Source of the DNA: Bacteroidia bacterium
GTDB lineage: Bacteria; Bacteroidota; Bacteroidia; Bacteroidales; Bacteroidaceae
Direction of reading: 5' to 3'
NCBI GenBank assembly: GCA_009929715.1
Contig: RZZX01000003.1
Location: 1-64,000 of the forward strand
DNA: 64,000 bases
Shown here piece by piece: positions 1-64,000 of the stretch. A program made the translations under genes and the position numbers. Positions within the stretch are counted from its first letter, which is position 1; each line of letters opens with the position of its first letter. Under the pieces are notes generated by a model, which did not search any database, had not been told where the DNA came from, and saw nothing but the letters and a program-made list of their open reading frames with translations.

Positions 1-2
1 TG

Positions 3-845
3 AGGGTTCAAGTGGGTTCCTTGGAACGCATCATTCGGGACTTTAATCTCTTCGATGTGAAAGAGGAGGGATTCTGTTCTTACGAGCTGATGGATCAACT
101 TGAGGCACGCCTGAAAGCAATAGAAAGAGGCAAATTAAGGAATTCAACGAAGAATGATTCTCCGTTAAAAAACACGCCTACTAATAATCAGAATAACAGC
201 CATTTAGGTGTCACTAACGCGGACGCGTGTTTATCATCATCATCATCATCAATAAATATATTAAATTCAAATGAAGAAAGAAAGAATGAAGATACTCCCC
301 CAACAGAACAACCTAATTTGGCATCTGAGTATCCGGCACTTCAACCCATCAAAACTCTCGATGTCTTGCTCGAAGAGATGATCAATGCAGATTACTACAT
401 GGAAAATGTGGCTTTACATTCGGGCATGGGACAACTGTTTTTGGAGAAAAAAGAACGCATTGTGGAGTTGTTTAAATCGCATATTTGTTTGCAAGGAAAA
501 CAAAATTCATTATTCTCCGAACAAGATATTCGCTCCTACTTTACCAATTTTTCTCGGATGGGGAGTATCACTATCCGACAAGTTAAGCGCATTCTTGAGG
601 TAGAGCAGCGTGACGGGCATCAGCTCACTCTTCAGGACACCGCCGAGATGGCGGAAGTTTACGAGGTGAAGGAGAAGCCGGGCTCGGTTCCCATAGTGCC
701 AGAGGAGGAAGACCCTTATCGGTTTGAACAGCGTGATGAAGAGGGCAACAGATACTACTCTACCACAATCATCCCGCCCGAAGCCCCACCGCGTCCCTCG
801 CAGTACTCCATTTGGCACATCAAACTCAACAAATGGACCTACTAG
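3..845 (+). CDS. DUF4373/Lin1244-like domain protein, 5' end truncated by the window
   Basis: The frame stays open upstream of the GTG at 12 to the window edge. The N-terminus resembles the DUF4373-type replication-associated family, and the linker is poly-Ser. Confidence 0.5.
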   Translation, partial: RVQVGSLERIIRDFNLFDVKEEGFCSYELMDQLEARLKAIERGKLRNSTKNDSPLKNTPTNNQNNSHLGVTNADACLSSSSSSINILNSNEERKNEDTPPTEQPNLASEYPALQPIKTLDVLLEEMINADYYMENVALHSGMGQLFLEKKERIVELFKSHICLQGKQNSLFSEQDIRSYFTNFSRMGSITIRQVKRILEVEQRDGHQLTLQDTAEMAEVYEVKEKPGSVPIVPEEEDPYRFEQRDEEGNRYYSTTIIPPEAPPRPSQYSIWHIKLNKWTY

Positions 846-1063
846 CAGGCTCCACACGCACACACATCGATGCCTCAAAAAGACGATGAACCTTTCAACA
901 GCAATGAATGAATGAATCAAGCTACCTATCAGGAGAATTTTTCGGGCTGATAGAACGGATTGGTGGAATTTTAAACGGCATAGCTGGTGCGTGCAAAGAT
1001 AGAAATAGTACCACTCGATTAAGAATAAAAGCACGTTTTAAGAATAATCTAAGAAAAGTTTCG

Positions 1064-1071
1064 TATTTTTG
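1064..1071 (+). promoter_or_regulatory. Bacteroidetes -7 box (TATTTTTG) for lysS
   Basis: Match to TAnnTTTG about 30 nt upstream of the lysS ATG. Confidence 0.6.
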
Positions 1072-1100
1072 CCCACAAAATCGTGTTAATACAGAACGAA

Positions 1101-2828
1101 ATGAACATATTAGAACTAAGTGAACAGGAAATAATCAGACGTAACAGTCTGAATGAACTTCGTGCGATGGGGATCGATCCTTATCCCGCAGCAGAGTATG
1201 TAACCAATGCTTTCTCCACTGATATTAAAGCTGAATTTAAAGACGAAGACGAACCACGTAAGGTGACTATTGCCGGACGTATGATGAGCCGACGTGTCAT
1301 GGGTAAGGCTTCATTCGTTGAACTTCAGGACTCTAAAGGTCGCATCCAAGTGTATGTCACTCGCGATGATATCTGCCCAGGAGAGGATAAAGAGATGTAC
1401 AATGCGGTCTTCAAACGCCTGCTCGACTTAGGTGATTATATCGGCATCGAGGGGTTTGTGTTCCGTACACAAATGGGCGAAATCAGTGTGCATGCTCAGA
1501 AACTCACGGTACTGGCTAAATCGATTAAACCGCTTCCTATCGTTAAATATAAAGATGGCGTGGCTTACGACTCGTTCGAGGACCCGGAAATGCGCTACCG
1601 CCAACGGTATGTGGACTTGGCCGTGAACGAGGGTATCAAGGATATCTTCGTAAAACGTACCAAGGTCTATAACTCCATGCGTGAGTATTTCAACTCGAAA
1701 GAGTATATGGAGGTGGAAACACCGGTGCTACAACCCATCCCCGGCGGAGCAGCTGCTCGCCCGTTTATCACGCATCATAACACGCTGGATATGCCGCTTT
1801 ATCTTCGTATTGCCAATGAACTTTACTTGAAAAGACTGATCGTAGGCGGATTCGAAGGGGTGTATGAGTTCTCTAAAAACTTCCGAAACGAGGGTATGGA
1901 CCGTACACATAATCCGGAATTTACAGCCATGGAGATTTATGTGGCGTACAAGGATTATAACTGGATGATGGAGTTTACCGAAAATATGATCGATAAGATT
2001 TGTATGGACGTGAACGGTACGCACGAGGTGAAAGTGGGCGACCACGTGATCAACTTCAAAGCGCCTTACAAACGGGTCACAATGCTCGACTCTATCAAGG
2101 AGTTTACCGGTCATGACCTCACAGGAATGAGTGAGGAGGAGATCCGGAAAATCTGCCAACTGATGAACATGGAGGTGGATGAGTCAATGGGAAAAGGGAA
2201 ACTGATCGATGAGATCTTCGGAGAATTCTGCGAAGGAAATTATATACAACCGACATTTATCACGGATTATCCGGTGGAGATGTCGCCACTAACAAAACGA
2301 CACCGCAACAACCCGGAACTGACTGAACGTTTTGAGCTGATGGTGAATGGCAAGGAGCTGGCCAACGCTTACTCGGAGCTGAATGACCCTATCGACCAGC
2401 TGGGACGGTTCCAAGAACAACTGCAACTGAGTGAGAAGGGCGATGATGAAGCGATGTTTATCGACATGGACTTTGTACGGGCACTGGAATATGGTATGCC
2501 GCCAACATCGGGTATGGGTATCGGTATGGACCGCTTGGTGATGCTGATGACGGGACAAACGGCTATCCAAGAGGTGCTGTTCTTCCCACAAATGAGACCG
2601 GAAAAGGTGGTTAAGAAGGATCCGGCTACTAAATATGAACCATTGGGCATCTCAGAGGAGTGGGTGGCTGTGATCCAAAAGGCGGGATACAACTTGCTGG
2701 AGGACCTCAAGAGTGTAAACCCACAGAAATTGCACCAGGATATCTGTGGACTGAATAAGAAATATAAGTTGGAACTAACTAACCCGACCGTGAACGAGGT
2801 GACCGAATGGGTAAATAAACTTAATTGA
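1101..2828 (+). CDS. lysS: Lysine--tRNA ligase, class II
   Basis: Full-length LysS with OB-fold and class II motifs (FRNEGMDRTHNPEFT, GMGIGMDRLVM). ATG at 1101 preferred over GTG at 1083. Confidence 0.97.
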   Translation: MNILELSEQEIIRRNSLNELRAMGIDPYPAAEYVTNAFSTDIKAEFKDEDEPRKVTIAGRMMSRRVMGKASFVELQDSKGRIQVYVTRDDICPGEDKEMYNAVFKRLLDLGDYIGIEGFVFRTQMGEISVHAQKLTVLAKSIKPLPIVKYKDGVAYDSFEDPEMRYRQRYVDLAVNEGIKDIFVKRTKVYNSMREYFNSKEYMEVETPVLQPIPGGAAARPFITHHNTLDMPLYLRIANELYLKRLIVGGFEGVYEFSKNFRNEGMDRTHNPEFTAMEIYVAYKDYNWMMEFTENMIDKICMDVNGTHEVKVGDHVINFKAPYKRVTMLDSIKEFTGHDLTGMSEEEIRKICQLMNMEVDESMGKGKLIDEIFGEFCEGNYIQPTFITDYPVEMSPLTKRHRNNPELTERFELMVNGKELANAYSELNDPIDQLGRFQEQLQLSEKGDDEAMFIDMDFVRALEYGMPPTSGMGIGMDRLVMLMTGQTAIQEVLFFPQMRPEKVVKKDPATKYEPLGISEEWVAVIQKAGYNLLEDLKSVNPQKLHQDICGLNKKYKLELTNPTVNEVTEWVNKLN

Positions 2829-2896
2829 ACAATAAATTAAGAACGAAGAGGAGGCTCTTCTTTTCTCAATTTTCATTTATCAATTATTAATTTAAT

Positions 2897-3892
2897 ATGA
2901 AATTACCCGGTAAGATAGCGATAATGGGCGGCGGAAGCTGGGCTACAGCCATTGCAAAAATGTGCTTGTCACAAGCGGACTCTATAAGCTGGTACATGCG
3001 TCGAGAAGATCGTATCAAGGAGTTTAAAAGACTTGGACATAACCCGGCTTACCTCACAAGTGTCCGTTTCGACACCAAGCGTATCAACTTTAGCTCGGAT
3101 ATTAACAGCATCGTGAGGGAGTCTGATACACTCATTTTCGTTACTCCTTCTCCTTATCTGAAGGTGCACTTGAAAAAGCTGAAGACGAAGATTAAGGATA
3201 AGTTTATAATCACTGCTATCAAAGGAATCGTTCCCGATGATAACATCATTGTTTCTGAATATTTCACTAGGGAGTATAAGGTGCCACCCGAGAATATCGC
3301 GGTATTGGCGGGCCCGTGCCACGCCGAGGAGGTAGCACTGGAACGGTTGTCGTACCTCACCATCGCTTGCCCGGATCGAAATAAGGCGCGTGTCTTTGCC
3401 GATTCGCTGAGTGGCAACTACATCAAAACGTCTGTGAGTGATGATGTGGTGGGAATAGAGTATAGCTCGGTTCTGAAGAATGTCTATGCCATCGCAGCGG
3501 GTATCTGTAGCGGACTGAAGTATGGAGACAACTTCCAAGCGGTGCTGATCTCGAATGCTATCCAGGAGATGAATCGCTTCTTGAATACGGTGCATCCACT
3601 GGATCGTAATGTGAATGAATCGGTCTATCTGGGCGATTTATTGGTAACGGGGTATTCTAACTTTAGCCGAAACAGAACGTTCGGCTCAATGATAGGCAAA
3701 GGGTATTCGGTTAAAAGTGCGCAGATCGAAATGGAGATGATAGCAGAGGGGTACTTTGGTACCAAATGTATCAAGGAGATCAATAAGTATCACCATGTGA
3801 ATATGCCAATTCTTGATGCGGTTTATAATATCTTGTATGAACGGATTTCTCCGGTTATCGAGATCAAACTGCTCACGGATTCTTTTAGATAA
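2897..3892 (+). CDS. gpsA: NAD(P)H-dependent glycerol-3-phosphate dehydrogenase
   Basis: N-terminal Rossmann motif GGGSWATAIAK; AGPCHAEEVA and GLKYGDNFQAVL motifs. Confidence 0.93.
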   Translation: MKLPGKIAIMGGGSWATAIAKMCLSQADSISWYMRREDRIKEFKRLGHNPAYLTSVRFDTKRINFSSDINSIVRESDTLIFVTPSPYLKVHLKKLKTKIKDKFIITAIKGIVPDDNIIVSEYFTREYKVPPENIAVLAGPCHAEEVALERLSYLTIACPDRNKARVFADSLSGNYIKTSVSDDVVGIEYSSVLKNVYAIAAGICSGLKYGDNFQAVLISNAIQEMNRFLNTVHPLDRNVNESVYLGDLLVTGYSNFSRNRTFGSMIGKGYSVKSAQIEMEMIAEGYFGTKCIKEINKYHHVNMPILDAVYNILYERISPVIEIKLLTDSFR

Positions 3893-3912
3893 ACCTATAA
3901 GAGTAAAAAGAT

Positions 3913-5250
3913 ATGATTAGTTTAAACATCGAAAAAACAGGGGATTTGATCTCCAAAGAGGCGATTGCTGCGTATGAATCGTCAGTGAAAGAGGCTCAGG
4001 TTAAACTCGAAAAGGGTACGGGCTTGGGCAACGACTTTTTAGGTTGGCTGCACCTGCCGTCATCGATCACACAGGCTCACTTAACGGAGCTTCAAACAAC
4101 GGCCAAACTGCTTAGAGAGCAGTGTGACGTGGTTGTGGTTGCGGGCATCGGCGGAAGTTACTTGGGAGCACGCGCCGTGATCGAGGCGTTATCGAACAGC
4201 TTCACTTGGTTGCAGGAGAAGAGGGAGAGCCCGATCATGATTTATGCCGGACACAACATCGGTGAGGATTATTTGCATGAACTGACTGAGTTCTTAAAAG
4301 ATAAAAAATTTGGGGTGATCAACATCTCTAAATCGGGCACAACGACCGAAACGGCTCTGGCGTTCCGCTTGCTGAAAAAACAGTGTGAGGACCAACGGGG
4401 AAAAGCGGTGGCTAAACAGGTTATCGTGGCGGTAACGGATGCGCAAAAAGGGGCTGCCCGGGTCACTGCTGATCAGGAGGGGTATCAGACGTTTGTCATT
4501 CCCGATAATGTGGGGGGACGTTTCTCGGTGCTTACTCCGGTGGGCTTGCTGCCTATCGCAGTAGCTGGATTTGACATCGAACGCTTAGTGGCCGGTGCTG
4601 CCGACATGGAGAAGGCGTGTGGTAGCGAGGTGCCGTTTGCCGAAAATCCGGCAGCAATTTATGCGGCTACACGTAATGAGCTTTATAAACAAGGTAAGAA
4701 GATCGAAATCTTGGTGAACTACAACCCGAAACTGCACTACGTGAATGAGTGGTGGAAACAGCTTTACGGAGAGTCGGAAGGTAAAGAGAATAAGGGTATT
4801 TTCCCAGCAGCGGTGGACTTCTCGACGGATCTTCACTCTATGGGACAGTGGATCCAAGAGGGTGAACGGATTATCTTCGAAACGGTGATCTCGGTTGAGA
4901 ACCCGAACCATACGTTGACTGTGCCTTCGGATGAAGCGAACTTGGATGGACTGAACTTCTTGGCCGGCAAACGGGTGGATGAGGTGAATAAGATGGCGGA
5001 ACTGGGTACACAGTTGGCGCACGTGGATGGTGGTGTGCCTAATATGCGCATCGTGATTCCTGAACTGAGTGAGTATAGCATCGGACAGTTGCTCTATTTC
5101 TTTGAAAAGGCGTGCGGTATCAGCGGGTATTTGTTGGGCGTGAATCCTTTCAACCAACCGGGGGTAGAGGCGTACAAGAAGAATATGTTTGCGCTGCTTA
5201 ATAAACCGGGATACGAAGAGGAGTCTAAAGCGATTCGGGCTAGACTGTAA
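3913..5250 (+). CDS. pgi: Glucose-6-phosphate isomerase
   Basis: PGI signatures ([36 protein letters not shown]). Confidence 0.97.
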
Positions 5251-5281
5251 TGAAACAAAACGGTTAACAGAAAAAATAGCA

Positions 5282-5316
5282 GGGGGATGTACCGATTGGG
5301 GAACATCCCCCTCTCT
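5282..5316 (+). terminator. Rho-independent terminator after pgi
   Basis: GGGGGATGT ... ACATCCCCC stem followed by a T-rich stretch. Confidence 0.75.
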
Positions 5317-5396
5317 TTTAGGGTCTGAAGGAGAAAGGAACAACAAGAACCGATCGCCTTTATGGACGGATTATTTCTAAATGCGTAAAAAAGTGG

Positions 5397-5404
5397 TACC
5401 TTTG
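5397..5404 (+). promoter_or_regulatory. -7 box TACCTTTG for the HAD gene, inside inverted repeat GTGGTAC-CTTT-GTACCAC (5393-5410)
   Basis: TAnnTTTG match embedded in a 7-bp-arm dyad. Confidence 0.6.
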
Positions 5405-5413
5405 TACCACAGT

Positions 5414-5490
5414 AGTTAGTTAGGTGGTTTATCTGTTAGTTAGTTAGCTAGTTTATCTGTTAGTTAGTTAGCTAGTTTATCTGTTAGTTA
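5414..5490 (+). repeat. 24-bp tandem repeat, about 3.2 copies (AGTTAGTTAGCTAGTTTATCTGTT)
   Basis: Copies at 5414-5437, 5438-5461, 5462-5485 and partial 5486-5490. The last two full copies are identical; the first has two differences. Confidence 0.95.
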
Positions 5491-5506
5491 ATCAATCGAA
5501 AGTTAT

Positions 5507-6190
5507 ATGTTTGAAAGAAAGAAACTAAAATCGGTCTTGTTCGATATGGATGGGGTGTTATTCGACTCCATGCCTTATCACTCGGAATCGTGGCACAATA
5601 CCCTGAAATCGGTCGGGTTAACTCTTAGCCGCGAAGAGGCTTACATGCACGAAGGGCGCACCGGCTCGTCGACCATCAACATCGTCTTCCAACGTGAACG
5701 TGGTCGGGAAGCAACTCCCGAAGAGATAGAGGCCATTTACCGAAAAAAGAGTCTGGAGTTCAACGCTTACCCGGAGGCGGAGCAAATGCCGGGTGCTTGG
5801 GAATTGCTGCAAAAGGTGAAAAATAGCGGGCTAGTGCCAACGGTTGTGACTGGTTCTGGTCAAGTGTCCTTGCTGGAACGACTGGAACACCACTTCCCCG
5901 GTATGTTCCAAAAGGAACTGATGGTAACGGCTTTCGACGTGAAGTATGGTAAACCTCACCCGGAACCTTACTTGATGGCTCTCCAAAAGGGGGGATTGAA
6001 ACCGCATGAGGCCATCGTGGTAGAGAATGCTCCACTAGGGGTGGAATCGGCTCACCGAGCGGGAATATTCACCATCGCGGTCAATACCGGACCTCTGGAC
6101 GGTCAGGTGCTGCTCGATGCCGGAGCTGATCTGCTCTTCCCTTCGATGATGGAACTTTATAAAGGATGGGAGGAGATCTTTAAAGGATGA
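5507..6190 (+). CDS. HAD family hydrolase, beta-phosphoglucomutase-like
   Basis: Motif I DMDGVLFDS, motif II TGSG, GKPHPEPYL, and VENAPLGVESA. Confidence 0.9.
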   Translation: MFERKKLKSVLFDMDGVLFDSMPYHSESWHNTLKSVGLTLSREEAYMHEGRTGSSTINIVFQRERGREATPEEIEAIYRKKSLEFNAYPEAEQMPGAWELLQKVKNSGLVPTVVTGSGQVSLLERLEHHFPGMFQKELMVTAFDVKYGKPHPEPYLMALQKGGLKPHEAIVVENAPLGVESAHRAGIFTIAVNTGPLDGQVLLDAGADLLFPSMMELYKGWEEIFKG

Positions 6191-6389
6191 GCAACAACCC
6201 ATCTTCTTGCATACCTTTGATAGGCATATCTCTTCATTTTAACACGTATGGCATCGACCTTGCCGAACCGCTCTCCTTCATCTATTTTGCGCATCAGGGC
6301 ATCGTCTTTAACAATCATCTGAATTTTAAAACCGTTATAGATAAACTGCCAACGACTTCCAGGCTCAAAATTTAAAGCAGTAAAACAAA

Positions 6390-6424
6390 ATAGGTTGTAA
6401 ATCCTTTTCGGAAATACAACCTAT
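6390..6424 (-). terminator. Stem-loop downstream of tRNA-Arg
   Basis: ATAGGTTGTA ... TACAACCTAT; on the minus strand it is followed by TTTTGTTTTA. Confidence 0.65.
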
Positions 6425-6442
6425 AAGCTAATAATTAAGTAG

Positions 6443-6515
6443 TGACCCCGGTGCGATTCAAACGCACGACCTTCAGAACCGGAATCTGACGCTCTATTCA
6501 CTAAGCTACGGAGCC
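6443..6515 (-). tRNA. tRNA-Arg (anticodon CCG)
   Basis: Cloverleaf read by eye: acceptor GGCTCCG/CGGGGTC, anticodon arm TCAGA-TTCCGGT-TCTGA, T arm GTGCG-TTTGAAT-CGCAC. Confidence 0.93.
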
Positions 6516-6738
6516 AAATCAACGCTGCAAAAGTATAAAAAAAAACAACGTCTTCCTAGAGCAACAGCCATTTTTTATCTAAAAAAAACACTTCTAGTAA
6601 GAGAGAAGAATCGACTCATGCGTCTAATAGTATCAAAATAGGGCTTTATTGCTGTTATTTTGTAAAACAGAAAAGAGAATATTATTTCTTTTTGATATAA
6701 TTTAAAGCCAAACAGCATAAAAATATCAAAAACTTATT

Positions 6739-6746
6739 TATCTTTG
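6739..6746 (+). promoter_or_regulatory. -7 box TATCTTTG for asnA
   Basis: TAnnTTTG match 22 nt upstream of the ATG. Confidence 0.6.
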
Positions 6747-6767
6747 CCGCAAACTAAATTTAAAAAC

Positions 6768-7805
6768 ATGAGTTACTTAATTAAACCGGAAACGTATAAA
6801 CCGCTACTCGATCTGAAGGAGACGGAGCTAGGTATCAAAAAAATAAAAGAGTTCTTCCAGATGAATCTTTCGTCGGAGTTGAGACTGAGAAGGGTCACCG
6901 CACCGCTGTTTGTGCTTAAAGGAATGGGGATTAATGATGACCTTAACGGCATCGAAAGAGCGGTCTCTTTTCCTATTAAGGACTTGGGGGAGGCCAATGC
7001 GGAGGTGGTGCATTCGCTGGCTAAATGGAAACGACTGACACTGGCCGATTATGGAATCGAACCGGGATATGGTATCTACACGGATATGAATGCAATCCGC
7101 GCTGATGAGGAGCTGGGCAACTTGCATTCGCTTTATGTGGATCAATGGGACTGGGAACGGGTGGTCACGGCTCAGCAACGGACTGTCGAGTTCTTAAAGG
7201 AGACGGTGAATAAGATTTATGCGGCCATGGTGCGCACGGAGTATATGGTGTATGAGATGTATCCGCAGATCAAACCGTGTCTCCCAGAAAAGATCCACTT
7301 TATCCATGCGGAAGAGTTGAGACGCCTCTACCCCACTTTGACTGCTAAAGAACGTGAAAATGAGATCTGCCAAATGTATGGGGCGGTGTTTATCATTGGC
7401 ATCGGTGCGCCTCTAGGTGATGGTAAGAAGCACGACGGAAGGGCACCGGATTATGATGATTATACCACGGATGGAGTGAATGGGTTGCCTGGACTGAATG
7501 GCGATTTGATTCTCTGGAATGGGGTGCTCGGACAGGCTATCGAGCTCTCTTCTATGGGCATAAGGGTCGATAAAAAAGCATTAAAAAGACAACTTCAGGA
7601 GGCTAATGAAGAAAAACGATTAAATTTGTACTTTCATAAGCGCTTGATGGAGGATACGCTGCCTCTCTCTATCGGAGGGGGAATAGGCCAATCGCGCTTG
7701 TGTATGTTTTATTTACGCAAAGCGCATATCGGTGAAATACAGGCTAGTATCTGGCCTCATGAGATGCGCCAAACGTGTAAAGAGTTGGGTATTTATCTTA
7801 TTTAA
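6768..7805 (+). CDS. asnA: Aspartate--ammonia ligase
   Basis: AsnA-type protein (GIYTDMNAIRADEE, GGGIGQSRLCMFYL). ATG at 6768 preferred. Confidence 0.95.
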   Translation: MSYLIKPETYKPLLDLKETELGIKKIKEFFQMNLSSELRLRRVTAPLFVLKGMGINDDLNGIERAVSFPIKDLGEANAEVVHSLAKWKRLTLADYGIEPGYGIYTDMNAIRADEELGNLHSLYVDQWDWERVVTAQQRTVEFLKETVNKIYAAMVRTEYMVYEMYPQIKPCLPEKIHFIHAEELRRLYPTLTAKERENEICQMYGAVFIIGIGAPLGDGKKHDGRAPDYDDYTTDGVNGLPGLNGDLILWNGVLGQAIELSSMGIRVDKKALKRQLQEANEEKRLNLYFHKRLMEDTLPLSIGGGIGQSRLCMFYLRKAHIGEIQASIWPHEMRQTCKELGIYLI

Positions 7806-8473
7806 TGAGCATGAATGTAGAGATTGAAGCGAGTTGGAAGGAGCAGTTACAACAGGAATTTGAAAAAGCGTATTTCCAGAAACTGACTGAGTTTGTGAGA
7901 AATGAGTATAGACAACATCTGGTTTTCCCTCCGGGAAATCTGATCTTTAATGCGTTTAATCTTTGCCCGTTTCAGGAGGTGAAGGTGGTGCTTATCGGTC
8001 AGGATCCTTATCATGGACCGGGACAGGCGCATGGGCTCTGCTTTTCAGTGAATGATGGGGTGAGATTTCCGCCTTCTTTGGTCAATATTTTTAAGGAGAT
8101 TAAGGGGGATGTGGGGACGGAGCCGCCTGCAACGGGCAATTTAACGCGCTGGGCACAGCAGGGGGTGTTGCTGCTGAATGCCACGCTTACCGTCGAGGCT
8201 CATCGGGCCGGATCGCACCAAAAAAAGGGATGGGAAACGTTTACGGATGCTGCCATACGGGCACTGGCCGAACAACGGGAGCATCTGGTGTTTATCTTGT
8301 GGGGGGCGTATGCGCAAAAGAAAGGGGCTTTTATCGACCGGGATAGGCACTTGGTGCTGACATCGGCGCACCCATCGCCTTTATCGGCGTACAACGGCTT
8401 CTTCGGCAACCAACACTTTAGTCGGACTAATGCGTATCTGAAAGCCAACGGGCAGCAGGAGATTGTTTGGTAA
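7805..8473 (+). CDS. ung: Uracil-DNA glycosylase
   Basis: GQDPYHGPGQAHGLCFSV and HPSPLSAYNGFFG motifs. Confidence 0.96.
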   Translation: MSMNVEIEASWKEQLQQEFEKAYFQKLTEFVRNEYRQHLVFPPGNLIFNAFNLCPFQEVKVVLIGQDPYHGPGQAHGLCFSVNDGVRFPPSLVNIFKEIKGDVGTEPPATGNLTRWAQQGVLLLNATLTVEAHRAGSHQKKGWETFTDAAIRALAEQREHLVFILWGAYAQKKGAFIDRDRHLVLTSAHPSPLSAYNGFFGNQHFSRTNAYLKANGQQEIVW

Positions 8474-8527
8474 ATGGTAATAACAGCAAAAGGGGAGATT
8501 GGTCTCTAAATGGTAATAACAGCAAAA
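8471..8527 (+). repeat. Direct repeat of TAAATGGTAATAACAGCAAAA, period 36 bp
   Basis: Copies at 8471-8491 and 8507-8527; the first begins at the ung stop codon. Confidence 0.9.
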
Positions 8528-8570
8528 AAGGGGGGCACTTTAAAGTTAAAGTGCCCCCTCTTTTTTTTGC
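8524..8570. terminator. Bidirectional terminator between ung and the lptD-like gene
   Basis: AAAAAAGGGGGGCACTTTAA / TTAAAGTGCCCCCTCTTTTTTTT stem with A/T tracts on both sides. Confidence 0.85.
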
Positions 8571-8598
8571 TGTTGTTGGCCAACTGCTTTTCAGGATT

Positions 8599-11325
8599 TT
8601 AATACCACTGAATGTTGCTCTGTGTCTGACTGCGTTGGTCCCACTTTAAGTCTTGTAGCATGCTTGCTTTGGCCCGAATGGTGAAGTTGTAGTACTTGTA
8701 TCGCCCAAACGGTGAAAGGCTTGCGGACATCTCGAAACAGTGCAAATCGCGAGAAATGGTGCAGGATGTTTGCACAATCTCTTTCAACTGAAAATCATAG
8801 CCTGTACTGAAGGAGAACGACCAGTTGTTCGATATCTTCACGTTGCCGTTGGCATTCACATTGTGTGTGTAGGTAAACGGATAACGCATGGAATAGCGAT
8901 TAATGGGCTTCGTCCGATCTTCGCGTATGTTATAGGAGTAGTTCAAACTCAGTGACCAAGGCAACTTGAATTGTTGGTACCCATCGGCATCGGCTTGGGC
9001 TTTCTCTACTTTCTTCTTGGTAGTTGCTTGCTTACCGGTAAGGTCTGTCTCTTCATCTTCTCCTTCATTTGAAGCCGTCTCTCCCTTTCCTTTCGCTTTC
9101 GCCTCTTCTTCTTCTTCCTGACCAAAAAGCTTCCTGACTTTCCCCCAAGTTTCATTATTCAGGGTGTAGCTGAGCGAAGAGCCGTAACCTTGAAAACGGC
9201 CAAAACGACCATAGGACCACTCTGTACGATCACCAACTATCACATTGCCGTTCTTATCGAAAGCATAGGCATAGGTTGCAAAGGAGGCGTTCATGGTAAA
9301 GGTGTAGCTCTTGGTTAGTTTCAAGCGTAAGGTGGTACTTAAATCGCTCCAGGGACGTTCTTTGGCAGCCATGTTGTAGGACATGCTTGCTCCTAACTCG
9401 TCGATTAAGCTGACTTTCTTGATGGAGTCTTTACCGTCCTTGTATTTCATCTCTAAATTGTTCGATAAGGAGAAGCTGACACTCCCCGACCCTTCACGGG
9501 CTGGAACACCGAACTGCTGACCGGCATAGGGGGAGTAGTACTGGATGTTGCCATTCCTATCGGTGTATTCTTCCCAATATTTACCAAAACCCGGAGAGGT
9601 GCTGTAACTAACCTGTGGGGTAATGACGTGGCGTATTTGAATCTCTTTTTTAGGCATGAACACGGGTTTATACATGCCATAAAGCTTGGTACTCATGCTA
9701 AAACTAGCCGAGTAGTTGGATACCCGATAAAAGCCATTAACGGTGTCGCCTGGCAGTGCTTCTAAACGACCGAGGTCTGAGTTATAGGCTTGGTTCACCT
9801 TGCGGGTGTACCACCGTTCGGTGTAGTTCACCGAGGGGGAGACTTGGAGGTATTTAAAGAGTGTGAAGGTGGCACTCAACGGGATGCTATGATTCATCGC
9901 ATTGTCCCACGCACTTAGCCCTGACTTAAAGAGCCGATCGTCTTTCGTCTTAATGCTATTGGTCAGACGACCGGAGTAGCTTAAGGAGATCTTTTCATAC
10001 CAACGTTCTGCTCCAGCGGCGTGTTTACGTTTGAAGGGGTAAAGACGACTCAAGGAGATATTCAAATCGGGCAGGGTCACGGCAATGGAGGAGTCGCGCA
10101 TGGTCTGGGCGATGTTCGTTGTTCCCGAAAGGGTTAAACCTAAATCGGGGAAAGAACGCGAATAGCTGATACTTGAGGTCTTGGTATTCTGCGTCATCGC
10201 TTGCGGATTGTACAGATTGCCTACGTTCGACTTCTCATAACTGCTGGTCGAGAAGTTCACACTGGCCGAAAAGGTGGTGTTCGGACTCGCTTTGGCATCT
10301 TGACGGTGATTCCAAACGATCTTAAAGTCTTTCGCCACGGAGTAATCGGGCATGTTCTTCTCTCCTAATTTGGTGACTTGATAGTCGGCCTGAAACATGC
10401 CGGAATAACGGTAACGTTTGTTGTAGTTGGTCAGCGCCGACAAGGCCCATGAGCCTTTGGTAAAGACTTGACCGGTTACCTTTAAATCCATCTTGTCATT
10501 AATGGCAAAATAGTACCCGCCATCGGTTAAACCAAACCCGCGCGTATAATCGTCCATGTAGGTTGGCAGAATGAAACCGGAGGAGTAACTGCTCGAAAAA
10601 GGGAAAAAGAAAAAGGGAACAGCAATAGGCAAAGGGACGTCTTCTACCACTAAGTAGGCGGGACCGGTCACGACATTTTTCTTCGGACGGACCTTGGCTC
10701 TGGTTAGCTGGAGGTAGAAGTGGGGATGGTCGTGATGGTCGCAAGTGGTGTATCTCCCACCTTCCATGAAGATCTCATCGTTGGCTCCTTTCTTGGCTTT
10801 ATTTCCGGTCACGTAGCCTTCGCCTTGCTGGGTGACAATATCGGAGATGCTCGCTTTCTTACTTTTAAAGTTGTAACGGATCTGCTCGGTATCGTAAGAG
10901 GTGTCGCCGTCTTTAAAAACGGGCTTACCTTTCTCCTGATTGAGCGAGTCTTTAACGCCATAGGCATGGACAGTACTGCTATCGAGGTTCATGGAGATCA
11001 CATCGGCACCTAGCTCTATCTTCTGATAGTTGACTTTTCCGCTGCCATAAAGGGTGGCATTCCCGCCCTGAACAAAGACGGTGGAGTCATTGGCTTCATA
11101 AACTACTGGCGCATCGAGCGGCTCTTTCTTCTTGATGGGCTTAACGGTATCGACCCGTAAGGAGTCGGCTTTTAAAGAATCTTTCCGATGTAAAGAGTCT
11201 GCTTGTGCTGTTTGAGGGATTGCATCTCCCCGACGCCGACGTTGTGACGTGGCTTCATCGGGAATTAGAATCAAAACAGACAGTACTATAACTGATAATA
11301 AAGTATTTGCTTTTAATGGCGTCAT
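8599..11325 (-). CDS. lptD: LptD/OstA-like LPS-assembly outer membrane protein
   Basis: N-terminal OstA-like region followed by a long beta-barrel; VEDVPLPIAVPFFFFP resembles LptD. Confidence 0.75.
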   Translation of the reverse strand: MTPLKANTLLSVIVLSVLILIPDEATSQRRRRGDAIPQTAQADSLHRKDSLKADSLRVDTVKPIKKKEPLDAPVVYEANDSTVFVQGGNATLYGSGKVNYQKIELGADVISMNLDSSTVHAYGVKDSLNQEKGKPVFKDGDTSYDTEQIRYNFKSKKASISDIVTQQGEGYVTGNKAKKGANDEIFMEGGRYTTCDHHDHPHFYLQLTRAKVRPKKNVVTGPAYLVVEDVPLPIAVPFFFFPFSSSYSSGFILPTYMDDYTRGFGLTDGGYYFAINDKMDLKVTGQVFTKGSWALSALTNYNKRYRYSGMFQADYQVTKLGEKNMPDYSVAKDFKIVWNHRQDAKASPNTTFSASVNFSTSSYEKSNVGNLYNPQAMTQNTKTSSISYSRSFPDLGLTLSGTTNIAQTMRDSSIAVTLPDLNISLSRLYPFKRKHAAGAERWYEKISLSYSGRLTNSIKTKDDRLFKSGLSAWDNAMNHSIPLSATFTLFKYLQVSPSVNYTERWYTRKVNQAYNSDLGRLEALPGDTVNGFYRVSNYSASFSMSTKLYGMYKPVFMPKKEIQIRHVITPQVSYSTSPGFGKYWEEYTDRNGNIQYYSPYAGQQFGVPAREGSGSVSFSLSNNLEMKYKDGKDSIKKVSLIDELGASMSYNMAAKERPWSDLSTTLRLKLTKSYTFTMNASFATYAYAFDKNGNVIVGDRTEWSYGRFGRFQGYGSSLSYTLNNETWGKVRKLFGQEEEEEAKAKGKGETASNEGEDEETDLTGKQATTKKKVEKAQADADGYQQFKLPWSLSLNYSYNIREDRTKPINRYSMRYPFTYTHNVNANGNVKISNNWSFSFSTGYDFQLKEIVQTSCTISRDLHCFEMSASLSPFGRYKYYNFTIRAKASMLQDLKWDQRSQTQSNIQWY

Positions 11326-11351
11326 TAACTATTTGTTTACGCTTTGAAGGG

Positions 11352-11359
11352 ACAAAAGT
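11352..11359 (-). promoter_or_regulatory. -7 box for the lptD-like gene
   Basis: CAAAAGTA on the + strand is TACTTTTG on the minus strand. Confidence 0.6.
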
Positions 11360-11414
11360 ACATAATCTTTGGCAATATCAAGTGTGAATGGCTCTTTTTA
11401 ATTATTTTTTAGCC

Positions 11415-11951
11415 CTATAAAAAAGAGTCGCACCAGTGATCAAAACGAATAAGCCCCTCTTCTCCAAACTTTGAAATAGACTGACGGGCTTTCTCGATGG
11501 TTTTTTCTTCTTCAAGATGGGTTTTTGAAAAGAATTTATCGGCAAAACAGATGAGTTGCTCTTCTAAACTCACGGGGAGTAGCTCGCGATGGGGCACGGG
11601 CAGCTGACGTTCTAAAATGGTTTTCAACGATAAGCCGGCTCCAGTATGGCGCTCGCAGACGAGAGCGTGACGGGGGTAACCTTCGGAACGTAACAGGTCG
11701 GCTCCCAAATAGCCGTGGCAGATGTAGGGGAAGCTTCCCAAACAGTGGATACCTGGGGCATGGGTCAGGAAGATGCCGATATCGTGCAGCATGGCAGCGT
11801 CATACAAAAAGGATTTATCGACTTGGAGTTCCGGGTGTTTATCGGCTATCGATAGGGCTTTCTGGGCTACCGACCGACTGTGGGATAAGAGTATTTCTTT
11901 TAACTTATTTTCTTCCGGGTAATAGGTGTCTATGAGTGATAAAGGGTTCAT
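11415..11951 (-). CDS. HD domain-containing protein
   Basis: HDIG motif in DAAMLHDIGIFLTHAPGIHC. Confidence 0.85.
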   Translation of the reverse strand: MNPLSLIDTYYPEENKLKEILLSHSRSVAQKALSIADKHPELQVDKSFLYDAAMLHDIGIFLTHAPGIHCLGSFPYICHGYLGADLLRSEGYPRHALVCERHTGAGLSLKTILERQLPVPHRELLPVSLEEQLICFADKFFSKTHLEEEKTIEKARQSISKFGEEGLIRFDHWCDSFL

Positions 11952-11959
11952 CTGCTTAC

Positions 11960-13387
11960 TTATTTGATCTGCTTACTGGCCTTCCATTCGCGAACGGCCT
12001 GGGTGTATTTCTTTGCCTTTTTTACTGTTAGCCAAGGCATCTCTAATTGTTCGGGGATGTGAGTGGCTTCGTCTTTGACTTCAACGCGGTTTGGCTGTTT
12101 TATCAGAACAACTCGGTCGTACAAGGAGTCGTTTTCTAAATAGGTATTCAAACGCAGGGTGTCACTAACCACATCGATTAACTGATAGAACCGGTGGTTG
12201 GTCCCAAAACGATCATAGCGTTGGTCGAAAGCCAACGAATAGTTTTTAGGGGAGGCGTGGCTAACGAGGTACAGGGGGGTAGTCATGGTGCCATCGGGGG
12301 TTTTAGCTGTCATCCGAGCATAGTTGTGTTCATGCCCTTGAAGCACTAAATCGACTCCGTATTTCCGAAAAAGATCGTCGAACATCCAACGCACCGGCAG
12401 GTTCTTCATTTTCCCTTTGATGGAGTAGACGGGGTGGTGTAGCATCACGATCTTCCATTTCTTTCGAGAGTTTTGCAACGTCTGTTCCAACCATTCGCGC
12501 TGAGAGAACATAAACCAAGGATCGCGGTTGCTATCTAGCGTGATGAGGGTGGCGTCTCGGTAATCGAGCGCATAAACATTGTTGCCTTTGTATCGAGACT
12601 CCAGTAAATAGGAGAAGGTGTAGGCGAAACGTTTTTCCAAAACTCGAGTCAGCCCTTTTAGGTATTCGTGATTGCCAGGGGAAACGAGTAAGGGTTTGGA
12701 AGGGGCTATGGAATCGACGCTTCTATAGGCCTCTTCCCAGTAACAATTCATCGGACGCTCGGCAAAATCGCCTACAAACATGTAGAAATCGACTGCGGGA
12801 TAGTGATGCCGAATGTTTTCCATGAAAGCACGGGTTTTGCCATGCAGCGTGTCTTGAACATCGCCTATGAAAACGAAGGAAAAATGGTCGGTCGAGTCGG
12901 GTTGCATGGTGAATGTGTACCAAGCGGACGAGCGGTGGTCATTCCAAACGCGATAGGCGTATGAACGACCGTAAGAGAGGGTGCCGAATTTAGCCCAATT
13001 GGCATAGCTGTAACCGCCTAATGTCCGAATAAAACGGGAAGAGGCTGGGGTGCGTAGGGTGTCTTGACTTCCTATCTCGGTGTATTCTAAAGAGGCTTGC
13101 TTAGAGACACCACCACATACCCAACTCACCCGACGGGAACGTTCGCCTTCATTGCCAAAGGTTAAAAGAACACGCTGGGGTACGTCGGAAAGGGTGTAGC
13201 GTATCTCTGGCAAGTTCGAAAACCAAACATGCCAACGTATTTTGCAAAGGGTGCCCAAAGAGAGCAAAGACAACACAAGGAGTCCCCAAAGCCATGTTTT
13301 CCAACGAATGCGGCATATGATAGCGAAAACAATCAATGCGAAAGCAATGAGTCTCCAAATAAACGATTTCTTTTTCTTCTTTTCCAT
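11960..13387 (-). CDS. Membrane-anchored metallophosphoesterase with purple-acid-phosphatase-like N-terminal domain
   Basis: GDVQD, GDFAE, GNHEY, HHPVY and GHEHNYAR metallophosphoesterase motifs; N-terminal TM segments. Confidence 0.85.
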   Translation of the reverse strand: MEKKKKKSFIWRLIAFALIVFAIICRIRWKTWLWGLLVLSLLSLGTLCKIRWHVWFSNLPEIRYTLSDVPQRVLLTFGNEGERSRRVSWVCGGVSKQASLEYTEIGSQDTLRTPASSRFIRTLGGYSYANWAKFGTLSYGRSYAYRVWNDHRSSAWYTFTMQPDSTDHFSFVFIGDVQDTLHGKTRAFMENIRHHYPAVDFYMFVGDFAERPMNCYWEEAYRSVDSIAPSKPLLVSPGNHEYLKGLTRVLEKRFAYTFSYLLESRYKGNNVYALDYRDATLITLDSNRDPWFMFSQREWLEQTLQNSRKKWKIVMLHHPVYSIKGKMKNLPVRWMFDDLFRKYGVDLVLQGHEHNYARMTAKTPDGTMTTPLYLVSHASPKNYSLAFDQRYDRFGTNHRFYQLIDVVSDTLRLNTYLENDSLYDRVVLIKQPNRVEVKDEATHIPEQLEMPWLTVKKAKKYTQAVREWKASKQIK

Positions 13388-13495
13388 GCTGATCTAACCA
13401 TGTGAACAATTGCTGAAACAAAGATAAAACAATTTACGTTACCTGAAACTACGACACACGGTATATTTTTTTTAGTAACGCTGGCTAGAGGGGGC

Positions 13496-14389
13496 TTACA
13501 GGAATGACTTCTTTCTCTTTTTCCACAACTGCCAGCTATTGATAATGTTCTGCCACAAAACATAAGATCCTGGCGCAACTGCCGATAAAGGGTCGAGATA
13601 GGTGTAGGCCATCCAAATGGCGAGTATGGTGTTTTTTTGACCTAATGCTTGCCCACCGCTTATGCGCTCGTTATATAAACCGCCTATCTGTTTGCCTATA
13701 AAGAACTGCAAGAGACAGACTAGCAGTGCGACCAATGCAATAAGAATTTTAACGCCTCCGCCTTCTGAATGGTGAATCAGTGAGGAGACGGTTTGGGCGG
13801 TCACAATGGTTAAGGATATGGCCCATAGGTAGAAGGCTAGCTCGTGGTGCCGTAGGAAAATAGCGTGCATTTTCTTGAATTTTTTCTCTAATAACCAAGC
13901 CAACATGAATGGACAGATTAAAAGAAGAAAGATTTTTTGAAGAATCTGAATGGCTGAATCCCAAAAGGCAATCTCTGGATGGCTCTCTATCAGCGGAAAT
14001 ATAACTGGAACGGCAATGGCAACACCAATGTTGGCTAGCAAGGTGTAGGTGGTTAGACTGGCGGCATTGCCTCCTAACTTCGACGTAACTACGGCGGCAG
14101 CTGTAGCAGTGGGGCAAATAACGCAGACTAAAGCGCCTTCGGCAACGATTTTATTATACCGGTAAAGCAAGAGGTATACGGCTAAAGAGCCTATGATCTG
14201 TATGAGTAATAGCCATAAATGTAGAAGACGGGGCTTTAAATCATGCGGGGATATCTTACAGAATGTTAAAAGTAACATCATGAAGATGAGAATCGGCGTG
14301 AAAATAGATAAATGCATCAATAACGGATAGCCTAAAACGCCTATCAACATCGCAAAAGGCAAGGTCCAATTTCTTAAAAAAGTAAGCAT
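13496..14389 (-). CDS. Integral membrane transporter, possibly bile acid:sodium symporter (BASS)-like
   Basis: Multiple TM segments; PTATAAAVVTSKLGGNAASLTTYTLLAN. Confidence 0.6.
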   Translation of the reverse strand: MLTFLRNWTLPFAMLIGVLGYPLLMHLSIFTPILIFMMLLLTFCKISPHDLKPRLLHLWLLLIQIIGSLAVYLLLYRYNKIVAEGALVCVICPTATAAAVVTSKLGGNAASLTTYTLLANIGVAIAVPVIFPLIESHPEIAFWDSAIQILQKIFLLLICPFMLAWLLEKKFKKMHAIFLRHHELAFYLWAISLTIVTAQTVSSLIHHSEGGGVKILIALVALLVCLLQFFIGKQIGGLYNERISGGQALGQKNTILAIWMAYTYLDPLSAVAPGSYVLWQNIINSWQLWKKRKKSFL

Positions 14390-14635
14390 GCTAATGGATT
14401 AATTTGTGTAATGTGTGCAAAATAACAGAGAAAATTAGATATAAACGACTATTCAAAGGAGTATTTGTCATCTGAAGTGCACTGCAAAACTTTATTGGAC
14501 TGAAAAAATAGACTAGAAAGGCTTCTAAAAGAGCACGAAATAGGGTCTTATCGCTTTATTAGAGGTGAAAAAACTCAAAACTTGAATTTAAATCAACTGT
14601 TTTCTATAAAAATCTACTACATTTGCATCGTATTT

Positions 14636-15967
14636 ATGAAAACAACCAAAACCTATATCGTATTTAGCTTAGCTTGCCTGGGGCTACTGTTCTTTCCGCA
14701 TTTGTTGTTCAAGACGTGGGGAAAGGATTTTGTCGTAGTTATAGATGCCGGACATGGAGGGCATGACCCCGGAGCTGTGGGAAGAGTGACTAAGGAGAAG
14801 GTGATCAACCTAAAGGTTGCTCTCAAACTTGGCGCTCTGATCAATCAACATTGTGAGGACGTAAAAGTGGTCTATACGCGCAAAAGTGACGTTTTTATCC
14901 CTCTCGACCGACGGGCGGATATCGCTAACGAAGCCAAAGCTGACCTTTTTATCTCTATTCATACAAATGCTTTAGCAAATAACCGTACCTTTACAGGAGC
15001 ATCGACTTGGACGCTGGGGTTAGCTAAATCTGATGCTAACTTAGAAGTGGCCAAACGAGAAAACTCGGTTATCTTATATGAAAGTGATTATAAAACGCGT
15101 TACGCCGGATTTAACCCTAATTCAGCGGAGTCTTATATCATCTTTGAATTTATGCAGGATAAGTACATGGAACAAAGTGTGCACTTGGCTTCTTTGATAC
15201 AAAAACAGTTTGGATCGACTTGTAGACGACTGAACCGGGGGGTTCATCAAGCGGGGTTCTTGGTGCTTAAGGCGAGTGCCATGCCGAGTGTCTTGGTTGA
15301 ATTGGGCTTTATCTCAACGCCTCAAGAGGAGGATTTCTTAAACTCGGAGACAGGAGCAAGTAGCATGTCGAGAGGGCTCTTTAATGCGTTCCTGACTTAT
15401 AAAAGAGAGCAAGAGTTACGGCTAACAGGGAAAAGTAGAACGGTTATCCCCAAAGAGGCTGAGGAGGAAAAACCATCGCTTGTTGCCGCCACTGAGCATC
15501 AAGAGAAAAAATCGGCGGGCAACGAGCCATCACCAGCGCCAACAAAACCGGACTCTACAAAACCGGACTCTACTAGAAGGGCTATTAAAGTGGTGGAAGA
15601 GGTGAAAGTGGTGGAAAAAGTAGCGGTTAAAGCTAAACCGCAAGAGAGTAAAGTCACTACTGGTGCAGAGGTGAAACGCACTCTGAATGAGGATAAAAAG
15701 ATCGTTTTCAAAGTGCAGTTCTTGACCTCTTCGAAGGTGCTGGAGATGAGTGATACCCGACTGAAGGGACTGAAAGGGATAGAATATTATAAGGAGGGAG
15801 GAATTTATAAGTTTACGTATGGCCCTTCGGAAGATTACAACGAGGTGCTTCGTACCAAACAGAAGATCTCTGGATTGTTTAAAGATGCTTTTATCATTGC
15901 ATTCTGCGACGGAGTAAAAATGAATATAAGCGAAGCTATTAAGGTTTTCAAAAGTAAAAAGAATTAA
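14636..15967 (+). CDS. N-acetylmuramoyl-L-alanine amidase (Amidase_3) with SPOR-like C-terminus
   Basis: VVIDAGHGGHDPGAVG, FISIHTNA and VLVELGFISTPQEEDFL; C-terminal SPOR-like region. Confidence 0.92.
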   Translation: MKTTKTYIVFSLACLGLLFFPHLLFKTWGKDFVVVIDAGHGGHDPGAVGRVTKEKVINLKVALKLGALINQHCEDVKVVYTRKSDVFIPLDRRADIANEAKADLFISIHTNALANNRTFTGASTWTLGLAKSDANLEVAKRENSVILYESDYKTRYAGFNPNSAESYIIFEFMQDKYMEQSVHLASLIQKQFGSTCRRLNRGVHQAGFLVLKASAMPSVLVELGFISTPQEEDFLNSETGASSMSRGLFNAFLTYKREQELRLTGKSRTVIPKEAEEEKPSLVAATEHQEKKSAGNEPSPAPTKPDSTKPDSTRRAIKVVEEVKVVEKVAVKAKPQESKVTTGAEVKRTLNEDKKIVFKVQFLTSSKVLEMSDTRLKGLKGIEYYKEGGIYKFTYGPSEDYNEVLRTKQKISGLFKDAFIIAFCDGVKMNISEAIKVFKSKKN

Positions 15968-15978
15968 AAATAAGGAAA

Positions 15979-16872
15979 ATGAAGTACTTTACCAAAGAAG
16001 TTAAAATAGGTCTTGCCGGTCTTATCGCTTTAAGTGTGTTGATTTATGGAATCAATTACTTAAAGGGGATTTATATGTTTCAACCATCGAACTACTTTTA
16101 TGCGCACTTTGAAAATGCCAACGGTCTGACGAAGTCAAGCCCGGTATTTGCCGATGGCGTGAGGGTGGGAATCGTACGAAATATCAGTTATGATTATACC
16201 AAACCGGGCAACGTGACCGTAGAGGTGGAACTGGATACGGAACTACGCATTCCTAAAGGGAGTTGTGCGGAATTAGAAACGGAACTTATGGGGGGAGTGA
16301 AAATGAATATCTTGCTGGCCAATAACCCCAGAGAAAAATACCAGGTAGGCGATACCATACCGGGATTGGTTAATAGTGGCATGATGGCGAGTGTCAATAA
16401 GCTGCTTCCGCAAGTGGAACGTATGCTCCCGAAAGTGGACTCTATCTTGATCGCTCTCAATGCGATCTTAACAAATAAAAGTATCCCGGCTACACTCGGT
16501 TCTATAGAAAAAACAACGGCCAATCTGGCGGTGGTGAGCCACCAACTTAAAGGAATAGTAGGAAAGGATATCCCTCAACTGACTCAAAAACTGAATATAA
16601 TAGGTGATAATTTTGTGGTTATCAGTGATAATCTCAAAACGATCGACTATGCAGGAACTTTCGAAAAAATTGACTCGACGCTTTCTAATGTTAAATTGAT
16701 AACAGATAAACTACAAAGCAAAGATAACAGCGTGGGACTGCTTCTTAATTCTCCTGACTTATATCATAATTTGAATTCGACTGCAGCTAACGCATCGCTC
16801 TTATTGGAGGATTTAAAAGCCAACCCTAAACGGTACGTTCATTTCTCTTTGTTTGGAAAAAAGAATAAATGA
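15979..16872 (+). CDS. MCE/MlaD family protein
   Basis: Single N-terminal TM, then an MCE domain (FENANGLTKSSPVFADGVRVGIV). Confidence 0.9.
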   Translation: MKYFTKEVKIGLAGLIALSVLIYGINYLKGIYMFQPSNYFYAHFENANGLTKSSPVFADGVRVGIVRNISYDYTKPGNVTVEVELDTELRIPKGSCAELETELMGGVKMNILLANNPREKYQVGDTIPGLVNSGMMASVNKLLPQVERMLPKVDSILIALNAILTNKSIPATLGSIEKTTANLAVVSHQLKGIVGKDIPQLTQKLNIIGDNFVVISDNLKTIDYAGTFEKIDSTLSNVKLITDKLQSKDNSVGLLLNSPDLYHNLNSTAANASLLLEDLKANPKRYVHFSLFGKKNK

Positions 16873-17221
16873 CCCTAAATAGTAATATAGATTGGGTCTA
16901 AATAAGAAACTAAAAAAACGGGATAAGCAGATAGCCTTAAACCGTTATTAACAAACTTATACCTGACTAAAAGAGGAAAGAGGAATATGTAGTTAGAAAG
17001 AGTACAAAAAGCATTCAAAGACTTAATAGTCAGATGCTTAATAAATAGCAAACAGCAAGTCGAACCATTTCATCAAACTTTTCTTGTAACCCACTGAATG
17101 TAAATGGGTTATTGAATCTTTTGAAAAAACACAAAAAAAGCGATTTGTTTTTCTCGAATAAGATTACGAATTTTGCAAAACGTAGAAGTTTTGCTTAATT
17201 AATAAATGTATTAAAGCCATT

Positions 17222-18634
17222 ATGACCCAATCCAATCATGTTGAGCTTTGGAACCGCTGTCTTAGTATCATAAAAGACATTGTTCAGGAGTCGACATATA
17301 ATACTTGGTTTGCCCCCATAGTTCCGTTGAAGTATGAGGACAAAACACTCGTTGTACAAATCCCCAGCCAATTCTTTTATGAATATCTGGAGGATAAGTA
17401 TATCGACTTGCTGCGCAAAACACTCTATAAAGCAATAGGTGAAGGCACAAAGTTGATGTACAACGTGATGGTTGACAAAACTTCTGTCCCTAATCAAACG
17501 GTCAATTTGGAGGCAAGTAACCGCTCAATGGCAGTTACAGCACAAAAAATTATCGATGGAAATAAGGCACCTAACATTCTTAAAGCGCCGGTAGTACAAG
17601 ATTTAGATCCACATCTAAATCCAAACTATAATTTTGAAAATTTCATCGAAGGGTATAGTAATAAACTGTCAAGAAGTGTGGCCGAAACTGTTGCAAAAAA
17701 CCCGGCTGGCACAGCTTTTAACCCGCTATTTCTATACGGTGCTTCGGGCGTGGGAAAAACGCACTTGGCCAATGCCATCGGAACAAGAATCAAAGAGTTG
17801 TATCCGCCTAAAAGGGTGCTGTATGTCTCTGCTCATCTGTTCCAAGTGCAATATACGGATTCAGTACGGAATAATACAACGAATGATTTTATCAAGTTCT
17901 ATCAATCGATCGATGTCTTAATCATTGATGATATTCAAGAATTTGCGGGGGTAACTCGAACTCAAAATACATTCTTTCACGTCTTTAACCATTTACACCA
18001 AAATGGCAAACAGCTGATACTCACATCAGACCGTGCACCTGTGCTACTACAAGGTATGGAGGACCGCCTATTAACCCGCTTTAAATGGGGCATGGTAGCG
18101 GAACTGGAAAAGCCAACAGTGGAGCTAAGGAAAAATATTCTCTATAATAAGATTCACCGTGATGGGCTTAAATTCCCACCTGAGGTGATCGATTACATTG
18201 CCGAGAATGTCAATGAGAGTGTACGTGACCTTGAGGGGATTGTTATCGCTATCATGGCACGCTCTACTGTGTTCAACAAGGAGATTGACTTGGATCTAGC
18301 ACAGCATATCGTACGGGGAGCGGTTAAAAATGAGGTTAAAACAATCACGATCGACAACATTCTTAAAGCGGTATGTAGCCACTTTAGCTTAGAGCTTAGT
18401 GCGATCCATACCAAATCAAGAAAAAGAGAGGTGGTACAAGCGCGACAAGTGGCAATGTATCTAGCCAAAAACCACACCGACTATTCAACATCGAAAATCG
18501 GTAAGTTTATAGGTAATAAAGATCACGCAACTGTTCTGCATGCTTGCAAAACAATTAAAGATCAACTCGAAGTCAATAAAGGTTTCAATAACGAAATTAA
18601 AGAGATTGAAACGCTCTTAAGAAAAAAGGAGTAA
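17222..18634 (+). CDS. dnaA: Chromosomal replication initiator protein DnaA
   Basis: Walker [26 protein letters not shown]-terminal DNA-binding signature [12 protein letters not shown]. Confidence 0.97.
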
Positions 18635-18655
18635 ATACACCCCTATAAAAGCTCG

Positions 18656-18700
18656 AAAAGCATGAACCATAATGAAATTATTATAGTTCATGCTTTTTTT
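18656..18700. terminator. Bidirectional terminator between dnaA and a nitroreductase gene
   Basis: AAAAGCATGAAC ... GTTCATGCTTTTTTTT stem-loop. Confidence 0.8.
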
Positions 18701-18702
18701 TG

Positions 18703-19446
18703 TTAGCGAATAAAGCCTTGTGAACGAAGAACTGACAACAGGTTTTCAGACATAAACTCATTGTCGCTCTTTTTATAACGTACATCGGTAAATACTTGAG
18801 CTAAAGTCTCTTTTCCGTTCTCAGCCACAAATGCGTGATTCACCGGAAGAGATTCTTTATAGGCATAAATCTCTTCAAGACGCGCTGCATCGTAATCCCG
18901 ATACCGCTCCTGATGAAGTATGGCATCCAAAGATAACCGATCGACTTGATCTGGCTCTTCGGCCGGATAACCCACGGTTATAGTGGTCAGAGGGAAAACA
19001 AGCTCTGGCAACTGTAACACATCAATAATTTGTTGGGGATTATAAATCGTTGTCCCCAAATAACAAATTCCAAGACCTGCTTCTTCAGCCAAAGAGCAAA
19101 ACGTTTGAGCTACCAAGGTGGTGTCTATCGCCGCATTCATGAAAGAGAGTAAATTATCATACCCCGGAGTAGCCCGACGTAGTTCACACCACTGAGTAAA
19201 CCGACGGAAATCGGCACAAAAAGTAAGCACAACCGGGGCCTCTTTGACCATGGGTTGATTAAAATGGGCCGGAGACAGTTTGGCTTTCATCGCAGCCTCA
19301 CGGGTCTCAATGATGGAGTATAGCTGCATTCCACCCATCGTAGAAGCACGACAAGCAGTTTCAAGCAAATCATTTAACAAATCAGAGGCTATCTCTTTGG
19401 ACTGATACTTGCGTATCGTTCTTCTGTTTCTTAAGGTATCAATCAT
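18703..19446 (-). CDS. Nitroreductase family protein
   Basis: RRTIRKYQSKEI N-terminal signature; GLGICYLGTTIYNPQQI. Confidence 0.85.
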   Translation of the reverse strand: MIDTLRNRRTIRKYQSKEIASDLLNDLLETACRASTMGGMQLYSIIETREAAMKAKLSPAHFNQPMVKEAPVVLTFCADFRRFTQWCELRRATPGYDNLLSFMNAAIDTTLVAQTFCSLAEEAGLGICYLGTTIYNPQQIIDVLQLPELVFPLTTITVGYPAEEPDQVDRLSLDAILHQERYRDYDAARLEEIYAYKESLPVNHAFVAENGKETLAQVFTDVRYKKSDNEFMSENLLSVLRSQGFIR

Positions 19447-19625
19447 ACTTTTTTTTAAGAACAAATATACATATAATATTTTACGAAACATCTGAAATAA
19501 AATAATAAATTGTTTTTTTAGAAAACTTTAGCAGATACACAAAATAGTCAAAAAGCTAACTATCAAGCAATTAATAATATAAAAAAGAAAACTATACCTC
19601 CTAACACAAATAACTCTATTTTTAT

Positions 19626-19656
19626 TTTGAAATAATCAAAAACATTCATAGCTTTG
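19626..19656 (+). promoter_or_regulatory. Bacteroidetes promoter TTTG-N19-TAGCTTTG for nrdJ
   Basis: Exact -33 TTTG and -7 TAnnTTTG with 19-bp spacing. Confidence 0.75.
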
Positions 19657-19731
19657 CAAACGTTTCATAAATGGGTAAGCAAAACTTCTACAAATGCGCT
19701 TACACATTAACAACAAGATACACATAACATC

Positions 19732-22275
19732 GTGGAAAAACAAATCTATTCTTACGAAGAGGCCTTTGAAGAATCTTTACGATATTTTCAAGGAGATGAG
19801 CTTGCTGCAAGGGTATGGGTAAACAAATACGCAGTAAAAGATTCATTCGGAAACATTTACGAGAAGTCGCCCGAACACATGCACTGGCGCATCGCCAATG
19901 AGGTGGCTCGTGTCGAAGCGAAGTACCCTAACGGCCTAAGCGCTCAAGAGCTCTTTGAGCTACTTGACCATTTCAAATACATCGTACCGCAAGGTAGCCC
20001 CATGACGGGTATTGGAAACAATTATCAGGTAGCTTCACTGTCCAACTGCTTTGTGATAGGGGTAGAAGGTGCTGCGGACTCTTATGGGGCTATTATCAAA
20101 ATGGACGAAGAGCAGGTGCAGCTCATGAAGAGACGCGGTGGCGTAGGACACGACTTGTCGCACATACGCCCCAAAGGCTCGCCCGTCAAGAACTCGGCTT
20201 TAACGTCGACTGGATTGGTTCCATTCATGGAACGCTATTCTAACTCCACCCGGGAGGTAGCTCAAGATGGACGGCGCGGAGCATTGATGTTGAGTGTATC
20301 AATTAAGCATCCAGACTCTGAAGCATTTATCGATGCCAAAATGACTGAAGGAAAAGTAACCGGCGCCAACGTCTCAGTGAAGCTAGACGATGACTTCATG
20401 CAGGCTGCTGTCGACGGGAAACCTTACAACCAACAATATCCGATTAAATCGGCCACGCCAACTACAACCAAAGAGATTGACGCATCGAGCCTCTGGAAAA
20501 AGATTGTTCACAATGCGTGGAAATCAGCAGAGCCGGGTGTACTCTTCTGGGACACAATCATACGAGAATCAGTTCCCGATTGTTATGCCGATTTGGGATA
20601 TGAAACGGTGTCGACAAACCCATGTGGCGAAATTCCTTTATGCCCATATGACTCGTGCCGACTCCTAGCTATCAATTTATACTCGTACGTTGTCAACCCA
20701 TTCAAAGCGGATGCCTATTTTGATTTTGAGCTATTTAAAACACACGTGGTATTAGCTCAACGCATCATGGACGACATCATCGACTTAGAGCTGGAGAAGA
20801 TCGAACGCATCCTTGAAAAGATAGAGAAAGACCCCGAAAATGAGGAGGTGAAACGTACTGAGCACGCCTTGTGGGAGAAGATCTACCACAAAAGTGGACA
20901 GGGACGCCGCACAGGCGTGGGCATCACCGCCGAAGGAGATATGCTTGCAGCGCTAGGATTACGCTATGGCACAGAAGAGGCTACGAACTTCTCTGAAGAG
21001 GTGCATCGCACAGTAGCGCTTTGCTCCTATCGCTCGTCAGTGGAAATGGCGAAAGAGAGAGGTGCTTTCACTATTTATGATTCTGAACGGGAAAAGAATA
21101 ACCCATTCATTCAGCGTTTAGCAGAGGCCGATCCGACTTTGTATAACGACATGAAACGGTATGGACGACGGAACATTGCTTGTCTAACGATTGCACCTAC
21201 CGGGACAACGAGTCTGATGACACAAACGACTTCTGGCATCGAACCAGTCTTCTTACCTGTCTACAAACGTCGCCGTAAGGTAAACCCCAACGATGCCAAT
21301 GTACACATCGATTTTGTTGACGAAACAGGAGATGCTTTTGAGGAATACATCGTTTTCCACCACAAGTTTGTGACGTGGATGGAGGCTAACGGATACAATC
21401 CGGCACAAAAATATAGCCAAGAGGAGGTCGATAAGATGGTACAAGAGTCTCCTTATTACAAAGCTACATCCAACGATGTGGATTGGCTCATGAAGGTCAA
21501 AATGCAAGGAAGAATCCAAAAATGGGTGGATCACTCCATCAGCGTAACGATCAACCTACCCAACGACGTCGACGAGGATTTAGTAAACCGACTTTATGTA
21601 GAAGCTTGGCGTTCAGGCTGTAAAGGGTGTACCGTATACCGAGATGGCTCTCGTTCGGGCGTTCTACTGGCTGCAAAATCAGAGAAAGATAAGAAAAACG
21701 ATTTGCCGCGTTGCAAACCGCCAACGGTTGTAGAGACTCGCCCCAAGGTGCTAGAAGCGGATGTGGTTCGTTTCCAAAACAACAAGGAGAAATGGGTGGC
21801 GTTTGTCGGCCTACTCGATGGCGAACCTTACGAAATCTTCACCGGACTACAAGACGATGAAGAGGGAATCTCCTTACCTAAAAGCATCACAACAGGACGC
21901 ATCATCAAGAATGTTGATGAAGAGGGCAACAAGCGATACGACTTCCAATTCGAAAATAAAAGGGGGTATAAAACAACCATCGAAGGCTTGTCAGAAAAGT
22001 TCAACAAAGAGTATTGGAACTATGCGAAGCTAATTTCTGGTGTCCTTCGCTACCGCATGCCTATCGAGCAGGTTATCAAGCTGGTGGGATCACTGCAACT
22101 GAATAGCGAAAACATCAATACATGGAAAATAGGTGTAGAACGGGCACTGAAAAAATACATCCAAGATGGCACAGAAGCCAAAGGTAAACGCTGCCCTAAT
22201 TGCGGCAACGAAACGTTGGTTTACCAAGAAGGCTGCTTGATTTGTACCACTTGTGGTACATCGAGGTGCGGATAA
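19732..22275 (+). CDS. nrdJ: Adenosylcobalamin-dependent (class II) ribonucleoside-diphosphate reductase
   Basis: NPCGEIPL and APTGTTSLM motifs, TSCPD-like C-terminal region, zinc-ribbon tail CPNCGNETLVYQEGCLICTTCG. Confidence 0.93.
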   Translation: MEKQIYSYEEAFEESLRYFQGDELAARVWVNKYAVKDSFGNIYEKSPEHMHWRIANEVARVEAKYPNGLSAQELFELLDHFKYIVPQGSPMTGIGNNYQVASLSNCFVIGVEGAADSYGAIIKMDEEQVQLMKRRGGVGHDLSHIRPKGSPVKNSALTSTGLVPFMERYSNSTREVAQDGRRGALMLSVSIKHPDSEAFIDAKMTEGKVTGANVSVKLDDDFMQAAVDGKPYNQQYPIKSATPTTTKEIDASSLWKKIVHNAWKSAEPGVLFWDTIIRESVPDCYADLGYETVSTNPCGEIPLCPYDSCRLLAINLYSYVVNPFKADAYFDFELFKTHVVLAQRIMDDIIDLELEKIERILEKIEKDPENEEVKRTEHALWEKIYHKSGQGRRTGVGITAEGDMLAALGLRYGTEEATNFSEEVHRTVALCSYRSSVEMAKERGAFTIYDSEREKNNPFIQRLAEADPTLYNDMKRYGRRNIACLTIAPTGTTSLMTQTTSGIEPVFLPVYKRRRKVNPNDANVHIDFVDETGDAFEEYIVFHHKFVTWMEANGYNPAQKYSQEEVDKMVQESPYYKATSNDVDWLMKVKMQGRIQKWVDHSISVTINLPNDVDEDLVNRLYVEAWRSGCKGCTVYRDGSRSGVLLAAKSEKDKKNDLPRCKPPTVVETRPKVLEADVVRFQNNKEKWVAFVGLLDGEPYEIFTGLQDDEEGISLPKSITTGRIIKNVDEEGNKRYDFQFENKRGYKTTIEGLSEKFNKEYWNYAKLISGVLRYRMPIEQVIKLVGSLQLNSENINTWKIGVERALKKYIQDGTEAKGKRCPNCGNETLVYQEGCLICTTCGTSRCG

Positions 22276-22298
22276 CTCTTCTTGAATCCCTTTAAACA

Positions 22299-22340
22299 AA
22301 ACGAGCACTGCTATTGATAAATAGGAGTGCTCGTTTTTGT
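22299..22340 (+). terminator. Terminator after nrdJ
   Basis: AAACGAGCACTGCTATT ... AATAGGAGTGCTCGTTTTTG. Confidence 0.8.
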
Positions 22341-22478
22341 TTGAAGGGACTTCGCAAAAAGCCCATTTTACCTCTCATTCTCTCCTCTCCTCTCGTCTCA
22401 TCTAATCCCATCCTCTCATCAAGCTTACAAAGAGGTTGGTAACCGTAAATATCAAGGTGCTAGACAAGCGGAACGACA

Positions 22479-22517
22479 ACAAAAAAAGGGTGCCCTAATT
22501 AAAGGCACCCTTTTTTA
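22479..22517 (-). terminator. Terminator of the rpsF-rpsR-rplI operon
   Basis: AAAAAAGGGTGCC-ctaattaaa-GGCACCCTTTTTT. Confidence 0.85.
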
Positions 22518-22538
22518 TATTTATAAATCTTAGCTTAA

Positions 22539-22982
22539 TTATTCAGCAACCACTTCGAAAGGAATTTCTACAGAAACCTCTTTGTGAAGTTTAACGATAG
22601 CTTTATATGAGCCAATCTCTTTAACAGCATCTTTCACTACAATGATTTTTCTATCAATTTCGTGACCTAGCTTGCTTAACTCGTCAGCAATTTGGATGTT
22701 ACCTACAGAACCAAAAATAGTACCTGTAGAACTTACCTTAGTTGCGATAGTCAAAGTAACGCCTTCCAATTTAGCAGCAATAGCTTCAGCATCTTTCTTG
22801 ATTTTCTCAAGTTTGTGTGCACGTTGCTTCAAATCTTCAGCCAACATTTTCTTTGCAGAAGGAGAAGCGATGACAGCTTTCCCTGTAGGGATTAAATAAT
22901 TGCGACCGTATCCTGATTTAACAGTTACGATATCGTTCTTATAACCTAAGTTTAATACGTCTTCTTTTAAAATAATTTCCAT
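22539..22982 (-). CDS. rplI: 50S ribosomal protein L9
   Basis: [32 protein letters not shown]. Confidence 0.97.
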
Positions 22983-22996
22983 ACTTTTCCTCCTAC

Positions 22997-23269
22997 TTAT
23001 TTCATCATATCAGTAACATAAGGCAATAAAGCCAAGTGACGTGCTCTCTTCACTGCTTGCGCAATACGACGTTGGAACTTCAAAGAAGTACCTGTAATAC
23101 GACGAGGAAGGATCTTTCCTTGCTCATTCAAGAATTTCTTCAAGAATTCAGGATCTTTGTAGTCAATGTACTTAATACCATTCTTTTTGAAACGGCAATA
23201 CTTTTTCTTTTTAACGTCTACTGAAGGTGGAGTTAAATATCTAATTTCTGATTGAACTTGTTGTGCCAT
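22997..23269 (-). CDS. rpsR: 30S ribosomal protein S18
   Basis: [27 protein letters not shown]...[29 protein letters not shown]. Confidence 0.97.
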
Positions 23270-23271
23270 AA

Positions 23272-23622
23272 TTAATCCTCCTTTTTGTTTGATTTAACAC
23301 TTCTTCTTTTCGCAGCATATTCTGCAGCATACTTATCCATTCTGAAAGTCAAGAAACGGATAACACGCTCATCACGACGGAAGTTAAGTTCTAACTTCGC
23401 AATAGCCGTAGGATTGGCATTGAACTCAATCAATTGATAAAAACCTGTAGACTTCTTTTCGATGGGATAAGCCATTTTTTTAAGTCCCCAGTTTTCTTCA
23501 TTAATAATCTCAGCACCTTCTGCTTGAAGGATACCTTTGAATTTTTCTACCGCTTCCTTCATCTGAACGTCAGACAAAACGGGAGTTAAAATGAAAACGG
23601 TTTCATACTGATTCATACTCAT
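23272..23622 (-). CDS. rpsF: 30S ribosomal protein S6
   Basis: [13 protein letters not shown]...[19 protein letters not shown]; operon context. Confidence 0.97.
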
Positions 23623-23776
23623 TTAATTAAAATAAATAATATATTTGTTTATAAAATCGGGTGCAAATTTAGGCATTTTATTTTGAACTACAAACTTTTA
23701 ATCTTTTTTTATAGAGTAATATAGGAATTATCCCGAAAGTAACCTACCTTTGCACAGTTGTTTAAACAATAATTTC

Positions 23777-24223
23777 ATGATAGAGCAGTTTAATTTTGAC
23801 ATTCGCCTCATATTTGCCATTTTGAATGGCAAAGTTTCTGCGGCTATAAACCGAAAGCTATACCGTAACTTTCGACAAAACGGTTTGGATATCAGTCCGG
23901 AGCAATGGACTGTGCTCCTTTTTTTGTGGGAAAAGGACGGTGTAACCCAACAAGAGTTGTGCAATGCAACCTTCAAAGACAAACCCAGTATGACCCGGTT
24001 AATTGACAACATGGAACGCCAACATCTTGTGGTTCGCATAGCCGACAAGAAGGATCGACGAACCAATTTGATTCACTTAACGAAAGACGGAAGAGAACTG
24101 GAAGAAAAAACGCGTCTAGTAACCAGCAGGACTTTAAAAGAGGCCTTAAAAGGCATCACCACCGACGAGCTTAAAGTGAGCCAAGAGGTCTTAAGAAAGA
24201 TCTTCTTCAATACAAAAGACTAG
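23777..24223 (+). CDS. MarR family transcriptional regulator
   Basis: wHTH: GVTQQELCNATFKDKPSMTRLIDNMERQHLVVRIADKKDRRTNLIHLT. Confidence 0.9.
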   Translation: MIEQFNFDIRLIFAILNGKVSAAINRKLYRNFRQNGLDISPEQWTVLLFLWEKDGVTQQELCNATFKDKPSMTRLIDNMERQHLVVRIADKKDRRTNLIHLTKDGRELEEKTRLVTSRTLKEALKGITTDELKVSQEVLRKIFFNTKD

Positions 24224-24385
24224 AAGAACCGCTGTTTGCAAACAACGATTTGCCTCCTCCTATAAAGAGCTAAAATAAACTAAATATAAGAGGATACCGA
24301 TTTTTTTGCATAAATAATTTCGCCCGTTAAAGAATTATGCTTTAATTTGTGCCAAGAATATAATAATCTATTAAAATACACACAC

Positions 24386-24562
24386 ATGAAAGGCTTATTA
24401 AAGAATTTAGGACTGATACTTATCTTAATTGGTGTTGCTGTTCTAGTAGCTTGTGCTTTTACAGGTAATGTTAACAACAACAGCATCCTGGGTGGTTCAA
24501 TCGCTGCCATCATTCTTGGATTGATTTCTTATATTGTAATCAACAAGAGAATTACAGAATAA
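24386..24562 (+). CDS. Small (58 aa) two-TM membrane protein, function unknown
   Basis: Two hydrophobic segments; its own intergenic context and downstream terminator. Confidence 0.7.
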   Translation: MKGLLKNLGLILILIGVAVLVACAFTGNVNNNSILGGSIAAIILGLISYIVINKRITE

Positions 24563-24584
24563 CAAAGTACAGTTAGTCAAAAAA

Positions 24585-24635
24585 GCAAAAATAAAAAACC
24601 TGAGATAGTGACTATCTCAGGTTTTTTATTTTTGC
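24585..24635. terminator. Perfect 25-bp-arm palindrome with 1-nt centre, likely bidirectional terminator
   Basis: GCAAAAATAAAAAACCTGAGATAGT-G-ACTATCTCAGGTTTTTTATTTTTGC. Confidence 0.8.
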
Positions 24636-24655
24636 ACCCTCCGCCAAATGAAACA

Positions 24656-25357
24656 TTAAGCTTCTGCTTCGGGCGTAATCAACTTATAGCCTTTGCCATG
24701 AATGTTAATGATCTCAATCGCTTCGTCATCTTTCAGATGCTTACGCAATTTAGTGATATACACATCCATGCTGCGTGCATTAAAATAGTTATCGTCAATC
24801 CAGATCGTTTTAAGTGCAAAATCGCGCTGTAAGATCTCATTTGCATGTGCACACAACAGACCAAGAAGTTCAGACTCTTTCGTTGTCAACTTAGTCTGCT
24901 TATCACCGATAGCCAAAATCTGCTTCTGCGTATCGAAGGTGAATTTACCTATTTTATACACATTACTCTCTTTATTCTTCTTACCTCGTACCCGTCTTAA
25001 AATTGCTTCAATTCTAAAAGTCAGTTCTTCCATGCTGAAAGGCTTCGTGATATAATCATCTGCCCCAATTTTAAATCCTTCAAGAATATCCTCCTTCAAC
25101 GTTTTAGCCGTTAGAAAAATGATTGGGATCTCTGCGTTAACAGAGCGCACATCTTGCGCCAACGTAAATCCATCTTTCTTAGGCATCATCACATCAAACA
25201 CACACAAGTCGTATTTATTCTTCAAAAAAGCTTTATATCCGGCTTCTCCATCAGGACACAACTCTGCAGAATAACCTTTTGCCTGCAAGTATTCTCTCAA
25301 AAGCATGCCAAGATTTTCGTCATCTTCGCACAATAAAATACGCAATTTTTCATCCAT
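24656..25357 (-). CDS. rprY: OmpR-family response regulator, RprY-like
   Basis: Receiver domain (CEDDENLG, CVFDVMMPKKDG) plus winged-helix output; adjacent to an RprX-like kinase. Confidence 0.85.
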   Translation of the reverse strand: MDEKLRILLCEDDENLGMLLREYLQAKGYSAELCPDGEAGYKAFLKNKYDLCVFDVMMPKKDGFTLAQDVRSVNAEIPIIFLTAKTLKEDILEGFKIGADDYITKPFSMEELTFRIEAILRRVRGKKNKESNVYKIGKFTFDTQKQILAIGDKQTKLTTKESELLGLLCAHANEILQRDFALKTIWIDDNYFNARSMDVYITKLRKHLKDDEAIEIINIHGKGYKLITPEAEA

Positions 25358-25361
25358 ATCG

Positions 25362-26915
25362 TTAATTTTTTAATAAAGGTAATGCGATAATAAACTTAGT
25401 TCCTACACCGACTTCACTTTCGGCACGAATAGTTCCTTTATGATCGGTTATAATCTTCTTCACATAAGCCAAACCAAGTCCAAAGCCTTTTACATCGTGC
25501 AGATTACCCGTATGCACGCGATAGAACTTTTCAAATATTTTTTTCAAGTTTTCCTTTTTAATTCCGATTCCATTATCTTGAATGGAGATCATCAGCTTGC
25601 CGTTTTCATTCCACGTTCTGACATCCAACAGCAGATCTTCTTCTGGGTTCTTATACTTCACGGCATTATCCATCAGGTTAAAGACCACATTCGTTATATG
25701 CATCTCATCGACAAACACTTCGGCATCCAAAGCCTCTAAGTTAGAGACGATCTTACCATTATACCGCTCCACCTTCAAAGTAAAGGTGTTAATCACCCCA
25801 TTGATCAATTCATTAGCATCGACCTCTTTCATTTTCAAGGTGGCCTTTTGCTTATCGAACATAGACATCTGAAGCACTTTTTCGACCTGGAACCGCAAGC
25901 GCTTAGTCTCGTCGTTGATCACACCAGAGATGTGCTGAAACATCTGGGGCGACTTCCCGACCGATGGATCTTTCAGCATCTGAGCAGCCAAAGAGATGGT
26001 CGAGATGGGGGTTTTGAACTCATGCGTCATATTATTGATAAAATCGTTTTTCATTTCTGTGAGCTTCTTCTGCCGGAAAACGATATAAATGGTAAATATA
26101 AACGTGATGAGTAGCACCAAAGTGAAGACCAACGACGGTATCATAAAGCTAATAGAGTCGAAGATATAATCTTTCCTCCCTGGAAAATGAACCTTTAGAA
26201 CGCTCATCTTTGCAGGCGGGTCATTTCTGAACAACACCTGAGAATAGGTATCTTCCACCCCCTTGGGATCGTAATCAGAACAACGATAAACCTCTTTCCC
26301 GTCTTTATCAATAACCGAGAAATGATAAACCAATTCGACCCCATTATTATAAAGACTAGACTTCAAATAATCATCGACATCTTTGAACCGCACCCGCTCC
26401 CCGATCGATTTGTCGCTCGCCCGGTAAATCATCTGCCAGGTCACTTCATCAAGTAAAGCGCGCTGATACATGTAACGATTCTTAATGGCCTCGACCAACG
26501 ACCGAGAGGTTTCAGGGATTGTTCTCGTGCCACGGTAAGAAGGCATCAATGCCTTAGGCAGCTCCGATGGTTTAGTGGCCATTACTTTCATCTCAAAGTC
26601 CGAATAGATCTTGCCATCGCGCGTTCTGACGGTGAACCTCTGCGTCTGCTGTACCAAGTTATTCTGTTGGATAGACGTATTGTTGGCCGTCAACGCCTGA
26701 CGCTCTGCCTCAGTTATATCTTCAATCAGCCAACGCCTAGTTTCGGCATACTCCACATCCTTAGAGACTTGTTCTAAAGCATAGCGGACAGCCGAATCAA
26801 ACTGCTCCTTACGGGTTTTAATCATCTCCTCTATGTAACTAACTTGCAGATAGAGCAAGCTAAGAAATGAAAAGCCCATGACGATACTTAATATCCAGAT
26901 AGTTGATTTCTTCAT
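25362..26915 (-). CDS. rprX: Sensor histidine kinase, RprX-like
   Basis: H-box NMTHEFKTPISTI; N-box and G-box DNGIGIKKENL...GFGLGLAYVKKI; two TM segments. Confidence 0.85.
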   Translation of the reverse strand: MKKSTIWILSIVMGFSFLSLLYLQVSYIEEMIKTRKEQFDSAVRYALEQVSKDVEYAETRRWLIEDITEAERQALTANNTSIQQNNLVQQTQRFTVRTRDGKIYSDFEMKVMATKPSELPKALMPSYRGTRTIPETSRSLVEAIKNRYMYQRALLDEVTWQMIYRASDKSIGERVRFKDVDDYLKSSLYNNGVELVYHFSVIDKDGKEVYRCSDYDPKGVEDTYSQVLFRNDPPAKMSVLKVHFPGRKDYIFDSISFMIPSLVFTLVLLITFIFTIYIVFRQKKLTEMKNDFINNMTHEFKTPISTISLAAQMLKDPSVGKSPQMFQHISGVINDETKRLRFQVEKVLQMSMFDKQKATLKMKEVDANELINGVINTFTLKVERYNGKIVSNLEALDAEVFVDEMHITNVVFNLMDNAVKYKNPEEDLLLDVRTWNENGKLMISIQDNGIGIKKENLKKIFEKFYRVHTGNLHDVKGFGLGLAYVKKIITDHKGTIRAESEVGVGTKFIIALPLLKN

Positions 26916-27118
26916 GACAACAAAATTAACACTCGCTAATTAACATTCCTAATTAGTTAACCTGTTTTAACCGAAAGTTTTCACAAATTAACCGAAGAGG
27001 GGTTATCAAGTTCACATTCTGACTACTAACTCAACAAAACGCCCTGCTCACTTTACAAAAATAATAAAAAATTAAATCTTTTGTTCAAAAAAACCGAAGT
27101 AATTTAAGAGACGTTATG

Positions 27119-27162
27119 AAAAAACCACCACTCTGTTTCTTAAAAAGAGTGATGGTTTTAAC
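27119..27162 (-). terminator. Terminator downstream of the EF-G paralogue
   Basis: AAAACCACCACTCT ... AGAGTGATGGTTTT. Confidence 0.75.
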
Positions 27163-27183
27163 ATAAACGATCAAAAAAACGTT

Positions 27184-29340
27184 TTATTCATCCACTTGCT
27201 TCGCTTCAAAGTCCTTCATAAGCTTATCCTGAACATCAGTTGGCACCAATTCATAACTCGCAAATTTCATGATAAACGAAGCCCGTCCGCCAGTTAGCGA
27301 ACTCAACGTGGTAGAGTAAGAGGCCATCTCTTTCAATGGCACCTTAGCCACTAACTTTTCATAGCCCTTCTCGCTACTCATTCCCATAATCATGGCCCGA
27401 CGTCCTTGCAAATCGCCCATCACATCACCCATTTTGTCGGAAGGCACAAACACCTCAACGTCATAAATTGGTTCTAAGATTTTAGGACCCGCATTTTTAA
27501 ACGCTTCACTAAACGCATTCCGACCAGCAAGCATGAAAGAGATCTCATTAGAATCTACTGGATGCATCTTCCCGTCATAAACGATCACACGCACGTCACG
27601 AGCGTACGATCCAGTTAGAGGTCCCTGTTCCATACGCGCCATAATCCCCTTCAAGATAGCCGGCATAAAGCGTGTATCGATAGCCCCGCCAACCACACTG
27701 TTCACAAACACCACTTTACCACCCCACTCTAGAGGAATCTCTTCGGTACCCCTCACACTGATCTTAAATTCCTGTCCATTGAACCGATAGGTATCCGGCA
27801 AAGGCATCCCCTCTTTATAAGGTTCAACAATGAGATGCACCTCGCCAAATTGTCCGGCACCACCCGATTGTTTTTTATGGCGATAATCGGCACGAGCAGC
27901 TTTGGTAATCGTCTCTCTATAAGGTATTTTAGGTTCTTCAAATTTCACTAACAGTTTATCATTGTGTTCCAAACGCCACTTCAAGGTTCGTAAATGGAAC
28001 TCTCCTTGCCCATGAATGAGCGTCTGCCGAAGCTCTTTCGACTGTTCGATAACCCATGTTGGATCCTCTTCACGCATACGATGAAGAATGGTCATCATCT
28101 TTTCCACATCCGATTCATTGACGGGCTTTATAGCACGCGAATACTTCGAATTGGGGTATTTAATGAAGTTAAACCGGTTATCACACTCTTTTCCATTCAG
28201 CGTGTTTCCTGTTTTCACCTCCTTTAGCTTCACAGCAGCTCCGATATCACCGGCATGCAGCTCCTCTACTTTAAACCGATTTGCTCCCGCAACCACATAA
28301 ATTTGAGCAATGCGTTCTTTCGTTCCCCGATCTGTATTCAACAAATCATCGCCTTCACGCACCTTACCGCTCATCACTTTAAAATAGGAGACTTCGCCGA
28401 TATGGGGTTCCACACTGGTCTTAAAGAAATAGAGAGATTTGGGTCCTTTGCTGTCCGGAGCAATCTCTTTTCCATCGGTAGTAGATACCTTGGGCATCTC
28501 CGAAACAAACGGAACAACATTCCCCAAGAACTCCATCAACCGACGCACTCCCATATCTTTCGCCGCACAAACGCAGAACACCGGGAACATGCCACGAGCA
28601 ACCAACCCCTTACGAATCCCCTCGCGCATTTCATCTTCGGACAAGGTCTCTTGATCAAAGAATTTCTCCATCAACGCTTCATCGTTTTCGGCTGCCGCTT
28701 CAACAAGTGCCTTATGCATCTCCATCGCTTTATCCATCTCTTCGGCTGGAATATCCTCAATAACAGGTTCTCCTCCTTCCGGTTTCCAAGTATACATCTT
28801 CATCAGCAAAACATCAATCAAGGCGTTGAAGTTAGGGCCCGTAGCAACAGGGTATTGAATGGGAATGACTTTAGAGCCATAAGAGTCTTTTAATTGTTCC
28901 AGGATATTATCGTAGTCGCATTTCTCATTATCAAGCTGGTTGATTAGAAAAATAACGGGTTTATCTAATTTTTCGGTATAGCGAAAATGGTTTTGAGTAC
29001 CAACCTCTACACCATATTGTCCGCTAATAAGTAAAACGGCGGTATCGGTTACATTCAATGCCGTAACAGCACCACCCACAAAATCGTCCGAGCCCGGACA
29101 GTCTATTACATTCAACTTTTTATTATTCCATTCTACATGAAAAACGGTTGAGAAAACGGAATAACCATACTCTTGTTCAACTGGGAAATAATCACTCACG
29201 GTATTTTTAGCGGCAATAGATCCGCGACGTTTTATAAGACCACTCTCGAAAAGCATTGCTTCTACAAGAGTGGTTTTCCCAGTGCCAGAACTTCCCAATA
29301 AGGCGACGTTCTTAATCTCATTAGTTTGATAAACCTTCAT
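27184..29340 (-). CDS. fusA2: Elongation factor G paralogue (EF-G2-like), atypical switch regions
   Basis: Full EF-G domain layout (G1 GSSGTGKT, G3 DCPGSDDF, G4 NQLD). ATG at 29340 preferred. Confidence 0.9.
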   Translation of the reverse strand: MKVYQTNEIKNVALLGSSGTGKTTLVEAMLFESGLIKRRGSIAAKNTVSDYFPVEQEYGYSVFSTVFHVEWNNKKLNVIDCPGSDDFVGGAVTALNVTDTAVLLISGQYGVEVGTQNHFRYTEKLDKPVIFLINQLDNEKCDYDNILEQLKDSYGSKVIPIQYPVATGPNFNALIDVLLMKMYTWKPEGGEPVIEDIPAEEMDKAMEMHKALVEAAAENDEALMEKFFDQETLSEDEMREGIRKGLVARGMFPVFCVCAAKDMGVRRLMEFLGNVVPFVSEMPKVSTTDGKEIAPDSKGPKSLYFFKTSVEPHIGEVSYFKVMSGKVREGDDLLNTDRGTKERIAQIYVVAGANRFKVEELHAGDIGAAVKLKEVKTGNTLNGKECDNRFNFIKYPNSKYSRAIKPVNESDVEKMMTILHRMREEDPTWVIEQSKELRQTLIHGQGEFHLRTLKWRLEHNDKLLVKFEEPKIPYRETITKAARADYRHKKQSGGAGQFGEVHLIVEPYKEGMPLPDTYRFNGQEFKISVRGTEEIPLEWGGKVVFVNSVVGGAIDTRFMPAILKGIMARMEQGPLTGSYARDVRVIVYDGKMHPVDSNEISFMLAGRNAFSEAFKNAGPKILEPIYDVEVFVPSDKMGDVMGDLQGRRAMIMGMSSEKGYEKLVAKVPLKEMASYSTTLSSLTGGRASFIMKFASYELVPTDVQDKLMKDFEAKQVDE

Positions 29341-29560
29341 AATAGTATAAGATTTAAATGAATGACTTAGCATGCAGACGCATGCCGTTACCTTGATTTG
29401 CGCAAATTAGAGATTAATCGGCTGAAAAGCAATAGCTAACAGAATGTTATGAAACATAAATAGACCTCTTTCCTATTAATTTAGAAGAAAAGAGCGATCT
29501 GATCTTCTTCAGGCTCTCTTTTTTAATCGGTTTTCAAGCCTAGAACAAAATAAAGAGTGT

Positions 29561-29568
29561 ACTTTTGC
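29561..29568 (+). promoter_or_regulatory. -7 box TACTTTTG for hemW
   Basis: TAnnTTTG match about 30 nt upstream of the hemW ATG. Confidence 0.6.
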
Positions 29569-29597
29569 AGACTGATCTTTTAAAATTAATTGGGCTC

Positions 29598-30734
29598 ATG
29601 GCAGGCATCTATATACATATTCCTTTTTGCAAAACTCGCTGCATCTATTGCGACTTTTATTCAACGACTCAAAGCGAACTGAAAACAACTTATGTGGCGG
29701 CGCTCTGTAAAGAGCTGAAAGACCGAAAAGGGTATCTCAACGGAGAGCCTATTGAGACAATCTATTTTGGAGGGGGCACTCCTTCACAACTGGAGAAGGG
29801 GGATTTTCAACGGATTTTCCAAACGATCAAGGAGACTTACGGCATGGAGTCGTGCACGGAGATAACTTTGGAAGCGAACCCGGATGATCTTACCGATGCT
29901 TACTTAACGAGCTTGGCTAGCTTACCATTCAACCGCATCAGCATGGGGATACAGACTTTTCAAGATGAGACGTTGAGGTTGCTTAACCGCCGACATAATA
30001 GCCAACAAGCCATTGAGGCGGTAGCCCGATGCCGAAAAGCGGGATTCAGAAATATCAGCATCGATCTTATTTACGGCTTACCCAACGAAACATTGGCACA
30101 ATGGCAACGCGATCTGGATCTAGCTATCGGCCTCGAAGTGGAACACCTCTCGGCTTACCACCTGACTTACGAAGAGAATACGCCGCTCTACCGGATGCTC
30201 TGCCAACAGCAAGTGAAGGAGGTCGACGAGGAGAGTAGCATTACTTTCTTTACGCTCCTGATAAAGACCTTGAAGGAGGCGGGGTATGAGCAGTATGAAA
30301 TCTCTAATTTCTGTCGGCCAGGCAAACAGGCTCAACACAACTCTGCTTACTGGAAGGGCATACATTATCTGGGATGTGGGGCCTCTGCCCACTCCTATAA
30401 CGGAACGGAACGTGAATGGAACATCGCCTCCATCGAACGTTATATCGCCGGAATGGAGACTAACTGCCGCAACTACGAAATAGAAATACTCGATGTACAG
30501 AGCAGATACAATGATCGCATTGTCACTTCTATCCGAACGCAATGGGGCCTTTCACTGCAAGTACTTGAAGAGGAGTTCGGAAAAGAGCTACTTAATTATT
30601 GCCTCAAAATGGCCGATCCTTATCTTAAAACGGGCCAACTGGTTCTACGCGATGGGGCTTTATGCTTAACCACGGAGGGGATTTTCGTATCAGACAGTGT
30701 GATGCGCGATCTGCTTTTTGTTGAGGAAGAATAG
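29598..30734 (+). CDS. hemW: Radical SAM coproporphyrinogen III oxidase-like protein HemW
   Basis: AGIYIHIPFCKTRCIYCDFYS (CxxxCxxC); YFGGGTPS; SIDLIYGLPNE. Confidence 0.93.
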   Translation: MAGIYIHIPFCKTRCIYCDFYSTTQSELKTTYVAALCKELKDRKGYLNGEPIETIYFGGGTPSQLEKGDFQRIFQTIKETYGMESCTEITLEANPDDLTDAYLTSLASLPFNRISMGIQTFQDETLRLLNRRHNSQQAIEAVARCRKAGFRNISIDLIYGLPNETLAQWQRDLDLAIGLEVEHLSAYHLTYEENTPLYRMLCQQQVKEVDEESSITFFTLLIKTLKEAGYEQYEISNFCRPGKQAQHNSAYWKGIHYLGCGASAHSYNGTEREWNIASIERYIAGMETNCRNYEIEILDVQSRYNDRIVTSIRTQWGLSLQVLEEEFGKELLNYCLKMADPYLKTGQLVLRDGALCLTTEGIFVSDSVMRDLLFVEEE

Positions 30735-30836
30735 CTATTTCAAATTATCATTTAAGCACCCAAAAAGAGCATAATGCTTTCTTTTTGGAAAGACAAACCC
30801 CCGAATCTATTACAATCATGTTTCAAAAAAGAGGTA

Positions 30837-30862
30837 AAAAGAACCAAAAAGGTTCTTTCTTC
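30837..30862 (+). terminator. Stem-loop downstream of hemW
   Basis: AAAGAACC-aaaaa-GGTTCTTT followed by a T-rich tract. Confidence 0.6.
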
Positions 30863-30876
30863 TTGATCTAAATCAA
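30863..30876. promoter_or_regulatory. Putative CRP/FNR-family binding site TTGATCTAAATCAA
   Basis: Exact match to TTGAT-N4-ATCAA, upstream of -7 box TATCTTTG at 30938-30945. Confidence 0.5.
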
Positions 30877-31032
30877 AAAACAAGCACTTTCATACAGTTT
30901 CCACGATCAATCTCTTGCTACAAAAGAATCAGCCCGTTATCTTTGCATCAGGTAAAAGGATAACAAACACCAATCAAGCGTGTTTCAATAGGTATTAGAT
31001 GAATGTTTTCAGGTAACAAAAATGAGTAAAAG

Positions 31033-31386
31033 ATGAAAAAGATTGGATTGATTTTAGTGGGAGTGGTATGTTTTAGTCTAACTGGTTTAGCAGGAAACAA
31101 ACAACCGGCAACAGCCAAATGGGCAGGTAATATTAATGTAGAGAAATTGAGCGAATACCTCAAGTTGAACAACTGTCAAAGTTCAGAGGTTTCGAACATC
31201 TGCGACTTCTTTTCAGAACAGATGAACCACGCTACAACAGCGCGTTTCGACCAAAACAAGAAACTTCGTCAGGCTATCTACGGCAACCTCAAATTAATGA
31301 AACAGACATTAAGTAAAGAGCAGTACGCCAAATACCTGACTATCATGAACATCACCCTATCCAACAAAGGTATTGAGTTGAAGTAA
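31033..31386 (+). CDS. Small secreted protein, function unknown
   Basis: Signal peptide MKKIGLILVGVVCFSLTGLAG; helical, possibly Spy/LTXXQ-like; terminator at about 31420-31463. Confidence 0.75.
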   Translation: MKKIGLILVGVVCFSLTGLAGNKQPATAKWAGNINVEKLSEYLKLNNCQSSEVSNICDFFSEQMNHATTARFDQNKKLRQAIYGNLKLMKQTLSKEQYAKYLTIMNITLSNKGIELK

Positions 31387-31419
31387 TGTTTTTTAGTTAG
31401 TATAAAAAGAGAGAGAAAG

Positions 31420-31463
31420 TCAAAAGTTGCTTTGAGCATTATGTTCAAAGCAACTTTTTTTTA
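31420..31463 (+). terminator. Terminator after the small secreted protein gene
   Basis: AAAAGTTGCTTTGA ... TCAAAGCAACTTTTTTTT. Confidence 0.85.
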
Positions 31464-31759
31464 GTTCCTCCTATTTTAAGCTCAGTCCGCCTCCCCGGTG
31501 AAGAACGTTGTTTGGTTTTATAATTTGCTTACCTTTGAAAAAACCTTTTCTTGCCACACCAGAAAGTAAAAAACATCCTCTCCCTACACATCTGTCACTA
31601 GAATGCTCGAATAGCCGATAAAAACAGCCTTTGGAGCGCATACATCACATCAGACGAGTGCCTATTCACTGACTTTTGAGCCAAAGTCTAGGCCGTTTTA
31701 GTCGGATGATGCTTAGCTTATGACTCTATCGCCGTTAAGTTAAGTCAGAAAGGCAAGAA

Positions 31760-31861
31760 CTTTTCTACACTTCACCTAGGTGAAGTATACACTTCGCCTA
31801 GGTGAAGTATACACGTCACCCGGGTGAAGTGTACACTTCATGCAGGTGAAGTGTAGAAAAG
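31760..31861. repeat. Array of four 22-bp palindromic units inside a 17-bp perfect inverted repeat
   Basis: Units at 31766-31787, 31788-31809, 31810-31831 and 31832-31853 (TACACTTCACCTAGGTGAAGTA type). CTTTTCTACACTTCACC (31760-31776) is the exact reverse complement of 31845-31861. Confidence 0.95.
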
Positions 31862-32061
31862 AGAGGCAGAAAACAACTAAACACCTGTGAGTTATCCCCT
31901 TATTAAAGATTCACCTCCACTTAACGGCACCGATAGATCGATAAATTCGCTTTATTTCTAGACCATAAATGTGTCACTTTGACCAGATGACTCCGTTTTT
32001 TTTAAATCAAGCCACCCAGTCGTTTCAATGAAACAGCCCCACCTCGTTCTCGGGCTGATCT

Positions 32062-33114
32062 CTATTTTATAGTAACCATGGTAGCCCCAAAGCCATACTC
32101 TTGGAAAGAAGCATCCTGATACCGGCAAGTTTTATAACGGTGTTTCAGCGCCTCAATGAGCGCTTTACGAAGCACCCCATCACCCTTACCGTGAATAAAC
32201 ACAATCTTCTTCTCACGCTCATGACCATAAGTCTCCATCACTTCATGAAACTTACTTAATTGGTAATCCAACATCTCTTTATGTCCCAATCCTGTGGTAT
32301 CATCAAGCAAAGCATCGATATGCAAGTCGACCTCCAAAGGCGACATTTTATCCCTTACCGGCTTTACAAGCGGTTGCGACCGCGGTTTATCCGTCCCCTT
32401 ATGTTCAAGCAAAGCCGTTTGAAGCTCCTCGGCCGAAACAAAAACCTGTTTAGCAGGCACGTCATTTTTCACCACATCGTAAATCAAAGCCGGTTGGTCG
32501 AAAAAGTCAGAATCGGCAAACGTATGCAGTTTATAAAACTTCACAGTATCAATGCGGAACTCCACACTAACAGCCGGTTTAAAGAGAGCCGATTTGCCAT
32601 CCTTAAAAGCGATAAACTGCACAGCTACCCGTTCCATATCATTCAATTGCTCCTTTGAAAACTCCTCCAAAAGAAACTTCGTGTTAGGCTGAACCAACCC
32701 ATGTGAGCGTGTTTTCCAAGCCTTTCCTTCGGCACTCGAATAGGTATAATATAGAAAATAGTTGGTATCGTTCACCAAGTAAGCCTCAAAAGTCGTAGAG
32801 CTGATTGTTTTAATATTTTCGGGCACATACGCCAAATAGACATTCAACTGATCTCCCCCGCGCAACTCTGTTGGCCGATAAGCAGGCATTTCAGGTTTAA
32901 CAGGTTGAGCTGGCGTTTCAACCTTCGGTGCAGCAGTCGACCCTTTTCTCTTTAGATTATAATCGTCGGTCTCGATCACCACGCACTCTCTGAGCGGCAT
33001 AGGGATATCGAATCCATCGGCATCCTCCACTAAAACAAGATCTTTACCTTGGAATCCGGTTACGATTCCTCCCCCTACTTCACTCAAGAAGCGTACTTTA
33101 TCTCCTATTTTCAT
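32062..33114 (-). CDS. DUF2027 and Smr (MutS2 C-terminal-like) domain protein
   Basis: C-terminal Smr domain (EVDLHIDAL...[18 protein letters not shown]) and N-terminal DUF2027-type region. Confidence 0.85.
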
Positions 33115-33156
33115 CGGTTATATACATTTTAAAGATTTGCACTCTGCATTTTACAG

Positions 33157-33174
33157 CAAATATAGCTACTTTTG
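33157..33174. promoter_or_regulatory. Abutting divergent -7 boxes CAAATATA-GC-TACTTTTG
   Basis: Minus-strand TATATTTG (33157-33164) and plus-strand TACTTTTG (33167-33174), 2 bp apart. Confidence 0.6.
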
Positions 33175-33195
33175 CAGTCGCAAAGAAAAAAAACG

Positions 33196-34416
33196 ATGAA
33201 AGAAAATCCAAAACATATCCGTATCAGTGAATACAATTATCCGTTGCCGGATGAACGTATAGCCAAATTTCCGTTGCCCGTACGCGACCAATCGAAGCTT
33301 CTCCTCTACCGCCATGGCGAAGTGAGCGAAGACCGCTTCACCGCCCTGCCCCACTATCTGCCGGAAAAAAGCTTAATGGTCTTTAATAACACCAAGGTCA
33401 TTCAAGCGCGCCTTCATTTCCGCAAAGAGACTGGTGCACTCATTGAAGTGTTCTGCCTCGAACCCATCCAGCCAACTGACTATGCGTTGAACTTTCAGCA
33501 GACAGAGCACGCCGCTTGGCTTTGCATGATCGGCAATCTGAAGAAATGGAAAGAGGGAACACTGAAAAAAGAGCTGACAGTAAAAGGACACCTCATCACA
33601 CTGACGGCTACACGGGGAGCTTGCCACGGCACAAGCCATTGGGTGGACTTCCGTTGGGATAGCTGCGAGGTGACCTTTGCCGATATCTTGGAGGTTTTCG
33701 GTGAACTGCCCATCCCCCCCTACCTCAACCGCGAAACAGAAGAAAAAGATAAAGAGACGTACCAGACCGTCTATTCTAAAATACAAGGTTCAGTGGCTGC
33801 GCCAACAGCCGGCTTACACTTTACGCCTCAAGTACTTGCTGCTCTCGAGCAGAAAGAGATCGAGCTCGAAGAGCTCACGCTGCATGTGGGGGCAGGTACC
33901 TTCAAACCTGTCAAAAGTGAAGAGATAGAGGGGCACGAGATGCACACAGAGTATATCTCTGTTACCCGCCGAACCATCGAGAAACTGATTGCACACAACG
34001 GGTGTGCCACAGCAGTAGGAACCACATCGGTACGGACACTCGAAAGTCTCTACCACATCGGGGTTACGCTAAGCCGGCACCCCGAAACGACCGAACAGGA
34101 GTTGCACGTGCAGCAGTGGCAACCGTACGAAACCGCTTCTACCCTTTCGGCAGTAGAAGCGTTGCAACAAGTGGTGGACTATCTCGACCGTCACCAGATG
34201 GAGACTTTGCACAGCAGCACACAAATCATCATTGCTCCAGGCTACGATTACAAGATTGTGAAGGCAATGGTAACCAATTTCCACCAACCGCAAAGTACCC
34301 TTTTACTTCTGGTATCGGCTTTTGTGAAAGGAGACTGGGAGACTATTTACCGTTATGCCCTGAGCCACGACTTTCGGTTCTTGAGCTACGGCGATTCCTC
34401 TTTACTCATTCCTTAA
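33196..34416 (+). CDS. queA: S-adenosylmethionine:tRNA ribosyltransferase-isomerase
   Basis: QueA-like: FNNTKVIQARL, GSVAAPTAGLHFT, VGAGTFKPV, TTSVRTLES. Confidence 0.9.
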   Translation: MKENPKHIRISEYNYPLPDERIAKFPLPVRDQSKLLLYRHGEVSEDRFTALPHYLPEKSLMVFNNTKVIQARLHFRKETGALIEVFCLEPIQPTDYALNFQQTEHAAWLCMIGNLKKWKEGTLKKELTVKGHLITLTATRGACHGTSHWVDFRWDSCEVTFADILEVFGELPIPPYLNRETEEKDKETYQTVYSKIQGSVAAPTAGLHFTPQVLAALEQKEIELEELTLHVGAGTFKPVKSEEIEGHEMHTEYISVTRRTIEKLIAHNGCATAVGTTSVRTLESLYHIGVTLSRHPETTEQELHVQQWQPYETASTLSAVEALQQVVDYLDRHQMETLHSSTQIIIAPGYDYKIVKAMVTNFHQPQSTLLLLVSAFVKGDWETIYRYALSHDFRFLSYGDSSLLIP

Positions 34417-34428
34417 ACAGAACCGATC

Positions 34429-34944
34429 ATGCTAAAAGACAATAACCAAGAACAGCTACCTATCGTCGAGGAGAGTGGCGAAATAAAGGGAGCAGCCACC
34501 CGAGGTGAGTGCCACAACGGTAGCAAGTTACTCCATCCGGTGGTTCACCTGCACGTTCTTAATTCTCAAGGGGAGCTTTATCTTCAGAAACGGTCAACGT
34601 GGAAGGATATCCAACCTGGTCGATGGGATACGGCCGTAGGTGGTCATATCGATTTGGGCGAGAACGTAGAAACAGCCTTAAAACGGGAGGCTCAAGAAGA
34701 ACTAGGGATTACGGATTATGTACCCGAATTGATAACCCGCTATGTGTTTGAATCGGACTGCGAAAAAGAACTGGTCTTCGTCCACAAAACAATTTACGAC
34801 GGAGCAATCACGCCGAGTGAAGAGCTCGACGGCGGACGCTTTTGGCGTTTCGATGAGATCGAAGCGCATTTGAATCAAGGTCTCTTTACGCCCAACTTCG
34901 AACAGGAGTTTTCTCGTATCAAAGCCCACTTAGTTCACCCTTAA
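34429..34944 (+). CDS. NUDIX hydrolase
   Basis: Nudix box GHIDLGENVETALKREAQEELGI. Confidence 0.92.
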   Translation: MLKDNNQEQLPIVEESGEIKGAATRGECHNGSKLLHPVVHLHVLNSQGELYLQKRSTWKDIQPGRWDTAVGGHIDLGENVETALKREAQEELGITDYVPELITRYVFESDCEKELVFVHKTIYDGAITPSEELDGGRFWRFDEIEAHLNQGLFTPNFEQEFSRIKAHLVHP

Positions 34945-35000
34945 AAGAAAGAACAAGCGTAGTCCCTTTTCATCCTATGCACACTCTCTTTTTACCCCAA

Positions 35001-35042
35001 AACGGCGCACCCCTCTGAAAGGAGTACGCCGTCTATTTTTGT
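35001..35042. terminator. Terminator between the NUDIX gene and glmM
   Basis: ACGGCG ... CGCCGT imperfect stem followed by a T-rich tract. Confidence 0.6.
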
Positions 35043-35097
35043 TATAATAAAGAAGAGTCCGGTCTTCAGCCAACGCTATCCGTAACTCTACAAAGAG

Positions 35098-36489
35098 TTA
35101 TTTCTTAGCTAACTCATAGATCACTGCCATGATTTGATGACCGATTTCCTCGGCCGCTTCAAGTGTCGCAGCTTCACTATACACCCGAATAATCGGTTCC
35201 GTATTACTTTTACGAAGATGCACCCATTGATCAGCAAAGTCGATCTTCACCCCATCAATGTCATTAATCTCTTCGTTCTTATAAATCTCTTTGACCTTGG
35301 CCAAGATCGCATCAACATCAATCTCCGGAGTCAAATCCACCCGATTCTTCGCCATGAAGTAACCCGGATACTGTGCACGAAGCTCACTCACCTTCTTACC
35401 CTCATGAGCCAGATGACTCAAGAACAAAGCAATGCCCACTAAAGCATCGCGGCCGTAATGACTCTCCGGATAGATTACTCCACCGTTACCTTCACCGCCA
35501 ATCACAGCATTGGTCTCTTTCATTTTAGTCACCACATTCACCTCGCCTACTGCCGATGCGCTGTAAGTCATGCCATATTGGCGAGTCACATCGCGCAAAG
35601 CACGGGTAGAACTTAAGTTAGAGACGGTATTACCCGGCGTATGTTTCAAGACATAATCGGCTACCGAAACCAACGTATACTCTTCACCGTACATGGTACC
35701 ATCTTCCGAGATCATCGCCAAACGGTCCACATCAGGATCGACCACAAAAGCCACATCAGCTTTTCCTTGCTTCATGAGATCCATGATATCGCCCAAGTTC
35801 TTCTCAAGCGGCTCTGGGTTATGAGCAAAATGTCCGGTAGGTTCACAGTACAATTTCTCAACGTGTTGTACGCCCAATTGTTCGAGCAGCTGTGGCAAGA
35901 TGATTCCTCCAACAGAGTTCACACAGTCTATTGCCACTCTAAAGTTGGCTTCCTTAATAGCCTCTACATCGACCAATTTAAGAGCCAGCACACTATCGAT
36001 ATGTTTCTGATTGTATGTCAAGTCCTGACGATACGTACCAATACGATCTACGTCTGCATAATCGAAGGCCTCAGCCTCAGCGATGCACAGCACCTCGTTG
36101 CCCTCGGCAGCATTCAGGAACTCCCCATGCTCATTGAGCAATTTCAAGGCATTCCATTGTTTAGGGTTGTGCGAAGCAGTCAGGATAATTCCCCCGCAAG
36201 CGCCTTCCATGGTCACAGCCAATTCGGTAGTGGGTGTAGAAGCCAAGTCTATATCGACCACATCCCAGCCCATACCCATGAGCGTACCCACAACAACATT
36301 CTTCACCATTTCGCCCGAGATACGTGCATCACGTCCCACAACAATTTTGTTGCTTGTAGAGTGGCACGTCCGACGAATCAGCGTGGCATAAGCCGATGTA
36401 AATTTCACAATGTCGAGCGGATTCAATCCCTCGCCCACACTTCCGCCAATTGTTCCGCGGATTCCAGAGATAGATTTGATTAGAGTCAT
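35098..36489 (-). CDS. glmM: Phosphoglucosamine mutase
   Basis: GIRGTIGG, LTASHNPKQWNALK, DPDVDRLA, GEGNGGVIYP. Confidence 0.88.
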   Translation of the reverse strand: MTLIKSISGIRGTIGGSVGEGLNPLDIVKFTSAYATLIRRTCHSTSNKIVVGRDARISGEMVKNVVVGTLMGMGWDVVDIDLASTPTTELAVTMEGACGGIILTASHNPKQWNALKLLNEHGEFLNAAEGNEVLCIAEAEAFDYADVDRIGTYRQDLTYNQKHIDSVLALKLVDVEAIKEANFRVAIDCVNSVGGIILPQLLEQLGVQHVEKLYCEPTGHFAHNPEPLEKNLGDIMDLMKQGKADVAFVVDPDVDRLAMISEDGTMYGEEYTLVSVADYVLKHTPGNTVSNLSSTRALRDVTRQYGMTYSASAVGEVNVVTKMKETNAVIGGEGNGGVIYPESHYGRDALVGIALFLSHLAHEGKKVSELRAQYPGYFMAKNRVDLTPEIDVDAILAKVKEIYKNEEINDIDGVKIDFADQWVHLRKSNTEPIIRVYSEAATLEAAEEIGHQIMAVIYELAKK

Positions 36490-36521
36490 AAAATAAAGTT
36501 AGTTATATTTGATGTTGTGCG

Positions 36522-37184
36522 TCAATTCTGAGCTTTTGAAAAAGACCAAATGTCATAATAATAGGGCTGTACATATTGCTGTGCAGAGTTATGCCCCATC
36601 TTAGAAGGGACAATCAAGCGCACATGCGAATTGTTTCTCAAATAGGGCAAAGCTAAAAGCCAGCCCGATGGTACGGCAGTAGATCCATAAACACTGGCCC
36701 AAAGATAGCTCATCTCGATAAACGTACCGTACGAGCTTTCATTTTCGACCACATAGCGGAACACAGCCGGTAACGCATACCATTCCGGATGCATATCCGA
36801 TAACCCTGGTATAAAGACATTCAGCGTTGTGGTATCACCTAAAGCAATGTTTTCTTCGACGTAGCGGACACAGATGTTATCGTTCGTAGCGAAGGTGTCT
36901 ACCTTATTAATCTCGCCACCACTCTCTGCCTTACCACCACGGTCGGCAATCTGCATATAAACGCCATTGGAGAACAACACATATTCGTTCTTTTTCAAAT
37001 CGGTTATTGTATCTTTCTCAAATTCATCTTTAGAGATCACGGTTATGCCACGGTCTTTAATTAACCGGCTGACAGCCTCTCTCTCGTCACTAAGCATCTC
37101 AGCATACGTTTTAGTATTATCACACGACTGAAAAATGCTTCCGAGAAGTAAGACTGAGAAACACAATACGATACTATTCTTCAT
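36522..37184 (-). CDS. DUF4827-type putative lipoprotein
   Basis: Lipobox-like SIFQSC; overall resemblance to DUF4827 family. Confidence 0.65.
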   Translation of the reverse strand: MKNSIVLCFSVLLLGSIFQSCDNTKTYAEMLSDEREAVSRLIKDRGITVISKDEFEKDTITDLKKNEYVLFSNGVYMQIADRGGKAESGGEINKVDTFATNDNICVRYVEENIALGDTTTLNVFIPGLSDMHPEWYALPAVFRYVVENESSYGTFIEMSYLWASVYGSTAVPSGWLLALPYLRNNSHVRLIVPSKMGHNSAQQYVQPYYYDIWSFSKAQN

Positions 37185-37303
37185 GTTCTATAAATTAGCT
37201 ATGTTTTGCACAAATGTATTTCAAATTCACTAAATGTTGACCGTCTAAAGTTGAAAGTTCTAATCTTTTAACCTTTCACGATAAACTTTTAACCTTACGT
37301 TTT

Positions 37304-38341
37304 TCAACTTTTAGCCGTCAGCAACGGCTTATAGGCGTCGATGGCTTTTTCAAACACCTTAATCGCCTCTTCCATCGTTCCGTAAAACTCACCACCGGAA
37401 GCGTTTAGATGCCCTCCGCCATTGAAAAAATCGGCTGCTAAACGGTTGCATGGAAAGGTCCCCACCGAGCGCAAAGAGATCTTGATCATTTTCTTTTCAG
37501 TATCTTCACGCAAGAAACAAGAGAAACAGACGTTCTTAATGGACAAAGGGATGTTGACAAACCCTTCACTATCGCCCTTGATGTAGGTAAAACGGCTCTG
37601 TTCATCTTTGGTGAGAGTGATCAGTGCACTTTGATGCTCTGGATAGACTTTCATGTTTGAAAGGATATACCCCATCAGTCGCAAGCGACTTTCAGAATAG
37701 GTATTGAAGACCTTGCGGTAGATATCGTCTTTATCGATTCCTTTCGATAGGAGTTCACTGATGATAAAATAGATCTCACGGTTGTTCGAGTTATAAGTAA
37801 ACCCACCCGTATCGGTCATCATACCAGTATAGATGCATTCGGCTCCTTCTTTGGTAATCTCACTGAAGTATCCCATCCGACAAATTAAGCGAAAGATCAA
37901 CTCGGAGGTCGACGAGATATGTGGATAAGACATCTCGATGTCGCAAAAACCTTCGGGATGTAAATGGTGATCGACCAATAATTTTCGTGCCGGTGAGGCA
38001 GAAACGGCATCGGCCATGCCATCAATGCGTTTCAAAGCATTGAAATCGAGGCAACAAATCACATCGGCTTCGGCTATCAGCTTATCGGCAAACTCTTTAT
38101 AACGATCGTACAACAGGATGTCTTTGGCACCCGGCATCCATTTAAGGAAGTCGGGAAAGGCATTGGGAACAATGATGGTCGCTGTTTTATCTTGTGACTC
38201 TAAGAAATGAGCCAGCCCCAAGGAGGAACCGATGGCATCACCATCGGGACCAACGTGCGCCACAATGACCATCTTTTCAGCACGGTTCAGCCATTTGGCA
38301 AAATGGTCTATTTTATTTTGATCAATAACTTTACTCAACAT
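37304..38341 (-). CDS. DHH/DHHA1 phosphoesterase, NrnA-like
   Basis: AHVGPDGDAIGSSLGL, DHH motif VDHHLHPEG, GGGHLNASGG. Confidence 0.9.
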   Translation of the reverse strand: MLSKVIDQNKIDHFAKWLNRAEKMVIVAHVGPDGDAIGSSLGLAHFLESQDKTATIIVPNAFPDFLKWMPGAKDILLYDRYKEFADKLIAEADVICCLDFNALKRIDGMADAVSASPARKLLVDHHLHPEGFCDIEMSYPHISSTSELIFRLICRMGYFSEITKEGAECIYTGMMTDTGGFTYNSNNREIYFIISELLSKGIDKDDIYRKVFNTYSESRLRLMGYILSNMKVYPEHQSALITLTKDEQSRFTYIKGDSEGFVNIPLSIKNVCFSCFLREDTEKKMIKISLRSVGTFPCNRLAADFFNGGGHLNASGGEFYGTMEEAIKVFEKAIDAYKPLLTAKS

Positions 38342-38386
38342 GTCTTTTATCTGTTTTACCTGCAAAAATACGATAATTCTTCAGAC

Positions 38387-40522
38387 TTAAAGCAAAAATC
38401 GGACAGAACCTTTATCGGAAAGCGAGATACAAGTGAGTCCGTGCGCTCGACAAGCCATCGCATAGCTCCTTTTTCGCCTTTCAGAAAGGGAAGAGTCGAG
38501 CACCACACACTTGGCTGGTAAGAGGGAAAGGAGGTTTTCGACTTGACCATTAAATCCTTTGCAGAGGTAGAGATAGTCTACTGCCCAAGGGTGAGAAGCG
38601 GTTTGGTGTTTCCAGGTGTTGTCTGTGATTATCGCCACTCGGCAACCACCGAAAGAGAGCATGGAGCGGTGGAATAGGATCTCTTTGCCAGCGTACTCTG
38701 TGGAAACATCAACCGGGGGCTGGAGGTGCAGATGCATCCAGTGGTTGCGGGTTGCGGCACGTAATTGCGACAGCTGGGAGGTGCTATCGGGGGTGACGAG
38801 GTAGGATTGCGACCGACTGACAATGCAGTGAATAGCCGGACAGCCTCTGACATTATAAAAGATGAGTTGCCGATGAGGTGCTAGCTGACTAAAGGAGATT
38901 AAATGGTAGGTGCATAGCAGACATAAAAGAATGAGACCGTTGGCTATTTTCCGTACAGTGGCTTGTGCTTGATAAGAGAGCAGAAGAAAGAGACAGAGAT
39001 AGCACCCCAGAGCTTCTATCGGATCGATCCAAATGCCATCAATAGAAGCATAGGGTAGGTTGTCCAACAAGTGAATTGTTTCACCCAACAAGGTTAGAGC
39101 CCAACCAATAATTCGTGCTAGAAAAGAGGCTAAAACAGGTATCGGAAGGAGCACAACCATCAATACGGCAAGGTAGATAATAAGAGTAACCAACGGGATT
39201 ACTAAGATGTTGGATAGTAGAAAATGGGTAGGAAACCGGTGAAAATAGAGTAATAGAAGGGGTAAAGTTCCTACTTGAGCGGCCATAGAGGTGCTTATCA
39301 AACCATTTAACCACTTGTTTTTGACCTTCAACCTTAATAGCCATCGGTGTATTGGGGGCTGAAGTTGTAAAATGGAAACAACAGCGATAAAAGAGAGTTG
39401 GAAGCCAACATCAAAAAGCCATAGCGGCCGACAGATAAGCATTAATAGCGCTGTACAGGCCACTGTGTTGAGCGTTAGCGGTTGCCGTCTAAGCAGGTAA
39501 GAGGCAGAAAGAATGGAAAACATACTGACCGAACGGATTACGGAAGCCGACAGACCGGTAAGAAAGGCAAATCCCCACAGTAAAGTTAAAGTCATGAGCA
39601 AACGAAAGAGGCCACTGCCACGAAATTTAAAGGGAAGGCGACTACTGAGTAAGGTGATTAAACCAGCCAATAAAGCGACATGAAAGCCAGACAGAGCTAA
39701 GATATGACTAACACCGGCTACGGAGAATTGCTCGCGAACATCGGTACTCAATTCCTCTTTATATCCCACAGTCAGAGCAGCAAGTACGGCAAAATGATCG
39801 GCTTCAAAACCGAGCTTTCGATAGATAGCTAGGAGTTGCTCTCTATGCTTCAGTGCTCGTTCGGAGAAAGAGAGCGAACTCTTCGAAACGGGATGAGCGA
39901 TACGCATCCAACAGCCTTGCCGAACAAATCCTGTAGCGCTAATACCTTGCCGGGTCAGGTAACGTGCATAATCGAATTCATCGAAATTGCCGGCGTTATG
40001 TGGCGATGAAAGAGAGGCATAAAGTAACAGCTCCTCCTTTTTCTGCCACTGAGCTATTGTACTATCTTTGGGGAAATAGAGTAGAGCTTCCCGATTAAGC
40101 GTGCACGTTTGCAAAGAATCAATTTGACTCATCAAGAGCACATGACACATCACGCTTCGCTCCTTTTCTTGGGGAGCATCGAGTAGGCGAACGTGGTAAC
40201 TAGTAGGGGTGTCTGGGCAGTGAAAAACCGTTTTAGACAAGTTCATTTGCACCAAGCTATAACCACCACTCCAACAAGTCAGGAAAGTAAGTCCCCCAAA
40301 GAGCCAACGGTTGGAATAGCTCTTCAAGAAATAGGCTGCTCCCATGAGGCAAGCACTTGAGACAAACAAGACCAAAGCCCAGGTAACGGTATCCATCTCG
40401 CCAAACATCCGGTCGCCACACACAAGGCCCAGAGCGAAAGGTAATAAAAGGCGTACAAAGGGGTATTTATGTTGTGATAAGGTGGTCACAGGTGATCTAT
40501 TTTCAATCGTAGAAGAGCCCAA
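38387..40522 (-). CDS. comEC: ComEC/Rec2 family competence protein
   Basis: VAGVSHILALSGFHVALLAGL and SVIRSVSMFSIL; multi-TM. Confidence 0.88.
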   Translation of the reverse strand: MGSSTIENRSPVTTLSQHKYPFVRLLLPFALGLVCGDRMFGEMDTVTWALVLFVSSACLMGAAYFLKSYSNRWLFGGLTFLTCWSGGYSLVQMNLSKTVFHCPDTPTSYHVRLLDAPQEKERSVMCHVLLMSQIDSLQTCTLNREALLYFPKDSTIAQWQKKEELLLYASLSSPHNAGNFDEFDYARYLTRQGISATGFVRQGCWMRIAHPVSKSSLSFSERALKHREQLLAIYRKLGFEADHFAVLAALTVGYKEELSTDVREQFSVAGVSHILALSGFHVALLAGLITLLSSRLPFKFRGSGLFRLLMTLTLLWGFAFLTGLSASVIRSVSMFSILSASYLLRRQPLTLNTVACTALLMLICRPLWLFDVGFQLSFIAVVSILQLQPPIHRWLLRLKVKNKWLNGLISTSMAAQVGTLPLLLLYFHRFPTHFLLSNILVIPLVTLIIYLAVLMVVLLPIPVLASFLARIIGWALTLLGETIHLLDNLPYASIDGIWIDPIEALGCYLCLFLLLSYQAQATVRKIANGLILLCLLCTYHLISFSQLAPHRQLIFYNVRGCPAIHCIVSRSQSYLVTPDSTSQLSQLRAATRNHWMHLHLQPPVDVSTEYAGKEILFHRSMLSFGGCRVAIITDNTWKHQTASHPWAVDYLYLCKGFNGQVENLLSLLPAKCVVLDSSLSERRKRSYAMACRAHGLTCISLSDKGSVRFLL

Positions 40523-40567
40523 GAAACCAGTTCCGAGCTCTCCTTATCTGTTCCGTTAAGTGCTGGT

Positions 40568-41218
40568 TTAGACTTGTTTTAACCGCACGATCATCTCTTC
40601 CGGCTTTTCGGCTGCAAAGATGGCGTTCCCAGCCACCAACGCATCGGCTCCCGCCTCAACCAATAAGGCAGCAGTCTCTAGGTTCACGCCGCCATCCACT
40701 TCGATCAGTGCGTTCGATCCTGTTTCGGTGATCAGAGCACGCAATTCACGCACCTTGTCGACCGAGTGCTCGATAAATTTCTGTCCCCCGAACCCTGGAT
40801 TAACACTCATAATAAGGACCATATACACCTCTTTGATGATATCTTTCAAGAGGGCAACAGGGGTAGCTGGATTGATCGTTACCGCTGGTTGCATACCAGC
40901 CTCACGAATTTGCTGTATCACGCGATGCAAATGCGGACAAGCCTCATAATGCACATTCATCACATGAGCTCCCAACGCCTTCACTTCAGGAATAAACTTT
41001 TCCGGATGAACAATCATAAGATGCACATCCAAAGGCTTTTTGCTCAACTGAGCAACGTATTTCAGTACCGGAAAGCCAAACGAGATATTCGGTACAAAGA
41101 CACCATCCATGATGTCGATGTGTACCCACTCGGCTTCACTGCGGTTGATCATTTCAATGTCATCGGCCAGATGTCCGAAATCGGCCGAAAGGATAGAGGG
41201 TGAAATTATCGGTTTCAT
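40568..41218 (-). CDS. rpe: Ribulose-phosphate 3-epimerase
   Basis: SPSILSADFGHL, VHIDIMDGVFVPN, SVNPGFGGQ, EVDGGVN. Confidence 0.96.
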   Translation of the reverse strand: MKPIISPSILSADFGHLADDIEMINRSEAEWVHIDIMDGVFVPNISFGFPVLKYVAQLSKKPLDVHLMIVHPEKFIPEVKALGAHVMNVHYEACPHLHRVIQQIREAGMQPAVTINPATPVALLKDIIKEVYMVLIMSVNPGFGGQKFIEHSVDKVRELRALITETGSNALIEVDGGVNLETAALLVEAGADALVAGNAIFAAEKPEEMIVRLKQV

Positions 41219-41242
41219 AACTTATCTGTATTTTCTATGTCA

Positions 41243-42214
41243 CTATTGAATCATTCTACACGCATCGGTCAGGCGATACCCACGAAGTAGTTCATCACTC
41301 TTCAGCCGTTTTTTCCCGGGAAGTTGTAATTCGGTTATCCGAATAAAACCTCCGTCGACAGCCACTTCAATACGTTGTTTACCATCGGTCCGTATAGAGC
41401 CGAATGGCTGCTCATGGGCTTCAAGCACCTTTTCACTTTCAAAGATCTTCACCACAACGGTGTTCCCTTCGGCATCGACCATCTCTGTCCACGCGCCTGG
41501 ATAAGGCGAGAGGCCACGAATAAAATCGTAAATCGACTTAACCGATTGAGTCCAAGCTATCCGACAGGTCTCTTTAAAGATTTTAGGTGCCGACCGAAGT
41601 TCTCCTGCCGGCAACATCTCTTCTTGAGGAATGGGATGCACTTGGTCCAACAAAATAGCATCCACCGTCTCAACGACCAACTGTCCGCCGAGCAGCATCA
41701 GGTTATCGTGTACCACCCCCACATTATCGCTCTCTTTAATAGGAATAGCAACTTGCTGAATCACCTCCCCTGTATCGATCTCATGCTTTAAGAAAAAGGT
41801 AGTAATACCCGTCTGCGTATCACCGTTAATCACCGCCCAATTAATAGGAGCAGCTCCACGGTATTGAGGCAACAAAGAGGCGTGTAAATTGAACGTGCCC
41901 AAGCGTGGCATGTTCCACACCACTTCGGGCAACATGCGGAAAGCAACTACAATCTGTAGATCGGCTTTCCAAGCACGCAGTTCCTCTAAAAAAGCCTCAT
42001 CTTTCAACTTATCGGGTTGTAACAACGGCAAAGCGTGATCCAACGCATATTGCTTCACAGGCGAATACTGAATCTTATGCCCGCGTCCAGCTGGCTTATC
42101 GGGCATTGTAATCACGCCAACAACGTGGTACCCTCCCTCAACCAAACGTTTCAAAGGTTCCACCGCAAAATCGGGCGTTCCCATATAAACGATTCTCAAC
42201 TCTTCTTTTTTCAT
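41243..42214 (-). CDS. fmt: Methionyl-tRNA formyltransferase
   Basis: VYMGTPDFAVEPL; FNLHASLLPQYRGAAPINWAVINGDTQTGIT. Confidence 0.96.
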   Translation of the reverse strand: MKKEELRIVYMGTPDFAVEPLKRLVEGGYHVVGVITMPDKPAGRGHKIQYSPVKQYALDHALPLLQPDKLKDEAFLEELRAWKADLQIVVAFRMLPEVVWNMPRLGTFNLHASLLPQYRGAAPINWAVINGDTQTGITTFFLKHEIDTGEVIQQVAIPIKESDNVGVVHDNLMLLGGQLVVETVDAILLDQVHPIPQEEMLPAGELRSAPKIFKETCRIAWTQSVKSIYDFIRGLSPYPGAWTEMVDAEGNTVVVKIFESEKVLEAHEQPFGSIRTDGKQRIEVAVDGGFIRITELQLPGKKRLKSDELLRGYRLTDACRMIQ

Positions 42215-42310
42215 TCATCTATCTGTTTCAAAACCTCCGGAAAGAGGAGGCTCTATTTTCAAATCATCTCAATCCACTGTTCACTTCACTAAAAGCTAAA
42301 AACAAGCCGT

Positions 42311-44107
42311 CTAGTCTTCCGAGAAGTGAACAAGCACCTGACGGTAAGAATTAAATATCTTCGATTTCGATACAAACCCTTTATACCGCCCTTGACTATC
42401 GACTACCGGCAAATTCCAAGCTTTGGTATCATCGAATGTGCGCATAACCTGCTCCATGTGATCCGTATCATAAATCTTAGCCGGCGCAGAAGTCATCAAC
42501 TTTTGTACTTTAAATCGGTGATAAAGTTCCTGACGGAACATGATGTTACGAATATCATCGAGTAGCACCACTCCGACCAACTCACTGGTCACCTTATCGA
42601 CAACAGGGAAGACATTTCGGTGTGAAGCAGCAATGGCTTTAACCAGCTCTCCGAGGTCCATCTCTGGATTCACCGTTACAAAATCGGTTTCAACCACATT
42701 CTCCATTTTCATGAGCGTAAGCACAGCTTTATCTTTATGATGCGTAATCAACTGCCCTTTTTTAGCCAATCGCATGGAGTAAATGCTATGAGGTTCAAAC
42801 ACGATAATCGTTAGATAAGAGCTTACGGAAACAATCATCAATGGCAGAAACAAGTCGTACCCACCAGTCAGCTCAGCAATTAGGAAAACACCAGTCAACG
42901 GGGCATGCATAACCGCACTCATCACCCCAGCCATCCCCATCAATGCAAAATTGTTTTCTGGCAGATAAGCACTCAACTCAAATTTATTGCTGAAATTAGA
43001 AAAGACAAATCCCGCAATACATCCTAAGTAAAGCGTTGGGGCAAAGATACCACCACACCCACCACCACCATTGGTCGCACTCGATGCAAAGACTTTAAAG
43101 ACGATAATGAGCAACAAGTAAATGAGCAATAAATGACCATAACCGTAAAACAGGGAGTTATTCATCACCACATCCCAATCGGCCGCCCCTTTTCCATTAA
43201 GCAGCAGTTCAATGGTTTCGTAACCTTCACCATAAAGCGGTGGAAAGATAAAGATCAAAATACTGAGCATCAAACCGCCAAGCGCCAATTTCTTATAGGG
43301 ATTGGTTAGCTTACCAAAGAGCCCTTCTACTGAGCTCATAGCACGTGTAAAGTAGAGCGAAACCAACCCACAAAAGATGCCTAGCAAAATAACATACGGA
43401 ATGCGCTCCAACTCGAAAGCCTGATCCAAATGGAACTTAAACATCGCTTCCGTACCGGTAGTCACATAAGAGACAGTGGCTGCGGTCACTGACGAGATGA
43501 GCAGGGGAAGCAACGACGACATGGTCAGGTCGAGCATCAAGACTTCAAGCGTAAAGACCAATCCCGCAATCGGTGCTTTAAAGATTCCGGCAATGGCACC
43601 GGCAGCCCCACAGCCCACGAGCAACATCAAGGTACGATGTTCCATCTTGAACAAACTACCTAAGTTGGACCCAATGGCCGAACCGGTCAGCACAATCGGG
43701 GCCTCTGCTCCAACCGATCCACCAAACCCGATGGTGATGGAACTCGCAATCACAGACGACCAAGTATTGTGTCTTTTGATGCGTCCTTGACGCCGCGAAA
43801 TGCTATATAAGATACGGGTCACTCCATGACTGATATCGTCTTTAACAATGTTTCTCACAAACCAACCCGCTAAGAAAATACCCACTACCGGATAGACCAA
43901 GTAGAGGTAATTGGCCTCGTTAAAATGGAAATTTTCAGTCAAAAGATGCTGAATCTTATGAATGAAGAATTTGAGGAACAAAGCTGCGAAGGCAGTAGAA
44001 ATACCCACCAAAAAGCTCAATATCAGAATAAAATGCTTCTCTTTAATCGTATCTTCACGCCATCTGATAAACCGCTGTAACAAACTAATATTCTCTGGCT
44101 TCTCCAT
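42311..44107 (-). CDS. ClC-type chloride channel with CBS domains
   Basis: GSVGAEAPIVLTGSAIGSNLG, GIFKAPIAGLVFTLEVL; C-terminal CBS pair. Confidence 0.92.
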   Translation of the reverse strand: MEKPENISLLQRFIRWREDTIKEKHFILILSFLVGISTAFAALFLKFFIHKIQHLLTENFHFNEANYLYLVYPVVGIFLAGWFVRNIVKDDISHGVTRILYSISRRQGRIKRHNTWSSVIASSITIGFGGSVGAEAPIVLTGSAIGSNLGSLFKMEHRTLMLLVGCGAAGAIAGIFKAPIAGLVFTLEVLMLDLTMSSLLPLLISSVTAATVSYVTTGTEAMFKFHLDQAFELERIPYVILLGIFCGLVSLYFTRAMSSVEGLFGKLTNPYKKLALGGLMLSILIFIFPPLYGEGYETIELLLNGKGAADWDVVMNNSLFYGYGHLLLIYLLLIIVFKVFASSATNGGGGCGGIFAPTLYLGCIAGFVFSNFSNKFELSAYLPENNFALMGMAGVMSAVMHAPLTGVFLIAELTGGYDLFLPLMIVSVSSYLTIIVFEPHSIYSMRLAKKGQLITHHKDKAVLTLMKMENVVETDFVTVNPEMDLGELVKAIAASHRNVFPVVDKVTSELVGVVLLDDIRNIMFRQELYHRFKVQKLMTSAPAKIYDTDHMEQVMRTFDDTKAWNLPVVDSQGRYKGFVSKSKIFNSYRQVLVHFSED

Positions 44108-44683
44108 TTATTCGCGAATAATCTTAATCACACCACCTTGTCCCAGTTTGATAATACTCGACGGTTTGGGTCGGCTATCATCCTCCTGGCGGCAATTCAC
44201 CACATAATCCACTGCCGATTTAATCTCTTCACTGATCTCCGAGAAATTAGCGGCCCCCGGCTCGCCACTGACGTTGGCCGATGTAGAGACAATCGCTTTT
44301 CTAAACTGCTGACACAAACGGTGAGAAAACTCTTCGTTGGTCACCCGAATACCCACGCTTCCATCTTCGGCTATCAGATTAGCCGCCAAGTTTCGTGCAC
44401 CGGAATAGATAATGGTCAACGGCTTATCGGCCATCTCGATTAAATCCCAAGCAATAGACGGTGCATCTTGCACATAAAAGTCCACCTTAACCGCCGTATC
44501 GACCAAGACCAACAAAGCCTTGCTGTCGGCTCGTTTCTTAATTTCATACACTTTACGAACAGCTGCTTCGTTGGTTGCATCGCAGCCAATACCCCAAACA
44601 GTATCTGTAGGATACAAAATGACACCGCCCTCGTTCATCACTTGGCAGGCCTTCTTGACCTCTTCTTTTAGATTTACTATCAT
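44108..44683 (-). CDS. L-threonylcarbamoyladenylate synthase (Sua5/YciO/YrdC)
   Basis: GGVILYPTDTVWGIGCDATNEAAVRKVYEIKKRA; STSANVSGEP. Confidence 0.93.
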   Translation of the reverse strand: MIVNLKEEVKKACQVMNEGGVILYPTDTVWGIGCDATNEAAVRKVYEIKKRADSKALLVLVDTAVKVDFYVQDAPSIAWDLIEMADKPLTIIYSGARNLAANLIAEDGSVGIRVTNEEFSHRLCQQFRKAIVSTSANVSGEPGAANFSEISEEIKSAVDYVVNCRQEDDSRPKPSSIIKLGQGGVIKIIRE

Positions 44684-44714
44684 TTCTTATCTTTTTTCTA
44701 ATGAGAATGCCACA

Positions 44715-44731
44715 CAAAAGTAGTACTTTTG
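44715..44731. promoter_or_regulatory. Abutting divergent -7 boxes CAAAAGTA-G-TACTTTTG (perfect 17-bp palindrome)
   Basis: TACTTTTG on both strands, 1 bp apart, between divergent genes. Confidence 0.65.
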
Positions 44732-44761
44732 CTCGAAAATAAAAACGATAACAGAAAAACA

Positions 44762-45211
44762 ATGGAAGATTTGATTTTTCATCACACGCTGCCCATTCAA
44801 CTCCGTTTCAACGATGTCGATAAGTTTGGACATGTCAACAACACCGTCTACTTCTCTTTTTACGATCTAGGCAAAACTGAATACTTCGCTTCTGTCTGTC
44901 CGCATGTGGACTGGGAGAAGGATGGCATTGTAGTGGTTCACATTGAAGCCGATTTTGTTTCACAGATTTTCGCGGCAGATCATATTGCCGTACAAACGGC
45001 TGTTTCAGAGATTGGTACCAAGAGCTTTCATCTCATCCAACGGGTTATTGACACCCTTAGTGGAGAGGTAAAATGTCTCTGCCGATCGGTCATGGTAACT
45101 TACGATCTAGAGAAACATGAGTCGAAACCGCTCACTGAAGAGTGGATAGAGGCCATCTGTGCTTATGAGGGAAAGGATGTCAGGAAGAAAAAAGTGGGTG
45201 CAACGCCCTGA
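44762..45211 (+). CDS. Acyl-CoA thioesterase, hot-dog fold
   Basis: RFNDVDKFGHVNNTVYFSFYDLGKTEYF signature. Confidence 0.9.
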   Translation: MEDLIFHHTLPIQLRFNDVDKFGHVNNTVYFSFYDLGKTEYFASVCPHVDWEKDGIVVVHIEADFVSQIFAADHIAVQTAVSEIGTKSFHLIQRVIDTLSGEVKCLCRSVMVTYDLEKHESKPLTEEWIEAICAYEGKDVRKKKVGATP

Positions 45212-45257
45212 AAAGTAGCTTACCACAAGACGAAAAAAAGACGATTTTCTTTTTCAG

Positions 45258-45292
45258 GTTTCAGATACCGCAACAATCACGGTATCTGAAAC
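45258..45292. repeat. 13-bp-arm perfect inverted repeat, 9-nt loop, no T tract
   Basis: GTTTCAGATACCG-CAACAATCA-CGGTATCTGAAAC. Confidence 0.85.
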
Positions 45293-45489
45293 ATACCATT
45301 AGAGGCTCCCAAAGTAGAAAGAAATCAATCGTCTACTCAAAGTGCTCTGGAGAGAGTGAAACGGGCAACAATAAAAAGTGGCCTTCAAATCTAAAAAAAG
45401 AGTCGGATGAGTCGCAAGCAACACTTTTTTTAGTTACTTTTAGGGCGAAAAAAAACACATAACGTAACCTAATCGACTATCGTACATCC

Positions 45490-46989
45490 ATGAATAAACT
45501 AAAAAGACTGCGAATCACGCTTGCCTTGTTCTTTTGGACAGCCATTACTCTTTTGTTTCTCGACTTTACAGGTACCCTACACCATTGGTTAGGTTGGAGT
45601 GCAAAAATACAGTTTATACCCGCATTGCTATCACTTCAAGTCGTTGTTCTGGCAAGTTTGATCATCCTAACGCTTCTCTTTGGCCGAATTTACTGTTCCA
45701 TTTTATGTCCACTTGGCATTTTTCAGGATCTCGTTTCAAGACTCCATACCAAGAAAAAAAGGTTCCGTTACACACCCCCTAAAACGGTTTTGCGATACAG
45801 CTTATTGGGACTATTCAGCTTCTCTCTGATAGCCGGAATGGGGTCGTTGGCTGCTCTATTAGAACCGTACAGCGCATACGGCCGAATGGTTTCGTCTCTA
45901 TTAGCTCCCATTTATCAATGGGGAAATAATTTATTGGCTTACCTTGCTACACAAGTCAACAGTTATGCGTTTTACTCCGTAGACGTTTGGATGAAAGGTA
46001 TCGGCACATTCGTTGTTGCGCTACTCTCTTTTTTAGGTGTTTCGATCCTAGCTTGGCGCGGAGGACGTACCTATTGTAATACGCTTTGCCCGGTAGGTAC
46101 ACTGTTGGGCATGCTCTCTCGCTTCTCTTTTTATAAAATACGGATCCATACAGATACCTGCAACAGTTGCGGGCTCTGTGCAAGCCAATGTAAAGCATCG
46201 TGTATAGACTCTCTCACACACACCATCGACTACACCCGTTGCGTCACTTGCTTTAATTGCATAGATCACTGCAAGAAAGAGGCCATCAGCTATCACCGTT
46301 CATTCGGGAAGCAACCCCCAAAGGTTGAAATAACGGTGGATAAAAACAGCCCAACGGTCAACACCGAACGACGCACCATGCTAGCCGTTACAGGCACTTT
46401 GGTCGGTTCGTCCATCATTCACGCCAAATCCAAACAGACAGACGGGGGGTTGGCCTTTATCGAAGAGAAGCAGATTCCAACGAGGAAAACAGCCCTTGTC
46501 CCGGCAGGCGCACTCAACCAACGCCATTTTGCACAACACTGCACCAGTTGTCAACTGTGTGTCTCGGTTTGTCCCAATCAGGTGCTTCGCCCATCGGCCG
46601 CTCTCTCTACCTTCATGCAACCGGAGATGTCCTATGAACGGGGGTATTGTCGCCCGGAGTGTACCCGCTGTTCTACCGTTTGCCCATCCGGAGCGATTTT
46701 ACCTATTACACCTGCCGATAAATCGGCCATACAAATCGGGCATGCTGTTTGGATCGAAAAAAATTGTGTGGTGCTAACCGATGGGGTGGAGTGTGGCAAC
46801 TGTGCTCATCATTGTCCGGTAGGTGCCATCACGATGATCGAAAGAGCATCCGACAAAGCAGGGGGACCTAAAATACCAATCGTCAATACCGAACGGTGTA
46901 TCGGATGTGGAGCCTGCGAAAACTTATGCCCCGCAAGACCGTTCAGTGCCATTTATGTAGAAGGACACCCCATGCATCGAATCATTTAA
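45490..46989 (+). CDS. Membrane polyferredoxin, NapH-like plus NapG-like fusion
   Basis: Four or more N-terminal TM segments, multiple Cys-rich 4Fe-4S motifs, internal TAT-like TERRTMLAVTGTLVG. Confidence 0.85.
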   Translation: MNKLKRLRITLALFFWTAITLLFLDFTGTLHHWLGWSAKIQFIPALLSLQVVVLASLIILTLLFGRIYCSILCPLGIFQDLVSRLHTKKKRFRYTPPKTVLRYSLLGLFSFSLIAGMGSLAALLEPYSAYGRMVSSLLAPIYQWGNNLLAYLATQVNSYAFYSVDVWMKGIGTFVVALLSFLGVSILAWRGGRTYCNTLCPVGTLLGMLSRFSFYKIRIHTDTCNSCGLCASQCKASCIDSLTHTIDYTRCVTCFNCIDHCKKEAISYHRSFGKQPPKVEITVDKNSPTVNTERRTMLAVTGTLVGSSIIHAKSKQTDGGLAFIEEKQIPTRKTALVPAGALNQRHFAQHCTSCQLCVSVCPNQVLRPSAALSTFMQPEMSYERGYCRPECTRCSTVCPSGAILPITPADKSAIQIGHAVWIEKNCVVLTDGVECGNCAHHCPVGAITMIERASDKAGGPKIPIVNTERCIGCGACENLCPARPFSAIYVEGHPMHRII

Positions 46990-47001
46990 GAACAACCTAT
47001 T

Positions 47002-48399
47002 ATGACTAAAAACAACCGTTCGATCAATCGCCGCCATTTCCTCAAACTATTGGGAGGCGGTGCTGCTATAACCTCCTTAGCCGGTTGCCGAGTTCGTTCC
47101 AAAGAAAGCGAACAGACTAGTACAGGAGAGGTGCCAACCGATAAAATGAGTTACCGCACGAACCCCAAAACGGGCGATCGCATTTCCATTCTCGGCTACG
47201 GTACCATGCGCTGGCCTACCGTCTCGAAGCAGGTCGCTCTCGAAAGCAAAGAGGCTATCGATCAGGAGGCTGTTAATGAGCTGATCGATTACGCCATCGC
47301 ACATGGCGTGAATTACTTCGATACCTCTCCTGTGTATGGGCAAGGGTTCTCGGAACGTGCCACAGGAATGGCTTTAAAGCGTCATCCGCGCCACTCGTTT
47401 TTCCTTGCAACCAAATTGTCGAACTTTGCACCCGAAACTTGGAGTCGCGAGGCTTCTATAGCGATGTATCGAAACTCTTTTAAAGAGTTGCAAGTGGATT
47501 ATATCGATTATATGTTGCTCCACGCTGTGGGGATGGGCAACGGTATGAAGGAATTTGAAGCGCGTTATATCAAAAACGGCGTACTCGACTTCTTATTGCA
47601 AGAGCGACAAGAAGGGCGTATCCGGCATTTGGGATTCTCTTACCACGGTGATATTAAGGTGTTCGATTATTTACTGTCCAAACACGATTTCTATCAGTGG
47701 GATTTTGCACTGATACAGATGAACTACTTGGATTGGAAGCATGCCAAAGAGATCGAACCGCTGAATACGAATGCGGAATATCTCTATACGGCGTTGAGTA
47801 AACAACAAATTCCGGTGATGATCATGGAGCCGCTGCTTGGTGGACGACTTTCGAAAGTGCCCGACCATATTGTGGCTCGCCTTAAACAGCGCGAACCGAA
47901 TAGAAGTGTTGCTTCATGGGCTTTCCGATTTGCCGCCTCTTTTCCCAATGTGCTAACTGTATTGAGTGGCATGACGTATATGGAGCATCTACAAGACAAC
48001 ATCCGTAGTTATGCACCGCTTCAACCGCTAACGGATGAAGAGAAACAGTTTCTCTATCAAACAGCGGGATTGATTGTTCAGTACCCAACCATTCCGTGCA
48101 ACGACTGCAAGTATTGCATGCCTTGTCCGTATGGCATTGATATCCCAACCATCTTGTTGCATTATAATAAATGTGTCAATCAAGGAGAGGTTCCGGAAAG
48201 CCAACAAGCAGAAAATTATCGGGAAGCGCGACAAGCGTTTCTCGTAGGGTACGACCGCAGTGTGCCGCGTTTGCGACAAGCAAGTCACTGTATCGGGTGT
48301 AATCAGTGCACCACACACTGTCCGCAAGGAATTAACATTCCACAGGAATTAAGACGCATCGACCGGTATGTAGAACAACTTAAACAAGGGACTTTGTAA
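47002..48399 (+). CDS. Aldo/keto reductase with TAT-type signal and C-terminal 4Fe-4S clusters
   Basis: NRRHFLKLLGGGAAITSLAGC; AKR residues in YFDTSPVYGQG, FLATKL and MLLH; CNDCKYCMPCPYGIDIP and CIGCNQCTTHCPQGINIP. Confidence 0.9.
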   Translation: MTKNNRSINRRHFLKLLGGGAAITSLAGCRVRSKESEQTSTGEVPTDKMSYRTNPKTGDRISILGYGTMRWPTVSKQVALESKEAIDQEAVNELIDYAIAHGVNYFDTSPVYGQGFSERATGMALKRHPRHSFFLATKLSNFAPETWSREASIAMYRNSFKELQVDYIDYMLLHAVGMGNGMKEFEARYIKNGVLDFLLQERQEGRIRHLGFSYHGDIKVFDYLLSKHDFYQWDFALIQMNYLDWKHAKEIEPLNTNAEYLYTALSKQQIPVMIMEPLLGGRLSKVPDHIVARLKQREPNRSVASWAFRFAASFPNVLTVLSGMTYMEHLQDNIRSYAPLQPLTDEEKQFLYQTAGLIVQYPTIPCNDCKYCMPCPYGIDIPTILLHYNKCVNQGEVPESQQAENYREARQAFLVGYDRSVPRLRQASHCIGCNQCTTHCPQGINIPQELRRIDRYVEQLKQGTL

Positions 48400-48824
48400 T
48401 GGAGGAGCTTATCAAACAACTGCATCGCGGAAATTTCTCATGCGTCATGGCACATCAAGAGAGGATACGTACCTTTAACCGACGAGGGATTATAGATTTG
48501 TATGAACTTTATGAACAAGAGCCTGCTTTTCTTTATGGTGCTAAGATAGCCGATAAAGTGATCGGCAAAGGGGCTGCTGCTTTAATGATTATCAGCGGGG
48601 TTCGTGAAGTGTATGCCGATGTGATTTCTGAATCGGCAACGGACTTGTTTGATAAGCAAGGGGTCAGTTATCGCTATGCTTCACAGGTTCCTTACATCGT
48701 GAACCGAGATAAAACGGGGATGTGTCCGTTGGAAACTCGCTGCCTAACAAGCCACTCGGTCGATGAGCTTCTCCCAATCATCACTGCTTTTGTTGAAGAG
48801 CTGCGTCGACAAACTCCTCAATAA
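48399..48824 (+). CDS. DUF1893-like protein
   Basis: GAKIADKVIGKGAAALMIISGVREVYADVISE; start overlaps the preceding stop. Confidence 0.75.
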   Translation: MEELIKQLHRGNFSCVMAHQERIRTFNRRGIIDLYELYEQEPAFLYGAKIADKVIGKGAAALMIISGVREVYADVISESATDLFDKQGVSYRYASQVPYIVNRDKTGMCPLETRCLTSHSVDELLPIITAFVEELRRQTPQ

Positions 48825-48867
48825 TCCTTTCGCTAACTATCAATCAAACTTTTAAACTAAAAATCCC

Positions 48868-49377
48868 ATGGCAACGACTTTAAAACTCTATTCGCTAAAC
48901 TATACCCAACTGAGGACTTACCTAATCGCTCTGGCTTTTATTATCGGCAACATGCTTTTTCCACAATTGGCTCATCTCATCCCACAAGGAGGATTTATCT
49001 TTCTGCCGATCTATTTCTTTACACTCATTGGAGCCTATAAATATGGGTGGAGAACCGGATTGCTGACAGCCGTTCTCTCTCCAACAGCCAATTATTTATT
49101 GTTCGGTATGCCTCCGCTAGCAGTTCTTCCGGCTATTCTCTTCAAGTCGGTCTTTCTGGCATTAGCTGCAGGGTATGCAGCACACCGATTCAAACGCCTC
49201 TCTATTCCGATTCTGATAGCGGTCGTGCTCTCCTACCAGTTGGCCGGCACGTTAGTAGAATGGGCCTTGATAGGTCACTTCTTTGAAGCCATACAAGATT
49301 TTAGAATCGGCATCCCTGGCATGTTGTTACAGGTCTTTGGCGGCTATCTCGTGATTCGATATAGCGGTCGATTATAG
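48868..49377 (+). CDS. ECF transporter S component-like membrane protein
   Basis: About five to six TM segments with ECF-S-like architecture. Confidence 0.65.
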   Translation: MATTLKLYSLNYTQLRTYLIALAFIIGNMLFPQLAHLIPQGGFIFLPIYFFTLIGAYKYGWRTGLLTAVLSPTANYLLFGMPPLAVLPAILFKSVFLALAAGYAAHRFKRLSIPILIAVVLSYQLAGTLVEWALIGHFFEAIQDFRIGIPGMLLQVFGGYLVIRYSGRL

Positions 49378-49455
49378 CCTACTAAGCGTATGCAGATTAC
49401 TAAGCAGCAAGCTCCTTAACATAGTCGAGTCTATAAAAATGACCTATTGACGTGA

Positions 49456-49508
49456 GAAATATACCATAAACGGGTTATTTCGTCACCTCTCAAAAGTGCC
49501 TACTTTTG
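49456..49508 (+). promoter_or_regulatory. cysK promoter with putative operator (TACCA-N9-TATTTC-N19-TACTTTTG)
   Basis: TACCA 49462-49466, TATTTC 49476-49481, -7 box 49501-49508. Same arrangement upstream of metY. Confidence 0.6.
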
Positions 49509-49594
49509 CCTCATCAAATAAAAGATAGAGAACCGATAAAAGGGAGATAACTCTTTTAAAACGTTCCGATTATTCATTATAAAAGACTCGAACT

Positions 49595-50542
49595 ATGACT
49601 CAAATAGCAAAACGGCTCACAGAGCTTATCGGACATACCCCGTTATTGGAATTGCAACAGTTTGGACAATTCCATTCATTAGAAGCCACTCTCATCGGCA
49701 AACTAGAATCGTTTAATCCTTTGGGAAGTGTGAAGGATCGCATCGCACTAGCCATGATCGAAGAAGCTGAAGCCACGGGGGTGCTTTCATCCCACAGTAT
49801 CATTATTGAACCAACGAGCGGGAATACTGGCATCGGACTAGCCTTTGTAGCGGCTACACGTGGTTATCGACTCGTCTTAACGATGCCCGAAACGATGAGC
49901 TTAGAGCGCCGCAATTTATTGAAAGCACTGGGGGCTACACTGGTCTTGACTCCAGGGGCCGAAGGGATGAAAGGGGCTATCGCAAAGGCAGAGATACTTC
50001 GCCAAGAGACACCGGGAGCTATCACGCTACAGCAGTTTAGCAACGCAGCCAACCCAACCATACATACCCGAACCACGGCGGAAGAGATCTGGCAGGACAC
50101 AGAGGGGAAAGTCGACTTATTTGTGGCTGGGGTAGGAACAGGTGGCACGGTGAGTGGCGTAGGAAAACGATTGAAAGAGCTAAAGCCAACGATCGAAATA
50201 GTTGCCGTAGAGCCCAGCGACTCTCCAGTCCTTTCGGGAGGTGCACCTGGACCACATAAGATACAAGGAATCGGTGCCGGCTTTATCCCAGACAACTACC
50301 ATGCTCGTTATGTAGATCGCGTCATGCAAGTGACTAATGAGGAAGCGATACTCACTAGTCGCCAACTGGCAAAGACTGAAGGATTACTTGTTGGCATCTC
50401 ATCGGGGGCAGCAACCTATGCCGCCATGCAACTAGCTAAACTCCCCGAATACAAAGGAAAAACAATCGTAACGATGCTACCAGATACAGGAGAACGTTAC
50501 CTCTCTACACTCCTTTACGACTTCGATGGGTATCCGCTCTAA
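49595..50542 (+). CDS. cysK: Cysteine synthase A
   Basis: [42 protein letters not shown]. Confidence 0.95.
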
Positions 50543-50547
50543 CACGA

Positions 50548-50597
50548 AAATACCACATAAATGGTATTTCAAGAATCGTTCCATAAAGCTACTTTTG
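50548..50597 (+). promoter_or_regulatory. metY promoter with dyad AAATACCA-N6-TGGTATTT and -7 box TACTTTTG
   Basis: TACCA 50551-50555, TATTTC 50565-50570, -7 box 50590-50597. Confidence 0.6.
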
Positions 50598-50618
50598 CAG
50601 CATTAATATGACAACAAC

Positions 50619-50714
50619 ATGAGAACAGACAACCATTTCTTTTCACTAATTTGGTGTGCATTTCATTCGAATGCATACCAAATGTTGTCTATGTCTCCCC
50701 GAATGTGCTGCTAG
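50619..50714 (+). CDS. Putative leader peptide MRTDNHFFSLIWCAFHSNAYQMLSMSPRMCC
   Basis: ATG to TAG, 31 sense codons, in the metY 5' leader; ends Met-Cys-Cys. Below the length cutoff of the supplied ORF track. Confidence 0.5.
   Translation: MRTDNHFFSLIWCAFHSNAYQMLSMSPRMCC
50649..50683 (+). promoter_or_regulatory. Stem-loop within the leader ORF
   Basis: ATTTGGTGTGCATT ... AATGCATACCAAAT, 14-bp arms with one G-U position. Confidence 0.6.
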
Positions 50715-50722
50715 CAGCACAT
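50703..50722 (+). promoter_or_regulatory. 20-bp perfect palindrome overlapping the Met-Cys-Cys-stop codons
   Basis: ATGTGCTGCTAGCAGCACAT. Confidence 0.7.
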
Positions 50723-50819
50723 ATAAACCTATTATACGATCTCTACCGATCTGTTTATCGCATTGCATATCCGATAAACCTCTACATTCCCTTCCATTAT
50801 TCATCATTAAGAAAATTAA

Positions 50820-52130
<1,311 letters not shown>

Positions 52131-52164
52131 AAAACAAGTAGAAAGAAACTATTCAAAACTCAGC

Positions 52165-52199
52165 GTTTCCTTCTCTTGCTCTACGCAAGAGAAGGAAAC
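52165..52199. terminator. Perfect 15-bp hairpin between convergent metY and the GyrI-like gene
   Basis: GTTTCCTTCTCTTGC-TCTAC-GCAAGAGAAGGAAAC; no obvious U tract. Confidence 0.6.
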
Positions 52200-52209
52200 A
52201 GATAGCCTC

Positions 52210-52683
52210 TTATTTCATAGGAATACGTAGCTCAACCACCCAAGGTGCATTAGCCCCCTGCGTCTGATCGGCGCAACTGATATAAAATTCATAGTGATCG
52301 CGATCATCAGACACATACCTCTCTTGATTAAAAGTTTCATACGCTTGTTGCCAAGCCTCACCATATTCGCTCATTATGAGTTCAACCTGCATAACGAAGT
52401 ACTTTCCTCCACTAACCGTATATGGTTTCATTCCTTCGCCCGGCTCCATACCAGATAAATTCTCCAGGCAAGCCTCAGAACGCAATTGATCCATCGGTGT
52501 CTGCATGGGATCATCATGATAAACTCCAAGCATTTTAGGAGCAGCAGCCCAAAGGTTGTGCACACCAGCCCATGCCGCCAATCGTTCAAAAGCTCCTGCA
52601 ATCCCTGCATACGGACCAACATGAGAAATGGCAATGGTTTCAATTGATTCAAGATTCTGAATCGTCGTACTATTTATTTTCAT
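52210..52683 (-). CDS. GyrI-like/AraC effector-binding domain protein
   Basis: ETIAISHVGPYAGIAGAFERLAAWA; GyrI-like fold signature. Confidence 0.8.
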   Translation of the reverse strand: MKINSTTIQNLESIETIAISHVGPYAGIAGAFERLAAWAGVHNLWAAAPKMLGVYHDDPMQTPMDQLRSEACLENLSGMEPGEGMKPYTVSGGKYFVMQVELIMSEYGEAWQQAYETFNQERYVSDDRDHYEFYISCADQTQGANAPWVVELRIPMK

Positions 52684-53609
52684 AACACTAACTTTTTAAG
52701 AATTTGTTTAATAATCACATTGACCTCAGGAGGAGTCACCACTGTGGTCGTATCAGCATTCGCTAGTACCCATCTAGCCAACGATTCGAGCGAATACGCC
52801 ATATACGTCTGCTCCACTTGCTCATCGTCTAATACCCTCTCTGAAGTCAATCCCATGAAATAACAGTGATCGGCATGTGATCGAGCAACCGATTTACTCG
52901 TACACAAAACCACCTTTTGAAGTTGCTGAGGATCATCACATCCCAAAAGAGATTCCAAAGGAGGATGCACTTTCGTCTGGCTCATAGTAGTCACCTCTAT
53001 ATGCCCGATACGATCCAGTCTAAACAGCCGATACTCTTTCCGCAGATAGCACCAAGCAGACAGATACCAATTGGGATGTGAATAAGTAATGCCAACAGCC
53101 TCCAACATTCGTTTAGTACCCTTTCCGTCGACATTTGTGTAATCAATTTCAATGACCAATTTATCATTAATACTGCTAAGAATCATTTGTAATAAGTTAG
53201 GTAAGCTTTTACCTAAATTTCGACTTCTATACACAGCAATCGTATCATCCATATCCTGAAGGTATTTCTTATCGACCGCACGTAATGCTGCACGAATTTT
53301 ATCCATACCCTGACGAAAATAACTACTATTCACCGAATCAGTCAGTTGTTCAATCATCTTCTCTGCCGTTAAAAAAGCCATAGCCTCTTCCTTGGTAAAC
53401 ATCAGTGAAGGTAGCCTATACCCTTCAATTAAAGCGTACCCCACCCCTGCATTACCACATATCGGCACCCCCGCTTCCGAGAGTGTGCGCATGTCACGAT
53501 AAATGGTGCGCAAACTGACGCCGAAGCGCTCTGCCATCTCGGCCGACTTAACAACCGGGCGCGATTGCAACAGAACCAATAAAGCCGATATGCGGTCCAG
53601 TCTATTCAT
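52680..53609 (-). CDS. HTH/WYL domain transcriptional regulator (YafY type)
   Basis: RLDRISALLVLLQSRPVVKSAEMAERFGVSLRTIYRDMRTLSEAGVPI; WYL-like C-terminus. Confidence 0.92.
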   Translation of the reverse strand: MNRLDRISALLVLLQSRPVVKSAEMAERFGVSLRTIYRDMRTLSEAGVPICGNAGVGYALIEGYRLPSLMFTKEEAMAFLTAEKMIEQLTDSVNSSYFRQGMDKIRAALRAVDKKYLQDMDDTIAVYRSRNLGKSLPNLLQMILSSINDKLVIEIDYTNVDGKGTKRMLEAVGITYSHPNWYLSAWCYLRKEYRLFRLDRIGHIEVTTMSQTKVHPPLESLLGCDDPQQLQKVVLCTSKSVARSHADHCYFMGLTSERVLDDEQVEQTYMAYSLESLARWVLANADTTTVVTPPEVNVIIKQILKKLVL

Positions 53610-53617
53610 GATACAAC

Positions 53618-54046
53618 TTATACCTCCTCATACAATAAGGCCCAAAGTACACCAAAGCGATCTGTTATTTCGGCATAACGCTTCGCAAAATAGACCTCAC
53701 CAAGCTCACACGAAATCTTTTGAGCACCAGCAGATAATTTCGCATACACCTCTTCTATTTGAGCCATTGAATCACAATAAAGAGTCAGCATCCCTCCGTC
53801 GCCAAACCGACGCTCATCACCCGGTAAGGTATCGGCAACACTCAGCATACCGCCTGAAAAAAAAACACTACCATGCAACACATGCTGCTTGCAATCTTCC
53901 GGGACATCTGGCAAACCAGACTCAGCAGGCATAGACTCGTAGCGGTAAAGTTCACCCAATTGGCCGCCCAAAACTGTTGCATAAAAATGAGCCGCCTCTT
54001 CTGCTTGCCCATTAAAGAAAAGATAAGATGTCAGTTTCATCATCAA
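53618..54046 (-). CDS. VOC family (PhnB-like) protein
   Basis: LTSYLFFNGQAEEAAHFYATVLGG; ITDRFGVLWALLYE. Confidence 0.88.
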   Translation of the reverse strand: MMMKLTSYLFFNGQAEEAAHFYATVLGGQLGELYRYESMPAESGLPDVPEDCKQHVLHGSVFFSGGMLSVADTLPGDERRFGDGGMLTLYCDSMAQIEEVYAKLSAGAQKISCELGEVYFAKRYAEITDRFGVLWALLYEEV

Positions 54047-54322
54047 AAGTTTTTAATTAGAACTGTTTTTAATTAGAATTCTGGCACAAAGTTATTTGCT
54101 GTTTTGACAACCGTATGTCAGCATCATTCCTAAAAAACGAAAATAAGCACTTTCCTAAAAAGCAAATTTATCGGATTCAAAGATGTTATCCTATTTTTTC
54201 ATGCCTTTTTAGTTTAGAAGCGACGTGCCCACACCTCTAAACTACTAAAAAGTGCCCCATCTGCCACCAAACGGGCTGATAGGACACTTCCTTTTCTTAT
54301 TCGTCACTCAATCCAAACAGAA

Positions 54323-56056
54323 TCAATTCACCTGAACGGGGGTAATCCTTTTAGAGACCCCATTCTCATTAAACGATTGAATTGAGAAGAAGTATTTCTG
54401 TGCGGTATTTAAACACCTTAGAGAGAGCTTATTCTCATCATAAACCATCCAGGAATGATACAGTTTATCGGGAGCAATACCCCACTTCACCACATAGCCT
54501 TGAACACCCGGTTGGGCTTTCCAAGTAAGCGAAGCATTTCGTCGGTCTTTATCGCGTACCACTGTAAAAGCCTTCACGGGAGCAGGGCTCTGACCATCGC
54601 CACGCCCAAACACCCGAATATCCGAAAGCGCTAAATTCGGTGTAGGCACCTCGATATTAGAGTAACGCACATAACGCACCTTTTGTGGCGTTTCAAGTTC
54701 CACATAGTCGTTCGGACAATCTTTAAAACTGTTTCGCTTATCAATCAGCGTCAACCACTGCTTCCCATCTAGCGATCCTTCGACCACATAACGGTGGCGC
54801 AAACCTGGCACACGACCATACAAGTTGGACTGATAGTCGAAATAATTAATCTGCATAGCATGTACTGTCGACGGACGAAGCAGGTCGATCTGTACCCACT
54901 CCCGAGCACCATTCGTTTCGGCCAACCAAAAGCTTTTCACCTGTTCATCTGTCAGCAAATCGGGGGTATGTCCGTCACGAAAAGAAGAGGCCGTTACCGG
55001 CTTCCGGTAAGACAGCAACATCCAACCGGTAAATCCCCCCTTCACTCCCGATTCTGCAGGTGCATAATGCGGATAATCGCCAAACTCAGAGTCGGCATAC
55101 ATCAGTCCATCCCGATCGAAATAGAGCGGAAACATACACAGCCGACGCTCCCAATTCACATTCGACGAGAGAGCCATGGAAGAGAAATGCCAATAATGAC
55201 CACCCGGTCCCTTCACTGTACTGCCATGCCCTGCCCCGTTCATAAACCCGCCCGGTTTAAAGCTGATGGGATTATTTGGTGCATACGTATAAGGACCCAA
55301 CGGCGAACGAGCCATATACACCCCATCGCCATAAACATTGAACTCCGTTCCAGGTGCACCGTATTGCAAATAATACGTCCCGTTGTGTTTCGTCATCCAA
55401 GGCCCCTCGATATACCCCGGAATAACCGTATCGGCATTGTTCTCGCCGAAGCGCTCCCAACCATGCAAGGCCATGTTCTTATTAAACAAGGTATCAACAC
55501 CCCCAACCGGTAAGAACCGATTCACCCGATCCAACTTCCGACCACGAATCGGATAAAGATTCGACGAGCCCCAAAACAGATAAGCTTGCTCGTCATCATC
55601 GATAAAGAGAGCCGGATCTTGAAGATCCGTCAAAATCGTCGGCACCGCCTTCCAGTCCCCCTTTTTAGGATTATCGGTATACAGCACACTCATCGCTCCC
55701 GAAGGATCACCGGTAACGTAAAGCACCGAATCTTTATAATTATGAGCAGCCGGTGCGTTACTCCCTTGAAAATACCAAGACTGTGGCGTAATAAAATCCC
55801 AGTTCAGCAAATCTTTAGAGTGCCAATACCCCAATGACCGGGTCACAAACATGTAATACTCCCCCCTAAATTCCACCACAGCCGGATCGGCTCCGGAACG
55901 GTAAGAGATATGCTTATCGGCATTATAAATCATGTACGTGTAATCCACATTCAGCGGGTTACAATAACTTCGTGCGCTCATGGTTTGAGCTTGTGTGGAA
56001 AGACCTCCCACACAAGCTACAATCAGAACGATTAAACGTAACCAAAGTCTAACCAT
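54323..56056 (-). CDS. GH43-like glycoside hydrolase with discoidin (F5/8C) and FN3-like C-terminal modules
   Basis: SGADPAVVEFRGEYYMFVT, DPALFIDDDEQAYLFWG, YIEGPWMTKHNGTYYLQY; C-terminal discoidin/FN3-like regions. Confidence 0.82.
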   Translation of the reverse strand: MVRLWLRLIVLIVACVGGLSTQAQTMSARSYCNPLNVDYTYMIYNADKHISYRSGADPAVVEFRGEYYMFVTRSLGYWHSKDLLNWDFITPQSWYFQGSNAPAAHNYKDSVLYVTGDPSGAMSVLYTDNPKKGDWKAVPTILTDLQDPALFIDDDEQAYLFWGSSNLYPIRGRKLDRVNRFLPVGGVDTLFNKNMALHGWERFGENNADTVIPGYIEGPWMTKHNGTYYLQYGAPGTEFNVYGDGVYMARSPLGPYTYAPNNPISFKPGGFMNGAGHGSTVKGPGGHYWHFSSMALSSNVNWERRLCMFPLYFDRDGLMYADSEFGDYPHYAPAESGVKGGFTGWMLLSYRKPVTASSFRDGHTPDLLTDEQVKSFWLAETNGAREWVQIDLLRPSTVHAMQINYFDYQSNLYGRVPGLRHRYVVEGSLDGKQWLTLIDKRNSFKDCPNDYVELETPQKVRYVRYSNIEVPTPNLALSDIRVFGRGDGQSPAPVKAFTVVRDKDRRNASLTWKAQPGVQGYVVKWGIAPDKLYHSWMVYDENKLSLRCLNTAQKYFFSIQSFNENGVSKRITPVQVN

Positions 56057-56062
56057 CTTCTG

Positions 56063-58333
56063 TTATTTTAAAGAGAATGAAGCCCTATTCGTCGTATCGT
56101 CCGAACTCAGTCCAACCCACAACGTAAAGTCGCCCGGTTCCGCTTTCTTCTTCATATCCAGCCCATAGAACGCCAAGTCATCGGCAGTCAGCTTAAAGGT
56201 CACTTGCTGAGTTTCACCACCCTTCAAAGCGATCTTACTAAACCCTTTGAGTTCTTTCACCGGCCGAGTCACACTCCCTACCAGATCGCGCACATAAAGT
56301 TGAACCACACTCTCACCCTCACGTGCACCGGTATTCTTCACATCGGCTGTCACCACAAGTGTCTCACCTTTGCTGAAGACAGAACGATCCAAACGAAGAT
56401 TCGTAACCGTGAAATCGGTATAACTCAACCCATAGCCGAACGGATAAAGCGGTGTGTTGTCCACATCGAGGTAGCTCGATTTGTAATCCGCTTTAGGACC
56501 CATTTCATTCAACGGCCGACCAGTGTTTTTATGATTGTAATACAACGGTAACTGTCCCACATTGCGCGGAAACGACATCACCAAGCGCCCCGAAGGGTTA
56601 TAATCACCCGCTACTACATCGGCAATACCATTACCCGACTGAGTACCCAGATACCATGCCTGCATAATTCCGTCGATAGCCGTATCCTCCCAAGAGAGAT
56701 CGAGCGGACGACCGCTGAAGAGAATCATCCCCACCGGTTTTCCTGTTGCTTTCAGTGCCTGAAGCAACTCCCTTTGAACTGCCGGCAGTTGAATATCCGT
56801 GCGACAAGCCGCTTCACCAGACCAGTTGAAGTCCTCGCCAACAGCCGCTATGACTACATCCGCCTTCTGAGCCGTTTGCACCGCCTCAGCCAACTTAGCT
56901 GCATCACGTTGTTCGATACCACACCCTTCGGCATAAACCACCTTCACCTGACTGCCGGCATATTTCTCCACCAAAGCCTCATAAAGCGGTACACTCATCT
57001 TCCGATCACCTAAGCCAGCCCATTCGCCATTCAAATTCATCCGATCCTGAGCGAACGGTCCGACTACCGCTACCGTCAACGCCCTCTTTTTCTCAATCGG
57101 GAACACCCCATTATTTTTCAATAAAACAATCGATTTAGCCGATGCCTCACGCGCTACCTTCATGTATTCCGGTTGCAAAAGATTCGCTTTAGCCCGCGCC
57201 TCATCGAGGTACTTAAACGGATCATCGAACAATCCCAAGATAAACTTCATCTCCAAAATCCGACGCACCGCCTGATCGATAGTCGCTACCGACACCTTCC
57301 CTTCGGCTACCGACTGCTTCATATGCTTCACAAAAACAGCCCCAGTCATATCCATGTCGATTCCTGCATTCAAAGCCAACTCACCAGCCTGCTTCTCATT
57401 CGCCGCCACACCATGTGGTACCAACTCGTTGATCCCCGTATAATCGGTCACCACAAAGCCTTTAAAGTCCCACTCTTTACGAAGAATATCGGTCATTAGA
57501 AACTTACTCGCTGTACTAGGCACTCCCCCTATCTCGTTGAACGAAGCCATGTAAGTTGCCACGCCAGCCTCTTTAGCCGCCTCATAAGGAGGCAAATAAA
57601 AATTGCGCAAGGTATGTTCAGAAAGCTCCGCACTGTTATAGTCACGTCCGGCCTCCGCTGCCCCATAGGCCGCAAAATGTTTGCAACACGCCATCACCGT
57701 AAACGGACTCTGCAAGGCACGCCAATCAGTTCCACCTTGGAAACCTTCGACACGCGCTTTAGCGATCACACTACCCAAGTAGACATCCTCGCCAGCTCCC
57801 TCCATGACACGTCCCCAACGCGCATCCCGTGCAATGTCGACCATCGGAGCAAACGTCCAATGTATCCCGTCAGAAGCCGCTTCACGCGCTGCAATAGCCG
57901 CTGTCCGCTTCATCAAGTCCAAATCCCACGAACACGATTCTGCCAAAGGCATTGGAAAGATAGTCCGGTAACCATGAATCACATCCAACCCAAACAACAC
58001 CGGGATATGCAAGCGAGACGACTCAATAGCCATCTTCTGCAAGTTCCGAATACCCTCCACGGTTGAAGCATTAAAGACACTACCTACCAACCCCTTCTTC
58101 AAGTAAGGTTCAAAATCATCGGGCATAATCGGTCCCGTAATTCCCCAGTTACAAGAGAATTGCGTCATCTGCCCGATCTTCTCCTCCAGCGTCATGAGCC
58201 GCAACAGCGAATCCACTCGGTATTCGATGTGCTTATCCCCACTAAAACTCTTCCATGCTTTTTTCGATGTTTTGCCAACCGCCCAACTTAGCAACGGCAG
58301 GCAACAAGCGATAATCGCTATACTTCTTTTCAT
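56063..58333 (-). CDS. GH3 beta-glucosidase-like protein
   Basis: LMTLEEKIGQMTQ, KHFAAYGAAEAGRDYN, VVTDYTGI; C-terminal FN3-like domain. Confidence 0.93.
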   Translation of the reverse strand: MKRSIAIIACCLPLLSWAVGKTSKKAWKSFSGDKHIEYRVDSLLRLMTLEEKIGQMTQFSCNWGITGPIMPDDFEPYLKKGLVGSVFNASTVEGIRNLQKMAIESSRLHIPVLFGLDVIHGYRTIFPMPLAESCSWDLDLMKRTAAIAAREAASDGIHWTFAPMVDIARDARWGRVMEGAGEDVYLGSVIAKARVEGFQGGTDWRALQSPFTVMACCKHFAAYGAAEAGRDYNSAELSEHTLRNFYLPPYEAAKEAGVATYMASFNEIGGVPSTASKFLMTDILRKEWDFKGFVVTDYTGINELVPHGVAANEKQAGELALNAGIDMDMTGAVFVKHMKQSVAEGKVSVATIDQAVRRILEMKFILGLFDDPFKYLDEARAKANLLQPEYMKVAREASAKSIVLLKNNGVFPIEKKRALTVAVVGPFAQDRMNLNGEWAGLGDRKMSVPLYEALVEKYAGSQVKVVYAEGCGIEQRDAAKLAEAVQTAQKADVVIAAVGEDFNWSGEAACRTDIQLPAVQRELLQALKATGKPVGMILFSGRPLDLSWEDTAIDGIMQAWYLGTQSGNGIADVVAGDYNPSGRLVMSFPRNVGQLPLYYNHKNTGRPLNEMGPKADYKSSYLDVDNTPLYPFGYGLSYTDFTVTNLRLDRSVFSKGETLVVTADVKNTGAREGESVVQLYVRDLVGSVTRPVKELKGFSKIALKGGETQQVTFKLTADDLAFYGLDMKKKAEPGDFTLWVGLSSDDTTNRASFSLK

Positions 58334-58344
58334 TCCTCTCCTAT

Positions 58345-59730
58345 TTAATCATTAAATCCTAATTTCTTCAATCCCTCTTTCACCTCCGGACAACTCATAA
58401 AGAGCTTCCAAATCAAACCAGTACGGTAATTCTCAATCATCGGAGCAATGGTACACTGATCGATAGCCAAATAGCGGTTAATATACCACTCATCCTGAAT
58501 ACTGAACGCATCATAAAACCCATATTTTCCCCAAATCCGATCGCCCAAATCGAAATAAAAATGCTTCAATGCCCGCATCGATTCCTGAGGCGTATAGGGA
58601 AAACTAGAAAGTGCGGCCGTAGGCGCAATCACCCCCTTATCATTACTCGGCATGTGCGCATCGTAACCACCTACCGAATAGCTGGCAGTCAGCCCCCAAC
58701 AAGCGTCGGAATAGCCCTTATACCCCTTTGGATTCGTCACACAATACCGGTAATTGACCAATGCCTGATGACACACCACCGTCCAATAGTCGGCATAACG
58801 ATCCTTCAACCCTTTCGGACAAAGCCCGATGTACGAATAGTGTGCCCAGAAAAGCGGGCCACCCAACTCCTCCGCACCATTGTGTTTAAGTTCCAAGGGC
58901 AAGCCATAAGGTGCACGGTTGCTCCGGATCTCACCGTTGCGTGCCCATCCCTCATGATAAACCTCAGCCGGGATTGGATGCGTAGGCGACGAGGCTGCTA
59001 AAACGTAAGTAACCAAACACTCGTTGTACCCTTTCAAAGGGAAATTCATTTCCCACCCATAATTAGGCGACCAATGCCAATACAACACATTCTCACCCCG
59101 ACGATACCATGAAAAATCCATCTCATGCCACAGTCCATTAATCTTATCGACCAACGCCCGTTCACGTGCATTCCCCTCTAGAAAATACTGGCGTACACAC
59201 AGCAAGCTCTGCATCAAGAAAGAGCTCTCTACTAAATCGCCCCCATCATCTTTCTGTCCGAACGGTTTCACCCGTCCCGTCTTTCCATACAACCAGTGTG
59301 GCCAAACCCCATGAAAGCGATCCGCTTTTGTCAGAAAGTCCACTATGCGATGCAACCGTTCCACAGCTTGATCACGCGGAATAAAGCCACGATCAACCCC
59401 CACTATCAAGCCCGCAAGACCAAAGCCACTCCCACCAATGGTCACCACATCAGCATCCTGCTGCGGATAAACCCCATCCATGTGAATACGCTCAGCCGCC
59501 AAGCCCGAATGCGGTTCCGCCCCGTCCCACATATAATTTAGATGCACCTGCTGGATATAATCCAGCAACTCCTCATCCGAATGAAACGACAGTCGGCGAG
59601 TCGGCTTTTCCACACGACCTCCCTCTGTACCACCATTGGCTGCAGAACACCCCATACACAAAGGCTGTAAAGCGCTCAAAAGCACAACTACAGCTAAATA
59701 TCTTTTTATCTTTCTTTTAAACATCTTCAT
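58345..59730 (-). CDS. Glucoamylase-family (pfam10091-like; GH144 candidate) protein
   Basis: DGAEPHSGLAAERIH, GGSGFGLAGLIVGVDRGFI, WGLTASYSVGGYDAH. Confidence 0.8.
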   Translation of the reverse strand: MKMFKRKIKRYLAVVVLLSALQPLCMGCSAANGGTEGGRVEKPTRRLSFHSDEELLDYIQQVHLNYMWDGAEPHSGLAAERIHMDGVYPQQDADVVTIGGSGFGLAGLIVGVDRGFIPRDQAVERLHRIVDFLTKADRFHGVWPHWLYGKTGRVKPFGQKDDGGDLVESSFLMQSLLCVRQYFLEGNARERALVDKINGLWHEMDFSWYRRGENVLYWHWSPNYGWEMNFPLKGYNECLVTYVLAASSPTHPIPAEVYHEGWARNGEIRSNRAPYGLPLELKHNGAEELGGPLFWAHYSYIGLCPKGLKDRYADYWTVVCHQALVNYRYCVTNPKGYKGYSDACWGLTASYSVGGYDAHMPSNDKGVIAPTAALSSFPYTPQESMRALKHFYFDLGDRIWGKYGFYDAFSIQDEWYINRYLAIDQCTIAPMIENYRTGLIWKLFMSCPEVKEGLKKLGFND

Positions 59731-59848
59731 CCATCTTGTCCGATAACAATATGGCGAGAACCTTACCTTGAAAATTCCCGCCATACGTCATCGAAGCTTG
59801 TTATACTGAAAAAGGATTAATTCAATCTTATCACCTTAAAACAACCTA

Positions 59849-61309
59849 TTACTTCGCCAAGTTGGGATTCAAATCCACCTGATTCTGTGGAATCGGATAG
59901 AACTCATCGCCAGCTTTAAATCCAGGTAATACAGAAGCAGCCTTACCCGTGCGTACCAAGTCGAAGAAACGCTCTCCCCACTCCATCGCCAGTTCAGCAC
60001 GACGCTCGTCCAAGATCTGATCGACAGTGACTTGAGTCAGTTCCGGCATCTCGGCCCGGCGACGCACCTCGTTGAACGGCACATCCCCACTCTCACCCAA
60101 ACGCACTTTCGCTTCGGCATTCATCAACAACACATCGGCATAACGAATCATCCGGATGTTATTATTCATCCCATATTCCACCCGTCCGGGCGTCATCTGA
60201 TTGGCCGGTGTATACACCTTACCGTTGTAACAATCCGGTTCACCCGGTTGCCCAGGCTTAATAAAATCGTCGGACGGTGTTTTCGCATTAGTCCACAACA
60301 AAGTCGTAACCTGACGCACCTTCTCGCCACGTTCTGCCATAAACGCCTTCAACGCCTGACTAGGCACCATGAAGCCCCAACCCTGAACAGGATTATCATT
60401 GCCACGCGGTCCTTGGAAAGCAAACCACGCATCAGAAGTCACCACTTCACCACTGCCGGTACCAAAATCGGTAAACTGAAGTTCGAAAAGCGACTCATTA
60501 GAGAGCTTACCAGGTATTTTAAACAATTGGTAGAAATCGTTATACAACGCAAACTTCTTAGAAGCAATAATCTCATTTGTAGTTGTTTTCACCGTATTAA
60601 AGTCGCCATCTAGCAAAGCCAGCTTAGCCTTTAGTGCCAAAGCACTGTAGCGAGTGACCGCCCCCGGCTTATCGGCCAACTCATTCGGGCGAGCATCAGG
60701 CAACTGTTTGGCACAGTCGTCCAATTCCGTTTGAATAAACCGGCGCAACGTCTCCTTATCAGTCAACTTCAAGTTCAGAGCCTTATTATCGATCATCAAC
60801 GGAGCATCGCCCCACAACTGCGTGATGCGGAAAAACGCAAAAGCCCGTAAGAAACGCACCTCCGCCTTATACGCTGTCAGCCTATTCCGATCAGCCTCCG
60901 AGGTGACATGCAACCCATAATTATCTAAAGCCTCCAGAGCCGCATTCGATGAGCTGACCACATTATAAAGTCCTTCCCACATACCATTCAGCGCCCAATA
61001 CCCTTTAATTTTAGCGTAACTAAACTCCTTACAGTACTGAAACTCAATCTGATCGTTAGGATTCGATCCCTTATTCACATCATCGCCACGCACACTAATC
61101 AGCCCCAGTGCTCCCCAGAAAGAGAGCTTCCGACGTGTTACCCCATAGATACCCGACACCGGTTTATACATCTCGCTGAGATTAGTATAGTCCACATCCT
61201 CCGTCGGCACACTGTTTTCGGGACGTTTATCAAGAAAATCACTACAACTCACCAAGGCTGAAGAAAAAGCCAGTAGCAAACAAACCTTTTTTATGCTATT
61301 ATATTTCAT
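59849..61309 (-). CDS. SusD/RagB family nutrient-binding outer membrane lipoprotein
   Basis: Lipobox LVSCSDFLDKRPENSV; LRAFAFFRITQLWGDAPLM; NEVRRRAEMPELT; DERRAELAMEWGERFFDLVRTG. Confidence 0.95.
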   Translation of the reverse strand: MKYNSIKKVCLLLAFSSALVSCSDFLDKRPENSVPTEDVDYTNLSEMYKPVSGIYGVTRRKLSFWGALGLISVRGDDVNKGSNPNDQIEFQYCKEFSYAKIKGYWALNGMWEGLYNVVSSSNAALEALDNYGLHVTSEADRNRLTAYKAEVRFLRAFAFFRITQLWGDAPLMIDNKALNLKLTDKETLRRFIQTELDDCAKQLPDARPNELADKPGAVTRYSALALKAKLALLDGDFNTVKTTTNEIIASKKFALYNDFYQLFKIPGKLSNESLFELQFTDFGTGSGEVVTSDAWFAFQGPRGNDNPVQGWGFMVPSQALKAFMAERGEKVRQVTTLLWTNAKTPSDDFIKPGQPGEPDCYNGKVYTPANQMTPGRVEYGMNNNIRMIRYADVLLMNAEAKVRLGESGDVPFNEVRRRAEMPELTQVTVDQILDERRAELAMEWGERFFDLVRTGKAASVLPGFKAGDEFYPIPQNQVDLNPNLAK

Positions 61310-61331
61310 CGTTGTCTTTCAATTAAATGGA

Positions 61332-64000
61332 TTAATAACTCATTCTCAAGCCCAGCGTGTAAGTAGCCGCCAAAGGATAAACCTGATTATCAAAACCAAT
61401 CCCCCCCACTTCCGGTGTAAATCCGTTCGATTTAAAGGATGTATAAGGACGTTCGGCAGTTAGACTTAAGCGCATGCTAGGCATCAGGAACGTGCCCAAC
61501 TTCCGTGCAGGGAACGTATAAGCTGCCTGAATATTCTGAATACGGAAATACGAACCATCTTCTACAAAGAAGGAGCTGAACTTAGACATATTCCACGGAT
61601 TAATCGTTCCCAAGGCCGAAGGATAAGAATTAGTCGATCCCTCGCCCGTCCAACGGTTCTCTACCATATCGGCATCATAATTGATATCGCCCTGCCATCT
61701 TCTGTTGCCCCGTTTACGGTTCACAATCTTGCTCCCCGATTGACCTTGCATAGCCACCGACAACTCAAACTGTTTATACGAGAATCCCAAATTCAAACCA
61801 TAAGTGAAGTTCGGGATATACGAACCCAAGATCACACGATCCTTATCATCAATCGCCTTATCTCCATTCACATCACGGTATTTAAAATCACCCGGCTTCA
61901 AGCCATTCGCTTTAGCAATAGGATCCGCATCGACCTCAGCTTGATTCTGATAAACCCCCACCATCTGAAGGCCATAGTAAGAGTTAAACGCTTCGCCCAC
62001 CTTCGTAATGGTACGGAACTCCGCCGATCCACCATAAATATACGGCAAACCATTAAGTGATTTCACCTCGTTGTGAATGGTAGTCAGGTTAGCGCCGACA
62101 TAATAGGCAAAGTCACGCCCTATTTTATCCTGCCAGTTCAAGCTCACCTCCACACCAGAGTTAAGCACCTTACCATAATTACCTAACAAAGAACCCAATC
62201 CCATAGGCAGCGGTGCCGAGAAAGCCAAATCCTCCGTAGTACGGTGATAATAATCCACTTCCGCTCCCAATCTATTCTGAAGCAGCTTAGCATCCACGCC
62301 GAAGTTATACTCATCGACCACCTCCCATTTCAAATAATTAAAGAAAGACAAGTTGGTATAACCCGGTATAGCCGAAGAGCCAAAGATTCCCGATGTACCC
62401 ATGTTCTGTGTGATAGACGCAAAGCCATCATTCGCCTGCACATTATTATTTCCTAGGCGTCCCCAGCTAGCACGCAACTTCAAGAAGTCGAACACCTGCT
62501 GTTTCTTCATAAACGCCTCGTTGGATAAATTCCATGCCACCCCAACCGATGGGAAATAGCCCCACTTCTCTTGGTACTTCGTTGTCCCATCGGCACGCAT
62601 GGTAGCCGAGACATAATATTTACCAGCAAAGTCGTAGCTCACCCGTCCGAAGTAAGACTCACCTCTATAAGACGTCCCGTTATCATCCACCGTCCGTCCG
62701 GTCGACGAACCCTTATTCAAGTACTTATACTCATCATACAAGCCATTCACACCCGTTGCCGAACCTTTCAAGTTCCGTGAGTTCTCACTTCTAAGCGACT
62801 GTCCAACCATCACAGTCAACGCATGCTGTCCAAATGCTTTCTGATAAGTCAAGGTATGATCCAACACCCAGTTGCGGTTAAAATCATTCACCTTCTCTAG
62901 ATTCGACACCTTATTTTCTTGTCCGCCACCCACTTTGTACGCCTCAACAAACGTTCTATTCTGAGCAAAAGAGATATCCTGACTAAACATCGATTTAAAC
63001 TTCAAGTTCTTATCCTTCAAGAATGAAATCTCAGCATAAAACACCGGCAATATTTGAACACCTTCATACAACTTATCCGAGTAGTACGCTTTCGCCATCG
63101 GGTTACTGAAGTACCCAGCCAATCCAATCTGACTCGGCGAAGCAAACTTCATCGGGAAGGCATCGGCCGCCGAGCGATTCTCATCATACACCGGCATGAT
63201 AGGCGGTGCCACATAAGCACTCTCCCACGCTGCATTAGCACCATCCACCTTATTGACATGACTCACCACCATGCTCGTTCCAAGTTTCAACCACTCATAC
63301 GGCATATAATCGGCGTTAGTACGTAAGTTCAGGCGGTCGAAGTAATTCTCGACATTCATGATACCATCTTGTTTAAAGTAACTCAGACCCACAGAATAAG
63401 TGGTTTTATCCGTTCCGCCACTGATATCCAAGCTATGGTTTTGAATCATCGCTGTACGTAGCAACTCCTTATACCAATCGGTACTCACCGCTGGCATCAC
63501 CGCATTAGCATCGCCACCCCACAAATTGATCGAATTCATCAAAATCGCTTTATCCGTTGGGCTATTCTTCTCCAATTGCATTTGAGCATACTGAGCCGAG
63601 TTGGCCATCTGGAGTTTATTAGTAGCCTGTTGAAAGCCGATATAGCCATCGTATGTCACAGTGGCTTTACTATTTCTCGTTCCTTTCTTTGTGGTAATAA
63701 TCACCACCCCATTGGCCGCTCTTACGCCATAAATAGAGGCAGCAGAGGCATCTTTTAAGATCGACATATCTTGAATATCGGTCGAATTCAAGAAGTCGAT
63801 GTTACTGTAAAACATCCCATCCACCACATAAAGCGGTTCCGATTTAGTGAGCGAACCTACGCCACGGATCTGCACCGATGGTGCCGCTCCCGGAGCTCCA
63901 TTACTCACAATCTTGACGCCGGCTACCTTGCCTTGCAAAGCCCCCATCACTGAACTAGTAGGATGCTTCACCAGATCTTCCGATTTCACCACCGCAATAG
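61332..64000 (-). CDS. SusC/RagA family TonB-dependent receptor, N-terminus beyond the window
   Basis: Plug-domain motifs PSVQIRGVGSLTKSEPLYVVDGMFY and MSILKDASAASIYGVRAANGVVIITTKKG; barrel to C-terminus. Confidence 0.93.
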   Translation of the reverse strand, partial: IAVVKSEDLVKHPTSSVMGALQGKVAGVKIVSNGAPGAAPSVQIRGVGSLTKSEPLYVVDGMFYSNIDFLNSTDIQDMSILKDASAASIYGVRAANGVVIITTKKGTRNSKATVTYDGYIGFQQATNKLQMANSAQYAQMQLEKNSPTDKAILMNSINLWGGDANAVMPAVSTDWYKELLRTAMIQNHSLDISGGTDKTTYSVGLSYFKQDGIMNVENYFDRLNLRTNADYMPYEWLKLGTSMVVSHVNKVDGANAAWESAYVAPPIMPVYDENRSAADAFPMKFASPSQIGLAGYFSNPMAKAYYSDKLYEGVQILPVFYAEISFLKDKNLKFKSMFSQDISFAQNRTFVEAYKVGGGQENKVSNLEKVNDFNRNWVLDHTLTYQKAFGQHALTVMVGQSLRSENSRNLKGSATGVNGLYDEYKYLNKGSSTGRTVDDNGTSYRGESYFGRVSYDFAGKYYVSATMRADGTTKYQEKWGYFPSVGVAWNLSNEAFMKKQQVFDFLKLRASWGRLGNNNVQANDGFASITQNMGTSGIFGSSAIPGYTNLSFFNYLKWEVVDEYNFGVDAKLLQNRLGAEVDYYHRTTEDLAFSAPLPMGLGSLLGNYGKVLNSGVEVSLNWQDKIGRDFAYYVGANLTTIHNEVKSLNGLPYIYGGSAEFRTITKVGEAFNSYYGLQMVGVYQNQAEVDADPIAKANGLKPGDFKYRDVNGDKAIDDKDRVILGSYIPNFTYGLNLGFSYKQFELSVAMQGQSGSKIVNRKRGNRRWQGDINYDADMVENRWTGEGSTNSYPSALGTINPWNMSKFSSFFVEDGSYFRIQNIQAAYTFPARKLGTFLMPSMRLSLTAERPYTSFKSNGFTPEVGGIGFDNQVYPLAATYTLGLRMSY

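Follow-up and report, generated by a model that had tools for sequence, protein, structure and literature searches.

The short open reading frame (uORF) that separates cysK from metY in the window (the whole stretch of 64,000 nucleotides analysed here) raises the question of whether its peptide, which closes with two Cys residues, has a role in the expression of the sulfur gene that follows. Our comparison of sequences indicates that it is probably a leader peptide that reports the supply of cysteine, and perhaps that of methionine as well, to metY. The features of the locus are collected in the table below. The presumed target, metY, scored 670 bits against the family of O-acetylhomoserine/O-acetylserine sulfhydrylases, for which the cut-off is 495, in agreement with the claim of a preliminary description of this DNA that the downstream gene makes sulfur amino acids.

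Table. Features of the cysK-metY region, with positions numbered from the first nucleotide of the window
Feature	Position	Strand	Basis
cysK, cysteine synthase A, upstream neighbour	49595..50542	+	TIGR01139 above cut-off
Palindrome AAATACCA-N6-TGGTATTT 5' of the promoter, probable binding site of a transcription factor	50548..50569		inverted repeat
Bacteroidetes-type -7 box TACTTTTG, predicted promoter	50590..50597	+	sequence; TAnnTTTG-like boxes likewise placed in relatives
uORF, putative leader peptide MRTDNHFFSLIWCAFHSNAYQMLSMSPRMCC	50619..50714	+	sequence, shuffles, relatives
RNA stem AGACAAC/GUUGUCU around a 15-bp hairpin (50649-50683), within the uORF	50627..50690	+	predicted fold
CGA-ATG (Arg-Met) adjoining the Cys codons 5'	50700..50705	+	invariant in 7/7 Bacteroidales leaders
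Tandem Cys codons TGC TGC, presumed sensor	50706..50711	+	Cys right after RM in 7/7 Bacteroidales leaders
Stop-codon hairpin ATGTGCTG-CTAG-CAGCACAT	50703..50722	+	fold, palindrome; kept in the window and five relatives
C-rich, G-poor tail with hairpin (50753-50779), candidate Rho-loading region	50723..50834	+	composition, fold
metY, O-acetylhomoserine/O-acetylserine sulfhydrylase, presumed target	50835..52130	+	TIGR01326, PF01053

The uORF consists of 31 codons, with Cys at positions 13, 30 and 31 and Met at positions 1, 22, 25 and 29, and it ends in Met-Cys-Cys-stop. Its ATG is placed 21 nt past the -7-like box, and metY begins 120 nt further 3' of the uORF. The preliminary description had given the coordinates of the ORF, its three Cys and four Met codons, the two consecutive Cys codons before the stop, the -7 box and the start of metY, all of which were found exactly in place. 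For an estimate of chance, the 230-nt leader was subjected to 5000 dinucleotide shuffles. A short ORF ending in Cys-Cys-stop was encountered in 15 of these, two of the 15 having three or more Cys, while an ORF ending in Met-Cys-Cys was found in none of the 5000 shuffled leaders; the uORF with its Met-Cys-Cys end is far from chance expectation. It is to be noted that a four-codon ORF, MTTT (50608-50622), has a stop codon that overlaps the uORF start as ATGA, which would make reinitiation possible.

The metY orthologues were taken from genome collections, and their upstream regions were inspected for uORFs; the loci are cited here by their L numbers, and peptide ends are given up to the stop codon. 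An R-M-C-ending uORF was found directly before metY in six further Bacteroidales, with the ends ICMLSASFRMCC in L020, GMLSTPFRMC in L026, ARMCF in L037, LLNRMCC in L039, SVRMCCCKH in L104, and IMSFRMCCFYSTY in L146, and the motif CGAATGTGC was unchanged in all seven leaders, including that of the window. The preliminary description had stated that loss of the uORF and its terminal Cys codons from orthologous leaders would speak against it, and both were indeed kept in these six. The conserved end, the Cys codons and the other sulfur genes described below thus lend good comparative support to its proposal of a candidate cysteine-responsive leader peptide. Several close relatives, with metY 85-88% identical, are nonetheless without the uORF while keeping the promoter-proximal palindrome, and the element is therefore patchy. 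Within the window's own genome, none of the other CGAATGTGYTG sites had a leader of this kind, two of them proving on close reading to be coding sequence, and a DNA similarity search for the leader within the assigned genus returned short matches only.

The RNA of this leader is predicted to be strongly structured (z = -5.7 for the fold of 50600-50850). A GACAAC...GTTGTC pairing similar to that inside the window's uORF could also be read by eye in L020 and L026. The codons of Met-Cys-Cys-stop themselves sit within a perfect 20-nt palindrome, and the corresponding hairpin around the Cys codons, GTGCTG-loop-CAGCAC, recurs in five of the relatives, L104 being one pair short. In several relatives the 3' arm of the hairpin lies beyond the stop codon and complementarity is kept nonetheless, whereas the reading frame of L146 continues through this arm. 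In alignment A1, 92% of the cells of the stop hairpin were paired, compared to at most 53% when the partner was slid; no two-sided change was seen in this alignment, because the 5' arm never varies. A blind scan of 395 Bacteroidales genomes with the hairpin pattern produced six matches, among which the only leaders were those of the window and L146, both at metY.

Known regulatory elements were also sought. No RNA family of Rfam matched the window's leader up to E = 5, and the SAM-I riboswitch in particular had no match in this leader or elsewhere in its genome. The single fold predicted for the window contained no antiterminator or alternative hairpin, and a simple scan found no intrinsic terminator between the uORF and metY, in keeping with the earlier statement that no U-tract terminator is present. 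Likewise, the region before metY had rightly been called C-rich and G-poor; it holds 28 C and 7 G in 111 nt, a count that pertains to the window's own leader. Two further candidates were rejected. Starting at the Cys codons, the +1 frame meets no stop before a TGA that overlaps the metY ATG, but this potential frameshift coupling is not conserved in relatives, and a general pairing of the Cys codons with downstream RNA was weak in the window's group and absent in other groups.

In the mechanism that we infer as regards translation, stalling and the direction of the response, the uORF would be translated by ribosomes during its transcription. When charged Cys-tRNA is scarce, ribosomes would halt on the tandem Cys codons before the stop, hold the hairpin open and shield the adjacent RNA, and metY would be made. 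When cysteine is ample, they would complete the uORF and depart, upon which the hairpin of the Cys and stop codons may form and the C-rich tail may be exposed, leading to an early end of transcription or to poor metY expression. Ribosomes placed on Cys30/31 or on the stop codon of the window's uORF should cover nearly the same RNA, and thus the difference between the two conditions would lie in how long the hairpin stays open, and not in a choice of hairpin. Since the window lacks a SAM riboswitch, an intrinsic terminator and an antiterminator, it is not an attenuator of the trp type, and since nearly all Bacteroidia leaders are also free of a terminator (intrinsic terminators were seen in 6 of 43 leaders by the simple scan), the output must take another route. 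One plausible route is the action of Rho on the tail, rich in C and poor in G, to which we give somewhat less than an even chance; an effect on translation or RNA stability may serve instead. The patchiness of the element, the lack of two-sided covariation in the stop hairpin and its restriction to part of the phylum, and, in the window, the near-identical coverage by the two ribosomes and the lack of a terminator or alternative hairpin speak against this reading.

Beyond Bacteroidales, short ORFs ending in runs of Cys or Met often precede metY. The uORF ends in CCSRMCMCCCCC in Pontibacter and in RMCCCCACCC in Hymenobacter, GCICMCCCCC is the end in others, and RMCMCCCCC is likewise among the Cys-run ends of Bacteroidota, while Met runs are found in Carboxylicivirga (HMMMCMMMTR) and Thermophagus (GMMMGRMSMA). 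Ignavibacteria/Kapabacteria have a uORF with both Met and Cys that contains VMMQMCMMMCCCM, and another Met-rich version at metY ends in GMMMGRMSMFMA. At least four Cys or at least four Met in the last 14 codons of a short ORF were counted in 32 of 132 metY upstream regions, against 0.4 in shuffles, although the set includes near relatives and the 32 positives are not independent events. As a side observation, the Met-rich uORFs before metY in L072, L075, L086, L078, L079 and L096 were without SAM-I where tested, and are possible methionine-sensing leaders.

A blind scan for Met-Cys-Cys-Cys-Cys in 248 genomes of the class produced 59 sites, compared to 5 for the reversed pattern. All 59 were inspected, and many proved to be parts of coding sequences or very short ORFs; the separate uORFs with a gene behind them were assigned by judgement rather than by a blind count. 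Such uORFs preceded metY (L157, L204-L206), metX (L159, L160), PAPS reductase (L202, L203), nitrite/sulfite reductase (L167, L193) and homoserine dehydrogenase (L189). Poly-Cys uORFs were also noticed before genes of the OsmC (L168) and PhyH (L170, L171) families, while most of the genes served other than metY belong to sulfur assimilation.

Two further features of the leaders may bear on the mechanism. First, in Ignavibacteria/Kapabacteria there is a strong terminator, GCCGTTCTCAC...GTGGGAACGGC followed by a T run, and a competing pairing with the end of the uORF, which suggests textbook attenuator anatomy with the gene ON when the ribosome is stalled; behind the Met/Cys-rich uORF of L083, L108 and L122, an arm of a strong intrinsic terminator can alternatively pair with the uORF end. 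Second, of the 27 Arg-Met pairs within the final 16 residues of the peptides, 25 use CGA for Arg, while CGA accounts for 29 of the 584 Arg codons (~5%) of the metY genes behind the same leaders; possible causes of this preference before Met are that CGA is decoded slowly or that the nucleotides form a motif.

By Rfam search, a SAM-I riboswitch was present in most of the non-Bacteroidales leaders tested, and the first AUG past the aptamer, 3-13 nt 3' of it, was the start of a Cys-rich uORF at 26 of 32 loci, which is not to be read as a frequency, since the loci had for the most part been chosen because they were rich in Cys or Met, and some come from closely related species or share a genome. 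Examples of the tandem are L071 (3596-3844), L097 (3495-3770), L114 (1115-1381) and L160 (1217 onward). For comparison, the 30 SAM-I sites with the highest scores across the class were examined; they stood mostly before genes that were metH-like or cystathionine-synthase-like by N-terminal sequence, and none of the 30 was followed by a Cys run of this kind, the sole metY among them having a weak Cys-Cys uORF that starts slightly later. Cys codons among the last 24 numbered 6.6 with the riboswitch versus 2.7 without it, while Met codons numbered 2.0 versus 3.7, differences that their p values overstate, given the relatedness of the species. It was also observed that tandems of SAM-I and a poly-Cys uORF stand before metY, metX or OsmC, as possible leaders with two inputs, SAM and Cys.

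Taken together, the leaders suggest that cysteine sensing of this kind is widespread, often with a SAM riboswitch in tandem and mostly terminator-free. We consider it about an even bet that sulfur amino acid genes of Bacteroidota are controlled by a phylum-wide, two-input class of leaders in which SAM-I governs initiation of the poly-Cys leader peptide and ribosomes read the supply of Cys-tRNA, whereas in leaders without the riboswitch, such as that of the window, the peptide alone would sense Cys and/or Met with a terminator-free output, the conserved CGA-AUG being part of the stalling device.

Among the other readings, the one that survives best is a joint sensor of methionine and cysteine, in which the Met codons (QM, SM, RM) would weigh as much as the Cys codons and the uORF would report on sulfur amino acids as a whole. 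Three internal Met fall within the final ten codons of the window uORF, and Met-rich versions (MMMCMMMTR and those with GMMMGRMSMFMA and VMMQMCMMMCCCM) occupy the same spot in leaders that, like the window, have no SAM riboswitch. However, the R-M-C end alone is constant in the closest group, the other Met codons being variable, and MLS may be retained for the sake of the RNA stem; we regard joint sensing as rather unlikely.

A second reading accepts the cysteine signal and reverses its sign: stalling at low cysteine would lower metY expression and spare scarce sulfide for CysK over homocysteine. The products of cysK and metY, neighbours in the window, do compete for sulfide, and the direction is not readable from a sequence without a terminator. 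Against this, PAPS reductase and nitrite/sulfite reductase have uORFs of the same kind, and these genes should be turned on by a shortage of cysteine; moreover, the terminator-bearing relatives are, by their anatomy, ON when stalled; the opposite sign is thus improbable. It is less probable still that the decisive element is the RNA and not the peptide, i.e., that a protein or ligand recognises the hairpin and CGAATGTGC while the frame is incidental. Conservation of both at the nucleotide level and the bias of the Arg codon would fit such an element, but the stop hairpin is not general in the phylum, and other groups that lack it keep the Cys- or Met-rich frame; moreover, the uORF start codon is fixed 3-13 nt past the SAM-I aptamers, and shuffles fail to yield the frame.

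We assign a very small, and marginally smaller, likelihood to the nascent Cys-rich peptide responding, while inside the ribosome tunnel, to metal, sulfide or redox state instead of the charging of Cys-tRNA. Metals could be bound by runs of Cys, a plain codon sensor would not require an end as constant as Arg-Met-Cys, and a copper-sensing, Cys-containing nascent protein has been described (PMC9973294), but Cys and Met runs substitute for each other between groups, and the genes serve to make sulfur amino acids and not to handle metals. Lastly, a functionless chance ORF is hardly credible, since, although a length of at least 31 codons is by itself not rare (1483 of 5000 shuffles) and some relatives are without the uORF, the MCC end was absent from the shuffles and conservation before metY in six relatives contradicts chance.

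The preferred reading, a cysteine-reporting leader peptide, has parallels in other phyla. Leaders with Cys runs have been described in Actinobacteria (PMC1262725; Canestrari et al. 2020, doi 10.1111/mmi.14498, as cited in PMC13236596). These mycobacterial and actinobacterial poly-Cys uORFs share with the window a Cys run near the stop of a short ORF before sulfur genes and the lack of an obvious intrinsic terminator, and Rho has been proposed for them; they differ in phylum and in the genes served (the cys operon and cbs). They are described as leaderless; the window ATG lies about 21 nt past the predicted -7 box. Unlike them, the window has a hairpin that holds the Cys codons, with Arg-Met before these. 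The predicted uORFC-8-2 motif that precedes cysS in Rhodobacterales (PMC8632094), compared here by its description, similarly places two tandem Cys codons in a stem, within a short uORF that leads a gene related to Cys, but the gene is cysS and an intrinsic terminator is present, in contrast to metY and the terminator-free leader of the window. The metE and ppe2 leaders of M. tuberculosis combine a B12 riboswitch and a uORF (PMC11260477), comparable to the relatives with SAM-I and poly-Cys in having a riboswitch and a translated uORF in one leader; the ligand and genes are different, there is no run of codons for one amino acid, and the window has no riboswitch.

Attenuators of the trp/his type resemble these leaders in having uORF codons for the relevant amino acid, and the Ignavibacteria/Kapabacteria leaders fit this type with their terminator and competing pairing, whereas the window has neither terminator nor antiterminator. 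In tnaC of E. coli, Rho is masked by a ribosome that occupies the end of the leader, in response to free tryptophan sensed through the TnaC nascent peptide. That mode of sensing differs from the one proposed here; the likeness is in the ribosome at the leader peptide end beside a C-rich, G-poor tail, and for the window it is one of base composition alone. With Cys leader-peptide attenuators the window has in common the consecutive Cys codons near the stop before a sulfur gene and the conservation of Cys in orthologous leaders. For Bacteroidota, general hints only were found (PMC9723704, PMC7366714), and neither a Cys leader for metY of this phylum nor a SAM riboswitch combined with a Cys leader was found in a full-text literature search that covered few subscription journals and main articles without supplements. 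Shine-Dalgarno sequences are hardly used in Bacteroidota and attenuation has been little studied there; Pontibacter and Hymenobacter are culturable relatives with such leaders.

The assembly to which the contig belongs has a completeness of 92% and a contamination of 8%. The metY genes of the assigned genus are at most 78% identical to that of the window, compared to 84-88% in other families of the order, and where the upstream region could be read in the right orientation, they follow cysK closely without a leader; the contig may therefore belong to another lineage (misbinned), or metY may have been transferred.

Upstream of the promoter, palindromes of the AATACCA-N6-TGGTATT type precede metY in many relatives, whether or not these have the uORF. 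A genome-wide count with one mismatch allowed gave 14 sites for the palindrome versus 11 for the control, which does not justify the claim of a regulon. A degenerate copy also lies before cysK (~49459-49482), as a possible site of a shared sulfur regulator.
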